A stretch of DNA of 64,000 nucleotides, from the NCBI GenBank assembly GCA_903904835.1, contig CAIVEI010000019.1:1-64000 (forward strand). The letters are read 5' to 3'. A model generated the notes under the pieces. That model saw only the letters and a list, made by a program, of their open reading frames with translations, was not told the DNA's origin and did not search any database. Both the position numbers and the translations under genes were made by a program. Positions within the stretch are counted from its first letter, which is position 1, and every line of letters begins with the position of its first letter. This DNA comes from an uncultured Schlesneria sp. (GTDB taxonomy: Bacteria > Planctomycetota > Planctomycetia > Planctomycetales > Planctomycetaceae). Below, piece after piece: positions 1 to 64,000 of this stretch.

Positions 1-118
1 CAACCGCGCCCAGTGTTGCTCAACCGCGCCCAGTGTTGCTCAACCGCGCCCAGTGTTGCTCAACCGCGCCCAGTGTTGCTCAACCGCGCCCAGTGTTGCT
101 CAACCGCGCCCAGTGTTG
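1..118. repeat. 20-bp tandem repeat (minisatellite), about 6 copies
   Basis: Five exact 20-bp units plus an 18-base sixth unit stand in direct tandem from the first base. Each unit starts CAAC and carries GTTG at its positions 15-18, so there is a weak palindromic frame (CAAC...GTTG). The array begins at the window edge and probably continues to the left. It ends about 170 bp before the cysD start. No coding role is apparent. Confidence 0.95.
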
Positions 119-291
119 AATTTGGTTGATTTTTGGGGAAGCCTGCTGGTCCCTGCTGGTGCTGGTGGAAAGGCTCGTTGACCGCCGCCGCAGCGGCAGT
201 GGGATTCGAGTGGCTTGCGTTCGATGTTGCCCTTTCCGAAAGAGAACTGAATTCTGTACAACTCAGGGACAGAGACCATACAGGAGGGCGG

Positions 292-1221
292 ATGATTAAC
301 AGCAGTAGCACCAGCAGCAATTACAACTTGACCCATTTGAAAGTGCTCGAGGCCGAGAGCATCCATATTATTCGCGAGGTTGCCGCCGAGTTTGAGCGAC
401 CTGTGATGCTCTATTCCATCGGCAAGGACTCCGCCGTGATGTTGCGGCTGGCACAGAAAGCGTTCTACCCCGGACGAATGCCTTTCCCGTTGCTGCACGT
501 CGATACGACCTGGAAATTCCGTGAGATGATCGAGTTCCGCGACCGGTTCTGTCGCGAACAGGGGCTTGACCTGAAGGTCTGGATCAATCAGGAAGGGAAG
601 GCTCAGAACATCAACCCCTTCGACCACGGCTCGAAAAAACATACCGATATCATGAAAACAGCGTCGCTGAAGCAGGCGCTGAACCACTATCAGTTCGACG
701 CGGCCTTCGGCGGTGCTCGACGTGACGAAGAGAAGAGCCGGGCCAAGGAACGCGTTTATAGCTTCCGCGATCGCCTGCATCAGTGGGACCCGAAGAACCA
801 GCGCCCTGAACTGTGGAACTTGTACAACAGCAAGGTCAACAAGGGTGAGAGCATCCGTGCGTTCCCGCTGAGCAACTGGACCGAACTGGATATCTGGCAG
901 TACGTTCACCTCGACAACATCCCCATCGTTCCGCTTTACTTCGCCGAAATGCGTCCTGTCGTCGAACGAGACGGTACGCTGATCATGGTCGACGATGACC
1001 GGATGAGGTTGCTCCCCGGCGAAAAACCGATGATGAAACGAGTGCGGTTCCGTACTTTAGGTTGCTACCCGCTCACTGGGGCGATTGAAAGTAACGCGAC
1101 AACGCTGCCTGAGATCATCGAAGAGATGTTGCTGGCAACGAATTCCGAGCGGCAAGGGCGGGTGATCGACCACGATGAGACCGGGTCGATGGAGCAGAAA
1201 AAGCGAGAGGGATACTTCTGA
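292..1221 (+). CDS. cysD: Sulfate adenylyltransferase subunit 2 (CysD)
   Basis: This is the small, catalytic ATP-sulfurylase subunit, which with the CysN GTPase makes adenosine 5'-phosphosulfate from ATP and sulfate in the cytoplasm. The 309-residue product has the PP-loop-like motif [10 protein letters not shown] near residue 40, then the family segment around [16 protein letters not shown], the [15 protein letters not shown] signature, and a C-terminus rich in basic residues as in the family. Length matches the usual 300-310 residues. I chose ATG 292 because a strong SD (AGGAGGGCGG) lies just upstream; the frame stays open back to 133, but that stretch resembles no CysD sequence. The stop is one base before the cysNC start, so the two are almost certainly one transcript and probably translationally coupled. 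Confidence 0.97.
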
Positions 1222-1222
1222 T

Positions 1223-3157
1223 ATGCAAGCTGTTGATTTGAGTCAGGAAGACATTCACACGTACCTCGCCCGTCACCAGAAAAAGGAGCTGTTGCGCTTC
1301 CTCACCTGTGGCAGTGTCGACGACGGAAAAAGCACGCTGATCGGTCGGTTGCTGCACGACACTAAGATGATCTACGAAGACCAGCTTGCCGCCGTGAAGC
1401 GCGATAGCGAAAAGGTCGGCACGACAGGCGCTGGCGAAATCGACCTCGCCCTGCTGACGGACGGCCTGAAAGCCGAACGCGAACAGGGGATTACGATCGA
1501 CGTCGCGTATCGTTATTTTTCGACCGATCGCCGCAAGTTCATCATCGCCGATACGCCAGGTCACGAGCAGTACACGCGCAACATGGCGACAGGTGCCTCG
1601 ACGTGCCAGTTGGCCATCATCCTCATTGATGCTCGTTACGGCGTCATGACCCAGACTCGACGGCACTCGTTCATCGTGTCGTTGCTGGGGATCCGGCACG
1701 TTGTTGTCGCGATCAACAAAATGGATCTCGTTGATTACTCACGCGATGTGTTTGAACGGATCAAGGACGACTACACCGGCTTCGTGGCTAAGCTTGATCT
1801 GCACGACATCACGTTTATTCCGATGTCGGCATTAAAAGGTGACAACGTCGTTACCAAGAGCGAATCGATGCCCTGGTATTCCGGCCCGCCGCTGCTGGAC
1901 CACCTTGAAACTGTCCACATCGCCAGCGATCGAAACCTGACCGACCTGCGTTTTCCGGTGCAGTATGTCATTCGTCCCAATCTCGACTTCCGTGGTTTCG
2001 CTGGCACTGTTGCGTCGGGAGTCTTGCGCAAGGGGGCCGAAGTCATGGTGCTGCCGTCGGGTAAACGGAGCACAGTGAAGTCGATTGTGACGTACGACGG
2101 CGAGTTAGAAGAAGCATTCGCGCCCCTGGCGGTGACGGTAACGCTGACCGATGAGGTCGATGTCAGTCGCGGCGACATGCTTGTGCTGCCAGACAACCCG
2201 CCACACGTCACGAGTGAAATTGAGGCGATGGTGGTCTGGATGGCCGAGCAGCCACTCGTCCCTGGTCGACCTTATTTGCTGAAACAAACGACGCGACAGA
2301 TCTCGGCAGAGGTCGTGTCATTCCGCTATGGCGTCGATGTGAACACCCTTGAACACCGGGCCGCTCCGCGACTGGAGTTGAACGAGGTTGGGCTTGTGCA
2401 GTTCAGTCTGACGCAGCCGTTAGCATGTGATCCATACCGCACTAATGCGGCAACCGGAGCGTTTATCCTCATTGATCGCCTGACAAACAACACTGTCGGA
2501 GCGGGAATGATCGTCGAGACCGGCAGCAATCGGGCTACTGGCGACGTGTGGGGATCGGAACCGGCGGTCAGCCTCAAGTTGCGTGAGAGCCTGATTTCAT
2601 CAGCGGAACGCGAGCAGCGTTACGGTCAGGTTCCAGTAACGGTGTTGCTGGTCGGGCTAACGGGAAGTGGTAAGAGCCGGATCGCCTACGCGCTGGAACG
2701 TCGCCTGTGGGACGAGGGCCGGGCTGTGACGGTGTTATACGGCCAGAGCATGCGTCAGGGTCTAAACCGCGACCTGGGGTTCACTGCCGATGATCGGTCC
2801 GAAAACCTGCGACGCTCGGCTGAAGTGGCGAAATTGATGAACGACGCAGGGGTGATAACCATCGCGGCATTCGTCGCGCCACATGACGCGGTACGTGAGA
2901 AGGCCAAGCAGTTGATTGGCCCAAACAGAGTCCTTGAGATTTACTGTACCGCTCCAATGGAAGTGCTGCGTGCACGCGACCAGAGCGGTGCGTACAAGTT
3001 GGCTGACGCGGGCAAGATCGCTCAGATGCCAGGTGTGACGGCTGCGTTCGAGGAGCCGAAAAACCCTGACCTCGTTCTGCAGACCGAACAGATCAGCGTC
3101 GAAGAAAGCGTTAACCGGATCGTTGAGCTGATGAAAGCAAAGGGATTCATTTCCTGA
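1223..3157 (+). CDS. cysNC: Bifunctional sulfate adenylyltransferase subunit 1 / adenylyl-sulfate kinase (CysNC)
   Basis: A 644-residue fusion of the CysN GTPase (about residues 1-450) and a CysC-type APS kinase domain (about 465-644). The GTPase part shows the P-loop GSVDDGKST (residues 30-38), DTPGHEQY and NKMD, followed by EF-Tu-like beta-barrel domains. The kinase part has P-loop GLTGSGKS and the family run [10 protein letters not shown] then [17 protein letters not shown]. The usual APS-binding DGDN is replaced here by YGQS, while the following Arg is kept, so kinase competence should not be taken for granted. ATG 1223 is preferred over in-frame 1175, which lies inside cysD. Together with CysD it would turn sulfate into APS and, if the kinase works, PAPS. 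Confidence 0.95.
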
Positions 3158-4060
3158 ATTTAACGGCATCAATTGTCGAGCGCCGGATGCCATGCCCCAA
3201 TCAGGCTTTCCTTCAGAACAAACGGGCACTGCTGTGAAGCATTTTGTTTCATGTGCCACTGCTTCGGAGTCCTCGGAGAAGCAGTGTCTTGAAATCGACT
3301 CTCACTGTTTCGCTCGGCACTGCTTGACGTAAGACCGTCAAGCAGCGGCACGGTCTTCAGTGGCTCCCAAGCTTTCTCGAAGAAAAATGCTTCACGGCGT
3401 TGCCCAATCGGCCTGGTAATTCCCAAAGCCAGGGTCGTAGTTCCGCCTGAAGCCCTGGTGGTCGGTCAACACAAATAATACGAGGCCTGAAAGGTCGGCC
3501 ATCCGTTTCCTTTTTTGTCGCCGGCGCAGTTCTATCGACGTGCATGATGTCTTGAGGGAACTGTCGGCCCTTCTGGGGTTTTCTCTTGATCAATGGACGA
3601 TACCAGCGCTTTCGGAAGACCTCCGACCCTGGCTATTTGAACGAATACACGTTGGGTCGCAAGAATGCGATCTTGTCTTATCGCCAAGCGCTAACGCCAA
3701 TCTCTTTTCATTCCTTCGAAGGGGCGAAGCGGGGGGGGGGTATGCAAGATTATCGATGAATGACACTCCAAGGCACTCGGGACAACAAGAGGGCTATCGA
3801 ACTTTTTCGAAATGGCTTGGCCGGTTGGGACAGCAGAATTAGGCGGCAATTTGATGGCGAAGCTTATTTGTGCAAGTGAATTTGCGTTGTTGTGACGGCT
3901 TGCTATCTCGCTTCATGCTCGATTGCGCCGACTTCACAAGCACAAACTCGCCGCGCCGATAGCTCTGGTCAAACCAGGATTCGACCGGACTTGCCTGATT
4001 CGAGATCGCTTTCTTGCCAGCCTGCGCTCCTTGGGACTCTGAAAATGCGGGTGGCACACT
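3158..4060. other. Gene-free stretch with hairpins and a G10 run
   Basis: No recognisable protein is found on either strand; the short open frames have no start context or family features. Two perfect hairpins lie close together: 3257-3265 pairs with 3278-3286 (9 bp), and 3320-3329 pairs with 3336-3345 (10 bp, 6-base loop). Neither is followed by a T-run, so they look more like repeat elements than terminators, though they could protect the cysDNC 3' end. A run of ten G is at 3731-3740. The open frame at 3540-3842 runs through that tract and might be relic coding DNA, but I cannot name it. Confidence 0.6.
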
Positions 4061-5248
4061 TTATCGGTCGTCCTCGACAAGCGCTTGGATCATCCCCCCT
4101 TTTACTGCGGCCACAAGTGTTGCGTAATCTTTCTCATTCTGGTCCGCGTAAGTTAACGCGAATTCACCGATGGCCTGGTCAAACTCATCCGATTTGCCGA
4201 GGTAACCGCTGATCAACGCCGCATCTCCAGATTTGGCGTGGGAGTGCGCCAATGTCCGCCCACACAACTCGGCGTACAGCATCGCTTGCGCGGCCGAAGC
4301 ACCTTCTTCGATGCGAGCAGACATTTTCATGTCCCTTAATTGGCGTATAAAAAAATCGCGGCCACGACGGCCACGCGTCCAACCCAGAAAGATGTCGCTG
4401 GCCGACTGCATCAAGCGTTGCCCGACGACAACGCGTTGCCCATGGTTTTCATACAGGCTTTTCCCCGCGTATGGTTCCAGCGCCGAAGGACAAGCTTGCT
4501 TGAATTGCAGCAGCAGTGGATGATTTTCTGCAGAGAAAAACAGCCCGACGAAGCAGCGGGTGCCGACGCTGCCGATGCCCACCGCTTTGATGACAACGTC
4601 TTCCAGGCTGTAGCGGTCAAAGAGGACGCGGCGCTCGTCGGACAGCGATAACCGGTAGTCTTCCAATGCCTCACGAATGATCTCCGCATGCTCCGGCTCG
4701 AGTTCTTTCGTGACATGAAAGAGAGCTGGCGGCTGGTCGATCAGACGCCGGTGTCCCGCGACCTCTTCGCTGATCCGAGGGTAAAGATAATCTGTGATGC
4801 GCTGCCTGGCCTTTGCAACGAATTCTTCGCGAAACTCTCTAATCTTCGCATTGGGCGCCATATCGATGATCGTCTGGGCATCCAGGCGGTCATACCAGAC
4901 GTCCAGAGGACTCATTTTCGAGAGTTCCCGCAGGCGTTGGCGGTAAGCACGAACGCACTCGATCGCGGCAGCTTGGGCTTGCTTGTCGGTGAGTTTGATG
5001 TCGCGTACGGCTACGGCAAAACTAACCGCCAGACGTTTGACATCCCACTCCCACGGTGCGGGGAGCGTTTCATCGAAATCGTTGATGTCGAAGATCAAAT
5101 TCCGCTCGGGGGTCGCGAACAGACCGAAGTTGAGCAGGTGACAATCACCGCAGGCCTGTACGCGCAACCCGGTGGTGGGAGTGGTGGCCAGATCGGAAGC
5201 CATGAGTCCCGCAGAACCGCGTAGAAAGGTAAATGGACTCGGCAACAT
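4061..5248 (-). CDS. DUF2252 family protein (start region frameshifted)
   Basis: The 395-residue frame matches DUF2252 (COG4320), a kinase-fold-like family of unknown function: MLPSPFTFLRGSA, then ACGDCHLLNFGLF and DINDFDETLPAPWEWDVKRL, then a C-terminal segment with GRTLAHSHAKSGDAALISGY. The first ATG (5248) is too far inside: the same frame continues upstream to about 5464 with typical family sequence (DPIEILKESNQDRLPELV, then PIRYGR) but has no start codon there. A good start with MNSNFQAAEAGG lies one frame over. The intact protein would therefore need one frame change near 5415-5430. See the separate entry. Role unknown; it stands alone. Confidence 0.85.
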   Translation of the reverse strand: MLPSPFTFLRGSAGLMASDLATTPTTGLRVQACGDCHLLNFGLFATPERNLIFDINDFDETLPAPWEWDVKRLAVSFAVAVRDIKLTDKQAQAAAIECVRAYRQRLRELSKMSPLDVWYDRLDAQTIIDMAPNAKIREFREEFVAKARQRITDYLYPRISEEVAGHRRLIDQPPALFHVTKELEPEHAEIIREALEDYRLSLSDERRVLFDRYSLEDVVIKAVGIGSVGTRCFVGLFFSAENHPLLLQFKQACPSALEPYAGKSLYENHGQRVVVGQRLMQSASDIFLGWTRGRRGRDFFIRQLRDMKMSARIEEGASAAQAMLYAELCGRTLAHSHAKSGDAALISGYLGKSDEFDQAIGEFALTYADQNEKDYATLVAAVKGGMIQALVEDDR

Positions 5249-5492
5249 GCGCCCGTAACGGATCGGTACGAGTTCGGGGAGTCGATCCTGATTCGATTCC
5301 TTCAGAATTTCGATCGGATCGCGGCGGCTCGCTGGCGGTTTCCAACCGGCGTGACTTTGACGCGAAACGATGTTGCGTAACGCTTTGCCGGTGGCAATGC
5401 GATCGTCGCGTGAGCGGAAAGACGGGAAGGTTTCCGCCGGCCTCAGCCGCTTGGAAATTGCTGTTCATGGGTGATTCCTCTGAGGAAGACAT
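5249..5492 (-). other. N-terminal part of the DUF2252 gene, in two frames
   Basis: Reading the minus strand, ATG at 5492 or 5468 opens a frame giving MNSNFQAAEAGGNLP. After about 5430 the family-like sequence (RSRDDRIATGKALRN, later IRYGR) is in the frame that continues into 4061-5248. Moving between them needs one base to be skipped, as though the DNA carries one extra base near the CTTCCC/GTCTTTCC stretch. Either the gene is broken, the assembly has a one-base error, or translation shifts +1. I see no classic slippery site that would make programmed shifting likely. Confidence 0.65.
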
Positions 5493-5998
5493 GTCGATCT
5501 CGCAATTCCATGCAGGCTGAGCGGGGCAGATTCGATTCCAATACTTTGACCAGACTTAATGCTATCTCGCACTTTCTCAATTGGCGATGTTGAGTCATCC
5601 GGAAACAGTTCAGACCACCCATTAGTGGTTCCTGATTTTTTTAATGCTGTTATGGGGCTCGCGGGCGAGAAATGCCAAGCGGAGGAGAAAATGTGTCATG
5701 AATTGTTTAATCGCGACAACATCTGGCTGAATTGAAGAAAGGACTTGGACAAGTTCTGGACTCAATACGACATTCGCGCTCAAGCGATTCCGTATTGCAA
5801 CATTGCAACTATTGCTGAGCCAAGTAGTTTTGGGAATCGAGTCTGCAAGATTTGAATTCGATCAAACAAGTTCAGGCGGATTGATGATAGGCAAACGAGA
5901 TTGCGGAATCCGGAGTGGCGATATTCCGCACTAAATCCTTGTGCGTTGATTAAAAACGCCAGGCTGCGGTGTATGAGCTTGTCAAAGAGACAGTGAAA
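5493..5998. other. Intergenic stretch, nothing recognised
   Basis: About 500 bp between the DUF2252 gene start and tRNA-Gly. It is richer in A and T than its surroundings and has no open frame of note, no clear terminator and no copy of the repeats seen elsewhere in the window. Confidence 0.5.
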
Positions 5999-6069
5999 AG
6001 CGGGTGAAGGGAATCGAACCCTCGCCTAAAGCTTGGGAAGCTTTCATTCTACCATTGAACTACACCCGC
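5999..6069 (-). tRNA. tRNA-Gly (anticodon TCC)
   Basis: Reading the minus strand, the acceptor arms GCGGGTG and CACCCGC pair fully. The T-arm carries GGTTCGATTCC, and the anticodon stem AAAGC/GCTTT encloses the loop TTCCCAA, giving anticodon TCC for glycine codons GGA/GGG. CCA is not encoded. It is oriented the same way as proC upstream. Confidence 0.95.
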
Positions 6070-6185
6070 GAGGTTTCGACCCAAACTACCAGTTGATTGT
6101 GACAGGGTCAAGCGGTTGGATTGAGGATTGGTGTTTCTGCTTTACTGATTGCATGGCAGCGTGCATGGCAGCGATGGTTGAAGGA

Positions 6186-6216
6186 TGGTGGGCCTCAATG
6201 ATTCGACGCACCCTAC
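6186..6216. repeat. Solo half of the RAYT-associated palindromic repeat
   Basis: This 31-base stretch matches the right arm of the palindromic repeats that flank the RAYT gene (for example 10595-10625) at 28 of 31 positions. It has no partner arm nearby. It sits between the tRNA-Gly and the proC stop codon, consistent with a decayed REP copy landing at a gene 3' end. Confidence 0.8.
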
Positions 6217-6232
6217 GGGGACTGGGTCGGCG

Positions 6233-7060
6233 TCACGATTTTGCGTCCAGCTCGCGGGCTCGTTCTGTGGCGGCTTCGACGGCGTCCATCAGGATACCTC
6301 GCAGACCGCCTCGTTCGAGTTCGTGTAAACCGGCGATTGTTGTGCCGCCGGGACTTGTCACAGCGTCTTTCAAGGGGCCGGGATGCTGGCCGGTCGTCAG
6401 GACCATCTGGGCGGCACCGAGGACCGTCTGGGCGGCCAGTTTTGTGGCCGTGTCGCGAGGGAGGCCCATACGGACACCTCCGTCGCTCAATGCTTCGATG
6501 ATCTGGTAAACGTAAGCGGGGCCGCTTCCTGACAGACCTGTTACGGCGTCCAATAGCTTTTCGGGAACTTCCACAGCAAGGCCAACGTTCGACAACAGTT
6601 TTTGCACTAATGCAGCATCGTCGCTTGTGGCGTTGGCCCCTCGACTGAAGGCGCTGGCACCGCAGCCGACCAGACATGGCGTGTTGGGCATCACGCGAAT
6701 TAATCGTGCGTCTGGAGTCAGGCCAGCGGTCATCGTCTTGAGGGAAACTCCAGCAGCGATCGACACGATCAAATGGTCAGGGCGAACGACGTCCCGCAAA
6801 TCTGCCAGGGCAGCCGTCATTTGTTGCGGTTTGACCGCCAGAAAGATCACGGTCGATTCCTGGGCGACATCACGGTTGGACGAAACCAACCGACCGCCTG
6901 TGACTTCGACGAAACGCTGGCCTGCTGCGGGGACGACATCACAAGCGACGATGGATGTCGGGGACAAAGTGCGGGCAGCCAAGAAGCCCTTAGCCAGTGC
7001 TGTAGCCATCTGGCCTGCACCGACGAACCCGATCGTTAATGGTTTCGACTCGCCAGACAT
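6233..7060 (-). CDS. proC: Pyrroline-5-carboxylate reductase (ProC)
   Basis: It reduces 1-pyrroline-5-carboxylate to L-proline with NAD(P)H, the last step of proline synthesis. The 275-residue protein starts with the Rossmann motif IGFVGAGQMATALAKG, then has FLAVKPQQ, MPNTPCLVGCGA and the C-terminal family signature (around GLSGSGPAYVYQIIEALSDGG, then GVRMGLPRDTA) that forms the dimer and substrate site, ending with SPGGTTIAGLHELE. Length and motif order are those of ordinary ProC. The ATG at 7060 gives the expected N-terminus. It lies 296 bp downstream of the ketosynthase gene with nested repeats between them, so joint transcription is uncertain. Confidence 0.96.
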   Translation of the reverse strand: MSGESKPLTIGFVGAGQMATALAKGFLAARTLSPTSIVACDVVPAAGQRFVEVTGGRLVSSNRDVAQESTVIFLAVKPQQMTAALADLRDVVRPDHLIVSIAAGVSLKTMTAGLTPDARLIRVMPNTPCLVGCGASAFSRGANATSDDAALVQKLLSNVGLAVEVPEKLLDAVTGLSGSGPAYVYQIIEALSDGGVRMGLPRDTATKLAAQTVLGAAQMVLTTGQHPGPLKDAVTSPGGTTIAGLHELERGGLRGILMDAVEAATERARELDAKS

Positions 7061-7083
7061 ACGTCAAATTCCTTCATGATCAT

Positions 7084-7347
7084 CTTAAACCCCACCTCCC
7101 CTGCGGGGGTGGTTAACGGGCCTGTGGACCAGCGTAATGATTGGCTTCTCTACGATGTTCCGGGTTCCAGGACATGATTGAGATGCAGCTAAACCTTTAT
7201 CACAAAACACACCCTGAAACACTAGCCCGACGCGCAAGCGAGGGAGCGAGGACAAAGCAAGACCCTCGCTTGCGCGTCGGGCTAACGAACAATCCGGGAA
7301 TTAGGGCAAAGGCCCGATGACCACCCCCGCAGGGGAGGTGGGGCTTC
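7084..7347. repeat. Nested inverted repeats between proC and the ketosynthase gene
   Basis: An outer inverted repeat (CCCCACCTCCCCTGCGGGGG at about 7087-7108 against its complement at about 7323-7343) encloses an inner one in which TAGCCCGACGCGCAAGCGAG (about 7221-7240) pairs with its complement at about 7264-7283. Such GC-rich repeats recur in planctomycete genomes and often give spurious open frames like the one across 7200-7412 here. The whole can be drawn as one long stem-loop. No protein is supported. Confidence 0.85.
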
Positions 7348-7356
7348 TGCCGTTGT

Positions 7357-8715
7357 TTAGATGGCACGAATGACAGCGGCGGCACTTTGACCCATGCGAG
7401 TTCGATTGACACTCAGGGCAATGCCGTTCGTCATCTTCAGCGGTTCGCCATGAACAATATTCAATCGGCACAGCGGATCAGGAGTCCGATAGTTGAGGGT
7501 CATCGGCAAATGGCCGTGTCGCATTGCCAAAAGGCTTCCGGCCAGTTCGACAGCTCCGGCACCCGCGTCAAAGTGACCGAAGTAACTTTTCAGCGCTGTG
7601 ACAGGAATCGATTCGGCGACGCTTCCCAGAGCCTGATAGTAGGCTCGTGATTCTGCGATGTCGTCTTTTCGAGTTCCCTTGCCGTGTGCGTTGATGTGAC
7701 CCAGGTCACTTGGCGACAAGTTTGATCGTTTGAGCGCTGCATTGATTGATCGGGCAAGACCGAGACCATTGGCACGGTTTGAAGGATCGCTTCCATCGCA
7801 GCCTGCGCCGACACCTAAAACTTCACAGTAGATCGGTGCACCACGTCGAATCGCATGCTCGTAGCGTTCGAGAACGAACGAGGCAGCACCTTCACCGGCG
7901 ACCGTTCCGTCACGATCAAGATCGAATGGTCGGCAGGCAAATCTTGGATCATCGCCAGGAGACAGCGTGTCGTACAGATTCAGTCGAGCGATTTCCAGTG
8001 GATGAATGTACGAACTGCAAGCTCCGACGATCATGACGTCGGCGGCACCACGCTCGATGACTCGCATCCCCTCGGCCAAGGCCAAAAGAGCTGACGATTC
8101 GCAGCTTGTAATGGTGTTGTTCGGGCCACGCGCATCGTGTTCGATCGCGACATGACAGGCTGGCATGTTAGGTAGTTGTTTCAGCAGCCACAGAGGTGCG
8201 ATCTCGCCCAAACCGTCTTCGGCCCAGCCGTCAAATGAAACGCCGTCAGCCGTCTGTTGCAGATGGCGTGCGGCATCGGCCAATTCTTCTGGAGTGGCTG
8301 ACATATGGCCTGCACCGAATTCGACACCCAATCGTTCGGGGTCGATTGAGCCTTGCGGGAGAGCGGCATCGGACATCGCCATCGAGGCGCTGGCGACTCC
8401 TAATTGGATGTCGCGGGACATGACTTTGAGGAATTTTCGTTGGTAGATGTGTTCCAATGGATCAAAATCATGGACTTCGGCAGCCAACTTAGACGGAAGC
8501 CCCCCGGATGGGAACGCTGTCAATAAGTCGATCCCCGACCTTCCAGCGATTAAATTTCGCCAGAAAGCGTCTTGACCAATACCAATCGGTGATACAACTC
8601 CAACACCCGTGACAACCACGCGTTGGGAGTCGGAACCAGCCATCATAGCCTGACCCCGCAATGACTTTGGAAACGGATTCCCCGTTCCAACGTCTTTCCA
8701 AACTTGTTCCGGCAT
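7357..8715 (-). CDS. Beta-ketoacyl-ACP synthase, FabF-like
   Basis: A thiolase-fold condensing enzyme that would elongate acyl chains with malonyl-ACP. The N-terminal RVVVTGVGVVSPIG, the Cys motif (TITSCESS, nucleophilic Cys), NAHGKGTRKDD (first His) and SYFGHFDAGAGAVELAG (second His) keep the Cys-His-His triad. The sequence around the first His differs from usual FabF (NAHGTSTPxND), so this may belong to a secondary or polyketide-type branch rather than housekeeping FabF. No ACP or other fab gene is adjacent. The long frame starts at 8715 (ATG with AAGGA very close); ATG 8643, just before AGSDSQRVVV, is an equally good start and gives about 428 residues. Confidence 0.9.
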   Translation of the reverse strand: MPEQVWKDVGTGNPFPKSLRGQAMMAGSDSQRVVVTGVGVVSPIGIGQDAFWRNLIAGRSGIDLLTAFPSGGLPSKLAAEVHDFDPLEHIYQRKFLKVMSRDIQLGVASASMAMSDAALPQGSIDPERLGVEFGAGHMSATPEELADAARHLQQTADGVSFDGWAEDGLGEIAPLWLLKQLPNMPACHVAIEHDARGPNNTITSCESSALLALAEGMRVIERGAADVMIVGACSSYIHPLEIARLNLYDTLSPGDDPRFACRPFDLDRDGTVAGEGAASFVLERYEHAIRRGAPIYCEVLGVGAGCDGSDPSNRANGLGLARSINAALKRSNLSPSDLGHINAHGKGTRKDDIAESRAYYQALGSVAESIPVTALKSYFGHFDAGAGAVELAGSLLAMRHGHLPMTLNYRTPDPLCRLNIVHGEPLKMTNGIALSVNRTRMGQSAAAVIRAI

Positions 8716-9350
8716 TCCTTGCCGATCGCTGACATATCAACCAGTTCCGTTCGATTGAGGCACTCGCGTTTCATTTGCGAATATCACAGTCGACAGAAAT
8801 AAACTCATTCGATACCGACACAATCTCCGGACTATCAAAGTCTATCGGACATTGAGCCTGACCGAATCGATGTTGTTTCTGTGGCGCGTTCAAACCCGAA
8901 CGCGTCGACGAAAACTGCGAGAACTGTCAGCGGACCAAGCAACGGTTCTCAAAAAACACCCAAAACACTGCATTTGTTGGAGGCTCTATTCACGATTCCT
9001 CAAGACCCACTTGAAAAATCGTCCCAGCGAATCGAACCACCGACACGTTAGAATATCAAGATTCGATGAATTTCGGAATCTCAAATCCTCGAAGTAGGGG
9101 GAAGAATTAGGAACAATCTGCAACGTCGCTTGCATGGCCGCTACTCAATGATTAGACTGCCCGACCCGATTTCGTTCGTGGTTTGTTTGTAAAAGTGGGC
9201 TCGCGGCAAAGCCGGCAACACAATCCATTTTCTATTAACGACTTATGTGATTTCGGTTCAGTCGAGTGGGCGTGATTGCCTGCGTTCGCAGCTGTTAATC
9301 TGGAAAATTCGCTCCGTTTCATCTGGGATGGGAGCAAAGAGGGTATTGGC
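8716..9350. other. Intergenic stretch, no gene recognised
   Basis: This separates the minus-strand ketosynthase from the plus-strand small genes and should hold two divergent promoters, but I cannot point to convincing -35/-10 pairs. An 81-residue plus frame (8852-9097) is basic and lacks family features; I do not call it. Confidence 0.5.
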
Positions 9351-9470
9351 ATGGTTTACCGTCCACGGACGAAATTGAAGTTGGCTCGCAAGGCCAAGCG
9401 CTGTCCAAAATGTAATAAACTTGTTCGTATGCGTGTTCGCTGCAAGACTTGTCACAAGAAGTTGCGCTAG
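9351..9470 (+). CDS. 39-residue zinc-ribbon-like basic protein
   Basis: A very short, highly basic product with two CxxC pairs (CPKC ... CKTC) separated by a basic stretch, followed by HKKLR. This is the pattern of a tiny treble-clef or zinc-ribbon protein, such as small ribosomal proteins, but I cannot assign it to one. ATG 9351 is preceded by AAGAGGG at a good distance; the longer frame from 9276 adds unrelated sequence. The next gene, also tiny and basic, begins 68 bp downstream. I infer an RNA- or ribosome-associated role from composition only. Confidence 0.7.
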   Translation: MVYRPRTKLKLARKAKRCPKCNKLVRMRVRCKTCHKKLR

Positions 9471-9538
9471 TCAACCGTTTGCGCCCATTCGAAATACAGT
9501 TTCCTTTTTGAATCCTGCTCCGAAGAAGATATTGAAAC

Positions 9539-9739
9539 ATGCCGCGCATTGAACGAGATCGCGAAATCGCTAAACGACGTCACCGCAAGGTGAAAATTCA
9601 AAAATTGATCGCCAAGTACATGAAGGCAACAGCACAAGCTGATAAAGTTGTCCTTGCGACCAAAGTTCGCCGCCTGAGCCCGTTCTACAATCTGGAAGAA
9701 CGAGTTGCTGTACTCAAGGCCGAGCAAACGAAGAAGTAA
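9539..9739 (+). CDS. 66-residue basic protein, DUF6800-like
   Basis: It begins MPRIERDREIAKRRHRKVKI and is rich in Arg and Lys, mostly predicted helical. From memory this resembles the small planctomycete family DUF6800 (unknown function); I could not check it. A rho-independent terminator follows within 30 bp, so it and the 39-residue gene upstream form a short transcription unit. The basic character suggests nucleic-acid or ribosome contact, which is inference. Confidence 0.75.
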   Translation: MPRIERDREIAKRRHRKVKIQKLIAKYMKATAQADKVVLATKVRRLSPFYNLEERVAVLKAEQTKK

Positions 9740-9766
9740 TCGCAGCGATTCGATTTGAGTTTCCCG

Positions 9767-9803
9767 AAGCACGACGAGGCGTTGGTCTTGATCGTGCTTT
9801 TTT
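9767..9803 (+). terminator. Rho-independent terminator after the small-protein pair
   Basis: AAGCACGA (9767-9774) pairs perfectly with TCGTGCTT (9792-9799) and runs into a T tract. It is 28 bp after the stop of the 66-residue gene. Confidence 0.8.
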
Positions 9804-9842
9804 CGTTGGCAATTCTTGGGCAACGTAGTAGGGTCGTACGTC

Positions 9843-9946
9843 GTAGGGTGGGTCGAGTCTTCGAGGCCCACCATCTTGTCTTGACATCATTGAATATGCG
9901 ATCAAAGACTGGTGGGCCTCGATGACACGACCCACCCTACCATGAG
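9843..9946. repeat. Left 104-bp palindromic BIME-like repeat of the RAYT unit
   Basis: Two arms of about 31 bases in inverted orientation (GTAGGGTGGGTCGAGTCTTC... and its near-complement ending CCACCCTAC) flank a roughly 36-base spacer. The copy at 10529-10632 is in direct orientation and differs at only about 4 of 104 positions. This is the arrangement expected for REP pairs (BIMEs) mobilised by a RAYT transposase. Confidence 0.93.
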
Positions 9947-9957
9947 CGAGAGGATGC

Positions 9958-10509
9958 ATGTCGGATTATCGACCGTATTACGTGCCCGGTGGAACATACT
10001 TCTTCACGGTTGTTGCTCATCAACGACGCCCCTTATTTTCCGGCGAGAACGCTCGAAGTTGTTTGAGGCAAGCGATTCTCGATGAACAACAACATCGTCC
10101 GTTCAATTTGTTCGCAATTTGTCTTTTGCCCGACCATATTCACAGTATCTGGACTCTTCCACGCAACGACGATCAGTATTCGATTCGTTGGTCAAAAATC
10201 AAAGAGGAATTCACTCGCTCGTACTTGAACGACTGTGGCACCGAAGGCCAAATTACCGATTCTCGCAAGAAACATCGAGAACGAGCGGTTTGGCAAAGGC
10301 GTTTCTGGGAACATACAGTAAAGGATGAAGATGACCTCAAACGCTGTGCCGACTATATTCACTGGAATCCCGTAAAACATAGATTAGTAAGTCGTGTCCG
10401 GGATTGGCCCTGGTCGTCATTTCATCGGTTCGTGGAAGCTGGCGAGTACGAGATCGATTGGGGCCGCAGCAATCCATGTATCGGATACGACGCGCCCGAA
10501 TGGGAGTGA
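9958..10509 (+). CDS. REP-associated tyrosine transposase (RAYT, Y1_Tnp family)
   Basis: A 183-residue single-strand HUH/Y1 transposase related to IS200/IS605 TnpA, thought to mobilise REP sequences. It starts YRPYYVPGGTYFFTVV, has the HUH-type motif CLLPDHIHSIW near residue 60 and the RAYT C-terminus WQRRFWEHTVKDEDDL, then YIHWNPVKHRLV and WPWSSFHRFV. Nothing is truncated, so it may be functional. GAGAGG just upstream of ATG 9958 is a good SD. It lies exactly between two nearly identical palindromic repeats, its presumed substrates. The catalytic Tyr is probably in the YSIRWSKIKEEFTRSY stretch, but I cannot fix which residue. Confidence 0.95.
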   Translation: MSDYRPYYVPGGTYFFTVVAHQRRPLFSGENARSCLRQAILDEQQHRPFNLFAICLLPDHIHSIWTLPRNDDQYSIRWSKIKEEFTRSYLNDCGTEGQITDSRKKHRERAVWQRRFWEHTVKDEDDLKRCADYIHWNPVKHRLVSRVRDWPWSSFHRFVEAGEYEIDWGRSNPCIGYDAPEWE

Positions 10510-10528
10510 CAAACACAAGAAGACCAGA

Positions 10529-10632
10529 GTAGGGTGGGTCGAGTCTTCGAGGCCCACCATCTTGTCTTGGCATCATTGAATATGCGATCAAAAGCTGGTG
10601 GGCCTCGATGACTCGACCCACCCTACCATGAG
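10529..10632. repeat. Right 104-bp palindromic BIME-like repeat, overlapping the gatA start
   Basis: Direct repeat of 9843-9946, about 96 percent identical by eye, with the same inverted arms. Its last bases, CCTACCATGAG, include the ATG that opens gatA, so the repeat edge supplies the first codon or lies directly before a later gatA start. Confidence 0.93.
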
Positions 10633-12100
10633 GGACATTTCCTTGACGACTTTGACTTTCGCGGAACTGCTTGGTCGATTGAACTCGCAAGAGGTTACGA
10701 GCGTTGAGGTAACTACCAGATGTCTGGAGATAATCCGACGGAATGACCCTTCCATTCACGCGTTCTTGAATGTCGACGCTGACGACGCGATTAAACAGGC
10801 AGAAGCGGTCGACCGGAAACGGGCTGCCGGAGAACCAGTCGGTTTGCTGGCTGGGGTTCCGGTTGCAATAAAGGATGTCCTTTGCACGAAAGGCCAGCCG
10901 ACCACGTGCGGCAGCCGGATGTTGAAGAATTATGTTCCTCCGTACGATGCTCACGCCATAACAAAATTGAGACAGGCCGACGCCATCTTGATCGGCAAGA
11001 CAAACATGGACGAGTTCGCCATGGGATCGTCTGGCGAGAATTCGGCGTACGGGCCAACTCGGAATCCCTGGGATTTGGAACGGATTCCCGGTGGATCGAG
11101 CAGCGGATCGGCGGCTGCGGTCGCCGCTCGAATGTCGCCGCTGTCACTCGGCAGCGATACCGGCGGTTCAATTCGCCAGCCTGCCGGACTGTGCGGCATC
11201 GTCGGCATGAAGCCAACCTACGGTCGAGTTTCCCGATACGGACTTGTCGCTTATGCAAGTTCTCTTGATCAGATTGGTCCCTTTGCGACGGACGTTCAGG
11301 GGGCTGCAACATTGCTTGAAGCCATCTCTGGCCACGATCCGAGAGATTCGACCAGTGTTCGGCAGCCCGTTCCCGCGTACAGCCGATCCTTTGATCAACC
11401 TCTCGCCGGGTTACGGATCGGGGTTCCCGTCGAGCATTTTGCGGAGGGCTTAGACTCCGAAATTGAACGCGCCGTGCGAGACGCAATCGCTGTCTATCGA
11501 TCACTGGGAGCTGAAATTAAGGACGTTCATCTACCGCATTCCAAATATGCGATCGCCACGTATTACCTTGTCGCCACGTCCGAGGCTTCGAGCAATCTGG
11601 CTCGTTACGACGGCGTTCACTACGGACACCGTGCGGAAGAGTTTGGTAATAGCCTGGTCGAAATGTATGAAGCCAGTCGAGCCGAAGGGTTCGGCGATGA
11701 AGTGAAGCGCCGGATCATGCTTGGAGTCTTCTCGTTGTCGGCAGGCTACGCGGACAAATATTATTCCAAGGCACTTCAAGTTCGGCGGCTGATTCGAAGT
11801 GATTTCGATGCGGCATTCGAAAAGGTCGACGTCATTGCTGGCCCAGTGACTCCCACCGCAGCATTCAAGATCGGTGAAAAGACCAGCGATCCGCTGGCGA
11901 TGTATTTATCGGATATCTACACGATCAGTGCGAACCTGGCGGGAATACCGGGTATCTCGATCCCGTGCGGATTTACTTCGTCGAACTTGCCGATCGGATT
12001 GCAGTTGCTGGCAGCTCCTTTTGAGGAAGACCGATTGCTTCGCGCCGCGAGAATGTACGAACGAGAATCCGACTGGAGTGCCCATTGTGCTATTGAGTAG
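10628..12100 (+). CDS. gatA: Asp/Glu-tRNA amidotransferase subunit A (GatA)
   Basis: GatA is the glutaminase/amidase subunit of GatCAB, which converts Glu-tRNA(Gln) or Asp-tRNA(Asn) into the correctly charged form. The 490-residue product has the amidase signature with the Ser-cisSer-Lys triad: Lys in VAIKDVLCTKG, the two serines in GGSSSGSAAAVAA and GSDTGGSIRQPA. Family hallmarks FAMGSSGENSAYG, NPWD and GMKPTYGRVSRYG are present. The ATG at 10628 lies in the RAYT-flanking repeat and has no SD. An in-frame TTG at 10643 with AGGGA about 7 bases upstream is a plausible native start. Neither gatB nor gatC is next to it here. Confidence 0.96.
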   Translation: MRDISLTTLTFAELLGRLNSQEVTSVEVTTRCLEIIRRNDPSIHAFLNVDADDAIKQAEAVDRKRAAGEPVGLLAGVPVAIKDVLCTKGQPTTCGSRMLKNYVPPYDAHAITKLRQADAILIGKTNMDEFAMGSSGENSAYGPTRNPWDLERIPGGSSSGSAAAVAARMSPLSLGSDTGGSIRQPAGLCGIVGMKPTYGRVSRYGLVAYASSLDQIGPFATDVQGAATLLEAISGHDPRDSTSVRQPVPAYSRSFDQPLAGLRIGVPVEHFAEGLDSEIERAVRDAIAVYRSLGAEIKDVHLPHSKYAIATYYLVATSEASSNLARYDGVHYGHRAEEFGNSLVEMYEASRAEGFGDEVKRRIMLGVFSLSAGYADKYYSKALQVRRLIRSDFDAAFEKVDVIAGPVTPTAAFKIGEKTSDPLAMYLSDIYTISANLAGIPGISIPCGFTSSNLPIGLQLLAAPFEEDRLLRAARMYERESDWSAHCAIE

Positions 12101-12199
12101 ATTTGAGAAAGTAGAAAGTAGATCCAGACAAAGAGCAGTAAGGGTTATGAGTCAAAAGTTTTTACGAGTCTCTCTCGCTTTTGATTCTGAACGCACACA

Positions 12200-12910
12200 A
12201 TGGCAAAATCAAATCTCGCAGCTTGGAACCGACTTAATCGCCAGATCGTAAGTTGCGAGCGCTGCCCTCGTTTACGGACGTATTGCCAGGCGATAGCTGT
12301 TGAGAAGCGGGCGGCGTATCGCGAGTGGGATTATTGGGGCTTGCCGGTGCCTAATTTTGGTGATCCAGCGGCACGTGTACTCATCGTTGGCCTGGCACCT
12401 GCTGCTCATGGCGGGAACCGAACCGGACGCGTTTTTACGGGCGACCGTAGCGGCGACTGGCTCTATCGAGCATTACACAAAGCCGGTTTCGCGAATCAAT
12501 CGACTTCGGTTTCTGCCGACGATGGGTTGCAACTGCACGATTGTGCCATCACTAATCCGTGTCATTGCGCGCCGCCAGCAAATAAGCCGACTCAAGAAGA
12601 AATCGCCAATTGCTCCGAATGGTTCGAACAAACCTTTCAGATACTTCCCGTACAAGTCATTGTCGCTCTGGGGCAGACGGCATGGCAGGCTGTCGTAAAT
12701 CGAGCCGTTACGAAAGATTGGCTGAAGCAGAATGGTCAGCGACCGAAGTTTGGGCACGGCGTCGAAGTGCCCCTCGATGATCATGGCCGCTGTCTGATCG
12801 GCTGCTTCCATCCCAGCCCACGAAACACGTTCACCGGGCGTCTCACCGAATCCATGTTCGACGCCGTGTTCGCTGCTGCAAAGGCAAAACTGCGATCCGA
12901 CATTAAGTGA
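12200..12910 (+). CDS. Uracil-DNA glycosylase, family 5 (UdgB-like)
   Basis: It removes uracil (in this family also hypoxanthine or other deaminated bases) from DNA to start base-excision repair. The 236-residue product shows the family 5 hallmark GLAPAAHGGNRTGR then VFTGDRSGDWLYRAL, and the C-terminal FHPSPRNTFTGRLT. Cysteines early (SCERCPRL) and later (NPCHCAPP) match the 4Fe-4S ligand pattern of families 4 and 5. The GLAPA motif lacks the Asp/Asn found in families 1 and 4, as is usual for UdgB. ATG 12200 gives a normal N-terminus. It follows gatA by 99 bp. Confidence 0.93.
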   Translation: MAKSNLAAWNRLNRQIVSCERCPRLRTYCQAIAVEKRAAYREWDYWGLPVPNFGDPAARVLIVGLAPAAHGGNRTGRVFTGDRSGDWLYRALHKAGFANQSTSVSADDGLQLHDCAITNPCHCAPPANKPTQEEIANCSEWFEQTFQILPVQVIVALGQTAWQAVVNRAVTKDWLKQNGQRPKFGHGVEVPLDDHGRCLIGCFHPSPRNTFTGRLTESMFDAVFAAAKAKLRSDIK

Positions 12911-12990
12911 GCGGCATCCGGATGCGATTTGCCGATCAGTGTTCGCTTGGCGTCATCCACAGTTGTGGAAGGCGTGCCTACAACAATAAA

Positions 12991-13839
12991 TCATTCCACA
13001 ACATCCACGGCACGGACACGGCGCACGAGTGCAATAAATGCCACAATTGTGAGAGCCGCGATTAGCGTGAGTGCCCACCAGGCGAGACCCCGGTCAAAAT
13101 CTTTGCGAAACTTTCCGAAAAACAACTGACCGATTAATCGCATATCACGCCAGGGATCGAGCAGCCGCCAGTACTCGTTGTCACTTGCTTTCCAGAGGTA
13201 GTCGCCCAGGCGGCCCGGCATGATCAAAAGGCTTGACCACGTAATAGCAATCGGGGCAGCGCGCTGAAGATAGGCCGACAAACTTACCAGCCAGACGCTG
13301 TTCACAAGACACAAGACACCACCGTAGGCGAGCACGGCGATTGGTATCCGCCAGCTTTCTCGCCAATAGGACCAGCCGGAAGTGAACGCACCGTACTCAA
13401 CAAAAAGAGCCAGAGCGGGAAGCACCGTCAGGAACAGGATCAGACTGCTGACAGCCAGTAGCTTTCCGGCAATGTAGTGTCGCTTACCGATTCGTCGGGA
13501 GAGATAGAAAGGCAATGTTCGCTGACGGAAATCGGAACCGACCAGCAGGCTTCCAGAAAACGCTAACAGGATCAGCACCACGACACTCTGACGTTCCATG
13601 AAAACCATATAGCCGTTGTCACGCTGCTCATCCATTTGTGCACTGAAACCAAACTCGCGCAGAATGTTCTGTTGCACGGGGGCCGGTAATTGCAACTGTG
13701 TTACCGCGTAGATCACCGACCAGAACATGATGAATTGCGCCAACCCCATTCCCAGCAGTATCCAGTAGGTTTTGCGCCGCAGGACCTGGATCAAAGCGAC
13801 TCGCGCAATGGAAATAACACCGCGAACCGGTGCGCGCAA
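12991..13839 (-). CDS. ABC-2 type transporter permease
   Basis: A 282-residue membrane protein with about six hydrophobic segments (for example TYWILLGMGLAQFIMFWSVI near residue 25 and a strong one around 105-140), an ABC-2 permease architecture. The short motif FRQRTLPFYLSRRIGKRHYI, then AGKLLAV, resembles the family cytoplasmic loop after TM2. It lies 38 bp downstream of the ATPase gene (13878-14834) on the same strand, so the two should form one exporter or transmembrane complex. The substrate is unknown. Confidence 0.85.
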   Translation of the reverse strand: MRAPVRGVISIARVALIQVLRRKTYWILLGMGLAQFIMFWSVIYAVTQLQLPAPVQQNILREFGFSAQMDEQRDNGYMVFMERQSVVVLILLAFSGSLLVGSDFRQRTLPFYLSRRIGKRHYIAGKLLAVSSLILFLTVLPALALFVEYGAFTSGWSYWRESWRIPIAVLAYGGVLCLVNSVWLVSLSAYLQRAAPIAITWSSLLIMPGRLGDYLWKASDNEYWRLLDPWRDMRLIGQLFFGKFRKDFDRGLAWWALTLIAALTIVAFIALVRRVRAVDVVE

Positions 13840-13877
13840 ATTTCCCTGCCAGCCGTGATAATTCGCAATGTCGATCC

Positions 13878-14834
13878 CTACGCCGTCAATTCTTGTGTCC
13901 CCTTTGTTTCTTTCGCAGTGAGTCGCATGAATAACCGTTCCAGATCTTCGTCATCTTCACGCAGTCGTGTGATCACCGTCCCGCATTGTGCTGCCAGTTC
14001 GAACAATTGCTTTGCCTGCCATGTTTCCGGCAACGCGACCAGCGCTGTCGCGTCTGACGGTACTTCTTGATGTAAAACCGTCCCACCGGAACTGCGAAAC
14101 CTGGGAAGAAATTCTGAACTCGCGTCGCGCCAATGAACCTCGAAACGGTTCTCGGCCGCACGCGTCATTTCGTCAATCGGTCCCGATTTGGCGATGGTCC
14201 CCTGGTGAAGTACCACCACTTGTTTGCACAATCGTTCAACGTCTTTCAGGAGATGAGTGCACAAAATTAGACTTTTGCCCGTTTCCGCGATCAGGTCTTC
14301 CAGAAGACGCAACATCGACATTCGTCCTGCGGGATCGAGTCCATTTGTTGGTTCATCAAGCAATAAAAGTTCCGGGTCATGAACCAGTGCCGCAGCCAGC
14401 TTCAGCCGTTGAAGGTTACCCGCGGAATACTCATCCAAACGCCGATACCGCAATTCGCCCAGACCGCAGTAGTTCAAGACTTCATGAGCTCGACGCCGAG
14501 CGTCGCGGAATGGCATTCCATACAGATCACCTGAAAGAGCAACGTATTCGACCCCTTTCAGCAAGGGAACGGTCGCTGCGGCTTCAGGCATATACCCAAT
14601 TCGCCCCCGCAGTTGCAGCCCGGTTTGCCGTATGTCGAACCCCAGAATTGTGCCCGTTCCTGATGAAGGGGGTAAAAGTCCCAGCAGGATTTTCAGAAGC
14701 GTGGATTTGCCGGCTCCGTTATTTCCCACCAACCCGATCGTGCCCGTCTCGAGCTGTAAGGTCACTTCACGGAGCGCCTGCACCGAGCCGAACTGACGCG
14801 ATATTTTTTGAAGATCCAACAGCACGAGTGACAA
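13878..14834 (-). CDS. ABC transporter ATP-binding protein (ABC-2 exporter)
   Basis: A 318-residue ATPase with Walker A GNNGAGKSTLLK (about residue 38), signature YSAGNLQRLKLAAALV, Walker B ELLLLDEPTNGLDPAG and the H-loop LCTHLLKDVERL. The C-terminal part carries the DrrA/CcmA-like regulatory extension. The signature LSGGQ is changed to YSAGNLQ, common in this subfamily. It is upstream of its permease and diverges from a second ATPase/permease pair across 228 bp, suggesting two related exporters under shared control. Substrate not deducible. Confidence 0.92.
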   Translation of the reverse strand: MSLVLLDLQKISRQFGSVQALREVTLQLETGTIGLVGNNGAGKSTLLKILLGLLPPSSGTGTILGFDIRQTGLQLRGRIGYMPEAAATVPLLKGVEYVALSGDLYGMPFRDARRRAHEVLNYCGLGELRYRRLDEYSAGNLQRLKLAAALVHDPELLLLDEPTNGLDPAGRMSMLRLLEDLIAETGKSLILCTHLLKDVERLCKQVVVLHQGTIAKSGPIDEMTRAAENRFEVHWRDASSEFLPRFRSSGGTVLHQEVPSDATALVALPETWQAKQLFELAAQCGTVITRLREDDEDLERLFMRLTAKETKGTQELTA

Positions 14835-15062
14835 CTCTTTCCGCGACGTTTGGGTTCGAGGGTGTGAGCATATGGTAATTGGCTCAGTCCTCAGTTGCTA
14901 TGACTCGTTATCGTGAGACCGAGGCGAATCTTAATCTTTACCAACGACGATCCCTGCTCGGAAGGGATTGCTTTCAGTTGGCTTCGGTGGAAACCCGCAA
15001 GCAGTCGCTGTTACCATCCTGTGACCGAGGCGTTCGTTCTGCCCTAACCTTGAATTGACGAA

Positions 15063-16019
15063 GTGATTGACTTGGCACCATCTTCCAGTACTGAATTTGA
15101 TTTGACCTTTTCACGGGTTACCAAATTCTACGGAGCCGTCATCGGGCTGAACGATCTTACTTGTCGGATTGGACAAGGGATTACTGGCCTGCTCGGCTCC
15201 AATGGGGCTGGCAAATCAACATTATTGAAACTTGCCAGTGGCCAATTACGTCCGACTCAGGGAGAGGTTCGGATTGGTGATCTGAAAACGACGTCAACTT
15301 CGGCCAAGCGCCTGTTCGGTTACTGTCCCGATGTTCCCAACCTTTACGAGGAAATGACGGGCGAAGAATTTGTTCGAACGATGTGTGCGCTGCATGGCTT
15401 TCCGTACGACGAAGTTTGCGACCGGACCCAGATGGCTCTCAAAGAAGTGGGAATGACCGACCGTGCACAGCGAAAAATCGCAGGTTGTAGTCACGGCATG
15501 CGGCAACGTTTCAAGCTTGCCCAGGCGCTGGTTCACGACCCGCAGGTCTTGTTGCTCGACGAACCCCTGACGGGCATCGATCCTGGCGGCCGCCAGGAAA
15601 TCAACGAGCTGCTGTTTCGTCTTGCGGAGAAAGGGAAGAGTATTCTCGTTTCAAGCCACATTCTGCACGACATTGAGACGCTTGCCGACCAGATACTTGT
15701 GCTTGGACGTTCCCGATTGATTGCGTCTGGCAGTCTTTCAGAAATTCGCCGACTGCTCGACGATCGGCCGCTTGTCATCGAAATCATCGCCGACGATCCA
15801 CGTTCACTCGCCGCTGAATTGATGACATTCAGCCAGGTTCTTGGCTGTGATATCGAGGAAAGCCGTTTGCGAGTCCGTACCAAAAACGCCGCCGATTTTT
15901 ACGCTCGCATTCAGGATCTTGTTGTGAAGGGTAGCCAGACAATCCGTCAGATGCAGTGCCTGGATGAAGGGGCTGAGGCGGTCTTTGAATATCTTCAGCA
16001 GGGGAAGCATTCGTCGTGA
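15063..16019 (+). CDS. ABC transporter ATP-binding protein, second pair
   Basis: A 318-residue ATPase with Walker A GSNGAGKSTLLKLASG, signature-like CSHGMRQRFKLAQALV, Walker B VLLLDEPLTGIDPGG and H-loop SSHILHDIETL. The start is GTG at 15063. It has the same length as the divergent ATPase at 13878-14834 and the same overall plan, but is not a near copy. The stop overlaps the GTG start of the permease (GTGA, 4 bases), so the two are translationally coupled. Confidence 0.92.
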   Translation: MIDLAPSSSTEFDLTFSRVTKFYGAVIGLNDLTCRIGQGITGLLGSNGAGKSTLLKLASGQLRPTQGEVRIGDLKTTSTSAKRLFGYCPDVPNLYEEMTGEEFVRTMCALHGFPYDEVCDRTQMALKEVGMTDRAQRKIAGCSHGMRQRFKLAQALVHDPQVLLLDEPLTGIDPGGRQEINELLFRLAEKGKSILVSSHILHDIETLADQILVLGRSRLIASGSLSEIRRLLDDRPLVIEIIADDPRSLAAELMTFSQVLGCDIEESRLRVRTKNAADFYARIQDLVVKGSQTIRQMQCLDEGAEAVFEYLQQGKHSS

Positions 16020-16774
16020 ACTCACTGCGTGCATTCAAAACCCTGCTGCGGTTCTCTTTCTTACGACTTTTCTGGTCCGTCAACACGTTGATGGTGCTGC
16101 TCCCTGTCGTGGGATGCTTCCTTTTCATCCTGCGGCGTGGTTTCGGAAAGATGACGCCTCCGGAAAAAGCATTCGATGCATTCGGCACGTTCCTCATTTT
16201 TGTCTTTTCATCGTTTTTGATCCCGATCTGCTCGCTCGGATTTGGAACGACAGCACTTGGGGCGGAGCGAGAAGACCAGACGCTGGTCTTCCTCCTGACA
16301 CGTCCAATTCCCCGCTGGCAGATACTACTCGCCAAAATTCTTGCATCACTTCCCCTAAGTTGCGGAATCGTACTGACAAGTTTCGCGGTGTACTGTCTGC
16401 TTGTCGGATCCATCGGGATAAAGGCATTTTTGATTTATTGGCCCGCCATGCTGGGAATGGCTGTCGCCTATGTTGCACTTTTTCACCTGTTTGCCGTGAT
16501 CTTTCGGCATCCAACAATGCTGGCGTTGGTCTACGCATTGTTTATTGAGCTCTTCGTCGGCAATCTGCCAGGGAGCATCAAACGTCTCGCAATCAACTAT
16601 TACGGGCGATCGTTGATCTACGGACTCGGAGCCGTCGAGGGCTTGAAAACTCCACGCGGTTTCGAAGGCATACCGGCGGCACAAGCGTATTGGACACTGG
16701 CAGGGATTTCCGGTGGCTGTCTACTTGCCACGTTTTTGCTTTTCCAATGGAAGGAATACCGAGAGACCCCCTGA
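16016..16774 (+). CDS. ABC-2 type transporter permease, second pair
   Basis: A 252-residue protein with about six membrane spans (first LMVLLPVVGCFLFIL near residue 25). The segment FGTTALGAEREDQTLVFLLT followed by RPIPRWQILLAKIL is the typical ABC-2 loop: an acidic/basic stretch preceding the third span. GTG start overlapping the ATPase stop. With the ATPase it forms a complete two-gene exporter; substrate unknown. Confidence 0.88.
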   Translation: MNSLRAFKTLLRFSFLRLFWSVNTLMVLLPVVGCFLFILRRGFGKMTPPEKAFDAFGTFLIFVFSSFLIPICSLGFGTTALGAEREDQTLVFLLTRPIPRWQILLAKILASLPLSCGIVLTSFAVYCLLVGSIGIKAFLIYWPAMLGMAVAYVALFHLFAVIFRHPTMLALVYALFIELFVGNLPGSIKRLAINYYGRSLIYGLGAVEGLKTPRGFEGIPAAQAYWTLAGISGGCLLATFLLFQWKEYRETP

Positions 16775-17048
16775 TTTTATGGGCCATGAAGGTGTTGACT
16801 TGTCTCATTGAATTCCAGTCAAACGGCGTTGATTTGCTAAGATTTGATGAACGTTCTGAATCAAGGATCCCGACTCAGTCGGTTGGTCTTTGAAAGAGTT
16901 GCTTCTACAATCTGGTGCTGTCGAATTGTCGGCCCGCTGGCGTGGTGTTTCGTTAAACAAGGACCTGATGTCCGCCCGGCAGCGAGCAGCGAAATCGTGA
17001 TTGAGTCGTTCGGTAATTGACATTCAGGGAAAACGAGGAAATTCAGAG

Positions 17049-18284
17049 ATGAAATACTTAATGTGGTTACTGGTCGTGTTCGCCTCGGTCGGGGCATTGA
17101 ACGCTCAGCAAAAGGGGCGACCGAGTGTCGTGTTGGGAACGCCCAATCTGACAAATGGCATTCCCGGCAAAGGTGATCTGACAATTGACGAGATCAAAAC
17201 CTGGCTGGACAAAAAGGCAAACAATAGACCGCTTGAAGTTGTGCTTCCCGTTGGTCTGGCTTTGGGCGCCAACAATATTTCGATTCCTGCGGACAATCCG
17301 ATCACCAGAGCCAAAATCGAACTTGGTCGTCAACTGTTCTTCGATACCCGTCTCTCGTCCGACAACACAATCAGTTGTGCCAGTTGCCATCACCCTGAAG
17401 ATGGATACGGACGGAACACAACGTTCGGCGTCGGCGTCGGTGGTCAAAAGGGCGGACGGAACTCGCCAATCGCCTTCAACCGCATTCTAAGCTCCGTTCA
17501 GTTCTGGGACGGACGAGCTGCGACACTCGAAGAACAAGCGAAGGGACCAATCGCCAATCCAATCGAAATGGCCAATACGCATGACGCCGCCGTCAAAACG
17601 CTTAAGGGGATTGAAGGATACCGTCTGCAGTTCGAATCGATTTTTCCTGGCAAGGGAATCACGATCGATACAGTCGCACAGGCGATTGCGACATTCGAAC
17701 GAGTCCTCGTCACCGGTCCTTCACCGGCTGACTATTACGAGCCATATGCAAACTTCGTGAAAAACTATGGTGATGAACTGAAAAATCTCGACGCGTTCAA
17801 AGCGGACGATCTTGAATCGTACAATCAGTATTGGAGTTTGAAGCGAGCTAGTGATGCTCACCCGATTTCTGCTTCAGCGATACGTGGTCGCGAATTGTTC
17901 TTCGGCAAGGCCAACTGCACGGCGTGTCACGCTGGAGCCAACTTCACCGACGAGAAGTATCACAACATCGGTATTGGCATGGACAAGCCGAAGCCAGACC
18001 TGGGGCGATACGATCAGACCAAGGTCGACAAGGACCGAGGCGCGTTCAAGACACCAACGGTTCGCAACATTTCTCAAACCGGTCCGTACATGCACGACGG
18101 AAGTTTGAAGACGTTGGAGGAGGTAGTGGAATGGTATGACAAAGGTGGTCACCCGAATCCATACCTCAGCGACAAGATGAAGAAGCTGAACTTGACCGCT
18201 CAGGAAAAGGAAGATCTTGTTTCGTACATGAAGGCGTTGCAGGGAGATCTTCCAAAGGTCCGAACCGATCGATTGCCTAAGTAA
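17049..18284 (+). CDS. Di-heme cytochrome c peroxidase (CcpA/MauG family)
   Basis: A 411-residue periplasmic protein with a cleavable signal peptide (MKYLMWLLVVFASVGALNAQ). Two heme-attachment sites, CASCHH (near residue 112) and CTACHA (near residue 295), mark the two c-type hemes. RNSPIAFNRI, QFWDGRAATLEEQAKGPI and FKTPTVRNISQTGPYMHDG are hallmarks of bacterial di-heme peroxidases; the Met in GPYMHDG is a likely distal ligand. It would reduce hydrogen peroxide using electrons from small cytochromes or copper proteins, or act as a MauG-like oxidase. ATG 17049 is chosen because it begins the signal peptide. A terminator follows. Confidence 0.95.
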   Translation: MKYLMWLLVVFASVGALNAQQKGRPSVVLGTPNLTNGIPGKGDLTIDEIKTWLDKKANNRPLEVVLPVGLALGANNISIPADNPITRAKIELGRQLFFDTRLSSDNTISCASCHHPEDGYGRNTTFGVGVGGQKGGRNSPIAFNRILSSVQFWDGRAATLEEQAKGPIANPIEMANTHDAAVKTLKGIEGYRLQFESIFPGKGITIDTVAQAIATFERVLVTGPSPADYYEPYANFVKNYGDELKNLDAFKADDLESYNQYWSLKRASDAHPISASAIRGRELFFGKANCTACHAGANFTDEKYHNIGIGMDKPKPDLGRYDQTKVDKDRGAFKTPTVRNISQTGPYMHDGSLKTLEEVVEWYDKGGHPNPYLSDKMKKLNLTAQEKEDLVSYMKALQGDLPKVRTDRLPK

Positions 18285-18319
18285 TCGAAGATTCGTCGAT
18301 AGATATTTGGTTTTTCGTG

Positions 18320-18355
18320 CCACTGGCGTGCTTCTTCGCACGCCAGTGGTTTTTT
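18320..18355. terminator. Strong rho-independent terminator after the peroxidase gene
   Basis: Twelve perfect pairs (18320-18331 with 18338-18349), 6-base loop TTCTTC, then TTTTTT. It lies 36 bp after the peroxidase stop. Confidence 0.93.
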
Positions 18356-18360
18356 AAGAT

Positions 18361-18412
18361 CGAACTGGTTGTCACTGGCGGCTCAAGGCTACCGTGAGTG
18401 ACAACTAGTTCG
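18361..18412. repeat. Inverted repeat between converging genes
   Basis: CGAACTGGTTGTCACT (18361-18376) matches the complement of 18397-18412 at 15 of 16 positions; the inner 20 bases are GC-rich. It stands between the converging peroxidase and the next gene (stop at 18431), so it may stop transcription from the minus strand or be a REP-like element. Confidence 0.75.
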
Positions 18413-18430
18413 TTAATGTCCCGATCCTGC

Positions 18431-18943
18431 TTACGTTGTTGCTGGAAGTGGACCTGGCGCGCCCGTCACAGTGGGTCGCGATGCCACAGTCTGTTTCACG
18501 AGGTTCGTCGAACCCGTTCCAAAGTCAGAGGGTGGGTTTAAAGTACGCGTCAGAAGGCCATACGCAAGTACAAAGTAACTTGGTGCAGAAGCGAGTATTG
18601 CCGCAAACAGGCTGATCAATGATCCGGCGAAACCTCCTGCGATGTCCTGGTTGGTGACATGAAGATCTGGCGAGGCAGCGATCACGCTTAATGAAGCGAT
18701 TGTTCCAGAAATCCAGCCAGAAATACTGATGATGACCGGAAGTGGCAACAGCACGAGATAAGCAGCCAGAACGGCAGGGCAGCGCTTTGTCGCAAATAAG
18801 TAACACGCACCGAAAAAGATGATCGTCGCCGATAGCAGTGCCAAGGCTGCGGAAAATGAACTTAGAGCGTCAAGACACACTCGAAGTTGTGATGTGTTGG
18901 GTGGAAATGCCTCGGCAAGAACAGCAGCTGTGGTCATTGTCAT
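18431..18943 (-). CDS. Small membrane protein of unknown function
   Basis: A 170-residue protein with four hydrophobic segments (about residues 28-50, 55-75, 80-95 and 108-135) and a soluble Pro/Thr-rich C-terminus. I recognise no family. ATG 18943 has GGAG nine bases upstream; an in-frame TTG at 18958 is less likely. It converges with the peroxidase gene and is followed upstream (towards higher coordinates) by another unknown minus-strand gene 192 bp away. Confidence 0.7.
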   Translation of the reverse strand: MTMTTAAVLAEAFPPNTSQLRVCLDALSSFSAALALLSATIIFFGACYLFATKRCPAVLAAYLVLLPLPVIISISGWISGTIASLSVIAASPDLHVTNQDIAGGFAGSLISLFAAILASAPSYFVLAYGLLTRTLNPPSDFGTGSTNLVKQTVASRPTVTGAPGPLPATT

Positions 18944-19134
18944 GATCAAGTACTCCAATTAACGGACTCGAAACACAAAAGTTTGGTTTGGTGGCCGATG
19001 GAAGCATACCACCAAGCCCTGAGGGCGGTCAGTGACGATCGTTCCTACCGCGATTCCCCCTCGGTCCCGGGCAGATTCAACGGTTGAGCCGCCGTGCCGG
19101 AAGCGGACAAATCCACCGCCGCTACAGCCCGAAA

Positions 19135-20307
19135 TCATTCAGGAAGCTGTGATGTTGTGATGCGGAGTGTCGAATCACTGAGATTCAACTCGATGCGATT
19201 GCCGACACGTTTAAGACGGACAGAAACGACGAAGCTGATGTGACTGATTCCAAAATCGATGAGCGGTTTTGGCTCTGCGGTACCAAATCCCAAGTCATTA
19301 CCGGTGAATTGCCTGCTGGCTGAGACCACGACCTGGTTGCCATCCTTGGTAATGTTTTGGTACTGCCCGGTAGGGGGAAAGTTTGGAAAAACGCGTTCTG
19401 GGCCGATTTGAATCAAAGGAACTGGAGTCTGGCCGTCCCTACCCCCGCTGGTCAAGATTATATTCGCCACGCCTCCGACGCACGCCTGACTGGCTACCTG
19501 AGAAGTGGCAAACAACAGACCCTCATCACTATTTGTGAATTGATACAGCCGCTGAAGATGCTCTTGGCTGCAGGTGATCCGTTCTCCGTCCAATTTGACA
19601 CCTGGCCCCTGATGAGCATCACGGTGGAATTGCTGGCAGACCCCCATCGATTTGCGTCGGTAGTTCTGCGTATTCCCGACCGGGAGCTTAGTCGGGTTCT
19701 GCCGCGGAGCGTTTTTTCCGTAGATTGCTTCAATGAAGTCCTGGGTGACTCCCGCAGTGTACTCCTCGTCCAGCCTTTCATTTCCTTCAGTAATGATTTG
19801 GAGGATGCGCTGCCGCATGGCCGGAAAGGCCTGGCTCCCAAGGACCATCAATCGCTCGCCCGGTTCAAAAAACACGCCTTCTACATGAACGCCCCGCACT
19901 TCCCGGTCCACGATTTGGATAATCTCAGTCATCTTGTCACGGCGGGTTGTATCGTAGGAGTAAGTCTTGCGCAAGACATTAAGGCCGCGAACAGCTGCGC
20001 GGACTTTATCGCCTGTGATGCGTTGACTTTGCCAAGCTTTGACAGCTTCTTGAAAAACCCGAGTCAGAGGGATGAGGTACTGGTCGTCTTCGAGAACCGA
20101 TTCCCCTTTTTTGGAACGGACAAACGACTGCCGCATCTTGCCTTCAATTTTAAACCGCGCACGCAGGCCGCGATTATTGCCGCGGCCGTAGGTTCCCTGG
20201 TCGGTATTTTCTCCTTCTTTCAGGACGCTCAGAAGTTCGCCGCGGCGCACGATGCTCAGAGTGGTCAGATTCGACTCGAGGTTGTCCGGTTCCCACGGAA
20301 GCGACAT
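19135..20307 (-). CDS. Hypothetical protein, 390 residues
   Basis: A soluble protein without signal peptide or membrane segment. The N-terminal part is charged and helical (for example RVFQEAVKAWQSQRITGDKV); the C-terminal part looks beta-rich and ends KRVGNRIELNLSDSTLRITT. Cysteines near the middle (GVCQQFHRD, ERITCSQEH) are not in a metal-site pattern. ATG 20307 is used because it gives the first Met after a stop; no convincing SD is visible. I do not recognise the family and infer no role. The frame is long enough, and codon use normal enough, to be real. Confidence 0.75.
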   Translation of the reverse strand: MSLPWEPDNLESNLTTLSIVRRGELLSVLKEGENTDQGTYGRGNNRGLRARFKIEGKMRQSFVRSKKGESVLEDDQYLIPLTRVFQEAVKAWQSQRITGDKVRAAVRGLNVLRKTYSYDTTRRDKMTEIIQIVDREVRGVHVEGVFFEPGERLMVLGSQAFPAMRQRILQIITEGNERLDEEYTAGVTQDFIEAIYGKNAPRQNPTKLPVGNTQNYRRKSMGVCQQFHRDAHQGPGVKLDGERITCSQEHLQRLYQFTNSDEGLLFATSQVASQACVGGVANIILTSGGRDGQTPVPLIQIGPERVFPNFPPTGQYQNITKDGNQVVVSASRQFTGNDLGFGTAEPKPLIDFGISHISFVVSVRLKRVGNRIELNLSDSTLRITTSQLPE

Positions 20308-21080
20308 GATTTTGAACTCAGACGATCAGAAGCCGACAAAATAAAACGTTTCAGCCCACGACAATTCGATGGCAATAATCACGTTGTATAACCAGCCTGC
20401 GCAAGTAAATATATCGACAATAGCGCTTTTTGAAAACCATCAGCGCCGGCAACGAGAGTGCGCTTTCGCAGTCGAATGGCCTGTTGATAAAGTGTGCCAG
20501 CGTAACCCGAAGGAGATTGGCGAAAGTCAAGTCGAACGCCTTTGGCTCGTATTATGGGGCTGAAACGCTTCCGTCTTTAATCCGTTGCCGCTCTGAAGCA
20601 AATGAACCGGCAGGGATGGAAGGCGCTATTTTCATCAGCATCTTCCAAACGTTAAGAAGATATCTCCTTCTTCTATTGACTTGCGATATTTGTTTTTGTA
20701 ATTTTATGTCGTTGCGTGTTTGGCGGAGGCGAAGAAATAAAAACGGTCTCACGTGAAACCAAAGTCGCCATCATCGCGCCGATGTTGTCGATCTTGATTG
20801 TGTGGTTCTTTGGCCAGCACAAGCTTTTGTTTGAAACGGGCTGAAGCCCATTCTACGGCTTGAAGCTCGCCTGGATTTCCGAAACTAAAACCTGATGACC
20901 ACAATTGATTTTTGACATTTTGGAATGAATTAATCACGGATCGCCTCCGAAGCGCCGTAATGCATCCATTGGAGAGAATTTCGTTGACAGTCTCAGACGT
21001 GCGATAAAAACTTGCTAGGATACAAGATTGCCTTTGGTTTTTTTCGCCACGAGTGATCTGACCACAGTCGCCCGGGCGGC
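20308..21080. other. Gene-free stretch with a dispersed repeat and AT-rich segment
   Basis: No protein is supported. The part at about 20640-20735 is AT-rich; 20865-20957 is a copy of a repeat also found at 54096-54190. Just before it, GGGCTGAAGCCC (about 20839-20850) is a short palindrome. The P-ATPase promoter must lie towards the right end of this stretch. Confidence 0.7.
20865..20957. repeat. Dispersed repeat, copy A
   Basis: About 93 bp matching 54096-54190 at roughly 80-85 percent by eye, in the same orientation, including GCTCGC...TGGATTTCCGAAAC, a CAATTGAT block, GGAATGAATT and a terminal GAAGCGCCG. An AT-rich part about 200 bp upstream in both places (20640-20735 and 53755-53845) is similar too, so the unit may be longer. 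Confidence 0.8.
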
Positions 21081-23516
21081 GTGGCGAACTTTGTCAATTC
21101 GGAAAGTTTGGTCATTGTGAATGACGCTCGACCGCCGTTTAATTTTCCTGTTCTCACTGTCATTAAGGACAGCCCACCCGAAGGTCTGGAAGCAGACCCG
21201 ATCTGCGGGATGTCGGTTGATCCGAAAACAGCGATATCGTGCGAACGGGATGGGAAGAACTGGTATTTTTGCTGCGAGCATTGTCGTTCCAAGTTCCTGA
21301 ATCCACCCCCGGCCATCACAGAACCGCCGCCTCCCGGGACCAGTTACTTCTGTCCGATGTGTCCCGGTGTGACAAGCGATCATCCGGCGAGTTGTCCAAT
21401 TTGCGGTATGGCCCTGGAACCGGATCTTACGACTTCCAATTCATCGGATCAGGACACGGGACAAAACGACTTGTGGCGTCGTTTTTTTGTCGCAGCAATC
21501 TGTACCGTCCCGTTGTTTATCCTGTCGATGGGACCGATGGTTGGAATTCCGTTCGATCGAATCATTTCACATTCAACGTCAGCCATCCTGCAATTGATTT
21601 TAACGCTGCCGGTCGTTGGATGGTGTGGCATGCCTTTCTGGGTGATCGGAACAAGGTCACTGATTACTCGACAATTTAATATGTTCACCCTGATCCTTGT
21701 GGGGGTCGCTGCGGCATTTGGTTTCAGCGTCTGGATGCTGATTGCAGGGTCAGGACATCATCACGATTTCTACTTCGAATCTGCTGCGGTCATTACAACG
21801 CTTGTTCTTCTGGGCCAAATTCTCGAAGGGGCCGCACGTCGAAGAACAGGACAGGCGATCCGCGAACTGATGGAACTGGTGCCGACGACAGCACACCTTA
21901 TTCGGGACGGAATTGAAACCGATGTTCCTCTGGCGGAAATTGTCACTGAGGATGTTTTGCGCGTACGTCCAGGTGAGCGGGTTCCAGTCGATGGAGTCGT
22001 ACTCGACGAGTCATTCCACGCGAATGAACGAAAGTCTGCCGATGGTATGAATGCGAAAAGCAATCCCGATTCGACTTTAGATCCACTTGGTGTTGTGACT
22101 CCAATACTGACGACGGTTGATGAAGCCATGCTGACCGGTGAACCGATGCCGGTTTCAAAGCGATCAGGAGATACAGTCATCGGCGGAACGGTGAATCAGA
22201 CAGGATCGTTTCTGATGCGAGCCAGGCAGGTCGGTCGATCGACGATGCTTTGCCAGATCGTTGATCTGGTGACCAAGGCTCAGCGAAGTCGGGCACCCGC
22301 ACAGCGTCTGGCCGATCAAGTGGCGAGATGGTTTGTACCAGTCGTTGTCTTCGTCGCGGTGGCGGCATTTTTCTGTTGGCTAACGATGGGGCCGGCTCCC
22401 CGCTGGAATCACGCGCTGACGAACGCCGTTGCCGTTTTAATTATTGCATGTCCTTGTGCACTCGGCCTGGCAACTCCAATGGCCATTACCGTCGGAATGG
22501 GTCGCGGAGCGCGCGAGGGAATTTTGTTTCGCGACGCTGAATCATTGGAGCAACTCGGTCAAGTCGACCTGCTGTGTATCGATAAGACCGGGACCTTGAC
22601 CGAAGGTCGCCCGTCGGTCATTGGTGTCTTACCTGCGGATGGACATTCGGAAAATGAAGTGCTATTGCTGGCTGCGTCCGTAGAACAATTTAGCGAGCAT
22701 CCGCTTGCCCATGCCATTCTGGATGCCGCCCGTGTCGCGAAGTTGACATGGAAAAACGCGACAGACTTCCATGCGATCCCCGGAACCGGAGTTAGTGGTC
22801 GCGCCGACGGAAAAGTTGTGACAGTGGGACTCAACAACACATATTCTAAGTCCACGACAAATCGCGCAGCGGCCATGATGTCCGCTACAGTCTCCGTCGA
22901 CGGCCACGCGGTCGGGGAGATTAATTTCTCGGATTCTGTGCGTGTCTCCGCGAGGGAAGCGATTCGGGAACTGAAGTCCTTGGATGTTCGAGTTCAGATG
23001 TTGACCGGCGACCGGCCCGATGTCGCTGCCCGAATTGCCGCAGAGCTTGATATCAGCCCGACAGAAATATTTGCGGGTCTGAAGCCAGACGATAAGCTTT
23101 CGATCATCAACAAGTCAAAAAAAGAGGGACATCGTGTCGCCATGGCGGGCGATGGAATCAACGATGCCCCGGCATTAGCGGCAGCAGATGTCGGTATGTC
23201 ATTGGGAACCGGAACCGAAATTGCCAAGCAGTCGGCGGGTGTGATCCTGGTTCGGCCTGAACTGCTGGGAATTACCAAGGCAATCCGGCTTAGTCGCCAG
23301 ATCTCAGTCAATATCCGTCAGAACCTGGCTTTTGCTTTTGCGTATAACGTGATTGGAATCCCGATCGCGGCTGGGATCCTTTATCCCATCTGGGGGATCA
23401 CGCTCAGTCCGATGATTGCCGCAGCAGCAATGAGCTTAAGTTCTGTCTCGGTGATCGCCAATGCGCTGAGGCTGCGCTCAGCCAAGTTACTCGTGACAGA
23501 CAATTTGCAAAAGTGA
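21081..23516 (+). CDS. Copper-type P1B ATPase with YHS and heavy-metal-binding domains
   Basis: An 811-residue pump that would export Cu+/Ag+ from the cytoplasm using ATP. It lacks the usual N-terminal HMA (CxxC) domain. Instead it has a YHS domain ([13 protein letters not shown] ... [12 protein letters not shown], about 35-75) and a short heavy-metal-binding domain ([20 protein letters not shown] then GMALEP, about 90-115). Pump motifs follow in order: MLTGEPMPV, metal site [10 protein letters not shown] (about 455), DKTGTLTEG (phosphorylated Asp, about 500), SEHPLAHAI and [16 protein letters not shown] (about 690). The start used is GTG 21081; a GTG at 21117 is also possible. It converges with nusB, 19 bp from its stop. 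Confidence 0.95.
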
Positions 23517-23535
23517 ATAATCGCCGTTGTTCGAA

Positions 23536-24006
23536 TCAGTCTTTCGCTGATGCTTCGGGGTCAGTTTCGATTGAATCAGCCTTGACTGGAACCGCAGTAC
23601 GCTTGGCTTCTGGAACCAACTTATCCAGGATGCCATTCACGAACGAAGCGGACTGGGCGGAGCCGAAACTCTTGGCGAGTTCCAGTGCTTCATCGATAAC
23701 TACTGGGTGAGGAGTGTCGGTGTACAATAGCTCGAACGCGCCGAGTCGAATGGCGTTTCGGTCGGTAGGCGGCATCCGGCTCAGTTTCCAGTTCGAGGCG
23801 ACTGACTCGATCTTCTGGTCAATGGCCTTGAGTGACTCGACTGTCCCGGCAAACAAGCTCCAGGCGAAACGACAATTTTGCTCGTTGTTTTCGAGCATTT
23901 CCTGCATTTGTTCACGAATCATATCTGCAGAAACGTCGGGGTTCAGATCTTTCTGAAACAACATTTGTAAGACAACTTCACGGGCTTGATGACGGCGGGA
24001 TGACAT
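23536..24006 (-). CDS. nusB: Transcription antitermination factor NusB
   Basis: NusB binds boxA RNA with NusE (ribosomal protein S10) and supports rRNA antitermination. The 156-residue all-helical product begins SSRRHQAREVVLQMLFQKDL, the family N-terminus, and ends with RNAIRLGAFELLYTDTPHPV and VIDEALELAKSFGSAQSASF, then VNGILDKLV, which are hallmark C-terminal motifs. ATG 24006 is preferred because the upstream in-frame extension (to 24129) is unlike NusB. A Glu/Lys-rich tail is normal. Confidence 0.96.
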   Translation of the reverse strand: MSSRRHQAREVVLQMLFQKDLNPDVSADMIREQMQEMLENNEQNCRFAWSLFAGTVESLKAIDQKIESVASNWKLSRMPPTDRNAIRLGAFELLYTDTPHPVVIDEALELAKSFGSAQSASFVNGILDKLVPEAKRTAVPVKADSIETDPEASAKD

Positions 24007-24310
24007 GCGGATGCTCAAAGGGTTCGAGGCGAATACTGCACAACACGGGTTCAATGAAATAATGAACAACTCACCAGCGATTATAGTCGATCGGCCAACG
24101 ATTGTGAGGTGCGTTTTTTTACGCCACATTGCATTTCACGCAAAATATTCTAATGGCATTCGATGACGACCTGGGGAATTGCGATTTTCAATTGAATTGA
24201 CGAAACTGGCTAATAGGATTGTCCTTACGTCACAATGAAAGAAACAAAAAATGCGCCGCACTACCCTTAAGGATTGATCAGGCACGACGATTGGTTGCCG
24301 CAATAAACCG
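24007..24310. other. Intergenic stretch, nothing recognised
   Basis: It should hold the nusB promoter (reading the minus strand). I see no hairpin, repeat or small gene that I can support. Confidence 0.4.
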
Positions 24311-24742
24311 TTAAGCATCATCCCACCGAATGTCTAAGGCAACGACGCCGTGCAATCCACCAGATACGTCTGGCTCGAATTGAGGATCAAACGCGATTTC
24401 AACTCGAAGTTCGTTAAACTCCTTCAATAGTGAAGTCACTTTGAACTCCACCGCGTCTCCTGTTCCGATAAACTCACCAAGCAGATCACGATTCAACGAG
24501 ACCGCAGTCTGACCGCGAATTCCGTTAAAGACCAAAATCACCGTTTCATGTGACTCCACGTTCGTCGGGCGATGAAATTTTCGTCGAAATTCCGCCGCCC
24601 CCGATCGGTCACCAAATATCGATTGCCAATCCCGTGGCATCGTGACCGTTCCCGATCGAGGTTCTGGACCAGAACCGTCAACGACGACCGACTTCCAGTC
24701 ATATTCCCAAGGACCTTTCAACTGAATCCTGTGCGACTTCAT
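24311..24742 (-). CDS. Stand-alone jelly-roll protein resembling a GH2 sugar-binding domain
   Basis: A 143-residue protein with the layout of the N-terminal sugar-binding domain of glycoside hydrolase family 2: LKGPWEYDW, then TMPRDWQSIFGDRSGAAEFR, VILVFNGIRGQTAVSLNRDL and a C-terminal FKVTSLLKEFNELRVEI. It has no catalytic domain or signal peptide. ATG 24742 has GGAG 6 bases upstream; the frame extends to 24796 but without support. It may bind glycan-like ligands or be a scaffold domain; I infer this only from fold-like sequence pattern. Confidence 0.75.
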   Translation of the reverse strand: MKSHRIQLKGPWEYDWKSVVVDGSGPEPRSGTVTMPRDWQSIFGDRSGAAEFRRKFHRPTNVESHETVILVFNGIRGQTAVSLNRDLLGEFIGTGDAVEFKVTSLLKEFNELRVEIAFDPQFEPDVSGGLHGVVALDIRWDDA

Positions 24743-24856
24743 CGACACTCCTAAACAACAAGAATCCAAGGCGCGAGCGACATCCCGAAGCAACAATCAA
24801 TACTCAACGCGCAAGCGACACCCCGATTTTAATCCCATGCATGCCGCGCGCTAAAA

Positions 24857-27800
24857 TCAACGCTTGGTGACGGATTCGTCGTAGTTTAGGAGGTTCGTGA
24901 TGACGACTGTCATGGCGGCGTGGTCGGTTGGGTCGATACGTTCGTCGCGTGGTGAGTCGCCGATGGAGATAAATTGTTTTGCGTCGTTGGGGACTGAATC
25001 GAAATAGGTTTTCTGGTCTCGGTAGAGCCGCTTCAGAATTTCGGTTTCTTTTAGGGATGGCGTTCGACTGGTCAGCAATCGGAACGCATGACGAATTCGA
25101 GATTCGAGGTCTGAGTCGGGTTGTTGGATCAGTTTTTCTGCCAGGACACGGGCCGCCTCAATAAATTGCGGGTCGTTAAGTAGTACAAGTGATTGAAGCG
25201 GAGTTGCCGTTCGTTCGCGTCTGGCGGTACAGACTTCGCGGCTGGTGGCGTCGAAGGTTCGCATACTGGGCGGAGGTGACGTTCGACGCCAGAACGTGTA
25301 CAGACTTCGTCGGTACAGTCCCTCACCCTTGGATTGCGAGTAAGATTTTCCGGTTCCAGCCTCTTCCCAAAGTCCGGCAGGCTGATACGGCATCACGCTT
25401 GGTCCGCCGATTTTTGGTACCAGCAAACCACTGACCGTAATCGCGTTATCGCGCAATTGCTCGGCAGAGAGGCGATATCGAGGACCGCGTCCGAGCAGCC
25501 GGTTGTCGGGATCTTCGTGATAGAGTTTCGATTCTGAAGGGCGTGACGACTGACGGTAAGTCGCCGATAAGACGACCTGTTTACAGAACTGTTTGACGTT
25601 CCAACCGTTGTCCATGAAATCGCGAGCCAGCCAATCGAGCAACTCTGGATGCGACGGAGTTTGTCCCTGTCCTCCAAAGTCTTCTACCGATGCCACCAGG
25701 CCTCGACCAAAAAAGAGGCTCCACAATCGATTGACGGCGACACGACTGGTTAACGGGTTACGGTCGTCCGTCATCCACTTGGCCAGCCCCAGTCGGTTTC
25801 GAGGAAATTCTGCGGGGAACGGCAGGATGCTGGCAGGAGTGTCCGCCGTGACTAATTCACCGAGTGAATCATAGGCACCCCGTTTAAGAACATGAGTCGG
25901 TCGTGGTTCGGGTAATTCTTGCATCGTCATGATCTGCTTGACCAGAGTCACCAGTTCATTCTCCTGGTTGCGAAGAGCTTGCAATTCTTTGCTCGCAGTC
26001 TGGTATGGCTCGTCGTCCCGCAACAGATAATGCTCGAAGCGCGTCAAGTCCGTGAGGCTGATCGTCGTTTCATCAGCGGGTGTCGCCGCGACGCGAAATT
26101 CGCGGCTGAGCTTCATGACTTCGAGGGGAGAGATTTCATGATCATAAACAGCGAGTTCATCAATCGCCCCGTGCCGAAAGCCGACGTCTCTGAAGCGCGC
26201 ACCAAGCGACATCTCGACTCCGCCAGAATTCGAATCTCCCCATTCAGGCCGATACTTGATATCGCGAGTTAGCTTATCTTTGACCACGTCCACGACAGCA
26301 ACGCTGCCGTTAATATATACCCTGAGTCCCGCTGCATGGCTGCTGCCATCGTAAACGATCGCAACGTGAGTCCATTCGTTAAGGGGAATCTGTTGCCGAG
26401 CCTGAATCTGAATCGCATTTCCCGGCCAGAAATGGATCAGCGAAAACTGGGGTCGGCCGGTATCAAGGATCAGTGAATATCCTCGAAATGCCGCATCTTC
26501 GGCCGCGACACATTGATGCAGAACAGCGACACGCGGTTTGTGTTCGGCGGGTTTTAACCAGACCGAAATTGAAAACGGAGATATTCGGCCGTACTTGCCT
26601 GAGCCAGGACAACCGAATGCATCGTCGCCACTGAATTCAATTGCCTGACCAGCGACGCCGGGGACGAGTTTGTTCTCACCTTTCGGTTTCGCGTCGTCGA
26701 ACGTCAGACGAAGCTTCGGCACGAACGACGTATTCGCCGCCACTGCCGGAGCATTCCCTTCGTTTGCTGGGGTGGCTGACGAATTGCGATTGAGTACTTG
26801 CGACAGCGAACCAACATCAATGGTCTCAAGTTTCGATAACGGATGTTCGGCGAAACGCTGACGAGCTTCTTCGCGAATTCGGGCCAGATTTGATTCGCTC
26901 AATCGGATCTTGACCAGCAGTTCTTCATGACGAGTCTGCTGGTCACCGTCGTAAAGGAGCAGTGTGGGGGTCGGAGCCGTTTCGGTAAAGTGTGAATAGA
27001 GTCCATGTTCATCAATGTTTGAGAAGAATGCGGCCAGTTTGTAGAAGTCTGCCTGCGCGATCGGGTCGTACTTATGATCATGGCAGCGAGCACATTCCAG
27101 AGTCAGCCCCAGGAACGCGGTTCCGTTCGTAACCACACGATCAGCAATGTAAGACTGACGAAATTCTTCTTCGATACTTCCCCCTTCGTTCGTTTGACGA
27201 TGCAAGCGGTTAAACGCGGTCGCCAGTCGCTGGTCACGATTTGCGTCGGAAAGCAAATCACCTGCCGTCTGCCAGGTAATGAATTGATCGTACGGAAGGT
27301 TACTGTTGAATGAACGGATCACCCAGTCTCGCCATGGCCACAGATGAGTATCCCGATCCGCTTGATAACCAAACGTATCTGCATAACGAGCGACGTCGAG
27401 CCACTCATTCGTCATTCGTTCTCCGTAGGCGGGTGACTCCAGCAATTGATCTACGGCATGCTCATAAGCGTTGGGCGATGTGTCTTGTAGGAACTTGTCG
27501 AGATCAGCCAGTAACGGCGGAAGCCCCGTCAGATCGAAACTTGCACGACGCAACCAAGCTTCCCGACTCGCTTCGGCCGCCGGAAGTAGTCCCTCCTGCT
27601 GCAGACGAGACATTACAAAGGCATCAATCGGGTTTCGGGCCCAGCTAGCCCTCTCAGTCAGTTTTGGTACGTCAACCTGTTTCGGGACCGGAATCAGTGA
27701 CCAGTGAGGATGATATTCGGCTCCTTCAGCGATCCAGCGACGAATCAAGGCTTTCTGTTCGTCAGTCAGCGGCTTATTCGACTTTCTTGGCGGCATGACG

Positions 27801-28090
27801 ATCTCGTCGTCGGAAGAAAAAATCCGTTCAATGACGGAGCTTTTTTCTGGTTCGCCGGGCGAGATCGCTTTAGTTTCGATAGCAGATTCCCGTCGATCAA
27901 GCCGCAAATCGGCCTTGCGAGCAAGTTTGTCGAGACCGTGACAGGCAAAGCACTTATCGGAAAGGATTGGGCGAATATCCCGATTGAAATTGACTCCCTC
28001 CGCTGCCACAACTGTCGGAGAGAGGGAGATGATCAAAACAGGCAACCAGGCAAGTCTGCCCGGCAGTACCAGGGCACGTTTTCTGTTCAT
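24857..28090 (-). CDS. Planctomycete cytochrome c / DUF1549 / LamG / DUF1553 protein
   Basis: A 1077-residue exported protein typical of planctomycetes. After a signal peptide (hydrophobic run to VVAAEG) comes a PSCyt1 cytochrome c domain with NRDIRPILSDKCFACHG (CxxCH heme site). Next is DUF1549 (PSCyt2; RNPIDAFVMSRLQQEGLLPA, then YGERMTNEWLDVARYADTFG), a LamG/concanavalin-like segment near residues 480-640, and DUF1553 (PSD1; NRLWSLFFGRGLVASVEDFG, with RRSLYTFWRRTSPPPSM). Such proteins occur in large numbers in planctomycetes and are suspected of polymer oxidation or glycan degradation, but their reaction is unproven. ATG 28090 begins the signal peptide; the open frame extends to 28180. Confidence 0.95.
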   Translation of the reverse strand: MNRKRALVLPGRLAWLPVLIISLSPTVVAAEGVNFNRDIRPILSDKCFACHGLDKLARKADLRLDRRESAIETKAISPGEPEKSSVIERIFSSDDEIVMPPRKSNKPLTDEQKALIRRWIAEGAEYHPHWSLIPVPKQVDVPKLTERASWARNPIDAFVMSRLQQEGLLPAAEASREAWLRRASFDLTGLPPLLADLDKFLQDTSPNAYEHAVDQLLESPAYGERMTNEWLDVARYADTFGYQADRDTHLWPWRDWVIRSFNSNLPYDQFITWQTAGDLLSDANRDQRLATAFNRLHRQTNEGGSIEEEFRQSYIADRVVTNGTAFLGLTLECARCHDHKYDPIAQADFYKLAAFFSNIDEHGLYSHFTETAPTPTLLLYDGDQQTRHEELLVKIRLSESNLARIREEARQRFAEHPLSKLETIDVGSLSQVLNRNSSATPANEGNAPAVAANTSFVPKLRLTFDDAKPKGENKLVPGVAGQAIEFSGDDAFGCPGSGKYGRISPFSISVWLKPAEHKPRVAVLHQCVAAEDAAFRGYSLILDTGRPQFSLIHFWPGNAIQIQARQQIPLNEWTHVAIVYDGSSHAAGLRVYINGSVAVVDVVKDKLTRDIKYRPEWGDSNSGGVEMSLGARFRDVGFRHGAIDELAVYDHEISPLEVMKLSREFRVAATPADETTISLTDLTRFEHYLLRDDEPYQTASKELQALRNQENELVTLVKQIMTMQELPEPRPTHVLKRGAYDSLGELVTADTPASILPFPAEFPRNRLGLAKWMTDDRNPLTSRVAVNRLWSLFFGRGLVASVEDFGGQGQTPSHPELLDWLARDFMDNGWNVKQFCKQVVLSATYRQSSRPSESKLYHEDPDNRLLGRGPRYRLSAEQLRDNAITVSGLLVPKIGGPSVMPYQPAGLWEEAGTGKSYSQSKGEGLYRRSLYTFWRRTSPPPSMRTFDATSREVCTARRERTATPLQSLVLLNDPQFIEAARVLAEKLIQQPDSDLESRIRHAFRLLTSRTPSLKETEILKRLYRDQKTYFDSVPNDAKQFISIGDSPRDERIDPTDHAAMTVVITNLLNYDESVTKR

Positions 28091-28480
28091 GACGTTTCCA
28101 ACCAGGAGCGTGTAATTCGCAAAATGAATTATCGCGCGTAACGACAGGATTCGCCAGTTCGGCGGCTCAGTCCGTGACAAATAGATTTTTCACGGGGAAA
28201 ACACGGACGAGAAAAGAATGTCTTGTGCCAAATGTATGACCGTAATTGGTCTGATGCAGTGCTCTTCGATAACAGAGGAAAGACAGCAGTGCGCCCGATA
28301 AGGCTTCGAAGAGGTTCCACCTCAGACTAGAGAGCCATCATCAGGCGATTGACTGTCTGAAGCGTCGTCGTTACATTTCGTGCATCGATTGCGCGGTTTA
28401 TGACTTTTACGCAGACTTTTCGGATAACACGGGAAGAAAGCTCAACTCAGCGTCGCCATTCGTCGATACATACACTCGCT
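28091..28480. other. Intergenic stretch, nothing recognised
   Basis: About 390 bp between the divergent PSCyt protein and tRNA-Cys. It should carry both promoters, but I could not single out boxes, and there is no repeat or small gene I would support. Confidence 0.45.
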
Positions 28481-28552
28481 GGCTCCGTGGCCAAGTGGCT
28501 AAGGCAACGGATTGCAAATCCGTCATCGTCGGTTCGACTCCGACCGGAGCCT
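28481..28552 (+). tRNA. tRNA-Cys (anticodon GCA)
   Basis: The acceptor stem GGCTCCG pairs with CGGAGCC. The anticodon stem ACGGA/TCCGT encloses the loop TTGCAAA, giving anticodon GCA. The T-arm has GGTTCGACTCC. CCA is not encoded. A terminator lies 10 bp downstream. Confidence 0.96.
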
Positions 28553-28562
28553 TTGCAGAAGA

Positions 28563-28595
28563 CCCCAAAGAAACATTATGTTTTTTGGGGTTTTT
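28563..28595 (+). terminator. Rho-independent terminator after tRNA-Cys
   Basis: CCCCAAA-G-AAACA pairs with TGTTTTTTGGGG through a 3-base loop, one bulged G, followed by TTTTT. Confidence 0.88.
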
Positions 28596-28766
28596 CTGTT
28601 TTCTGGTGACGACTCGTGCCAGCCGCGTTTCCTCACAAGACCTCTCAGATAACACTCCTTTTTGTCACTTTCCAGGGCCAATTGAATCGGCGATAGACGG
28701 AATTCCGAATGCGGGCGCCGCCCCTGCGGTCTGCTGGTATCAGCGACTCGGGACTCGCAATTCGTT

Positions 28767-29798
28767 TTATTGATCTTGATCTTCGAAACGGCCTGGCGGC
28801 ATCTGTGGAATCTTGGCTGCCCCGCTGGAGACTGATTCCAGTGTCAGCAATGGTTCCTGCAAGCCGTTTCGACTTCGGCGTACGGGAACTGTTAAAGTAT
28901 CAGCCACGACCTTTGGTTCGCGTTCTTTAGCGGTCCCTTTGGACGTGATCGGTTTTGGTTCACCCAGTTTGGGGGATTCGTTGGGAGACTGGCCACGGAT
29001 TGTTGGCGAGTCGGCCCGATTTCGATCTCGGGTTGCGACTTGAGATCCGTCGGGAATATTCAACTTTACGCTGCCGGCCATGACCCATTGATCCCATTCT
29101 TTTTCCAGGGCTTCAATGCTTTTGTATCCATAGAGACTTTTCAGGGCGGGTTCCCAGCCTCGATCGTACGCCATTGCCATTAATTCCAGGTACTGTGGCT
29201 TGCTGCTGTTCTGAATCAGAAAATCGGCGAGCGAATGCCCTTCGGCGTAAAGCGTCAAAACATCCTGTTTGTCCTGTGGATAGTTTTTGATATCCAGCAA
29301 GGCTTTCAGAGGAATTTTGCGACGAGTTCCCATGACTTTGCTATGGATATCTCGCAACCGACTCCGTTCGGAATCATGTTCAATTAACGATGCGGCCCCT
29401 TCATCTGCCCAGCGTGGTAGCGGACGACGGAAATAACTGGCGAAAATCGTGTGATTGATCTCGTGCGGAAGCACCGAATCGAGAATCCGTTGCTCAGTCC
29501 CCTGAATCTCCATCCTCCAGCCGTAAACCTCGCCAGCTTGAAAATTGAAGGTCGTCGCACCGCCAGCACCGATATTTCCCACTTTGACAGAAATGGGACA
29601 CGGCTGCTTCCAGTTGCCTGGCAGTGGTTGTCCTGTCCATTCGATGGCCAGTTCTTTGCGGTAGATTTCTGCCGCCTCACCCACCTGTTTTGCAAACTCA
29701 GCAGTGGGGGCTTCAACAACAAAATTGGGTGTGCGGAATCCCGCACCAAGCGACGCCAATGCGCCGACTAATAGAAAACCACGGAAGAAAGCGTCCAT
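28767..29798 (-). CDS. Exported gluzincin-like metalloprotease (HExxH)
   Basis: A 343-residue secreted protein with an N-terminal signal (LLVGALASLGAG). The motif LPHEINHTIFASYF carries HExxH, and 22 residues later WADEGAA supplies the downstream Glu of a gluzincin zinc site (DEGAA). This resembles DUF1570 or basic secreted peptidase families; I cannot choose firmly. The C-terminal third is rich in Lys, Pro and Ser and looks disordered. ATG 29798 is preferred because it starts the signal peptide. Substrate unknown. Confidence 0.82.
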   Translation of the reverse strand: MDAFFRGFLLVGALASLGAGFRTPNFVVEAPTAEFAKQVGEAAEIYRKELAIEWTGQPLPGNWKQPCPISVKVGNIGAGGATTFNFQAGEVYGWRMEIQGTEQRILDSVLPHEINHTIFASYFRRPLPRWADEGAASLIEHDSERSRLRDIHSKVMGTRRKIPLKALLDIKNYPQDKQDVLTLYAEGHSLADFLIQNSSKPQYLELMAMAYDRGWEPALKSLYGYKSIEALEKEWDQWVMAGSVKLNIPDGSQVATRDRNRADSPTIRGQSPNESPKLGEPKPITSKGTAKEREPKVVADTLTVPVRRSRNGLQEPLLTLESVSSGAAKIPQMPPGRFEDQDQ

Positions 29799-30202
29799 GC
29801 TGATTCCGAATTCTGATTGAAATGAATTTGTCTTAGAAATGGCATCATGCCATTTGGCGAAGGGTATTCGAACGGAAAGCAACTGGTGCACCAATTTTCG
29901 TTCGGCAGCTCTTGCCGAAGTTGATTTTGTGTTGCAAGTTCTTTTCTGTCAATTGATTATAAAATTCAAGAACATAGTTCGCGGTGTCGTGTCGCAGGCG
30001 AAATGAACGCCGAAAGATTGTAAGCCTTACACTCCAGCAAGATGTTACCGGTTGTTTTGAAAGCAGAATCGGTTCAATCCACATGCTCCGACAGATGAGG
30101 AACGTCTGCAAACGGTGCGTGATTGACCTGATTGCACCGTGAAAGCACGCGACAAGACAAGTCTCACGAGTTCCGCTTGGCTTTCGAGGCGATTCACCCG
30201 AT
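29799..30202. other. Intergenic stretch, nothing recognised
   Basis: About 400 bp between divergent genes, presumably with both promoters. I see no repeat copy or hairpin to report. Confidence 0.45.
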
Positions 30203-30802
30203 ATGTATGTGGTCGCGAACCTGAAACGCGACAGGCTGGTCATCAGCCGTCTGGCGGGATGGATCTCGCAGCATGTTTTTCACCGAGATCCAGAGGCATT
30301 TCAACCGGAGTCCGCCATCTTGGCCCATTCGCATTTGCTGGTACAACATCTCCTAAAGCAACTTGAGCATCACCAGCGAGATCGGCACGATCGTCAACGA
30401 CGCCCCGAATGGCTGACAGTTCTGATCCATCAGACGGCGGCCTTATTTACGCCACTGACTGGAGTCGGCCGGGTCGGTTCGCAATGCGAATATACGAACG
30501 ACGGTTGGGAAGCACGGCTGTACCTCGGTTCGACGGAGATCGTCGGCGGGAAGGATGATGGCCATTCTCAACTGCTGGGGTTCGAACTGGACATGTCCCG
30601 CTTGACCGAATCGTTTACGAAGGTTGATGAGTTTCAGTGGTACGTCGGTGCCTCGGCCGACGGTGGTAACTCATCGTTCATTTCAGTGACCGGAAGCGTA
30701 GACGACAACAAAATCTGCCTGAAGGTTTATTCGCGTCCGCCGAAAGAGGCGGGGCCCGCATTCCGCCAGCACGCCGACGGCTCGCTCGATCCGGTCTGTT
30801 GA
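30203..30802 (+). CDS. Hypothetical protein, 199 residues
   Basis: A soluble protein with no signal or membrane segment. The N-terminal part is helical with clustered His/Arg/Gln (HLLKQLEHHQRDRHDRQRR); the C-terminal half looks beta-rich (YTNDGWEARLYLGSTEIVGG). I recognise no family. ATG 30203 lacks an obvious SD. The next gene, a lipoprotein, starts 114 bp downstream. Confidence 0.65.
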   Translation: MYVVANLKRDRLVISRLAGWISQHVFHRDPEAFQPESAILAHSHLLVQHLLKQLEHHQRDRHDRQRRPEWLTVLIHQTAALFTPLTGVGRVGSQCEYTNDGWEARLYLGSTEIVGGKDDGHSQLLGFELDMSRLTESFTKVDEFQWYVGASADGGNSSFISVTGSVDDNKICLKVYSRPPKEAGPAFRQHADGSLDPVC

Positions 30803-30916
30803 TCGACACCGCTTGATTGACGGGTCGTAGGCGTTTCACCACAATCATACGCATGCCGGAAAGTCTCATGTTGCTGCCCGAATGATGTGCCAATCGATTG
30901 AGTTTGAGGAAAATCT

Positions 30917-31732
30917 ATGAACAGTTCGCCATGCGATTTTTCGAAAAGCTCATGGGTTATCACGTCGGCGGGATTTTTTCTGTTTGTGGCCGGATGTGGC
31001 TTTGCCGAGTACGAAGCTCGATTAGCAGAAACGAAAAAGTACTACACTTATCTCGATAAAATTGAGCAATCGCTTTCTCCAAAATGGTCCGCTGCGGCCA
31101 ATCTGATTGACTTGCGAGTCCCTAACCAGTTCACTCCCATCCCTCCCGCAGCCTTGATTCAAAAGGACGATGGGACGTTCGAACAACCGGCAATCGATCC
31201 TCGTCAGCCTGACTACTTGAATTTGATGTTTCCAGAACTCCACGGAGCATGGGAATCGATCTTCAAAGTCGCCAAAGGTGGCGGTGCGTTTGAAGAACGA
31301 AAGGGATACATTTATGTCCTCAGCAACTATTGGGAACTGGCAGGTGAGCACGCCACTGATGCGGGCGAGTTTGTGAACAACCTGAAAGTCTATCTGTCTG
31401 AAAAACTTCGAATTCCCCCTTCGGACGAGACAACTCAGGTCCATCCGAAAGTTTCTCCTGCTTATCAGGTCCAGTCCACTTTTGATGTCTGCAGCTTCAA
31501 AGGGAAAGATATTGATGGGACGAACTACACCTTTGAGGTCTATGCTAAGAAAATCGGTAGTGTGATCGGTGTCATCGTGGTCGTCTTGCCGGAAGGGCTT
31601 GAGAACGCGCAAAAGGTCAACGAGCGCATTCCGATGATGCTGGAATCATTCAACTTCACGTCCGCACCGCCAAAGATAGGTGCCGACAAAAACGCGGTCC
31701 AAGCCAAGCCAGCTCCCGTCGGCGGGTTTTAG
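30917..31732 (+). CDS. Probable lipoprotein of unknown function
   Basis: A 271-residue protein with an N-terminal hydrophobic run ending FVAGCGF, a good lipobox with Cys27. The mature part is soluble, with helical (AETKKYYTYLDKIEQSLS) and beta regions and an SGSV-like hydrophobic strand (KKIGSVIGVIVVVLPEGLEN). No family recognised. A potential SD, TTTGAGGAAAATCT, precedes ATG 30917. It is probably anchored in a membrane facing the periplasm. Confidence 0.75.
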   Translation: MNSSPCDFSKSSWVITSAGFFLFVAGCGFAEYEARLAETKKYYTYLDKIEQSLSPKWSAAANLIDLRVPNQFTPIPPAALIQKDDGTFEQPAIDPRQPDYLNLMFPELHGAWESIFKVAKGGGAFEERKGYIYVLSNYWELAGEHATDAGEFVNNLKVYLSEKLRIPPSDETTQVHPKVSPAYQVQSTFDVCSFKGKDIDGTNYTFEVYAKKIGSVIGVIVVVLPEGLENAQKVNERIPMMLESFNFTSAPPKIGADKNAVQAKPAPVGGF

Positions 31733-32102
31733 AGCCTTTACAAGACGTGAATGTCTGCCTCTCTATGAGGCTGATGAACGTCTTCGCACGCCAGCGTTTT
31801 TCGTCTATCGAGTCACTTCTATTTGAAGCTGCTAGCGGCAGAATGCTTCAGTCTGTGGCATCGGGCACCAAAAGCTTCGAATGCTCCTCGGTAGATTTCT
31901 TGAGAAGATTCTCAAAAAAATGCCATTTTTTTGAAAAATGGTATTTCCACAAAATCCCGACTTCGCATATATCACGCCCCGCGCCGACGGACTTCAGACT
32001 TTGGCTGGACGGTTCTCCCACCGCTACCAGCATTGTTCGCCGGTCACATCCCCCCCCTCCCCACATCCTGTCTGCTGGAAATTTGGTTCAAAGGAACACT
32101 GT
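31733..32102. other. Intergenic stretch with an AT-rich hairpin
   Basis: AAATGCCATTTTT (31918-31930) pairs with AAAAATGGTATTT (31934-31946) through a 3-base loop, 13 bp with one G:T pair. No T tract follows, so it is not a standard terminator; its position, about 160 bp upstream of the small lipoprotein ATG, would suit a regulatory or leader structure. Confidence 0.6.
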
Positions 32103-32435
32103 ATGTTCAAGAAGTACGCGTCGGTAACTATGGGTTTGATGTTGGCCGTTTCATCGGTCGGATGCTGCATGAGCCGCGGGTATACTGCTGGCTATCCAAT
32201 GGGCGGCGGCGGCTGTTCTCCTTGCAACAACGGGTGCTCACCTGCTGGTGCCGGCTACGTTCCACAAGGTGCACAACTTTACCAAGGTGACATGAGTCAA
32301 ACCGCATACGCACCTGCGGGATACACCCAATCGGCCTACGTACCACAGCAAACGGCTGCCGCGCCAGCCGTTATCCAAGGGGCTCCGATCTACAATACGG
32401 CGATGGTTCCTGTTAATCCCCTGCCAACGTGGTGA
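32103..32435 (+). CDS. Small Gly/Tyr/Pro/Ala-rich lipoprotein
   Basis: A 110-residue exported protein. Signal sequence MFKKYASVTMGLMLAVSSVG precedes Cys21-Cys22, a lipobox, then a low-complexity part with GGGGCSPCNNGCSP and repeated Tyr-Val-Pro-Gln/Ala motifs. The frame stays open upstream to 31938, but AAAGGA 8 bases before ATG 32103 makes this the likely start. Its Cys-rich stretch could be disulfide-linked; function unknown. A perfect hairpin lies downstream. Confidence 0.8.
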   Translation: MFKKYASVTMGLMLAVSSVGCCMSRGYTAGYPMGGGGCSPCNNGCSPAGAGYVPQGAQLYQGDMSQTAYAPAGYTQSAYVPQQTAAAPAVIQGAPIYNTAMVPVNPLPTW

Positions 32436-32459
32436 TTCAGACCTGAGGATGTGTTGATT

Positions 32460-32517
32460 GTTTTCAGTGTTCAGTTTGTCGTTTTCAGTTAAAAACGACA
32501 AACTGAACACTGAAAAC
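32460..32517. terminator. Perfect 26-bp hairpin between converging genes
   Basis: Arms of 26 bases (32460-32485 and 32492-32517) are exact complements with a 6-base loop. Both ends have A/T runs, so it could act as a bidirectional terminator for the small lipoprotein gene and the two-domain FKBP gene. Its perfection and length also fit a REP-like or MITE-like element. Confidence 0.8.
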
Positions 32518-32538
32518 TCAACGGGATATGATTAGAGC

Positions 32539-33387
32539 CTACTTCACTTCCAGCAATTCGACCAGGAAGTGCAAATCTGCTTTCGGCGGAATTCCGGGTC
32601 GACCCCGTTCTCCGTAAGCAAGATCGTAGGGAACGTCCAGTTCAATCATTCCCCCTTCGCCGATCAATTGCATTCCTTCCGTCCATCCCTTGATTACGCC
32701 ACTGAGTGGAAATCCAATCGATTTCCCGCGGCTGTACGAGCTGTCAAAAATCTCGCCATTATCAAACCAGCCTTTGTAATGGACTTCGACCTTGCTGGTC
32801 GCTGTCGGCTTTTTACCATTCGACTTGCGACGTATCCGGTATTTCAGGCCGCTTGGAGTGGTCGTGAATTCCTCGGGGGCGTCTTTGTCGACCGCACCAG
32901 GTTCAATCGGTTTTGGTGCGGGAATGACCTTGAGTAATTCGACAATAAAATGCAGCCTGGCCTTGCCCGGAATGACCGGTGGGTGCCCTTCAACGCCGTA
33001 GCCTAACTCATAGGGAATTTCGAGTTCGATCATTCCCCCTTCGCCAACTAATTGCATTCCTTCTGTCCAGCCAGCGATGACCCCATTAAGTGGAAACTGG
33101 ATGGCTTCGCCGTCTTGTCCGTAGGATTGGTCAAACACTTTTCCACCATCAAGCCAACCTTTGTAGTGGACTTTGACCGTATCCTTGGCGGTCGCTTTGA
33201 CACCTTCGGTTTTACGCAAGACACGGTACTTCAGGCCACTTTTCGTGGTCGTGAATTCTTTTGGTGCATCCTTGTCAGCGGGACCAGGTTCAAGGGCGTT
33301 TCTGTCGGCAGCACTCATGGGCGTTCTTTCTGAGAAGAAGGCGAGCATGCACAGCAGACTCGCAACCAGGATCGATCGGCGATTCAT
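32539..33387 (-). CDS. Two-domain FKBP-type peptidyl-prolyl isomerase, exported
   Basis: A 282-residue protein with a signal peptide (LVASLLCMLAFFSE) and two FKBP domains (about 50-160 and 175-282). Each has the family pattern VHYKGW, FDxSY, FPLxGVIxGWTEGMQL, IPYELGYG/VPYDLAYG and a terminal HF(L/I)VELL. It would catalyse Xaa-Pro isomerisation of exported proteins. Each domain begins with the same EFTTTxSGLKYR linker, also present in the neighbouring FKBP gene, indicating domain duplication. ATG 33387 begins the signal sequence. Confidence 0.94.
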   Translation of the reverse strand: MNRRSILVASLLCMLAFFSERTPMSAADRNALEPGPADKDAPKEFTTTKSGLKYRVLRKTEGVKATAKDTVKVHYKGWLDGGKVFDQSYGQDGEAIQFPLNGVIAGWTEGMQLVGEGGMIELEIPYELGYGVEGHPPVIPGKARLHFIVELLKVIPAPKPIEPGAVDKDAPEEFTTTPSGLKYRIRRKSNGKKPTATSKVEVHYKGWFDNGEIFDSSYSRGKSIGFPLSGVIKGWTEGMQLIGEGGMIELDVPYDLAYGERGRPGIPPKADLHFLVELLEVK

Positions 33388-33429
33388 CGAGACCTCACAA
33401 TAAAGACGGTAATTTTTTGACAAACCAAG

Positions 33430-33927
33430 TTACTTCACGTTCAACAGTTCGACCAGAAAGTGGAGTGTTGCATTTGGCGGAATCGTAGGGGGATACCCAT
33501 CTTTGCCGTAACCGAGTTCCGGCGGAACTTCCAGTTCGATCATGCTCCCTTCGCCGATTAACTGCAGTCCTTCAGCCCAGCCTTTCGCGACACCACTCAA
33601 CGGGAATTCAATGGCAGCGCCGGTCTTTCCGTAGGACGTGTCAAAGATCTTCCCATCGTCGAATGTTCCACGATAGTGAACTCGGACGCGGCCTTCTGCT
33701 GTTGGCTTCTTTCCGTCTGATCGACGAAGAATGCGATATTTCAAACCACTTTCCGTCGTGGTGAATTCCTGGGGAGCATCGGGGTCGGACGGACCGGGTA
33801 CGACTTTGACACGATCTTTATCGATCAATTCCTGTGGTGGAGGTTTTGGAGCGTCATTCAACTTTGTTGTCGAAGAATCACAGCCGATCAGTCCCAACAG
33901 GACTGCGAACAGGAAAAAGCGGTTCAT
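33430..33927 (-). CDS. FKBP-type peptidyl-prolyl isomerase lipoprotein
   Basis: A 165-residue protein with a signal sequence ending VLLGLIGCDS (lipobox Cys), a Pro-rich linker and one FKBP domain: EFTTTESGLKYRILRR, VHYRGTFDDGKIFDTSY, FPLSGVAKGWAEGLQL and VPPELGYG. It is 42 bp upstream of the two-domain FKBP gene and probably cotranscribed. The closeness of all three domains suggests local duplication. The surface-anchored copy likely acts in the periplasm. Confidence 0.93.
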   Translation of the reverse strand: MNRFFLFAVLLGLIGCDSSTTKLNDAPKPPPQELIDKDRVKVVPGPSDPDAPQEFTTTESGLKYRILRRSDGKKPTAEGRVRVHYRGTFDDGKIFDTSYGKTGAAIEFPLSGVAKGWAEGLQLIGEGSMIELEVPPELGYGKDGYPPTIPPNATLHFLVELLNVK

Positions 33928-34101
33928 GTGGAAATCGATTCGAAAAAATGAATTTCGGCCGGTCAAAGCGCGCTGCGTGACCGAAGACAGAGATGCAGTA
34001 GCACCCTGTATGAGAAGATTGGCAATTCACTAGCCGTTCCAACGGTCGGGGCGTATCATCGGCGACAGTTCTCCGATTTTCCACCCTCAAGGGACAAGAT
34101 C

Positions 34102-34950
34102 ATGTCAACATGGCCCATTGGAGTCTTTGCGAGTGTTGATGCCGGGCTAGGCGTTCACCTGGATGTTGCTAAAGAATTAGGGATTCCGACGGTTCAAGTT
34201 CATTCGCCTCATGCAGGAACTAGAACGAAGGCTGCGGCGGAAAACTTTCTTGCCCAGTGTCGCGCTGCTGGCATTACAGTCACCTGCGTGTTCGGTGGGT
34301 TCGACGGCGAAAGCTACGCTGATATTGATACTACAGCTCGTACCGTTGGCCTTGTGCCCGAAGCAACTCGTGCGGCCCGAGCCGAAGAAATGAAACAGAT
34401 TTCGGATTTCACGAAACTACTCGGATGCGACACAGTTGGCATGCATATCGGATTTGTCCCTAGCGATCGATCGAGCTCCAGCTATCGGGGCTTGATCGAA
34501 ACCACTCGCGACTTGCTTGATCACGTCGCAAAAAACGGCCAGAAGATGCACCTGGAGACAGGTCAGGAAACGGCCGAGCATCTGCTGGAATTCATTCACG
34601 ACGTCGAACGACCTAATCTGTTCATCAACTTCGATCCCGCCAACATGATCCTGTATGGGACTGGCAATCCGATTGAAGCATTAAAGAAAGTTGGTCACCT
34701 TGTACGCAGTGTCCACTGTAAAGACGCAAAGTGGGCGACTGAACCCGTTCGCGGAAAAGAATGGGGATCGGAAGTCGCCTTGGGCGAAGGTGACGTGGGA
34801 ATGGAAACCTATTTGAGAACTCTCAAAGCGGTCGGCTATACCGGGCCTCTTACGATCGAACGTGAAATTGCGCATGATCGTGAACGTCAGCGGCGAGATA
34901 TTGGAACCGCTGCGGCGCTGTTAACGAAACTACGAACCGAGATACTGTGA
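34102..34950 (+). CDS. Sugar phosphate isomerase/epimerase (TIM barrel)
   Basis: A 282-residue member of the AP endonuclease family 2-like isomerase/epimerase superfamily. Likely metal ligands are Glu in HLETGQET, Asp/Asn in NFDPAN, His in VHCKDAKW and Glu in LTIEREI near the C-terminus. The exact sugar is not deducible; many planctomycete paralogues act on hexoses or myo-inositol-type substrates. ATG 34102 follows a weak AGGGACAAG. The stop overlaps a GTG start (GTGA) of a membrane protein, so both are coupled. Confidence 0.9.
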   Translation: MSTWPIGVFASVDAGLGVHLDVAKELGIPTVQVHSPHAGTRTKAAAENFLAQCRAAGITVTCVFGGFDGESYADIDTTARTVGLVPEATRAARAEEMKQISDFTKLLGCDTVGMHIGFVPSDRSSSSYRGLIETTRDLLDHVAKNGQKMHLETGQETAEHLLEFIHDVERPNLFINFDPANMILYGTGNPIEALKKVGHLVRSVHCKDAKWATEPVRGKEWGSEVALGEGDVGMETYLRTLKAVGYTGPLTIEREIAHDRERQRRDIGTAAALLTKLRTEIL

Positions 34951-35507
34951 CGCGAAAATCTCGGTGGTGGAAACGCTGGCTGACAGCTCCGCTGATCCTG
35001 ATTGCGTCCCTGGTCATCTGGATCGAAGAGACGTTGTGGGACTGTCTCAAGTGGCTCACCGCCAAAATCGCGCTGTTCAAATGGGTACAACGGATCGAGG
35101 CGCTGATTCGACGGCTGCCTCCGTACGCAACGATCGTTGTTTTCTTGTTGCCACTCACGATTCTGCTTCCATTCAAGCTTCTTGCTGTATATTGGATGAC
35201 CCAGGGACATTGGTTCGCAAGTCTGGCCGTGATCATTGCGGCGAAAGTACTTGGGACGGCAGTCGAAGCGCGGATGTTTGTCATCTGCAAACCGCAATTG
35301 ATGTCAATTGCCTGGTTTCGGCGGCTTCACGACTGGCTGATTGCGATCAGTGAACGAGTTCACGCTGCACTTCACGAATTGCCGCTATATCAGCTCATTC
35401 GAGCCAAACTGCTGGCAATCAAAGCGGTCTGTAGCCAGTATCTGAAACGAATTAAACATACGATGCGGATTGTGCGACTTTGGTATCGCAGAAACAGAAC
35501 CCGTTAA
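34947..35507 (+). CDS. Membrane protein of unknown function
   Basis: A 186-residue, very basic protein with hydrophobic segments at about residues 13-30, 62-82 and 90-105, followed by a helical Lys/Arg-rich tail. GTG start overlaps the preceding stop by four bases, so it is probably translated with the epimerase gene. No family recognised. The charge pattern is that of an inner-membrane protein with a cytoplasmic tail. Confidence 0.75.
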   Translation: MTRKSRWWKRWLTAPLILIASLVIWIEETLWDCLKWLTAKIALFKWVQRIEALIRRLPPYATIVVFLLPLTILLPFKLLAVYWMTQGHWFASLAVIIAAKVLGTAVEARMFVICKPQLMSIAWFRRLHDWLIAISERVHAALHELPLYQLIRAKLLAIKAVCSQYLKRIKHTMRIVRLWYRRNRTR

Positions 35508-35627
35508 CGCTGAGTTTCAGAAACCGTTAACGAGTTCTCATCGGGAAACAGAAGTTCGAAAAAAGTCCTTTGCCACTGCTTGGCGTCTTCGACCAAACAG
35601 TGATCTCATAATGTTGCAACAAAAGAG

Positions 35628-38033
35628 TCATTTCACCAGATAATTCTTGTTGCGCAGCTTAATCAGCAACTGCTCACCGTCACGCTGTTGGCTGAGGATC
35701 TGATTTTCGGTGACAGAATTGGCCTTAACGAGTCCGAAATAGGCTTCGCTATAGCGTTCGATCGTTTCAATCTTGGCTTTATCCTTTTCCAGATCGAGTT
35801 CGGCGGTCTCTGGTGTCACGAGGATTTGCTCTTTCTTTCCTGGTTGGCTTCGTGCATAAACCGCTTGATTGCCATATTGGCGAACGTTGTCGATCGGCAA
35901 ACTGGAATCCGTTTCGATATCGTGAAGCGAATTGGCAGCAGCAGGCTGCGGACTTGTGGCAGAGAGGCTGCTTAGCCTTCTTGCTCCACCCATCATGCCT
36001 CCAAGTCCTCCACCCGTTCTACCGGAATTTGGCTGACCTCCTCCTCCAATACCTGATTGAACCGGCAAAGCGTCTGCAACCGGTCCTGCCGCATTCTCCG
36101 TGTACTGGAATCGCCCCTTTGCCGCACGCTGGGCAACGCCGCTCATGCCTGACGCCTGGTTAAGCTTCAACAGATTGTCGTTTGCTTGACGTAGTCCTTC
36201 CGTATTCGACAACAGCGGCCGCATGGTTTCGTCAGCAAGGAACGATGTATAGGGGGTCAGGATTCCGTGGTTTGTCGACAGATCGACCAGTTCTTTAACA
36301 AGTTCGTCGTTTTTGCCAACGAGGTCGATCTGATCAATGATTTCGCCAATACGGCGGTAGGCCCACAGCTTTTCGACAAAGGCATAGCTCTCGTCGCCGC
36401 TCTTTTCGATCAGGTTCGCCGGGAAGTCGAATTTCTGCTCCTGATCGCCGATGCGACCTTTGATAACGACTTTTGCTGGACCAGGCTTCTTGTACCGACC
36501 GACAACGACAAGCTGTTGTCCTTCAAACAAATCGAAGTTCACCTTGGGATAGACTCGATTGACCGGCAAGCCCTCCTCGACTTTGATCCCCTCTAGTTCG
36601 ATGTTGATTGCGACATCAGTCAATACCGGAGAACTGATGTTGTTGTAGACTGCGCTGACATGAGCTTCAATATCTTCATCCGGTCTGACATACTCCGAAA
36701 GACCATTCCCGTCACGCGATACTCTGTCGAGAAGTCGCGAATTTACGTCGTATCCGACCCCAAACGAAAGGATACGTGCGTGAACCTTGTTTGCCTCTTT
36801 TGCAGCCTGACAGATTTGTCCTTCGTTCGTCACGCCGATCGTCGGTAGGCCGTCCGTCAGGAACATTACGTAGTTCGGGCGGGTGTTGTCTTTCCGTTGC
36901 CCCAAAGCAGCGGTCAGCGATCCATGAATATTTGTCCCACCGCCGGGATAAATCCCTTCGACAAACCCGATGGCAGCTTTGCGTGTTTCGTCGTTGTACC
37001 TTTCAAGCTCTGGCCGAAACGACTCGACGTTGCCGTCATAAGCGACAACATTGAACAGATCCCCCTCGCGCAAATTATTAAGAACAAATTTCAGGGCTGC
37101 GCGAGCCTGTTCGAACTTCTTGCCGCTCATGCTTCCTGATCGATCGACAACAAAAATCACGGTCTTCTTCGGGCGTTCGACATCCACGGGTTTCACTTGA
37201 GGACTTGCCAATAAGAGAAAGAAACCGTCTTCACTTGCCGAGGGACGGTAACTGATGACACTCGCCCCAACCTGTCCTTTATCGACGTCGAACAGCAGTC
37301 GGAAATCGGTCGTGGGAACTTCGTTGACGCGTGAATAGGTGACGACCGCGTGTTTGGCGTCGGGTCGCTTGATGTCCACCGTATGGGTCGGTGAGTAGAC
37401 ATTCTTAATGTCGATTGCCGATTCGATTGCAATCTGAAATTCGATCTTCTCGACCGCGTGCGAGGTATACTTGGCTGTACTGAGAGGAAATAGAAAATCC
37501 GTCAGTCCACGGCCTTTTCGAAGCAATTGATTGTAGTGCAGTGTCACCTGACGCTCGGCCCCCGGCGGTACGGGAAAAACGCTCGTCTGAAACAGGCCCA
37601 TCCCCATCCATTCCAGCAGCGCCGGATCTTTATTCGATCGGACAATCGCCTCGTAGACTGACCGAGCCTCTGTCGCGGGCATCAATTTTCCGGGAAACTC
37701 TTTTCCATCGACAAGCAACGTCAATTTATCGATTGCTCCGTCATAGGGTAGTGGGAACAGGAATTGAACTTCGATCGGAGCACTTCCGGTGTTCACGAAT
37801 GACTGAGACACCTGTACCCGAGCGACTTGATCGACGATGCGCGCCTGGACGCTCAGTTCTTTGATCTTGTAGGAAGAATTTGGCAAAAGGGTTGTCGGGG
37901 CAACATGCGAATGCCACGTCGGTCTTGGCAAAGGAGAGGGAGGGCTGGTGAAGACGAGCACTCCTTGAGCAAGTGCCAAGGAATTTGTCAGACCGACGAT
38001 AAGACCCAAAACGAGAGCGAGCGAACGTTTCAT
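35628..38033 (-). CDS. VIT and von Willebrand A domain protein, exported
   Basis: An 801-residue protein with signal peptide (LALVLGLIVGLTNSLALAQ). It has a VIT domain (about 35-170; FVNTGSAPIEVQFLFPLPYD, RSVYEAIVRSNKDPALLEWM) and a vWA domain (about 280-450) with MIDAS residues DRSGSMSG, TNIHGS and FLTDGLPTIG. The C-terminal part is Gly/Ser-rich, then helical (LDLEKDKAKIETIERYSEAY). Such proteins (inter-alpha-trypsin-inhibitor heavy-chain-like) are common in planctomycetes, probably for protein or matrix binding. ATG 38033 begins the signal. It stands alone, with a repeat upstream. Confidence 0.93.
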   Translation of the reverse strand: MKRSLALVLGLIVGLTNSLALAQGVLVFTSPPSPLPRPTWHSHVAPTTLLPNSSYKIKELSVQARIVDQVARVQVSQSFVNTGSAPIEVQFLFPLPYDGAIDKLTLLVDGKEFPGKLMPATEARSVYEAIVRSNKDPALLEWMGMGLFQTSVFPVPPGAERQVTLHYNQLLRKGRGLTDFLFPLSTAKYTSHAVEKIEFQIAIESAIDIKNVYSPTHTVDIKRPDAKHAVVTYSRVNEVPTTDFRLLFDVDKGQVGASVISYRPSASEDGFFLLLASPQVKPVDVERPKKTVIFVVDRSGSMSGKKFEQARAALKFVLNNLREGDLFNVVAYDGNVESFRPELERYNDETRKAAIGFVEGIYPGGGTNIHGSLTAALGQRKDNTRPNYVMFLTDGLPTIGVTNEGQICQAAKEANKVHARILSFGVGYDVNSRLLDRVSRDGNGLSEYVRPDEDIEAHVSAVYNNISSPVLTDVAINIELEGIKVEEGLPVNRVYPKVNFDLFEGQQLVVVGRYKKPGPAKVVIKGRIGDQEQKFDFPANLIEKSGDESYAFVEKLWAYRRIGEIIDQIDLVGKNDELVKELVDLSTNHGILTPYTSFLADETMRPLLSNTEGLRQANDNLLKLNQASGMSGVAQRAAKGRFQYTENAAGPVADALPVQSGIGGGGQPNSGRTGGGLGGMMGGARRLSSLSATSPQPAAANSLHDIETDSSLPIDNVRQYGNQAVYARSQPGKKEQILVTPETAELDLEKDKAKIETIERYSEAYFGLVKANSVTENQILSQQRDGEQLLIKLRNKNYLVK

Positions 38034-38440
38034 GGCAGTCCCTTGAAACAGAATGTCAGACAGGTGCGGATCTTGATGATCTGACGCGAAACCCGCAACA
38101 AATCTTGCCGGCAACAATCACACGGACATTCGACGCTTCAAAGTTGAGAAAGTTCCCGGTTCTCACCTAAAAAGAATTTTCAAAGTGTTTTTGGAACATA
38201 TAGCCTCGAAAAGCGTGGCACGGTTTTACCGTGTTCAGTTAAGCCGTGCTCTTCGGACAGGTTATCGAACCATGAAGACATGGCCTTATCGAGGACTCCA
38301 AAACCGTGACACCCCTGGGTTTCCACCGCTAGACCACTCATAAGGCGCTACAGTAATTACCCGACACCAGTTTGGCCGTTTTGCATGAGCGCAGCTTGAC
38401 AGATCCTTAGTTTCGTCAATGACCACTTTTGCCAACAAGC
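38034..38440. other. Intergenic stretch with a CACGG-type palindromic repeat
   Basis: About 400 bp. It carries a repeat at 38215-38312 (separate entry). No gene is supported. Confidence 0.5.
38215..38312. repeat. CACGG-type palindromic element, copy 1
   Basis: GTGGCACGGTTTT (38215-38227) matches the complement of 38300-38312 at 12 of 13 positions. An inner GCACGG/CCGTGC pair is also present. Related sequences are at 44150-44244 and 60026-60070. The size and end structure are those of a short non-coding mobile or REP-like element. Confidence 0.75.
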
Positions 38441-41400
38441 TTACTCAAGACGATAAAGTGTTCCGTCGGATGCCACGGCAAATAGTGTCTCCTGTATCTG
38501 CGTCAGTCCGATCGACAATGTCTGCGGCACTATGATCCGACGGACCTCAGCTCCCGATTCACGATTCAATACGATGACGGTTCCATTTTGACATGCAAAC
38601 CAGACTTGATCGTCCTTGAGAATCGCAGGCCCCATGGGATCGAGGTTTAACAAGTCGAACGACCATTGTTCCATCAACGTCTTTCCTTCAGAGAGACAAT
38701 GCAGCTTCCGATCGCCAGCCTGGACTAGCAGATTGGCTCCAAGAGGCCAGATGTTCTTGATGGGTGCCGTCAAACTCGACTGGCCGTCCGTGTCAAACGA
38801 GCGAACATTCAATTGGCGGATCACACCACTCGCATCGGCGACGAAAAGAAATTCGTCCTGCAGAAACGGTTTGACATCGACTGGCTGGCCGAGCTGCAAC
38901 TCAGCCACTTCCGCAAGATGCGGGACATCACCTGAACGATACTGGATACGTGACAGTCGGCCACTTCCATCACAGGCAATCAATTCCCTTCCATCAATAC
39001 GGATCAGATGCGCCCAGCGATGTTCCTGCTTTTCTCCCACGGGAAGCATCATATCCTGGACTGGCTTTCTTCCTGCCGCGAGCGGCACCATTTTCAAACG
39101 AGATGGCAAAGGAAATACCAAGCCTTCGTCCAACAAGACAGGATCTGCTTCGGGAACTTCATTCAATTTGTATTTGTCGACCAGTTGCCCTGCATGATTG
39201 ATCATGTAGGCAGTGATGGTCTCGCCGGCAGCAACCACGACGATTCGTTGATCGGGTAGGGCTGTTGCACGAATGCGACTTGTGACGTTTGTCGGGAGTT
39301 CCAGGTCCGTACCTGCTTTCAAATCAAAGCCGCCTTGCATGATACGATTCTTGCCTAGCGTGTAGACAGTACCACTTTCGCCAATCCAGATGACACCTCC
39401 ATCCCGCGACGAAATCATTTCCAAAGGAGCATCGCCGACAATTATTCGCCAGGGACTCGTCAACTTTTCCCGTTCGATCGCTGAGAATGTGACCGCGTCG
39501 CTGTAGTTCGATTTGCGACCGACGCAGAACTGTTCTCCCACAAGCTGTAACGGTTGCGAGGCAATGCCGGGTGCGGTTGAAACCGAGTCCATTCGAATGG
39601 TGTTACTGTTGATCTCGAATCGTCGAAAGGCTGAACCTGCTGACCAAAACTGATTGTCAGGTCCTACGGCAACAAATAACGGTCCGGCAATCTTGTCTTG
39701 TTTGGTGGACTGGTTTGCCTTGTATTGTCCGTTGGGGGCAATCCCTTCATGTCCAGCCTCGTCGGTGACAACAAACGCTGCAAATTGTTCTCCTGACGAT
39801 GGGACCACCAGTTGATTTCCGCGAAGTACCGGCGTGTCATGAACCTGTCCGATTCCAACGATTCGGGTGGAAGGCAACTCAATCAATGATTCTGCTGGTT
39901 TTTTCGCATTCCACAATCGCAGCCGGGCACTGTCGGCGAGGTCATTTTCACAAAGCAGCAACAGGTCGCCCATGACTAAGGGGGAAGCAGAAATCGAACC
40001 TGACGCATGGTCCGTAAAGGTGGTTGCCACGGCAGATAAAGCAGGCATTGTTGCTGTCGTTCGTAAAGTGAGAGCGTAAATCATTGCCATCTCGCCGGGG
40101 ACCAGAAGATAGTTTCCGTCACGAGAAAGGACCGGGCTTGTCGCGAGGTTCTGGGAAAACCTTACGACGGCGGACTGTCGTCCCGTATCCAAATCGATCC
40201 GGACCAGCGAGTTTCCTTCGAGTGGAAGATAGATTTGTCCTTCATGTACGAGCGGCTTTCCGATGGCACGCGCATTCAATCGCTGTCGCCAGATCAGTCG
40301 TCCCTTTGATAACTGACATGCCACAAGTGAATTATCTCGCGTGTCAAACATCAGCGATGAAGGTTGTGAGCCAGTTGTTTTGATCGGAAAAAAAGGGGAA
40401 CGAGTGCCGATCACGCGTTTCCAGACAAGCTCACCTGTGGCCGGGTCAACGGCATAACACGAATCTTTCGCCGTCACGAAAACGACCTGCCCCTGCGAGT
40501 TATCTTCGGTTCGCGACCGCGAATACATGATTCCGAGAATCGGTTCGCTCGACCGGGGAGTCTCGTCGTTCACTTCTGCCGGACGTTCGGTCTCGTCGGT
40601 CGCCACCACGGATCGCTCCAGATCGAGCGATTTCTGCAAGGCCTCTTTGACTCGTTTGGAAGTAATGAATTCGGGAAAACTTTTCACCAGTCGTTCACGC
40701 TCAGATAGCGCGTCCATCGGCTTCTTCTCGGAAATGGCCGAGTCGACAGTCCTCATGGCGAGGTCGAACGTTTTCTGTTTTTCGATGGCATTTGTTGCCT
40801 TCCGACGCTGCTCGCTGATCCGTCCAATTGTCCCGGCAGGAGGCGCCGAAGGGTCGGAATACCGTTCCAGCAAATCTTGAGCATCCTTTGAAACAACAAG
40901 CAGATCTGCATCACGGTTCGTTTCCGCAGACTTGGCCGCACCCATCGAAATCTGTTCAGCATATTGAAACAAGGTTGAGTGTAAGCTCGAAAAATCAGAC
41001 TCGTTTCGATGAGCTTTAATCAGTTCATTCAACCGTTCCAACCCGCGTTTCCAGGTGGGCGAGGCACCCGAAATCTCCTTCTGGATATGAGCCTTCGCCA
41101 GTCCGCGATCCGCCTGCCGACGCAACCCATGGTTGGGATATTGGGCAATGAAACGTTCGAACGTGGTGATCGACTGCGTGAACTGGCCGTCGTTCATTTC
41201 AGCAACCGCGCGGTCATATAACCGATTCGATGTCTCACGAGAAATCAGAAACCAGAAGATTCCTGTGACGAGCAAAAGGACCAGTCCGCCACCAGTCAGC
41301 CCGAGGACGAGCGGAGATTTCAAAATCTCTTGTTCGCCGGGCCTGACAGGTCGCCCGATGATGCCGCCATCGATAGGCTTTTGTTTCGGAGCTTTTCCAG

Positions 41401-41881
41401 GAAGCGGAGCAGCATCGGCAAAGAAGTCTTCGTCTGCGGCCTGCAACGCTTCTAATTCGGCCTGCGACTCGGTAAGGACCTTCCCTTCGTACCATGGGAG
41501 ATCTTTAATTGATTTCGCGACAGATTCCGCTTTGCCCCCCGACTTGCGAGAACTTTGTGATTCATGAGATACATCCCTCGCGCTGGGCTGGTCTTCCTCA
41601 AAGATTAAATCGACGCTGCCGACTCGAATCGTATCGCCGGAATTCAGCATCATGTGAGCGACAGAACCGGAATTGACTTCAACACCAGCGGAAGTGGCAG
41701 CCGTGACTTCGAAGCCCGTTTTGTTCCAACTGACACGACAGTGCATCGGAGCAACATCCTGTTCCGAAATACAAATGTCGTTGAATGACTGGCGTCCAAT
41801 TGTCAGGGGCTGCGATCGAGACAATTCTCGCTGTTCAGTGGTTCCGTCCAACCGTCGAAGTATGAGAAAAGCTTTCGTCAT
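38441..41881 (-). CDS. FHA domain - transmembrane - PQQ beta-propeller protein
   Basis: A 1146-residue protein. An FHA-like domain at about 1-98 (LTIGRQSFNDICISEQDVAP, then MHCRVSW) would bind phospho-Thr peptides; the usual Ser before the conserved His is replaced, so binding is uncertain. After a polar linker comes one membrane span (about 191-213), a helical TPR-like stretch (about 215-330) and a large PQQ/WD-type beta-propeller (about 450 to the end) with repeats such as DPATGELVWKRVIG, LVRIDLDTGRQSAVV and VIVLNRESGAEVRRI. I infer cytoplasmic FHA and periplasmic propeller. It follows the zinc-ribbon ExbD gene by one base, so it is probably a partner of the ExbB/ExbD motor. Confidence 0.88.
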   Translation of the reverse strand: MTKAFLILRRLDGTTEQRELSRSQPLTIGRQSFNDICISEQDVAPMHCRVSWNKTGFEVTAATSAGVEVNSGSVAHMMLNSGDTIRVGSVDLIFEEDQPSARDVSHESQSSRKSGGKAESVAKSIKDLPWYEGKVLTESQAELEALQAADEDFFADAAPLPGKAPKQKPIDGGIIGRPVRPGEQEILKSPLVLGLTGGGLVLLLVTGIFWFLISRETSNRLYDRAVAEMNDGQFTQSITTFERFIAQYPNHGLRRQADRGLAKAHIQKEISGASPTWKRGLERLNELIKAHRNESDFSSLHSTLFQYAEQISMGAAKSAETNRDADLLVVSKDAQDLLERYSDPSAPPAGTIGRISEQRRKATNAIEKQKTFDLAMRTVDSAISEKKPMDALSERERLVKSFPEFITSKRVKEALQKSLDLERSVVATDETERPAEVNDETPRSSEPILGIMYSRSRTEDNSQGQVVFVTAKDSCYAVDPATGELVWKRVIGTRSPFFPIKTTGSQPSSLMFDTRDNSLVACQLSKGRLIWRQRLNARAIGKPLVHEGQIYLPLEGNSLVRIDLDTGRQSAVVRFSQNLATSPVLSRDGNYLLVPGEMAMIYALTLRTTATMPALSAVATTFTDHASGSISASPLVMGDLLLLCENDLADSARLRLWNAKKPAESLIELPSTRIVGIGQVHDTPVLRGNQLVVPSSGEQFAAFVVTDEAGHEGIAPNGQYKANQSTKQDKIAGPLFVAVGPDNQFWSAGSAFRRFEINSNTIRMDSVSTAPGIASQPLQLVGEQFCVGRKSNYSDAVTFSAIEREKLTSPWRIIVGDAPLEMISSRDGGVIWIGESGTVYTLGKNRIMQGGFDLKAGTDLELPTNVTSRIRATALPDQRIVVVAAGETITAYMINHAGQLVDKYKLNEVPEADPVLLDEGLVFPLPSRLKMVPLAAGRKPVQDMMLPVGEKQEHRWAHLIRIDGRELIACDGSGRLSRIQYRSGDVPHLAEVAELQLGQPVDVKPFLQDEFLFVADASGVIRQLNVRSFDTDGQSSLTAPIKNIWPLGANLLVQAGDRKLHCLSEGKTLMEQWSFDLLNLDPMGPAILKDDQVWFACQNGTVIVLNRESGAEVRRIIVPQTLSIGLTQIQETLFAVASDGTLYRLE

Positions 41882-41882
41882 T

Positions 41883-42695
41883 TCAGTCCATCTTCTTCTT
41901 CGAAGTCATACGGATCTTCTGCATCCCGACCTCATTCGCTGCGTCGATGACCGCGATGATTGTCCGATGGAGAGATTGGTTATCGGCGGTGACCAGCAAT
42001 TCAGTTTTCTGTTCACGCCGCATCTTGTCTCGCAGGGTGTCGGCTAATCGATTCACGTCCCCTAGCGGTTCATCATCGATCCATATTGTATTACTGGCGT
42101 CGACTTTCACGATTATCGAAGTACCATGCAGGTCATCAAGCGTCTGAACCTGCTGGCTGGCCCCCTTCTGGTCGGGATCAGGAGTCGGCACCTCAATGCT
42201 TTTTTGCAGACTGAACGATGCCGAAACCATAAAAAAAATCAGCAGTTGAAAGGTCACATCGACCATTGGCGTCAGATCCATTTCATCATCCAGGTGATTA
42301 TGTCTTCGTATCGTTAACGGAGCGCCGTCATCATCATCGTCGTCAGTGGTATCGCCCGGAATGAAAGGTTCCTCGACCGATTCGACATTGAGTTCGTCGA
42401 CTTCCAATTCAGACAGCGATTCTGACGGGGCGATTTTTTTCCTAACCGTTTGATCTGGAGAAATTTGCTCTTCCAAGGGAGGCACGGCGATCTCCGACTC
42501 CTTTTGGAGTTCCAGCTTGGACGGATCGAATTCATTCTGCATCTGGGGAGGTGGTACGGTCTCCAACGAGTACGTATCTTCCATCGGGACAATCGTTTTC
42601 TCGCCGCACGTCGGGCATTCAACGACCGCACCTGCTTGACGGCTCGAAATGGCCATCAGGCCTCGGCAATTCGTACAGCGAAAGCGGATGGGCAT
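41883..42695 (-). CDS. ExbD-family protein with N-terminal zinc ribbon
   Basis: A 270-residue protein. The N-terminus has a zinc-ribbon-like element, RCTNCRGLMAISSRQAG then VECPTCGEKT, with two CxxC pairs. After an acidic linker rich in Asp, Glu and Pro comes the ExbD/TolR part with DEMDLTPMVDVTFQLLIFFM: the Asp at the start of the single membrane span is the proton-carrying residue of the family. A periplasmic domain follows (VKVDASNTIWIDDEPLGDVN). ATG 42695 begins PIRFRCTNC; the frame remains open to 42773. Zinc ribbon placed ahead of ExbD would face the cytoplasm. Likely uses proton flow with the ExbB at 43349-44005. Confidence 0.9.
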   Translation of the reverse strand: MPIRFRCTNCRGLMAISSRQAGAVVECPTCGEKTIVPMEDTYSLETVPPPQMQNEFDPSKLELQKESEIAVPPLEEQISPDQTVRKKIAPSESLSELEVDELNVESVEEPFIPGDTTDDDDDDGAPLTIRRHNHLDDEMDLTPMVDVTFQLLIFFMVSASFSLQKSIEVPTPDPDQKGASQQVQTLDDLHGTSIIVKVDASNTIWIDDEPLGDVNRLADTLRDKMRREQKTELLVTADNQSLHRTIIAVIDAANEVGMQKIRMTSKKKMD

Positions 42696-42811
42696 CTTGG
42701 TAACCGACGACTTAATCAGAAAATTCGATGGATGATTTGAATTAGTGGAAAGACCGAGCACGTCTTTTTCCACATGACAAAATATTTCCGGGATGACTTT
42801 ATCGTTATTGT

Positions 42812-43273
42812 TTAGTCCTTGGGTTTATCTCCCACGCCCATATACAACTCAACTCCTTCGACAGACTTGATTGCCTGGGCAACGTCGTCGACGAGTCCGT
42901 GTGTGACGTCTCCCTCTGCTTTAAGCACGATGCGTTTTTTGCCATCTCGTACCGACTCTTCAACGTAGCGTCGAACTTCGCTCAGGTCAGCCTCCGGACC
43001 TTCACCATCCCCAAGCACGATCCGAGGCGGCTCTGCGGAACTTAATGGAGCGAGAATCGTCACGATCGCCGCTCCCGCAGAATCGACACCAATACTATGT
43101 TCAGCAGGGGGAACATCAACGTCAGGCGTTCCTTGCATCGTCGAGGCGACCATGAAAAAAATCAGTAACAAAAAAGTGACGTCGATCATTGGGGTGATGT
43201 CCATCTCACCATCGACCAGTTTGCGGCCACCCCCAAACGATCCCGCATCAGAGAAAAGTCCTCGTCGAGCCAT
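42812..43273 (-). CDS. ExbD-family biopolymer transport protein
   Basis: A 153-residue ExbD/TolR protein. MARRGLFSDAGSFGGGRKL then GEMDITPMIDVTFLLLIFFM gives one membrane span with the essential Asp in MIDV. The C-terminal domain is periplasmic. It begins 76 bp after the ExbB gene ends (in transcription direction) and lies before the zinc-ribbon ExbD. Two ExbD paralogues with one ExbB suggest a mixed motor. Confidence 0.92.
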   Translation of the reverse strand: MARRGLFSDAGSFGGGRKLVDGEMDITPMIDVTFLLLIFFMVASTMQGTPDVDVPPAEHSIGVDSAGAAIVTILAPLSSAEPPRIVLGDGEGPEADLSEVRRYVEESVRDGKKRIVLKAEGDVTHGLVDDVAQAIKSVEGVELYMGVGDKPKD

Positions 43274-43348
43274 CTGCAAAATTCCTGTCCAGTTTTCGAG
43301 ACTTCGCTCGATCAAACCAACGAAATGTCATTCGACATGACGCCTTGC

Positions 43349-44005
43349 TTATTTTCGTTTTGCGATTGCTCGTTCAAGTTGATCGAGAAATTTTCCTATC
43401 TGATGCTGAACACTATCTGTCAACCGGCCAATTCGAACCTGCATCGACGCCATACACATGACGAGAGGAATCGCGATCATCAAGCCGACGGCTGTCGTGA
43501 TCAATGCAAAACTGATGTCGTTCGCCAGCGATGCGGGATTCACTCCCGCAGTCTGCTTTGCCGCGATCTTGCCGAACGCTGCGATCATCCCGAGCACCGT
43601 CCCCTGAAGGCCAAGCATGGGCGCAGTTTTTACGACAGTATTCACCCAGGACATCTGGTAGTCCATTTCAGCCAATACTTCACGCTCAAAAGTTTCGCTC
43701 AAAAGTTGGCGTAACTTGTTGATTGGCCAATGACGATTGGCCATTGCAATCAAGATCAGTTGCGGAACAGCTTTCGACCAGTAAGGCGGAGAATCGCACA
43801 ATGCGATGACATCGTCGAACTGTCGGGCCTGCAAACGCTCACTGACCTGATTCAGAAAATCATCGGCAGCAGCCTGCGATCGAAACTGTTTTTGACCAAT
43901 TCGTCGAAAGATCAGCACAACCAGAAACATCCCGTACACGGCGGCAATGCCTTGCATCGGGTAAATCAGGTTGCTCATCAAATCGACAAGCGCCGTCATA
44001 TCCAT
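43349..44005 (-). CDS. MotA/TolQ/ExbB proton channel family protein
   Basis: A 218-residue protein with three membrane segments: about residues 12-32 (IAAVYGMFLVVLIF), 107-128 (NTVVKTAPMLGLQGTVLGMI) and 145-170 (ISFALITTAVGLMIAIPLVM). APMLGLQGTVLGMI and the Thr/Ala-rich third span are family signatures. It should form the pentameric proton channel with the two ExbD proteins next to it. It is first in this gene set. Confidence 0.93.
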   Translation of the reverse strand: MDMTALVDLMSNLIYPMQGIAAVYGMFLVVLIFRRIGQKQFRSQAAADDFLNQVSERLQARQFDDVIALCDSPPYWSKAVPQLILIAMANRHWPINKLRQLLSETFEREVLAEMDYQMSWVNTVVKTAPMLGLQGTVLGMIAAFGKIAAKQTAGVNPASLANDISFALITTAVGLMIAIPLVMCMASMQVRIGRLTDSVQHQIGKFLDQLERAIAKRK

Positions 44006-44414
44006 AAAAAATCCCCAACCGGGAGGTCAATCAAGTCTAATTATGTTCGGAGGAAAACTGATGATGAGGGGTCTAGCATATCACGTCGTCAAGACCATCG
44101 AAACCAAGCGTTGTGATGTTGCCAATACGGATTCGTGTTTCAAAATAGTGTGCCACGGTTTTAGAGTCTTTGACAAAGCCGTGCGACCGAATGCAGCCTA
44201 TTCCCTTTCGCACGACCATGTCGAAGACTCCATCATCGTGGCACCCAGCGTGCGTCGGCGTGAAGCCGCCACGTGTCCAGAATCTTAAACATCGTGGTCA
44301 GGAAAAAGTCGCTATCAAAAACCGAACATGGCTGGAATTCTTTGGAAAAACTTGATTCACATGACTCGTCATAAAATTTGCAACAGTAATCAAGCGTTGT
44401 CGTTGAAACGAACG
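44006..44414. other. Intergenic stretch with a CACGG-type repeat
   Basis: About 410 bp upstream of the ExbB gene and downstream of the glycosidase. It holds the repeat at 44150-44244 and should contain the ExbB promoter. No gene is supported. Confidence 0.5.
44150..44244. repeat. CACGG-type palindromic element, copy 2
   Basis: The ends, GTGCCACGG... (44150) and ...CGTGGCAC (44244), are inverted, with AGTCTT/AAGACT just inside (about 44165-44170 and 44225-44230). Middle parts resemble copy 1 at 38215-38312 (AAGCCGTGC, ACCATG, GACTCC). Confidence 0.7.
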
Positions 44415-46838
44415 TCATGGCTGTCGCAATAACCAGACTTCCGCGACCTGGCAACCTCGCCCGTTTCCACCAAGCCCCACTTCTCGCGTCCACTGAATGT
44501 CGAGGATTCCATCTGCCGTCGCTGAAGCTGGAATATCAAATTCGATCGGCGTCATCTCGTCGGGTTTAACCATCCAATCGTGTAGCGTCTGTCCTTCTGC
44601 CTCCAACCTGACTTTGACTTTTCGCAGCGGCTCGGACGAATAGACAAATTTGAGCCGATATCGAGCGGTCGGATCGAGCCCTTCATAATGCATTTTCAGT
44701 GTCCCGTCATAGAGACACAAGACGTTCGTCCACCATTCGCGAGGGCGATCGGCTCGAAAATCGAAGCTCGTGAAAACGGACTTGCGAAAATCGGGATTCG
44801 CAGCAAATGGCACGACGTTCGGTACGAGATGCGGCTGACGGTTCGGGTCGCCGAGATCGTCATAAAAACTACCAGGACCTGCGTCGGTCCGGTTAACCAA
44901 CGCATACAATGACTTCAGCCGATCATCTTCCTTTTCTTGCAGCCTGATCTTCGCGAATTCGCCCTTCAACCAGAACCGATCGTTCAACGGACGGTCGATC
45001 GTATCTTGAGACGTCCCGCGGCCATGTTCCCCTGCGTGAAGTTTGCTGTTCAATTGCATTCGAATACTTTGAAACAGCGCCTCGGCAAGTTCATTGATGC
45101 GATTCCGACGTTCTGGCGAGACCTGAACCAAATCGGCCTGATCAAGCACAGATTCCGCCTGTGTCATTGCGACCAGCGAACCAATTCGACTCGCTCGGCG
45201 AAGCAGGCTCGTCGCTTCTGATCGCTGCGCCGTTTCTGCTATCAGGCGATCTCGCAAACCTGCATCGTAATAGGCTCGATAAAGAGCTTGCTGGAATCGC
45301 CAGTTCAACAGCAGCCTCGGCCCTCCAGTTCGCTCCATCGTCTGAAATTGTTGAAGAGTTGTTTCCACTTCAACGTTCGTCAACAGAGGACCAGCCCAGT
45401 TACGTTCCAGTCCTAGAAGCCCATTCGCAAACTCATCCGTAAACTGATCTGCGATAAAGTACCGACTGAATTGCCTGAGAATGTCGATGACGGGAGTCTT
45501 ACCATTCCATCCCAGTCCGCTCCAGACAAACTTGTTGACGTCGTCGTTACAACCTTCGGAATAGGTGATGAATCCGACCGTCGCTGGCTGATAGTACTTG
45601 AAAATTGTTGCCTGCCCCAAGGGACGAGGATTGATCACTTCTCGTGCCTGAGTGATACCAAAGGCCACGTCCCAATCAGGGACCGCATGCTGGCAGTTAA
45701 CACTGTGTGTGATATCCGGGTATCCACGAATCGGATACTTACCGGGTATCGCCTTGCGAACGTCATAAAGTCCCATGCGAACCTGGGGCCCAAACACGAT
45801 CCCATCCAGCCACTTCGGTTCCGTCTGCATGATTTTGTAGTACTCGTCGTCCCAGTCTTTGTTGAAGCTTTGGGGCGACATCCACATCTGCGCCTTCGGG
45901 TGATACTTTCGCAGTAATGCCGCCTGCTTTTCCAACAGGGCCATCAACGTCAGCGGATGCGTGTGACCGGGATCGCCACCAGGAACGAAAATCACGTCGA
46001 TTCGTGGCAACCGCTTATAGACTTCTTCCCACTCGCGCAGAGCAAACTCAACGGTCTTCGGGTCGGAGTAATCCTTGTCCATGGCTGGATACCAGATCCA
46101 GACATCAAGGCCGTATTCATCTGCCACACGAGACATGTCGACCATCATCTCCATCGGTGGAGTTGGAAAATGAGGACTGTCATCTTCGTCGTCGGACCGG
46201 GGAGGAATCAATTCGATGACGTTCGTGCCAAAGACGGCCAGATCGCGGTAGTACTGCTCCCACTGATGGATATCCCAGGCATCGTAGGAGTTCGTCTTCT
46301 GGCGATAACCTAACTGATGGCCTCGTAATGCAGTTTCGGGAGCAGACGTTTCCTGAAATCCGAAGGGTATCTCGATTCGTCCCCGATTCATGCGCAATTC
46401 ACGCAACAAGCGGCCAACTCCAAACAAGACTCCCCGTTCATCGTTCCCGATGACGGCAAGCAGAGTTCGATCCTTGGTCGTGACAATCTGGAAACCCTCG
46501 GGCCGTGCGGCTTCACTCGCAGTCGATAACTCGACTTGATGCGATGGAAGCATTGATCGAAGTTTTTCTCGGGATCCAATAAGTATCACTGGTTGATCGA
46601 ATGACTTCGGAAGTGCACGTTGCTGATCCCAACCTATCATCGTCCGTTTACGGACTTCATCAACGAGCATCGCAACCGCCTTTGACTCGCGGCGAGACAA
46701 GTTTTCTGGGGCAACGACGATTGCCTTTTTGAGGTCAAGCATCTCCGATGCCAAATTGGCCTTAAGATCGGCCTGTGCCATCAGCACCGAAGGGATTGTC
46801 GCCAGCGAGATGATCACGATGAGCAGCGAACGAACCAT
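44415..46838 (-). CDS. Exported glycosidase-like protein (GH20/GH67-type N-terminal fold, glucuronidase-like)
   Basis: An 807-residue secreted protein (signal peptide LLIVIISLATIPSVLMAQA). The N-terminal part (about 30-165) resembles the alpha-glucuronidase/hexosaminidase zincin-like domain: LSRRESKAVAMLVDEVRKRT, VILIGSREKL and VIGNDERGVLFGVGRLLREL. The middle (about 170-480) resembles a TIM barrel with ALRGHQLGYRQKTNSYDAW, DVIFVPGGDPGHTHPL and FVWSGLGW. It is likely a GH67/GH115-like or related unclassified hydrolase; catalytic residues are not assignable by eye. Nine bases after the ADP-ribosylglycohydrolase stop, so last gene of the six-gene set. Confidence 0.78.
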   Translation of the reverse strand: MVRSLLIVIISLATIPSVLMAQADLKANLASEMLDLKKAIVVAPENLSRRESKAVAMLVDEVRKRTMIGWDQQRALPKSFDQPVILIGSREKLRSMLPSHQVELSTASEAARPEGFQIVTTKDRTLLAVIGNDERGVLFGVGRLLRELRMNRGRIEIPFGFQETSAPETALRGHQLGYRQKTNSYDAWDIHQWEQYYRDLAVFGTNVIELIPPRSDDEDDSPHFPTPPMEMMVDMSRVADEYGLDVWIWYPAMDKDYSDPKTVEFALREWEEVYKRLPRIDVIFVPGGDPGHTHPLTLMALLEKQAALLRKYHPKAQMWMSPQSFNKDWDDEYYKIMQTEPKWLDGIVFGPQVRMGLYDVRKAIPGKYPIRGYPDITHSVNCQHAVPDWDVAFGITQAREVINPRPLGQATIFKYYQPATVGFITYSEGCNDDVNKFVWSGLGWNGKTPVIDILRQFSRYFIADQFTDEFANGLLGLERNWAGPLLTNVEVETTLQQFQTMERTGGPRLLLNWRFQQALYRAYYDAGLRDRLIAETAQRSEATSLLRRASRIGSLVAMTQAESVLDQADLVQVSPERRNRINELAEALFQSIRMQLNSKLHAGEHGRGTSQDTIDRPLNDRFWLKGEFAKIRLQEKEDDRLKSLYALVNRTDAGPGSFYDDLGDPNRQPHLVPNVVPFAANPDFRKSVFTSFDFRADRPREWWTNVLCLYDGTLKMHYEGLDPTARYRLKFVYSSEPLRKVKVRLEAEGQTLHDWMVKPDEMTPIEFDIPASATADGILDIQWTREVGLGGNGRGCQVAEVWLLRQP

Positions 46839-46847
46839 TTTTCACTT

Positions 46848-47789
46848 TCAAATTGATGCTGGATAATCAAGAAGTCCTGAGAGAGCGGTTTCCAATAAAT
46901 CCATGCGTTTTAAATCTGACCGCAGGATTGCTGGGATTTTGGATTCACCCCAATAGGCGCCTGCCAACTGACCACAGATGGCTCCTGTTGTATCCGCATC
47001 GTCTCCAAGATTAACCGCTTTCAAAACTGCATCGGAAAACGATTCGGCGTTATGAAAAGCCCACAACGATGCCTCAAGGCTTTTGACCACCCAGCCCGAA
47101 CCCGTAATCTCGGGAGGTTGCTTTTCTCGAAAGCTTCCCCGTGCGATTTCCTGGATTAACGGGTGCAGCGGCTTGATCTGGTTGAGTTGCTGCAAGGGCT
47201 TCCAGTCCGGTGAGAGGACAGCGTGGCGGTCTTCTCCGCGAATCAGTGCAGCAAGCAAAATCGACAGGTATCGGCACGCGGAAAGGCATTGCTCGCTGGC
47301 ATGAGTCGCGACACTGGATTCTTCAGCCCCGCGCGAAATTGCGTCGATCTGATCGGGGTACTTGTCGGCGAAGTGGATCGGTACCGGTGCCAAACGCATG
47401 ATCGAACCATTACCGCTTGCTCTTTCTGACGGATCACCGGATCGAAGAGCGTCTTGTATCTTGATGTAGTTGGCGAGTGCAATTCGGGTCGTGATCCCGA
47501 TATCAAAGCATCGACCATTCACCGAATACTTGCCCGTTTTCCACCATTCCACGTAACGATCCGCTTGATCATTCAGGTTCCAGCCAACCTTGGAAATGCT
47601 ATCAGCCAACGCCAGTGCCATGCTCGTATCATCCGTCCATTCCCCAGCGTTTAACCCGTAGGGGCCACCACTTCGATAGCCGGTCACCTCAGCAAAGCTA
47701 CCGGGAGGACTAAATTCGACGGCAGCACCCAGTGCGTCGCCGATGGCCAGGCCAATCAGGGTTCCCCGGCAACGGTCGCGATCACGCAT
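46848..47789 (-). CDS. ADP-ribosylglycohydrolase family protein
   Basis: A 313-residue protein of the DraG/ARH family, which removes ADP-ribose from proteins or related groups using Mg2+. The core motifs are GTLIGLAIGDALGAAVEF near the start, EWTDDTSMALALADS (metal Thr-Asp-Asp) and NLGDDADTTGAICGQLAGAY near the C-terminus (metal Asp-x-Asp-Thr). ATG 47789 is used because upstream frame lacks family sequence. The start overlaps the preceding gene by 8 bases, so translational coupling is likely. The partner transferase is not seen in the window. Confidence 0.93.
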   Translation of the reverse strand: MRDRDRCRGTLIGLAIGDALGAAVEFSPPGSFAEVTGYRSGGPYGLNAGEWTDDTSMALALADSISKVGWNLNDQADRYVEWWKTGKYSVNGRCFDIGITTRIALANYIKIQDALRSGDPSERASGNGSIMRLAPVPIHFADKYPDQIDAISRGAEESSVATHASEQCLSACRYLSILLAALIRGEDRHAVLSPDWKPLQQLNQIKPLHPLIQEIARGSFREKQPPEITGSGWVVKSLEASLWAFHNAESFSDAVLKAVNLGDDADTTGAICGQLAGAYWGESKIPAILRSDLKRMDLLETALSGLLDYPASI

Positions 47790-48450
47790 GATTCTTCTTT
47801 CGTCGTTTGCTTTCGTAGATGTTGCAGACTTCGATCCTGTCATCGATCGCAACGGGAACCAGAGTCCGCACGTAATATGGCCCTTCAAAATCGTCGAGTC
47901 GATCAAAATGCTCGCTTAATCGCGGGGCAGAAAAGACCATCACCGAAACCGAAGGCGCGGATGAGTCCCATGTGAATTCTAAATATTCTCCCGGATGCTC
48001 CACGATGCCGTGAACCGTCCCCTCAAGCCAGTGTCCATTGATGCCCGTCATTTGGGCAGCATTCGAACCACCCGGCTTCAAACTTCCGTAAACGGCAAGT
48101 CGCTGCGATGGCTGATCGAAAACGGTATCGAAAAACATTTCGGGGTCCGTCGATGCGATCGCTATTTCAAGCACAGCAAGACGTGACACTTTTTCGATGC
48201 GAGATTCTTCATGTCCCGCGGTTGGTTGCGGACGTTGATCCAAGAAGTTTCGAATTTTTGTCATCGCGTTGCCAAGGTCATCAAGACGATCTGCATGACT
48301 TTTTCGCTGCCGCGACGAGTTGATACAAACAAGAACTTGTTCTAATGCCGATGGTGGCAATTCTCGCCACCATCCCGAATCGACGGAGTCACCATTTAAG
48401 CGAGTTGTTCTGACTTCTGAAGCGGGTTGGCTTTTGCTTGGATCTGTCAT
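47782..48450 (-). CDS. Gamma-glutamylcyclotransferase-like (AIG2/GGCT-fold) protein
   Basis: A 222-residue protein. The C-terminal half has LAVYGSLKPGGSNAAQM, the YGSL nucleotide/substrate-loop motif of GGCT-like folds, then EGTVHGIVEHPGEYLEF and FDRLDDFEGPYYVRTLVPV, typical of the family end. The N-terminal 90 residues are an unusual helical extension with no recognised domain. It might form or cleave gamma-glutamyl bonds, but the family is functionally broad. It overlaps the esterase stop by 4 bases and the ADP-ribosylglycohydrolase by 8. Confidence 0.83.
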   Translation of the reverse strand: MTDPSKSQPASEVRTTRLNGDSVDSGWWRELPPSALEQVLVCINSSRQRKSHADRLDDLGNAMTKIRNFLDQRPQPTAGHEESRIEKVSRLAVLEIAIASTDPEMFFDTVFDQPSQRLAVYGSLKPGGSNAAQMTGINGHWLEGTVHGIVEHPGEYLEFTWDSSAPSVSVMVFSAPRLSEHFDRLDDFEGPYYVRTLVPVAIDDRIEVCNIYESKRRKKNHA

Positions 48451-51400
48451 GGCTTCGTTCGACTTGATTCAATTGGAACATCACAGAAGGTCAACGCTGC
48501 GATGCCATTTTTTCCATAAAGCAGATTGTCCGGATTCCAATGATCACTGTCGAGGTAGGACACTTTACTCGCCATACGGGTCGTTTTCAGTTTTAGCGTC
48601 AGGCGATTGCTTTCAGCAGATCCCGAAAGGATCTGTCCGGTAACGCCATCAAGTGAGAATTGACTGGTTAATTTTTCTGACCAGACGATGTCGCTATCAA
48701 ACTCAAGCACCAGTTCATCTTGTTTCGAAGGCGAGTAAGATACTCGTATCAAGTTTGGGGAAGTAATAGATTGCTCGTATTTCTTCCCGTACAAATCACG
48801 TTCTACGAGTGGACCGATCAACCGAGCGAATTCCGCATAACCTTCGACCGGAAAATGGCAGCCACCCGGAGGCTTGATGCCGAGTGTCGACATGACACTT
48901 AAGTTCGAGAAGTAACGCGGAAGTGCTCTTTGGATTTCTCGCAACTGATTGTCTGACCCATTGATCCCCATGGCACATGCCTTCGGCCAGATCTGAAACA
49001 CGTAATAACGTTGAATGTTTGGATAATCTTCTTTCCAGTCGGCAGCCATGTCGATGAAGTGTTGCCGGTACGTCTGCCAGCCATAACCGCCACTCGGGCC
49101 ATCTGCCCCTTGATCATTTTCCCCCTGGTGCCACAGGACCGCTCGAATACCATGAGTCAACTTAGCCTGCTGAATTCGCCACAAAGATCGCCCGTAGATG
49201 GTTGAGACATCTGTTGGATCAAGATCATTTCGCTGATGCTGATCGATGCGTGAGCCACCGACGGCACCATTGATGATGCAGATCGGAAATTTTTGATTTT
49301 CGACAAGTTGTTCTGCCAGTTTGAAGCCCCAGTAACCAATCTGAGCTTTCCCGCCGCGTTGATCGCGGACGACGGCGTTACCCCAACGATTCAGTCGCCC
49401 ACCTGACGGGTCTCCACCCATGCTGCCGTAACTGCGAATCCAATCGCTTTTGAACCCAGGATCCTTTGGTCCGACGTCCGTCGACTCGGCATTCGATTGG
49501 CCGTCGATCAGATAAGCATCGCCACAAATCAGATTTTTCGCAGTGTGAAGTTCGGTCGCGCGATCCCCAGATTTCGAGCCGAATTTAGTCTGATAGTGGA
49601 TCAGGCCCGGCTTCAAGGTTGCTGACAAAGAGTACTCTTTTTCCGTCGAAACATCGCCCGTCACCGTCTGGACAAGGTTACCTTCAGCGTAGACCTTCAA
49701 AAAAACTGAATCCGCCGCAGAGGCAAGCGTTCCCGAGTAGTAAACGGTCCCTTCGTTCTTGTCGTTGCGAGCGAAAAACTGGTTGTCTTCCGGCTGTTCA
49801 TTTTTCGCGGGAACTCGTTCAACCCAGACGTCGTTGGAAGGCTCTTGCACTGAGATGATCGTGGAACCACTGACTTTCTTTCCACCATTGTCGATGGCAA
49901 CGGAAACCGTCATGACACCGCTGTTCTGAGCACGCTTGAGGATCAGTTTGTTGGGGGCGAGTTGCTTGATCACCGCGACACCATCGACAAACCATTCATA
50001 GTTAAGATCGGCCGCCTCCTTCGCCTTCATCTCAGCAAGGTTTGTGATTTCCGGACCGACTTCAATTGTCTGACGTCCGTCCCAGGATGCGGGGGCCTTC
50101 AACGTGAATTGCGGCTCGGGGATGGCCTCCTTGATCGTGACCGGAATCACTTTCGATTTCACCTCATCGGCGTAAATCGCCTTAAATTGCAGTGCCAACG
50201 ACGAGTCGCCTGACACGCGTCCTGCATCGAGCTTGTAGGAAAACTGATTTGTGGCCACGACGGTTTCTTTACCGTCACGATTCGTGATCCATAAGACCTT
50301 TTGCGCGCCACCCGCTCGCGCAGAAAACGTGAGGTTCTGCCCCTCGGCGATGGAGGCTTCGACAGGGGTCACTGAGAATTCGGTACCTTGCTGGACGACG
50401 GTCCCAACCACTGTCTGATGTTGCTTTTGATTTTCGTATTGAAGCTTGATCCAGTCCGCCGACCTTGCGACTCGAGAAATGCGGACCTCGTCAATATCGC
50501 CGACGAAATCATAGTTGTCGTACCAACCACCGATCCAAAGTCGAGACGGGCTTTTGATATCCAGCCGTGGCTTAGCGGCTCCATCCAGCTTTCCGTTAAT
50601 ATAGATCTTTCCGTCGTCGCGGTCGTACGTATGGATGACGTGAATCCATTCTCCGAGTGGCAGATCCCCTTCCCCATTCACGTCAGAAAAGTCGCTATCA
50701 ATGTGCACATGCGGAGGACTACGGAATTGCATCCGTACCTTGCTGCCGCGTCCGCCACCTTCATTCCCCCAGCCTAGAATTGTGGTGTTCGGTCGAGACG
50801 CACGAAACCAGGCTTCAGAACTGTGCGAACTTGACCCGGAAGGGTAATTCCGTATTTTGTCGCCGCCGAAAACTCCTTTTTGGCCGGGCAGGTGTCTGGC
50901 CTTTCCAATCATCCCCGCGACCATTGTAGTACCGTTATCGATACTAGGAAGTGTTCCGACTTCATCCCGAGCTACGTCGTTCATATGCCAGACACTGACA
51001 TACCCATTCGATTCATTGAATACAGCTTTTCCGCTGGATTCGCTTTCGGCCGTGGGATGACCCCAATAGATTTTTATCTCTTGTCGTGAATTTCCCTGGA
51101 TACGCGGAATCAGCACCCAGATGTTTGCCATGTTATTGGCCGAATCCCATTCCTCAATTTGAAAAGCAAGCGGTTCGCCATTTGGTGACGAAAACCGCAG
51201 ATCCTCCCCGTTTGGCCGAGCCTGGCGAAAATCGAAACTGTCCTGATTGAGCCGAACGAGCAGCGGAAAATTTTCGACCACTGCTGACGCGGGCAAATCC
51301 GCACCATCAGTGCTTGTCAGAATGAAGAGCGAACCCGAATGCTTCCAAGCCTGATCAACCTTCACAGTTTTGGCTGGCGGATCAGTCCCGCGAGTCGATT

Positions 51401-51479
51401 GAAGTCCGGCAAACTGAATCACCAGGACACCAAATATGGCCAGTTTTCGGTAAAGGCCAGCATGCTTGATGTGATTCAT
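48447..51479 (-). CDS. Exported DUF2341 / LamG / sialate O-acetylesterase-like protein
   Basis: A 1010-residue secreted protein (signal LAIFGVLVIQFAGLQST). The first part (about 40-170) is DUF2341-like (FPLLVRLNQDSFDFRQARPN, FQIEEWD, IKIYWGHP). Then a LamG domain (about 170-355; SSHSSEAWFRASRPNTTILG) and Ig-like repeats (about 370-560). Its last 400 residues are SGNH/sialate O-acetylesterase-like: LIDGQSNAESTDVG (Ser in GQSN), GGSRIDQH, LWHQGENDQGADGPSG and HFPVEGYAEF (catalytic His probably here). It would deacetylate O-acetylated glycans outside the cell. It starts 22 bp after DUF58 and overlaps GGCT by 4 bases. Confidence 0.88.
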   Translation of the reverse strand: MNHIKHAGLYRKLAIFGVLVIQFAGLQSTRGTDPPAKTVKVDQAWKHSGSLFILTSTDGADLPASAVVENFPLLVRLNQDSFDFRQARPNGEDLRFSSPNGEPLAFQIEEWDSANNMANIWVLIPRIQGNSRQEIKIYWGHPTAESESSGKAVFNESNGYVSVWHMNDVARDEVGTLPSIDNGTTMVAGMIGKARHLPGQKGVFGGDKIRNYPSGSSSHSSEAWFRASRPNTTILGWGNEGGGRGSKVRMQFRSPPHVHIDSDFSDVNGEGDLPLGEWIHVIHTYDRDDGKIYINGKLDGAAKPRLDIKSPSRLWIGGWYDNYDFVGDIDEVRISRVARSADWIKLQYENQKQHQTVVGTVVQQGTEFSVTPVEASIAEGQNLTFSARAGGAQKVLWITNRDGKETVVATNQFSYKLDAGRVSGDSSLALQFKAIYADEVKSKVIPVTIKEAIPEPQFTLKAPASWDGRQTIEVGPEITNLAEMKAKEAADLNYEWFVDGVAVIKQLAPNKLILKRAQNSGVMTVSVAIDNGGKKVSGSTIISVQEPSNDVWVERVPAKNEQPEDNQFFARNDKNEGTVYYSGTLASAADSVFLKVYAEGNLVQTVTGDVSTEKEYSLSATLKPGLIHYQTKFGSKSGDRATELHTAKNLICGDAYLIDGQSNAESTDVGPKDPGFKSDWIRSYGSMGGDPSGGRLNRWGNAVVRDQRGGKAQIGYWGFKLAEQLVENQKFPICIINGAVGGSRIDQHQRNDLDPTDVSTIYGRSLWRIQQAKLTHGIRAVLWHQGENDQGADGPSGGYGWQTYRQHFIDMAADWKEDYPNIQRYYVFQIWPKACAMGINGSDNQLREIQRALPRYFSNLSVMSTLGIKPPGGCHFPVEGYAEFARLIGPLVERDLYGKKYEQSITSPNLIRVSYSPSKQDELVLEFDSDIVWSEKLTSQFSLDGVTGQILSGSAESNRLTLKLKTTRMASKVSYLDSDHWNPDNLLYGKNGIAALTFCDVPIESSRTKP

Positions 51480-51501
51480 AAGACGCCTGTGTTTACGTCA
51501 A

Positions 51502-52413
51502 TCAATTCCTGACCGATTTCCGCATTCCGACGCGGTGTGTCACGTAGTATGCCAGCGCCGCGTCCAGATGCTGACTGGTTCGGATCGTCTGAAAGTCGAT
51601 CATCTGCCGGGCACAATTTCGATTCAATTCTTCAACAAACTTTGTGACGGCCTCAACGTATCCGTCGCGTAACGAGCGAGGATCACAGATCAGATCTCCC
51701 GCCTCTTCCATCCCCTCGAACTTTGTCGTTCCCGCATAATTGAAATCGAGTTCCTGATCGTCCATGACGTGCATGACCATCACATCATGACCGCGCGTTC
51801 GTAACAGCTTCAGCCCTTTAAACAGGCCGTCTCGATCTACGAACAGGTCAGAGATGACGACAATCAGTCCGCGTCGAGTCTGTTCGTCTGCCACCTGAGC
51901 CAGCATGTGCTGCAGATCGGTCTTCTTCGCGGGTTGATCGTGTTCGAGCGTTGCAAGAATGGCGTGCAGATGATTCTGTTTGCTGCTCGACGGAACCCGC
52001 GAGCGGATTTCGGAATCAAATGTGGTAATCCCCACGCTGTCCTGCTGACGCAACAACATGTAGGAAAGGGCCGCCGTAAGCTGGCAGGCGTATTCGTACT
52101 TTGTCAGTTTGCCAGAACCAAACAGCATCGATTCCGACAAATCGACCAACAGAGTCGTGCGAAGATTGGTTTCTTCTTCGTACTGCTTGATGTAGTACTT
52201 GTCGGTTTTGGACCAGACCTTCCAGTCGATACGACGAATGTCGTCGCCAGGTGCGTATTCGCGGTGCTGGGCAAACTCAACCGACTGACCAAAATACGGA
52301 CTTCGGTGCAGGCCGGACAAAAAGCCTTCAACCACGTTACGAGCCAGAATTTCGAGCCGTGAGATCCGGGCAACGGCCTCAGGCGGCAAAAATCTTCGCG
52401 AGGTTTGGGTCAC
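51502..52413 (-). CDS. DUF58 domain protein
   Basis: A 303-residue protein of the MoxR-associated DUF58 family, a vWA-like fold. [20 protein letters not shown] is followed by [20 protein letters not shown] and [20 protein letters not shown], with a MIDAS-like DLSES. It overlaps the MoxR gene by 35 bases and is expected to form a chaperone-like complex with it that matures or controls partner proteins. No membrane span is seen in it. Confidence 0.94.
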
Positions 52414-53434
52414 GGGTCAGTTCGCCTTCTTTCGACGGAGTCGACTTGATCAGTTGTGCGATTACCTGGTCTGAAGTGATCCCTTCGCTCTCGGCCGAAA
52501 AGTTCACCACAATCCGGTGTCGCAACACGGGTGCTGCCAGAGCCTGAATATCGTCAGTCGAAACATAGGTCCGACCATTCAGCAGTGCTCGCGCCTTTCC
52601 GCCCAACAGCAGGAACTGCACGGCTCGTGGACCGGCTCCCCAACTGAGTTGTTCAGTAACGAACTTAGGGATACCAGCCTCACCGACTCGCGTCTGTCGA
52701 ACGAGCGCCAGGGCGTAGTCAACAACATGGTCGCTGGCAGGAACCTGGCGAACCAGTCGCTGCAATGCCAGGATCTCTTCGGCATCGAGAACTTGCGTGA
52801 TGATGTCAGACTGAATCGATGTCGTTCGCTTGGCAATCTGTCGTTCTTCGGCAAACGAAGGGTACTTCACGAAGACTTTGAACATGAAGCGGTCCTGCTG
52901 GGCTTCAGGTAGCGAATAGGTCCCTTCCTGCTCGATCGGATTCTGAGTCGCCAGCACGAAGAACGGATCTGCCAGAACGTGCCGGGTCTGGCCGACGGTC
53001 ACTTGCCGTTCCTGCATCGCTTCCAGAAGCGCCGCTTGCGTCTTTGGCGGAGTACGATTGATTTCGTCGGCGAGAACCATATTGTGAAACAACGGTCCGG
53101 TGATAAACCGGAACTCGCGTTTGCCCGTATCGCGATTCTCTTGCAGAACGTCGGTCCCGGTGATGTCGGCAGGCATCAAATCCGGGGTAAACTGGATACG
53201 TGCGAAACTCATCGACAGACATCGAGCCAGCGTACTGATCATCAGGGTTTTGGCCAGGCCAGGAACCCCTTCGAGCAGACAGTGACCGCGACTGAAGAGT
53301 GCGATCAACAGTTGCTCGATGACATCGTCCTGTCCAACGATGACTTTGGACATCTGATCGCGGATGGATTGATACGCTGTACCAAGCTTTGCAATTGACG
53401 CTTCGATATCGGCTTGTGACACGGAGTCGCTCAT
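52379..53434 (-). CDS. MoxR-family AAA+ ATPase
   Basis: A 351-residue AAA+ ATPase. Walker A GVPGLAKT (about 50), Walker B VLADEINR (about 115), a sensor-like [20 protein letters not shown] stretch and the C-terminal lid are as in MoxR. ATG 53434 begins [12 protein letters not shown]; the longer frame to 53476 is not supported. The first gene of the six-gene minus-strand set. MoxR proteins with DUF58 usually assist insertion of cofactors or assembly of complexes. Confidence 0.95.
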
Positions 53435-54320
53435 GACGACGCGGTCTCCCAAATGTGAACGAAAAATGAACCCCACGCATGCTAACGGCTGACCGAACCG
53501 GACGCGACCCCCGCTACCCGGTTTTCTTCCGAATCGGTATTTCGGGTCACTTATGTCATCATGACATTCGTTCCGTAAACCCGATCACAACGATTTGCGA
53601 GTCAAATTTGCCGATCATGTGGTTGGTTCGGGTATTGAGCGAAGATTGGAGAGAATCGAGTCCAACCGAACCACTGAGCATCGCCCCATTCATGGGGCAA
53701 ATCCTCCCAACACGCCGCGCTGATTTCCGTATGAAGGATAGACTAAAAAGATCATTTCACTCGCACATTCCAAATATTAAGAAGCAGTTTCTATTTCGCT
53801 GTTGACTATCATGTGTTATTCTTGTATTTTTTTGTCGTTATGTTGTTATTAAGCCAGCCAGAGGTTTTCTGGTCGTTTAACCCGCAGCCAGCGGCGCAGG
53901 TGAATCGGCGTTCAGCCGATCTCTTCAAGCGTCATTGGGCCGCAGGTTCGGTAATTACTTAAGCGAATGACGGATCGGGCTTCGTTCAAGGCTCTGAAAC
54001 GTCGCTTCTCTTTGAAGCGAGGTTACGGAGAGATTAGTCGATGAACGGGTCCTTACGAAATTCGCCGGGGAAGAATCCGTGGAATCACTTCCACGGCTCG
54101 CTTGGATTTCCGAAACCAGAACTTGACGACGACAATTGATCTTTGACATCTCGGAATGAATTGAAAACGGATCGCGGCGGCGAAGCGCCGAGAGAGTTGA
54201 GAGTAGTAAGTGGAGAGTAGAAAGATCAGGCCATCGATTTCCGTCTTGGTCCAATCAACATACCACTTTCTACTCATCAACTTTCTGCCGTTTCGGCTGC
54301 CCGACTCAACGGGGAGGAAT
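53435..54320. other. Gene-free stretch with dispersed repeats
   Basis: Upstream of the MoxR gene. It includes an AT-rich part (53755-53845), a GC-rich palindromic patch (53880-53940) and the second copy of the 20865 repeat (54096-54190). The MoxR promoter should be near 53440-53500. No protein is supported. Confidence 0.7.
54096..54190. repeat. Dispersed repeat, copy B
   Basis: Matches 20865-20957 over its full length (roughly 80-85 percent by eye) in the same orientation. It shows GCTCGCTTGGATTTCCGAAA, CAATTGATC, GGAATGAATT and a terminal GAAGCGCCG. Confidence 0.8.
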
Positions 54321-55260
54321 GATGGAATTCGAAGTCGGTCGAACTGCGTCGAACTCGAACGAACTCGAACACCTCGGAAAACGGGGGGAAAATAGCGAAA
54401 ACCCTATGAATTACGAGGAACGGTCGAAGTCGATCAAACTCGATCGAACTGTGACACCCAATTTCTCGGCGTCGGGGTTACAGCAGAAAAGATGAGAAGA
54501 TTTTGAACAGAAGGAAACGAAGTGAAGAAAATCCCAGGAGACCTTCGGTCGGTCGTTTGCGTGGGGGCGGGTTACACCTCGTACAACAGGGGTGGGCCGG
54601 GAGAGACTCGCGTAACAGATTGCATTTGTTCGTGCATTCATTCTTTCGTGTTTTCGAGATCCTCCTGGTGATTTCACTTTCCGCGAATTTCATAAGAGGT
54701 AAACCAATCACGAAAACACGAAAGTTCGAAAACACGAAAAAGAGAAAGGTAAACTTGATCGAACTCGGGTGAAGTCGCGCGAACTTGGGTGAACTTTTTA
54801 ACGGGGCAACAATCGCCAAAACCCTATGAAACATGGGAAATGGTCGAAGTCGCGCGAACTTTTCGATCAAAATTTGGGGCGAGGGATTATCGAGCATTTT
54901 TTCGTGCTTTCATTATTTCGTGTTTTCGTGATCCTCCTGGTGATTTCGCTTTCCGCGAATTTAATAAGAGGTAAACCAATCACGAAAGTTCGAAAACACG
55001 AAAAAGAGAAAGGAAGACTTGATCGAACTCGGGTGAACTCGGGTGAAGTCGGGTGAACTCGCGCGAACTCGGGTGAACTTATTGACGGGGGAGCAATCGC
55101 CAAAAGCCTATGAATTATGGGGAATGGTCGAAGTCGCGCGAACTTTTCGATCAGATTTCCGGGCGGGGGATTATCGCAGAACGGAAGAAAGGATTTTTGA
55201 ACAGAAGTTAACGAAAGAAACGAAGTGAAGAAAATCGCGGGAGACCTTCGGTCGGTCAAC
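54320..55260. repeat. Decayed array of tandem repeat blocks
   Basis: Three related blocks recur. CCTATGAA...GGTCGAAGTCG occurs near 54405, 54824 and 55108. A 110-base block with AATCACGAAA...CACGAAAAAGAGAAAGG is at about 54634-54750 and again at about 54904-55012. A block with GAACAGAAGG/GAAGTGAAGAAAATC and GGAGACCTTCGGTCGGTC ends at about 54556 and 55258. Inside, a 10-base unit GAACTCGGGT repeats several times near 55020-55080. Nothing codes for protein convincingly; the frames in this stretch are the repeats read through. Confidence 0.85.
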
Positions 55261-55480
55261 GTCTGTCGTCGCAACGCCGTGGCTTCGCGACGACAGACGT
55301 TGATTTCTGGCAACATCGATTGTTCCCGAAATTTGACATTCAACGGGCATTTGCGTCGCTTGGTGACGGTTAAGCACGAGAATTGATCGCAGGCACATCG
55401 CGGCATCCGGTTTGCAAACGAGTTACCTGTCATGATCTGGTTCATCGTCGATACGTGGTAAGCTGCTTTACGAGGTCAGA

Positions 55481-56245
55481 ATGTTATCTCAGCGCTTCGG
55501 ACTTTCCGCCAAATCACTTGCGGAACTTGCACTCGTTGTCTCGCAAGTCGCTCCCGGCATTTTAGAAGAAACGAAGGCTCCATCCTCCGAATCAATTCGT
55601 GAATTCTGGCGGAGCAATCGTTTGCTTCAAAAACGTTGGATGAATGAATTGGATGCCGGAACAAACGCACGTTCTCAGGAAATCGAGCTTTTTGAAAGGC
55701 TGGCGCCGCGCGTCTTTACGAGCGAGATCCTGATACGAACGTTTGGCACATTACTTTCGGCGCTCGATCGCCGGAGGGGAACCGACGATTTGACGCGGGT
55801 TGCCCGCAATGTCACCTGCGGCCTGCTTCAAATTCGCGTGAAGTTGCTTTCTCAGCTTCTGTCCGTTCATGAGAATGATCACGATCGCGTGCTGAAAATC
55901 GATCGATTACGTCGCCGATGTGATCGTTGGAATGATCTTCTCGTAGGCACAATCGCCATCAAAGACAATTGTTTTGAATTCGCGTTCGATCCTGATCGAG
56001 CACGTGATTTCGGTGAAGAATCGATATTCGCTGAAACCGAGTTCGGAAGCAGACCGTTTGAGCATCTTGTCTCAGCAGGGCTGCGTGGAACGTTCCTGCA
56101 GCATCTTTCGAATCAGAACTTTGATGAATCAGAATTTCTGATTCTGACAAAGTCGATTCTGTCCTGTATCCCTCGCCAGGCGTTGCACCGTGACGGTTCA
56201 TTCCGTACGTCACTTGAACGACGGATTTATTCATCCGGTCGTTAA
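55481..56245 (+). CDS. Hypothetical protein, 254 residues
   Basis: A soluble, largely helical, charged protein without signal or membrane segment. It begins MLSQRFGLSAKSLAELALVV and has LTRVARNVTCGLLQIRVKLL and DRLRRRCDRWNDLLVG. The cysteines are scattered. I recognise no family and infer no function. It converges with the next gene across 11 bp. Length and base composition support a real gene. Confidence 0.72.
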   Translation: MLSQRFGLSAKSLAELALVVSQVAPGILEETKAPSSESIREFWRSNRLLQKRWMNELDAGTNARSQEIELFERLAPRVFTSEILIRTFGTLLSALDRRRGTDDLTRVARNVTCGLLQIRVKLLSQLLSVHENDHDRVLKIDRLRRRCDRWNDLLVGTIAIKDNCFEFAFDPDRARDFGEESIFAETEFGSRPFEHLVSAGLRGTFLQHLSNQNFDESEFLILTKSILSCIPRQALHRDGSFRTSLERRIYSSGR

Positions 56246-56256
56246 TGATAAGCGAC

Positions 56257-57702
56257 TTAAGTAGCGCCCCGTCGATAACAGATCACGGCCAGAACAGTAC
56301 AGACTCCAATCGCCAGATAGACAAACCATCCGTCCGCAGGACGAATCGGTTCGATCGAATCGGACCTTTCCGGGCGTTCGGGTTTGTCATCATTTGAAGA
56401 CTCGTCGATGTGCCTTGGGATCTCAGCATTAACGGTATCGATTTCGGGTAACGGGCCGGTCCCCTCATCCGGTTCGAATGTCGATCTGGATGAATCGGAT
56501 GAAACCGCGAACGAAACTGTTCGGTCCGACCGCATGCGCGAGGCTTCGAGGCTGGATGACTTTGAATCGGAGACCCGCAACATGTCGTCGGCCGATGAGT
56601 TTTGATCGTCGGAATCGCGACGGACGGGGGTTGACGATTCGTTGACGGGTTCGGCGGCTCCGAGCGAAACGCTGCGGTTCGCCATCACGACGGCGTCATG
56701 CGGAGCGGTCCTGGTCGACCGACTGACTGACCGAAGATCGTCTCGAACACTCGCAGGTTGCCCCAGCGTGAGCGTTTCACGAGCAGGAACGCCTGATTCT
56801 GCCGTCATTGCCGGAGATTTTTTCTCGCGTCGGAAAAACGCGGACCAGTTGCGGTTCTTACGTGTTAAGACTTTTAATTCTTTTTCGGGCGAGTTCGAAG
56901 CGATGTCAGCAGGTGAGGGAGTTTCGGATGCTGACATGGTTTGTTCTGGCTCATCGAGATCTTCCGAACCAGGTTGATTGGCGAGTCGAATCTCCTCGAG
57001 TTGGCCATCGATTCGGCGGATCAGATCGATCGGTCGATCCTCGTCGGGCGAATAATCAAGCTGAGCGGCGTCACCAAGCTGTTGTGCCAGCATCGCTGAT
57101 TCCCGAGCTTGTTGAAGTTGACCAGTTTCGATCAAACGATTGGCTCGTGAGAGAAGCGAGTCAACCCGGAATCGCTCTTCCAGCATCGTGACACTTCGTT
57201 GAGGCAGCGATTGTGCCTGAAGAGCATCGTCAGAAAGCGCTGCATTCAGTCGTTCTAATGGCGAATCGGCACGTTCAGCTTCATTGTCAAAGGGACTGGA
57301 ATTCGGTTCTGGAATGTCGGCGGTCTCGAATGCTGGCATCGCTTCATTCGGCCGGTTTTCCGGTCGAATGAAACGGGGCGAAAATTGAGATAACTGTGGT
57401 CTTGTTCTTGCATCTGAGGCGGCCGAACCTTCGGCAGCTTCTGCCTGTCCTGTTTTTTCGCTCTTAATCGCGACGTTGGCAGCGACGGCAGGTTCGGCGA
57501 TTTTTTCTTTATTCGCCGTCGTTGACTGCGAATCTTTGTTTGACCAACGAACGGGCGGCACCTGTTGCCAAAGCGATTTCATCGATGGTCTTGCCGACGA
57601 GCAGCCAATGACACTGACAAGCACGAAGAACAGGACCAGGATTTTTATCGCTCGACATTGGTGAAAGACAGGAACCGTGATGGATGTCGAATGATCTGAC
57701 AA
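56257..57702 (-). CDS. Hypothetical lipoprotein with C-terminal membrane anchor
   Basis: A 481-residue protein. The N-terminal segment AIKILVLFFVLVSVIGCSS has a lipobox Cys. The middle is long, Ser/Glu/Arg/Pro-rich and looks disordered, with a helical part near residues 165-220 (EERFRVDSLLSRANRLIETG). The C-terminus has a single membrane span (WFVYLAIGVCTVLAVICYRR). The start is TTG at 57702 with GGAAGAG as SD. No family recognised. A protein with both a lipobox and a tail anchor could bridge two membrane positions; that is inference. Confidence 0.72.
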   Translation of the reverse strand: MSDHSTSITVPVFHQCRAIKILVLFFVLVSVIGCSSARPSMKSLWQQVPPVRWSNKDSQSTTANKEKIAEPAVAANVAIKSEKTGQAEAAEGSAASDARTRPQLSQFSPRFIRPENRPNEAMPAFETADIPEPNSSPFDNEAERADSPLERLNAALSDDALQAQSLPQRSVTMLEERFRVDSLLSRANRLIETGQLQQARESAMLAQQLGDAAQLDYSPDEDRPIDLIRRIDGQLEEIRLANQPGSEDLDEPEQTMSASETPSPADIASNSPEKELKVLTRKNRNWSAFFRREKKSPAMTAESGVPARETLTLGQPASVRDDLRSVSRSTRTAPHDAVVMANRSVSLGAAEPVNESSTPVRRDSDDQNSSADDMLRVSDSKSSSLEASRMRSDRTVSFAVSSDSSRSTFEPDEGTGPLPEIDTVNAEIPRHIDESSNDDKPERPERSDSIEPIRPADGWFVYLAIGVCTVLAVICYRRGAT

Positions 57703-57970
57703 AGCAACTCTTCCGATGAAGCTTGCGCGAACGGAGAATCAATGATTAGTATCGACCACAACAACTTTTTGGTTGAAAGAAAAAAGAATCAAGAAATTGT
57801 CAGGCATCACGAATCCGCAAATCTTGCCGAATTTGTGTCGATCGGACAATTTGCGCGGCGCACGCGTGACGCCACTGGAAGGCTCGACTAAACTCCTGTG
57901 CCGTGCAGTAACTTCTGCCGGACGCATCGAAGATGCGTGTGCTTCATTCCCTTGAAAATCGCAATGATTC

Positions 57971-58561
57971 ATGACTTCACGTGATGCGATCCTGGCGGCA
58001 GTCCGTCGACAATTGCCGCAATCATCCCCCTTGCCCGATCTCGACGGTCGTTGGATTTCCTATTCCGATCCCGTCGGTCAATTTTCCTCCGTCCTCGAAA
58101 TGATCGGTGGCCGGTGTATTCGAGTCGCTTCGGAAGCGGAAATTGCAGGCGAACTGGAAGGTCTTCCTCAGTTCGCTTCCGCGAAACAAGTGATGTCGCT
58201 TGTTCCGTCCGCGTTGACCGGCACGGTGACGATGGACCAGATTGACGATCCACATCAGTTATTTGACGTTGATTTTGCCGTCTTGCCAGGTGGCATTGCT
58301 GTCGCCGAAAACGCCGCAATCTGGGTCAGCGACGCGCACGTCAAACATCGAGTGATTTACTTCCTTTGCCAGCACCTCGCATTGGTGGTTCAACTGAGCG
58401 ATCTGGTTCACAATCTGTATCAGGCGTACGAGCGCTTGAACGTGACCGCATCACCTTACGGTGGTTTCATCGCCGGGCCGTCGAAAACTGCCGACATCGA
58501 ACAATCGCTGGTGATCGGAGCACATGGGCCTCGTTCAATGACGGTCTTCATCGTTGGATAA
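57971..58561 (+). CDS. LutC/YkgG-like LUD domain protein
   Basis: A 196-residue protein of the LUD family, related to LutC of the lactate-utilisation LutABC complex. TSRDAILAAVRRQLPQ opens it; later AENAAIWV and the C-terminal IAGPSKTADIEQSLVIGAHG then PRSMTVFI are clear LutC-type motifs. LutA and LutB (iron-sulfur subunits) are not in the window, so the partner is unknown. The stop overlaps the frame of the next permease gene, which starts 31-46 bases later, suggesting one transcript. Confidence 0.87.
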   Translation: MTSRDAILAAVRRQLPQSSPLPDLDGRWISYSDPVGQFSSVLEMIGGRCIRVASEAEIAGELEGLPQFASAKQVMSLVPSALTGTVTMDQIDDPHQLFDVDFAVLPGGIAVAENAAIWVSDAHVKHRVIYFLCQHLALVVQLSDLVHNLYQAYERLNVTASPYGGFIAGPSKTADIEQSLVIGAHGPRSMTVFIVG

Positions 58562-58592
58562 TCCCGCGACAGAGTCGCTTCAAGGAATTCCA

Positions 58593-60020
58593 TTGACTGC
58601 TCACAACATGACCGAACACGACGAGAGTGGACCACTGACGCTTTGGGATGCGGTCAGCCTGGTAATTGGGATTGTCATTGGCAGCACTATTTATAAGACA
58701 CCGGGGACAATCTGCAGTAATGTTTCAGGTCCAGGTGCTGCAATTGGGTTGTGGGTGCTGTGCGGCGGCCTCTCGTTCGTTGGCGCACTTTGTTACGCGG
58801 AACTGGCAACGACCTATTCTCGATCCGGTGGTGAGTACAACTATTTGACTCGTGCGTTCGGATCGTGGGCCGGGTTCCTCTTCGGCTGGTCACAATTAGC
58901 CATCATTCAGACGGGAAGCATCGGTGCTCTCTCGTATGTCTTCGCCGAATATGCTGCCGAAGTGTTGCAGGCTCCAAAGTCTTCGGTGGTCTGGTTCGCA
59001 TTGGGTGCTGTCACTGTTCTCACGCTGCTCAACATGCTCGGCATTCACGCAGGACGGCATACTCAAAAGGCTTTGGTTCTAGCCAAACTATTAGGCTTGT
59101 TACTGCTGATCGTGGCGGGCCTGACATCGAATTCTGTTGTTTCCATGGCAGCGACAAAGCCGGTCACTGGTCCCGGCTGGTCACTGGCAATGATTCTGGT
59201 CTTGTATGCGTACGGAGGATGGAATGATGCGGCGTTTGTCACGGCAGAAGTTCGCAATCGTTCGCGGAACATCCCTCTCGCGCTACTTTATGGGCTGGGT
59301 CTGATCGTGATTATTTATGTACTTGTGAACCTTGCCTATTTACGTGCCTTGGGGTTTGAAGGACTGCGAAACTCCCAACGGCCTGCTGCAGATGCCCTTG
59401 CGGCGGTCCTTGGTGAACATGCCGGACGAGCAATGAGCCTTCTCGTGATGATTTCCGCCTTGGGTGGTTTGAACGGGCTGATCCTCGCGGTTTCACGAGT
59501 TCATGCGACAGTCGGTGCCGACCACGCGTTATTTTCACTGCTTGGTCGTTGGTCGGAACGGACAAAGACTCCGGTCTGGTCTTTGCTTGCTCAAGGGGTG
59601 ATTACCGTCTTGATGATTCTTGGCGTGGGCACAGAATCAGGTCGATCGATGATCGATGCAACCCTGATTCGATCGTCACTTCGTGCAATTCCCTGGGATC
59701 GTTACTACGGAGGATTCGATACTCTGTTTGCCGCTTCTGCACCGATCTTCTGGCTATTCTTTTTGAGTACTGGAATCGCGTACTTCGTCCTGCGAATTAT
59801 TGATCGCGATCGACCCCGCCCATTTACAGCACCCTGGTTTCCGCTATGCCCGCTTTTGTTTTGCGGGATGTGCGGATTTGGACTGTACTCGGCGGCGAAC
59901 TATGCAGGTCCACTGTTGCCGTTAATCGCGATTCCATTCTCGCTTGGCATCCCGTTGTTTTTTGTCAGTGGGTGGCTGGGTCGGTTATCATCGGCAAAGC
60001 CGCGTTCTTCGGAAACGTAA
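58593..60020 (+). CDS. APC-family amino-acid permease
   Basis: A membrane protein of about 475 residues with about 12 spans. ESGPLTLWDAVSLVIGIVIG then GSTIYKTPGTI is the helix-1 glycine-rich motif of APC transporters (substrate carboxylate binding). LSFVGALCYAELATTYSRSG then GEYNYLTRAFG is the family signature for helix 3 and following loop. Starts: TTG 58593 has AAGGA at a good distance; ATG 58608 lacks an SD, and TTG 58554 overlaps the LUD gene. Substrate not deducible, perhaps an amino acid or short organic acid, given the LutC neighbour. Confidence 0.9.
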   Translation: MTAHNMTEHDESGPLTLWDAVSLVIGIVIGSTIYKTPGTICSNVSGPGAAIGLWVLCGGLSFVGALCYAELATTYSRSGGEYNYLTRAFGSWAGFLFGWSQLAIIQTGSIGALSYVFAEYAAEVLQAPKSSVVWFALGAVTVLTLLNMLGIHAGRHTQKALVLAKLLGLLLLIVAGLTSNSVVSMAATKPVTGPGWSLAMILVLYAYGGWNDAAFVTAEVRNRSRNIPLALLYGLGLIVIIYVLVNLAYLRALGFEGLRNSQRPAADALAAVLGEHAGRAMSLLVMISALGGLNGLILAVSRVHATVGADHALFSLLGRWSERTKTPVWSLLAQGVITVLMILGVGTESGRSMIDATLIRSSLRAIPWDRYYGGFDTLFAASAPIFWLFFLSTGIAYFVLRIIDRDRPRPFTAPWFPLCPLLFCGMCGFGLYSAANYAGPLLPLIAIPFSLGIPLFFVSGWLGRLSSAKPRSSET

Positions 60021-60025
60021 TCGAA

Positions 60026-60070
60026 TCATGAAGTCACGGCTTAACCCATGAAGGCAAAGCCGTGGCACCC
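60026..60070. repeat. CACGG-type palindromic element, copy 3 (short)
   Basis: TCACGGCTTAACCCATGAAG, then GCAAAGCCGTGGCACCC shows the same end (GTGGCACCC) and interior ATGAAG/AAGCCGTG parts as copies 1 and 2. It sits between the converging permease and hydrolase genes. Confidence 0.65.
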
Positions 60071-60127
60071 GAAGATAGATCTCCATATTTTCCGCAAAAC
60101 GATCCCGCACTGATTCGGAAACCGCAG

Positions 60128-61219
60128 TTACTTCAACTGTTGCTTTAGCCATTCGTAAGCCTCGTTGCGTTGGGCTTCTGGAAAGTCATGAAGTGCGTCG
60201 GGTGTGGCAAGCTTCAAATTCGATTCGGCACCATACAATGCAAATACGGTTTCGGCCTTTTTGAAAGCTTTGCGGACTCCTTCTACTTCAAAATTGCTGT
60301 CGTTGATCGGTGAGTTGGAATAACAGCCTCGTGGTGCAAGTCCCGCCAGGATCTCGTAAAAATCGAATGGAACCTTGTTCGGATCATTCTGATAGGTCTC
60401 GCGGATCAGCGGCATATATCGATCGCTTGTCCACCCTTTCAATTGACCCTTGTAGTAACTGTGAAATGGGGTAAATCCACAACTCGTCACCACGGCTTTC
60501 AGCCGATCGTCAAAAAACGCTGTAAACAACGCATTATGCCCACCCAGCGAATGACCGATCACACCGATTCGATTTTTGTTGACCTGGGGAAGCGTTTCGA
60601 GCAGATCCACAGCTCGAATGTTGTTCCAAATCGCTTTCATTGAACCACTGGCGTAGCGTGCCCCATGCTTCTTGAAGTCGTAACGATATTCACCGAACGA
60701 AGGATAGTCGGGGACAATACAGACAAAGCCAAGTTCCGCCAATTCGTGTGCATAACGCAATGCAAGCAAACCGCCCAGCCCCACTGGTTCATCCTTTCCA
60801 ACATTGTTTGTCTGGTGAAGACACAGCATGGCGGGGGCGGGGGTTGTTTGGGTGATTTGTCGAGGAATTAAAATCCACGCGGGAACTCGGTCGTCTGATT
60901 CTGGTGTAAATATCACCTTTCGCCGAATGTACCTGTCTGTCATTTCCTCAGAAACAATTTCCACATCCAATGGGACTCGTCGCGTCTCATCGGGAAGTGA
61001 TCCCATCACTAGTTCCATATTCGCCCGAATATGCTTCAGTCGTTCGGCCCAGTCGCCCTTTGTCGTGATCGGTCGCTCGTGTCCGTCGGCATCGCGCAGG
61101 ACCAGCAAATTCGAGTGATCTGGATAAAAGACCGCATCGGCTTTGGGCAGATCCGCCCGAACGCCGGTCGATTGGACGAAGAGTAAGGACATCAACAACA
61201 GCCACTGTGATCTTCGCAT
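60128..61219 (-). CDS. Exported alpha/beta hydrolase (dienelactone-hydrolase-like)
   Basis: A 363-residue protein with signal peptide (WLLLMSLLFVQSTGVRA). It has the esterase motif GVIGHSLGGHNALF (nucleophile Ser in GHSLG), an oxyanion region in PAPAMLCLHQTNN, and late His in TPDALHDFPEAQR. This resembles the acetyl-xylan esterase / DLH-like families common in planctomycete secretomes. Substrate unknown. ATG 61219 begins the signal peptide; the frame extends to 61297. Confidence 0.88.
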   Translation of the reverse strand: MRRSQWLLLMSLLFVQSTGVRADLPKADAVFYPDHSNLLVLRDADGHERPITTKGDWAERLKHIRANMELVMGSLPDETRRVPLDVEIVSEEMTDRYIRRKVIFTPESDDRVPAWILIPRQITQTTPAPAMLCLHQTNNVGKDEPVGLGGLLALRYAHELAELGFVCIVPDYPSFGEYRYDFKKHGARYASGSMKAIWNNIRAVDLLETLPQVNKNRIGVIGHSLGGHNALFTAFFDDRLKAVVTSCGFTPFHSYYKGQLKGWTSDRYMPLIRETYQNDPNKVPFDFYEILAGLAPRGCYSNSPINDSNFEVEGVRKAFKKAETVFALYGAESNLKLATPDALHDFPEAQRNEAYEWLKQQLK

Positions 61220-61470
61220 TGTACGCTTCGAAAAGAGGTTACAGGCTTTGTGAAAACCGTGAGCCGCGCTGGACTCGAATTCTGCCGTCTCAGACAAGTG
61301 AAAATTATATGCCGTTTAATCTGGATAATCGACGATTGTCCTGAATGGCAACGCCTTGAAGCGGCCATTCTTGCCGATTCGGGATTGACAGGGTTGGTGT
61401 TTTGGTTGAGATTCCGCCCGAACATTGACCACATCAATTGCGATTTGATCCCATTATTTTCTGAGTTCTC

Positions 61471-62829
61471 ATGAGTGCAACCTGCTCGGTGCCCGCTTCA
61501 GTCTCATCGACGACCAATCGGCCCGTGACGCTGTCTCGGACGAGTGGAGCGATGGCGCTGGCGATCCGTATCGCCGGTGCGGGGGGAATGTTTCTCAGCC
61601 ACATCGTCCTTGCGCGCAGCTTGGGGGTCGTCGGATTTGGCGAGTATTCGCTGGCGATCACATGGCTGCAGGTTTTAACCGTCGCCGGAAAGCTTGGTCT
61701 GGATAATACTTCGCTACGGTATGTCGCTGAATATGTCACCAAAAACGAAAACGGCAAGCTGCGTGGATTTATCAAAGCATCAACCCGAGCCTCATTGCTG
61801 GCCAGCACCACGGTCGCAGCCTTCGTGATCGCCACTGTCTTCGTCTTGAGGAATTCGATCGGCGAAGGATTGGCGAATTGCCTGATCGTCGCCGCACTCA
61901 TGGTCCCGCTGATCTCACTGCGTCAAATTCAAGAGGCGAGTCTGCGAGGTGTCGGTCGGCTGTTCGAAAGCCAGATCAGTACAGTCGTCTGGCCCGTTCT
62001 ATTGTCTCTGCTGGCAGCATTCGCATGGCAAACATCCTCATGGGGGATTTCCTCATTAACCGCAATGATTTTGCACCTGATCGCAATCTTGACGGTCTCG
62101 ATGATGGTTTATCGGTTTCAGCGAAAACAGGCCTTTTGCGGTGACGAGATTTCGGCAAGTGATTCATGTCGGCAACTCTGGAAGCATACGGCGATGGCCT
62201 TTCTGTTCGCTGAAGGCTTGATCGCATTGAAAAGTCGTGCCTGTGTTGCCTTGGCGGGAATGTTGTTAGACAGGGAGTCGGTGGGACTTTATGGTGCAAT
62301 GGAAAAATTCGCTGACGTATCAGTACTCGCAAGTCAGTCACTAGGCCTGATTATTGCACCCCAATTCGCAGCACTTTATGCGGCAGGCCGCTATCCAGAA
62401 ATGCGTCGCCTCATGAAACAGGGGCAGTTTCTCGGGCTGGCATTTACGCTGCCTGTTGCTCTCGCCGTCGCCTTTTTCGGCGACTATGTCTTTGTGCTGC
62501 TCGGCCCCGGATATCGTGCTGGTTGGAAAGTGCTGATGGCGTTACTCGGTTCGGCCTGTATCGCGGCGTTTTCCGGTCCGGCCGCGTATGTACTGCAGAT
62601 GACTGGTCGTGAACGAACCATGCTTGTGATCACTGCCGCCAGTGCCGCAACAAATTTTCTGCTGAGTCTTATGTTGATGCCCGCCTATGGAATTATGGGA
62701 TTGGGAATTGCGCAAATGGCGACAAGTCTTGTCTGGACCGTTGGAGTTCGTACGAGTCTTGCCTGGCATCCTGCCTGGCAAAATACCCCTAACACTCCGC
62801 TTGTGGTTCAGAACGAGGTGTCCAAATGA
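61471..62829 (+). CDS. Polysaccharide flippase (Wzx/MATE-like)
   Basis: A 452-residue membrane protein with about 12 to 14 spans. AGAGGMFLSHIVLARSLGVV then GFGEYSLA at the start is a family hallmark of RfbX/Wzx flippases; later FLGLAFTLPVALAVAFFGDY and the paired last spans fit. It would flip lipid-linked oligosaccharide across the inner membrane for exopolysaccharide or O-antigen. The stop overlaps the start of the next gene (ATGA), so the two are coupled. Confidence 0.9.
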   Translation: MSATCSVPASVSSTTNRPVTLSRTSGAMALAIRIAGAGGMFLSHIVLARSLGVVGFGEYSLAITWLQVLTVAGKLGLDNTSLRYVAEYVTKNENGKLRGFIKASTRASLLASTTVAAFVIATVFVLRNSIGEGLANCLIVAALMVPLISLRQIQEASLRGVGRLFESQISTVVWPVLLSLLAAFAWQTSSWGISSLTAMILHLIAILTVSMMVYRFQRKQAFCGDEISASDSCRQLWKHTAMAFLFAEGLIALKSRACVALAGMLLDRESVGLYGAMEKFADVSVLASQSLGLIIAPQFAALYAAGRYPEMRRLMKQGQFLGLAFTLPVALAVAFFGDYVFVLLGPGYRAGWKVLMALLGSACIAAFSGPAAYVLQMTGRERTMLVITAASAATNFLLSLMLMPAYGIMGLGIAQMATSLVWTVGVRTSLAWHPAWQNTPNTPLVVQNEVSK

Positions 62830-64000
62830 GACTGATTTGGCTCTGGTTCCTTGCAGGTGTCATCCTCTGGCCGATCCATTCCACAGTGGCGACTTTCGGT
62901 GATAAACCGATCGATATGATGTTTTCGGATGCGTTGATTTTCCTGATTCCGATTTCGTATCTCTTTATCCGGACAACACCAACGCGCGAGCAGTGTCAGT
63001 CTGCCAGGGCACCGATTCTCTGGTACAGTTTGACGCCGTCGCTGGCACTGATCTGTGTCGTGTATATGGCTGCCGTTGCAGGAATTGGACTCGGATTATC
63101 CGGCGAATTGGTGCGAATCTTTTCCGCTTTCAAGCTGGCAAAACCAGTCGGTTTTGTTCTGCTGGGTCTGATGCTGGGTTCGTGGACCGACCCGATCGAA
63201 TTCATCGATATTTTCAGTCGCGCCTTTGGCGTCCTGACGGGGCTGACGTTCTTCTTTACATTAACTGAACCAAGCTTCCCGCTCGGCGAATGGGGGAAAT
63301 ATCTGTTTGAGTATGAACTAAGCGGCTATCCGAATTCACCGATGAGCTTCTATGCGGTTCTCACTCCTCTGCTGATCGCGGCGGCAGATACCAGCAAAAA
63401 TCGAATTATTCAATTAACGGGATGGGGACTGTCTGCCGCCACAGCACTGATTATTCTTGGTTCCATGTCACGATCCTCGTCACTCGCCTTTTTTTTCGGA
63501 ACGGTCCTGTACCTGGCAATGACAGGTCGTCAGGCATTTCTCGCGGGAAGTTTCATCGCCATCACCGTCTTCAGTATCGTGGGATTTGGCCTCTTTTCAG
63601 CCTTAAAAGAAACGGATGTCGTTGCTGTACTGGCGGAGAGAGTTCAGGATCGTGTTGATCGAAGCACGGAATCAGAAGACCCGTCGTCGGGTCGGTTTGA
63701 CATCTGGGAATTTGCTCTGGAATTGTCCGCCGAAAAGCCAATTTTTGGCTACATGTTCGAATCGTTTTCTCGTTACACGGGCGACGTCGATACGCCGCAC
63801 CAGCAGTACCTGGAAGTCCTGTACAAGTGCGGTGGACTGGGCCTCTTGTTTTACGGGTCGGTGCTGGGAAGCTGTTTGATGGTGACTCGCAGACTTCTGC
63901 GATTGACCTCAATCGGTGCCCCGGCGTGGTATCGATTACACGGGATGGTGGCCATGCTGGGTGCCGTCTCGCTGGGAAACCTCACGCAGCCGAATCTGAC
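62826..64000 (+). CDS. O-antigen ligase-like (Wzy_C) membrane protein, cut by the window end
   Basis: The frame opens at ATG 62826 (overlapping the flippase TGA) and remains open to base 64000, at least 391 residues. It has many hydrophobic segments and the family core SSGRFDIWEFALELSAEKPI then FGYM, followed by DTPHQQYLEVLYKCGGLGLL; the His in PHQQYLE corresponds to the conserved catalytic His of O-antigen ligase/Wzy-type proteins. It would polymerise or ligate surface polysaccharide. The end is beyond the window. Confidence 0.88.
   Translation, partial: MRLIWLWFLAGVILWPIHSTVATFGDKPIDMMFSDALIFLIPISYLFIRTTPTREQCQSARAPILWYSLTPSLALICVVYMAAVAGIGLGLSGELVRIFSAFKLAKPVGFVLLGLMLGSWTDPIEFIDIFSRAFGVLTGLTFFFTLTEPSFPLGEWGKYLFEYELSGYPNSPMSFYAVLTPLLIAAADTSKNRIIQLTGWGLSAATALIILGSMSRSSSLAFFFGTVLYLAMTGRQAFLAGSFIAITVFSIVGFGLFSALKETDVVAVLAERVQDRVDRSTESEDPSSGRFDIWEFALELSAEKPIFGYMFESFSRYTGDVDTPHQQYLEVLYKCGGLGLLFYGSVLGSCLMVTRRLLRLTSIGAPAWYRLHGMVAMLGAVSLGNLTQPNL

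Follow-up and report, generated by a model that had tools for sequence, protein, structure and literature searches.

A conserved ExbB/ExbD motor and FHA-propeller arm of the class Planctomycetia as candidate parts of an eight-protein trans-envelope machine

Here, we describe four adjacent minus-strand genes of a 64,000-nucleotide stretch of DNA from an uncultured Schlesneria sp. (contig CAIVEI010000019.1); this whole stretch is called the window below. They code for an ExbB/TolQ/MotA-type proton channel of 218 aa (43349..44005; PF01618, 7.6e-23), a first ExbD/TolR-type subunit (42812..43273; PF02472, 6.2e-15), a second one, ExbD2, composed of a cytoplasmic zinc ribbon, an acidic linker and an ExbD part (41883..42695; PF02472, 2.5e-22), and a protein of 1146 aa, the arm, with the layout FHA - transmembrane (TM) segment - helical/TPR domain - beta-propellers (38441..41881). 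The gaps measure 75, 116 and 1 bp, and the row stands as it was read in the first-pass annotation of this DNA. The starts are our choice, namely ATG at 44005 for ExbB, 43273 for ExbD, 42695 for the zinc-ribbon ExbD and 41881 for the arm, with TTG at 43315 as an alternative for ExbD. A scan for promoters and terminators returned 7 and 6, with shuffle means of 4.6 and 6.9, and was kept out of the argument.

The ExbB domain and both ExbD-type domains lie above the Pfam cut-off. The zinc ribbon (CxxC...CxxC with Cys 7, 10, 27 and 30 of ExbD2; 42606..42677, minus strand) matches no Pfam family above cut-off and was recognized from alignments and PDB profile matches: the ExbD2 profile hits several zinc ribbons, among them the LysW-type ribbon 5k2m (E 0.0024), and also 7zok, 'Adventurous gliding motility protein X' (E 0.0078). 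A defence motor such as Zorya was rejected, as no PADLOC model was matched at E up to 0.01 by any of the four proteins or by the single D1 and single U1 (see below) searched along with them.

In the arm, an FHA domain (41618..41803; PF00498, 1.4e-8) is followed by the TM segment (41240..41311), a helical/TPR domain that is predicted to be periplasmic (40607..41182; TPR_6, 9.5e-4, below its cut-off) and probably two BamB-type beta-propellers (38447..40528; BamB-like PQQ_2, 6.8e-19). This is how the AlphaFold2 model, with a mean pLDDT of 81, arranges the chain: FHA at residues 1-96, disorder at 99-195, a single long helix at 191-230 that contains the TM segment also seen in the family alignment, a helical domain at 234-425 and propeller beta strands at 452-1145. 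Residues 463-806 align structurally with BamB chains (Z 25.2-26.3, rmsd 2.7-2.9). The arm profile matches PDB chains of BamD, YbgF and BamB, and further 7eq5 and 7dxn, solved PQQ-propeller membrane kinases of other organisms. Before the TM segment, the stretch RPGEQ..RSPLVLGL is conserved in the family alignment, and the TM columns of this alignment hold no conserved His. A residue count finds such a His in 0/89 arms, taking as TM the most hydrophobic window, a choice biased against charged residues. The arm would thus not bind its motor in the TonB/TolA way.

Of the 40 family loci (the window and 39 hand-picked loci, mostly the best matches of a homologue search and not a random sample), 34 keep ExbB, ExbD, ExbD2 and arm in this order on one strand, as do 12 of 15 loci from an ExbD2 query and 15 of 35 class-wide loci, likewise chosen by us and not at random; L095 and L096, duplicates of L065 and L072, count twice in the order and partner tallies. 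Among the loci without intact order, L074, L094, L102 and L229 end at a contig edge, and L104 carries an extra ExbD gene in between. The ExbD2 query, of which 24 of 80 loci were examined (15 taken as planctomycete, 9 others), recovers the gene order in named Planctomycetales and Pirellulales records. Since the order is intact in most family loci and is returned by this query as well, the clustering of the four genes is not due to chance, and gene order bears out the earlier idea of a conserved unit. Separate location of the genes in relatives, named beforehand as speaking against the set, is found in part: the arm stands without an adjoining motor in 3/40 family loci and 19/35 class-wide loci (L229, at a contig end, uncounted), and whereas linkage of motor and arm is seen in seven family groups, several lineages have them unlinked. 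For the trios of families f82 and f85, matches to the motor profiles are weak, which makes orthology uncertain. The arm was found at E 1e-30 in 244 of 297 genomes of the class Planctomycetia, with no arm at this threshold in the other 53. Fourteen of 15 deeply scored class genomes have one match each, and in the 15th it is split across two contigs.

The residues of the proton path are kept throughout. Each position of the Thr pair in the ExbB channel is Thr in 81/81 sequences of the alignment, and the proton-carrying Asp is present in 81/81 ExbD and 82/82 ExbD2 proteins, counted without the 9 non-planctomycete loci and without L241. We take these residues to form the proton path by adopting the positions from E. 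coli. As far as sequence can tell, this supports the ion gradient as the energy source, as was proposed for this locus. The zinc ribbon is more variable, with Cys at its four positions in 62, 64, 67 and 62 of 82 ExbD2 proteins. In Rhodopirellula, exbB RB12053 and exbD RB12055 are salt-induced according to PMC2754498; these genes may represent another exbB/exbD locus.

Beyond the four genes, the conserved unit turned out to be larger than annotated at first. In relatives, four further genes, U2, U1, D1 and D2, flank the motor-arm set, and the window's genome has all four of them at two other loci. Where a locus leaves room, they are at the expected place in 67/86 (D1), 44/53 (D2), 60/87 (U1) and 29/80 (U2) cases, counted without L104 and L105, which would raise D1, D2 and U1 by 2 each and U2 by 1. 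U2 and D2 are assigned by neighbourhood, as putative members; the best match of D2 to PDB sequences has E 0.15. U1 is a TonB-shaped protein, a cluster member in relatives and located elsewhere in the window's genome. It has no conserved TM His, and neither sequence nor fold searches gave a convincing PDB match for its C-terminal domain; it was thus not accepted as a TonB/TolA homologue, although it may yet be one. The statement that TonB and TolA are missing holds in so far as neither is encoded by the set and a search of the window's whole genome for TonB_C (PF03544) found nothing (3 of 14 controls are positive), and is to be qualified by this TonB-shaped protein elsewhere. In loci with motor and arm unlinked, U1 is a neighbour of the arm in the f81 loci, L219 (f90) and L230 (f91); it adjoins the motor in L242, L243 and L244 as well as, on the opposite strand, in L234 and L240. 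This ties motor and arm to one system and softens the weight of the unlinked loci.

Across relatives, the cytoplasmic parts are exchanged. ExbD2 carries a zinc ribbon, a kinase or a GYF-like module, while the arm carries an FHA domain, a helical domain, a kinase or a zinc ribbon. Fusion to a Ser/Thr kinase is seen in 5 of 80 scanned ExbD2 proteins (without the 9 non-planctomycete loci, L095 and L096) and in 3 of 86 scanned arms (without L229, L095 and L096). In family f91 the arm reads kinase - TM - propeller and, in locus L215, lies beside an ExbB/ExbD motor. Module labels were given by Pfam and by profiles that derive in part from these very sequences; from the profile labels, the loci that have an arm are used here. 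The assignment as GYF-like is weak, with PF14237 matched below cut-off (0.0084 and 0.03) by two of the four heads of ExbD2 or ExbD examined, and in f82 and f85 it was made by eye. On a FastTree phylogeny without L095, L096, L074, L077 and L229, the arm modules need at least 9 changes and the kinase on ExbD2 at least 2; only these minima are quoted because the deep branches are weak.

In FHA domains, an R/S/N triad of residues reads the phosphothreonine. None of the 30 family arm FHAs has the complete triad and 18 have none of the three residues, whereas among the 24 further FHAs in the window's genome the respective numbers are 14 and 4. As no family arm keeps the contact triad, phosphothreonine reading by the degenerate arm FHA is unsupported, and we gave up the phospho-regulation through this domain that the first-pass annotation had proposed. 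A link to a Ser/Thr kinase does occur elsewhere, as a fusion to ExbD2 in the five relatives mentioned, and the arm is without FHA in all five of these loci. Overall, the conserved unit and the proton path of that annotation remain, and our literature search, in which subscription journals are thinly covered, found no description of the eight-protein system.

We consider it probable that an eight-protein machine of the class Planctomycetia, driven by the proton motive force and spanning the envelope, has its motor and one of its arms encoded by these four genes. At the level of sequence, the gene set, its conservation, the proton-path residues, the swapping of modules and the presence of all eight components in the genome are given; the topology of the components is predicted, and we infer complex formation, stoichiometry, gating and output. 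A ring of five ExbB subunits would enclose ExbD and ExbD2, one copy of each. Protons would pass the ring of ExbB Thr residues and the Asp residues of the ExbDs, such that the ExbD pair moves against the ExbB ring. This movement may be handed to single-TM partners, the arm with its TM, TPR and propellers and the TonB-shaped U1, which together with the periplasmic U2, D1 and D2 would perform work within the periplasm or at the outer membrane. Recruitment or gating of the motor is probably the task of the cytoplasmic modules on ExbD2 and arm (zinc ribbon, GYF-like, Ser/Thr kinase, degenerate FHA, helical domain). In the Myxococcus Agl-Glt motor, FHA and zinc-ribbon/GYF modules are regarded as playing this part, with gating by GltJ, whose ribbon and GYF domains bind regulators.

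Two known systems do not account for the set. An ordinary TonB system has ExbB and ExbD as well, including the residues of the proton path, whereas here two ExbDs occur, the TonB-shaped U1 is not detectable as a homologue of TonB, and the absence of PF03544 from the genome rules this system out. In the PVC group, vWA force transducers occur with tolQ and two tolR genes (PMC12204202). Like the set described here, these are planctomycete motors in which a TolQ-like protein and two TolR-like proteins that differ from each other go with a membrane-anchored periplasmic partner. Unlike the arm with its propellers, their partners have a vWA domain and, in the TM, a conserved His; searched against Pfam at E up to 1, the arm gives propeller, FHA and TPR families only, and thus the arm is no vWA transducer.

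That the machine substitutes for Tol-Pal, energising the linkage of outer membrane to cell wall in growth and budding with the arm's propeller and TPR replacing TolB and CpoB, is a tentative reading that we hold to be somewhat unlikely. TolB_N (PF04052) occurs in 0/118 class genomes and in 3 of 14 control genomes, which rules out Tol-Pal itself and speaks for a substitute, as does the missing TonB_C. The motor is of the TolQ/TolR type, the elements TM, TPR and propeller recur in a single chain, the arm, with the YbgF, BamD and BamB matches named above, and the arm is widespread in the class. However, the propeller is of BamB and not of TolB type. In the essential-gene paper on P. limnophila (PMC10632474), the main text contains none of the terms biopolymer, TolQ, MotA, PQQ, FHA and Tol-Pal; a term search of PMC12283558 found nothing.

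It is doubtful that the device serves transmembrane signalling, with a propeller/TPR arm sensing the state of the envelope and the ExbB/ExbD channel and proton motive force coupling it to cytoplasmic Ser/Thr kinase signalling. The kinases fused to ExbD2 and arm and the FHA-less arms in all five kinase-ExbD2 loci fit this reading, and the f91 arm resembles the solved PQQ-propeller membrane kinases, from which it differs by being encoded beside a motor in L215. Yet most arms, and the majority of members, are kinase-free, the arm FHA is degenerate, and D1, D2, U1 and U2 suggest a device larger than a receptor.

A motor for surface motility or adhesion of the Agl-Glt type appears quite improbable in spite of its likeness. 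AglRQS-Glt of Myxococcus xanthus also combines one MotA/TolQ/ExbB protein, two ExbD/TolR proteins and a single-TM FHA partner, GltG, which binds AglR by two-hybrid (PMC3169522). Both machines include a zinc ribbon, located there in AgmX/GltJ and here in ExbD2 itself; the match to AgmX is weak and the ribbon a generic fold. GltG ends in TonB_C, which the arm lacks, ending in TPR and propellers instead. Finally, an ordinary ExbBD set next to an unrelated FHA/propeller protein is very hard to believe: the unlinked lineages and the generic, arm-less ExbB/ExbD pairs in 9/9 non-planctomycete loci checked from the ExbD2 query stand against linkage in seven family groups, U1 as a bridge between motor and arm, and module types common to ExbD2 and arm.

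Returning to the eight-protein machine, its boldest version is speculative and in our view unlikely: a near-universal, apparently single-copy and undescribed machine that takes over the role of Tol-Pal in bacteria dividing without FtsZ, with exchanged Ser/Thr kinase, FHA, zinc-ribbon and GYF-like modules letting signalling directly gate a rotary proton motor. Planctomycetes are viewed as diderm bacteria (PMC10632474). With a conserved motor and its parts list, the energising of the outer membrane in a class whose 118 searched genomes gave no TolB-type protein becomes testable. As far as our literature search shows, the fusion of ExbD with a Ser/Thr kinase would give a proton-driven motor a new mode of control.

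The four neighbouring genes on one strand that the first-pass annotation had described could be confirmed, with Pfam supporting ExbB, both ExbD proteins, the FHA domain and the PQQ propeller. All lie on the minus strand of a planctomycete genome of 8.18 Mb in 211 contigs: ExbB (44005-43349), ExbD (43273-42812), an ExbD with a zinc ribbon, here termed ExbD2 (42695-41883), and a protein of 1146 residues combining an FHA domain with a BamB-like PQQ propeller, here termed the arm (41881-38441). They are separated by 75, 116 and 1 bp. The closest named record found with the ExbD2 query, from an uncultured Schlesneria, is 83% identical to ExbD2. Several ExbB/ExbD sets exist in this genome, the present one included; the genome holds nine ExbD matches on six contigs and 25 FHA matches. 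Next downstream of the arm, on the same strand, lies a VIT/vWA-type gene (35628-38117; TIGR03788, 257 bits, below the cut-off) that is outside the four families flanking the set in relatives. Also nearby are an ADP-ribosylarginine hydrolase-like protein (46848-47906; NF041672, 1.9e-78, below the cut-off) and an adjacent gene pair (32539-33966) which by eye has the look of FKBP-type prolyl isomerases, with two domains in one of the proteins.

The proton path was scored at Thr and Asp columns which we take to be the functional positions of E. coli ExbB and ExbD. Both channel positions of ExbB are Thr in 81/81 sequences, and the Asp is kept in 81/81 ExbD and 82/82 ExbD2 proteins.

With the window arm as query, all 61 genomes of its own family gave a match at an E-value of 1e-3, and in 60 of them the best E-value was 2.8e-52 or lower; genome G016 yielded a weak match alone (6.4e-6), which may be another FHA protein. 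An arm profile, with two candidates scored per genome, matched 244 of 297 genomes of the class at 1e-30, and among the 20 listed of the 53 misses most belong to family f82, whose matches are weak. A sample of 246 genomes from the phylum gave matches in 16 members of the class and in a single further genome (propeller part only); class members are absent among the misses listed, beside which there were 209 further misses. Synteny across planctomycetes, which had been proposed as a check, holds in part: by a single explicit rule (four genes in order on the same strand), the order is kept in 34/40 family loci, 12/15 loci from the ExbD2 query and 15/35 class-wide loci, all hand-picked and thus non-random, and in several lineages arm and motor (ExbB, ExbD and ExbD2) lie apart. 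The ExbD2 query makes no assumption about the arm, because its starting point was another gene. With it, the set came up in records of Thermoguttaceae, Pirellulales, Pirellulaceae and Roseiconus, and the arm was absent from all nine non-planctomycete loci examined. The Roseiconus locus carries an additional ExbD-like gene (L104:9507-9968) between ExbD and the zinc-ribbon ExbD2.

When the remaining reading frames near the loci were compared, four further conserved genes emerged, all on the strand of the set: U2 and then U1 before ExbB, and D1 and then D2 after the arm. Among loci with room for them, U2 stands at the expected place in 29/80, U1 in 60/87, D1 in 67/86 and D2 in 44/53; this tally is without L104 and L105, which both have D1, D2 and U1, L104 also U2. 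D1 contains SBP_bac_5 in both proteins scanned, with a weak TPR match in one. U2 matches HEAT and, weakly, toroid families; a U2 profile finds squalene-hopene cyclase chains (2e-11). Neither U1 nor D2 has a Pfam family above the cut-off. By eye, U2, D1 and D2 look secreted. In U1, a single helix close to the N-terminus could be a transmembrane segment, and together with disordered regions and a folded domain at the C-terminus it gives an overall shape like that of TonB; the PDB matches of U1 were unconvincing. All four partners are absent at the locus in the window and in its close relative L092. In the window's own genome, D1 and D2 occur together on contig 50 and U2 and U1 on contig 72, with one U1 match and one place for D1 genome-wide.

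Separate location in relatives, which the first-pass annotation had held to speak against the set, was indeed found: arms without an adjoining Exb gene occur in f81, f82, f83, f85 and f90 loci (in L202 the contig starts just 2 kb ahead of the arm), in L230 of family f91 and in three family loci. ExbD genes are present in 15/15 searched genomes of this kind, and 13 of 16 hand-chosen stretches carry ExbB plus two ExbD-like genes, the f82 and f85 matches being weak. The main argument that motor and arm form one system is that U1 bridges them: it adjoins the arm in all six loci of f81 and also in L219 and L230, and it adjoins the motor in L242, L243 and L244 and, on the opposite strand, in L234 and L240. 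On this argument from gene neighbourhood, motor and arm would belong together.

An AlphaFold2 model of the arm (14 sequences, mean pLDDT 81) displays the FHA domain, a disordered linker, a long helix including the transmembrane segment, a helical domain and propellers. Structure alignment of residues 463-806 with BamB gives Z-scores of 25.2-26.3; designed propellers and NirN score higher, and our claim is therefore restricted to the fold. In FHA domains, Arg, Ser and Asn contact phosphothreonine. We aligned 30 family arms with the 24 further FHA domains of the window's genome as controls; arms of f81 and f83 are outside this count. The triad is complete in 0/30 arms versus 14/24 controls and entirely missing in 18/30 versus 4/24, which argues against the phospho-regulation that had been attributed to this domain. 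As the contacts are incomplete in 30/30 arms and PF16697, the YscD-type FHA of type III secretion, matches the domain as well (6.1e-7, below the cut-off), docking is a more likely function for this fold than phospho-reading. TonB and TolA possess a transmembrane His, whereas the transmembrane segment of the arm has none in the family alignment. His is likewise present in 0/89 arms when the segment is defined by maximum hydrophobicity, a criterion biased against charged residues. The vWA transducers also differ from the arm, having a transmembrane His according to PMC12204202.

The cytoplasmic modules vary between loci. Pfam (E-value 0.01) assigns FHA to 41, a kinase to 3 and a zinc ribbon (Zn_ribbon_4) to 6 of 86 arms; local profiles and motifs place FHA in 43 of 89 arms, a helical domain in 21, a zinc ribbon in 9, a kinase in 3 and a bare tail in 13. 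In ExbD2, the zinc-ribbon Cys positions are kept in 62 to 67 of 82 proteins, a kinase is fused in 5/80, and a GYF-like head occurs in L232, L233, L236, L243 and L244; the heads in f82 and f85 are also GYF-like as judged by eye, a weak assignment. In these two families (L202-L210), the zinc ribbon is on the arm in 9/9 by motif. Two f91 arms are Ser/Thr kinase-transmembrane-propeller proteins (L215:6610-11103, by Pfam, and L230:5614-9348). The kinases fused to ExbD2 show HRDIKPEN and DFG motifs, with the glycine loop of L070 out of frame with the remainder. All five loci concerned (L070, L084, L086, L088 and L105) have an arm without FHA. We regard this pairing as suggestive, since eight other arms also lack FHA and a minimum of two changes on the tree explains the five loci.

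Among studied systems, Myxococcus AglRQS, together with GltG and GltJ/AgmX, comes closest. GltG, an FHA-transmembrane protein, bound AglR in a two-hybrid assay (PMC3169522). Against the PDB, the ExbD2 profile finds several ribbons, among them a LysW-type one (E-value 0.0024) and, after it, the zinc ribbon of GltJ/AgmX (7zok, 0.0078), a weak match because zinc ribbons are generic. The set does not qualify as an Agl-Glt motor itself, as the arm is without TonB_C. By analogy, the set probably works like the AglRQS motor. A description of it was absent from the literature searched, in which subscription journals were poorly covered; of the proposed novel system, the motor is of a known kind, but the arm, its partner proteins and the swapping of modules appear new.

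The division of labour is probably as follows. ExbB and the ExbD-ExbD2 pair would constitute a motor driven by protons, arm and U1 would be its partners with one transmembrane segment each, D1, D2 and U2 would act in the periplasm, and the cytoplasmic heads would be modules for recruiting or gating. TolB_N occurs in 0/118 genomes of the class, and a Tol-like role therefore ranks first among the candidates; the output may be outer-membrane maintenance, transport, adhesion or signalling.
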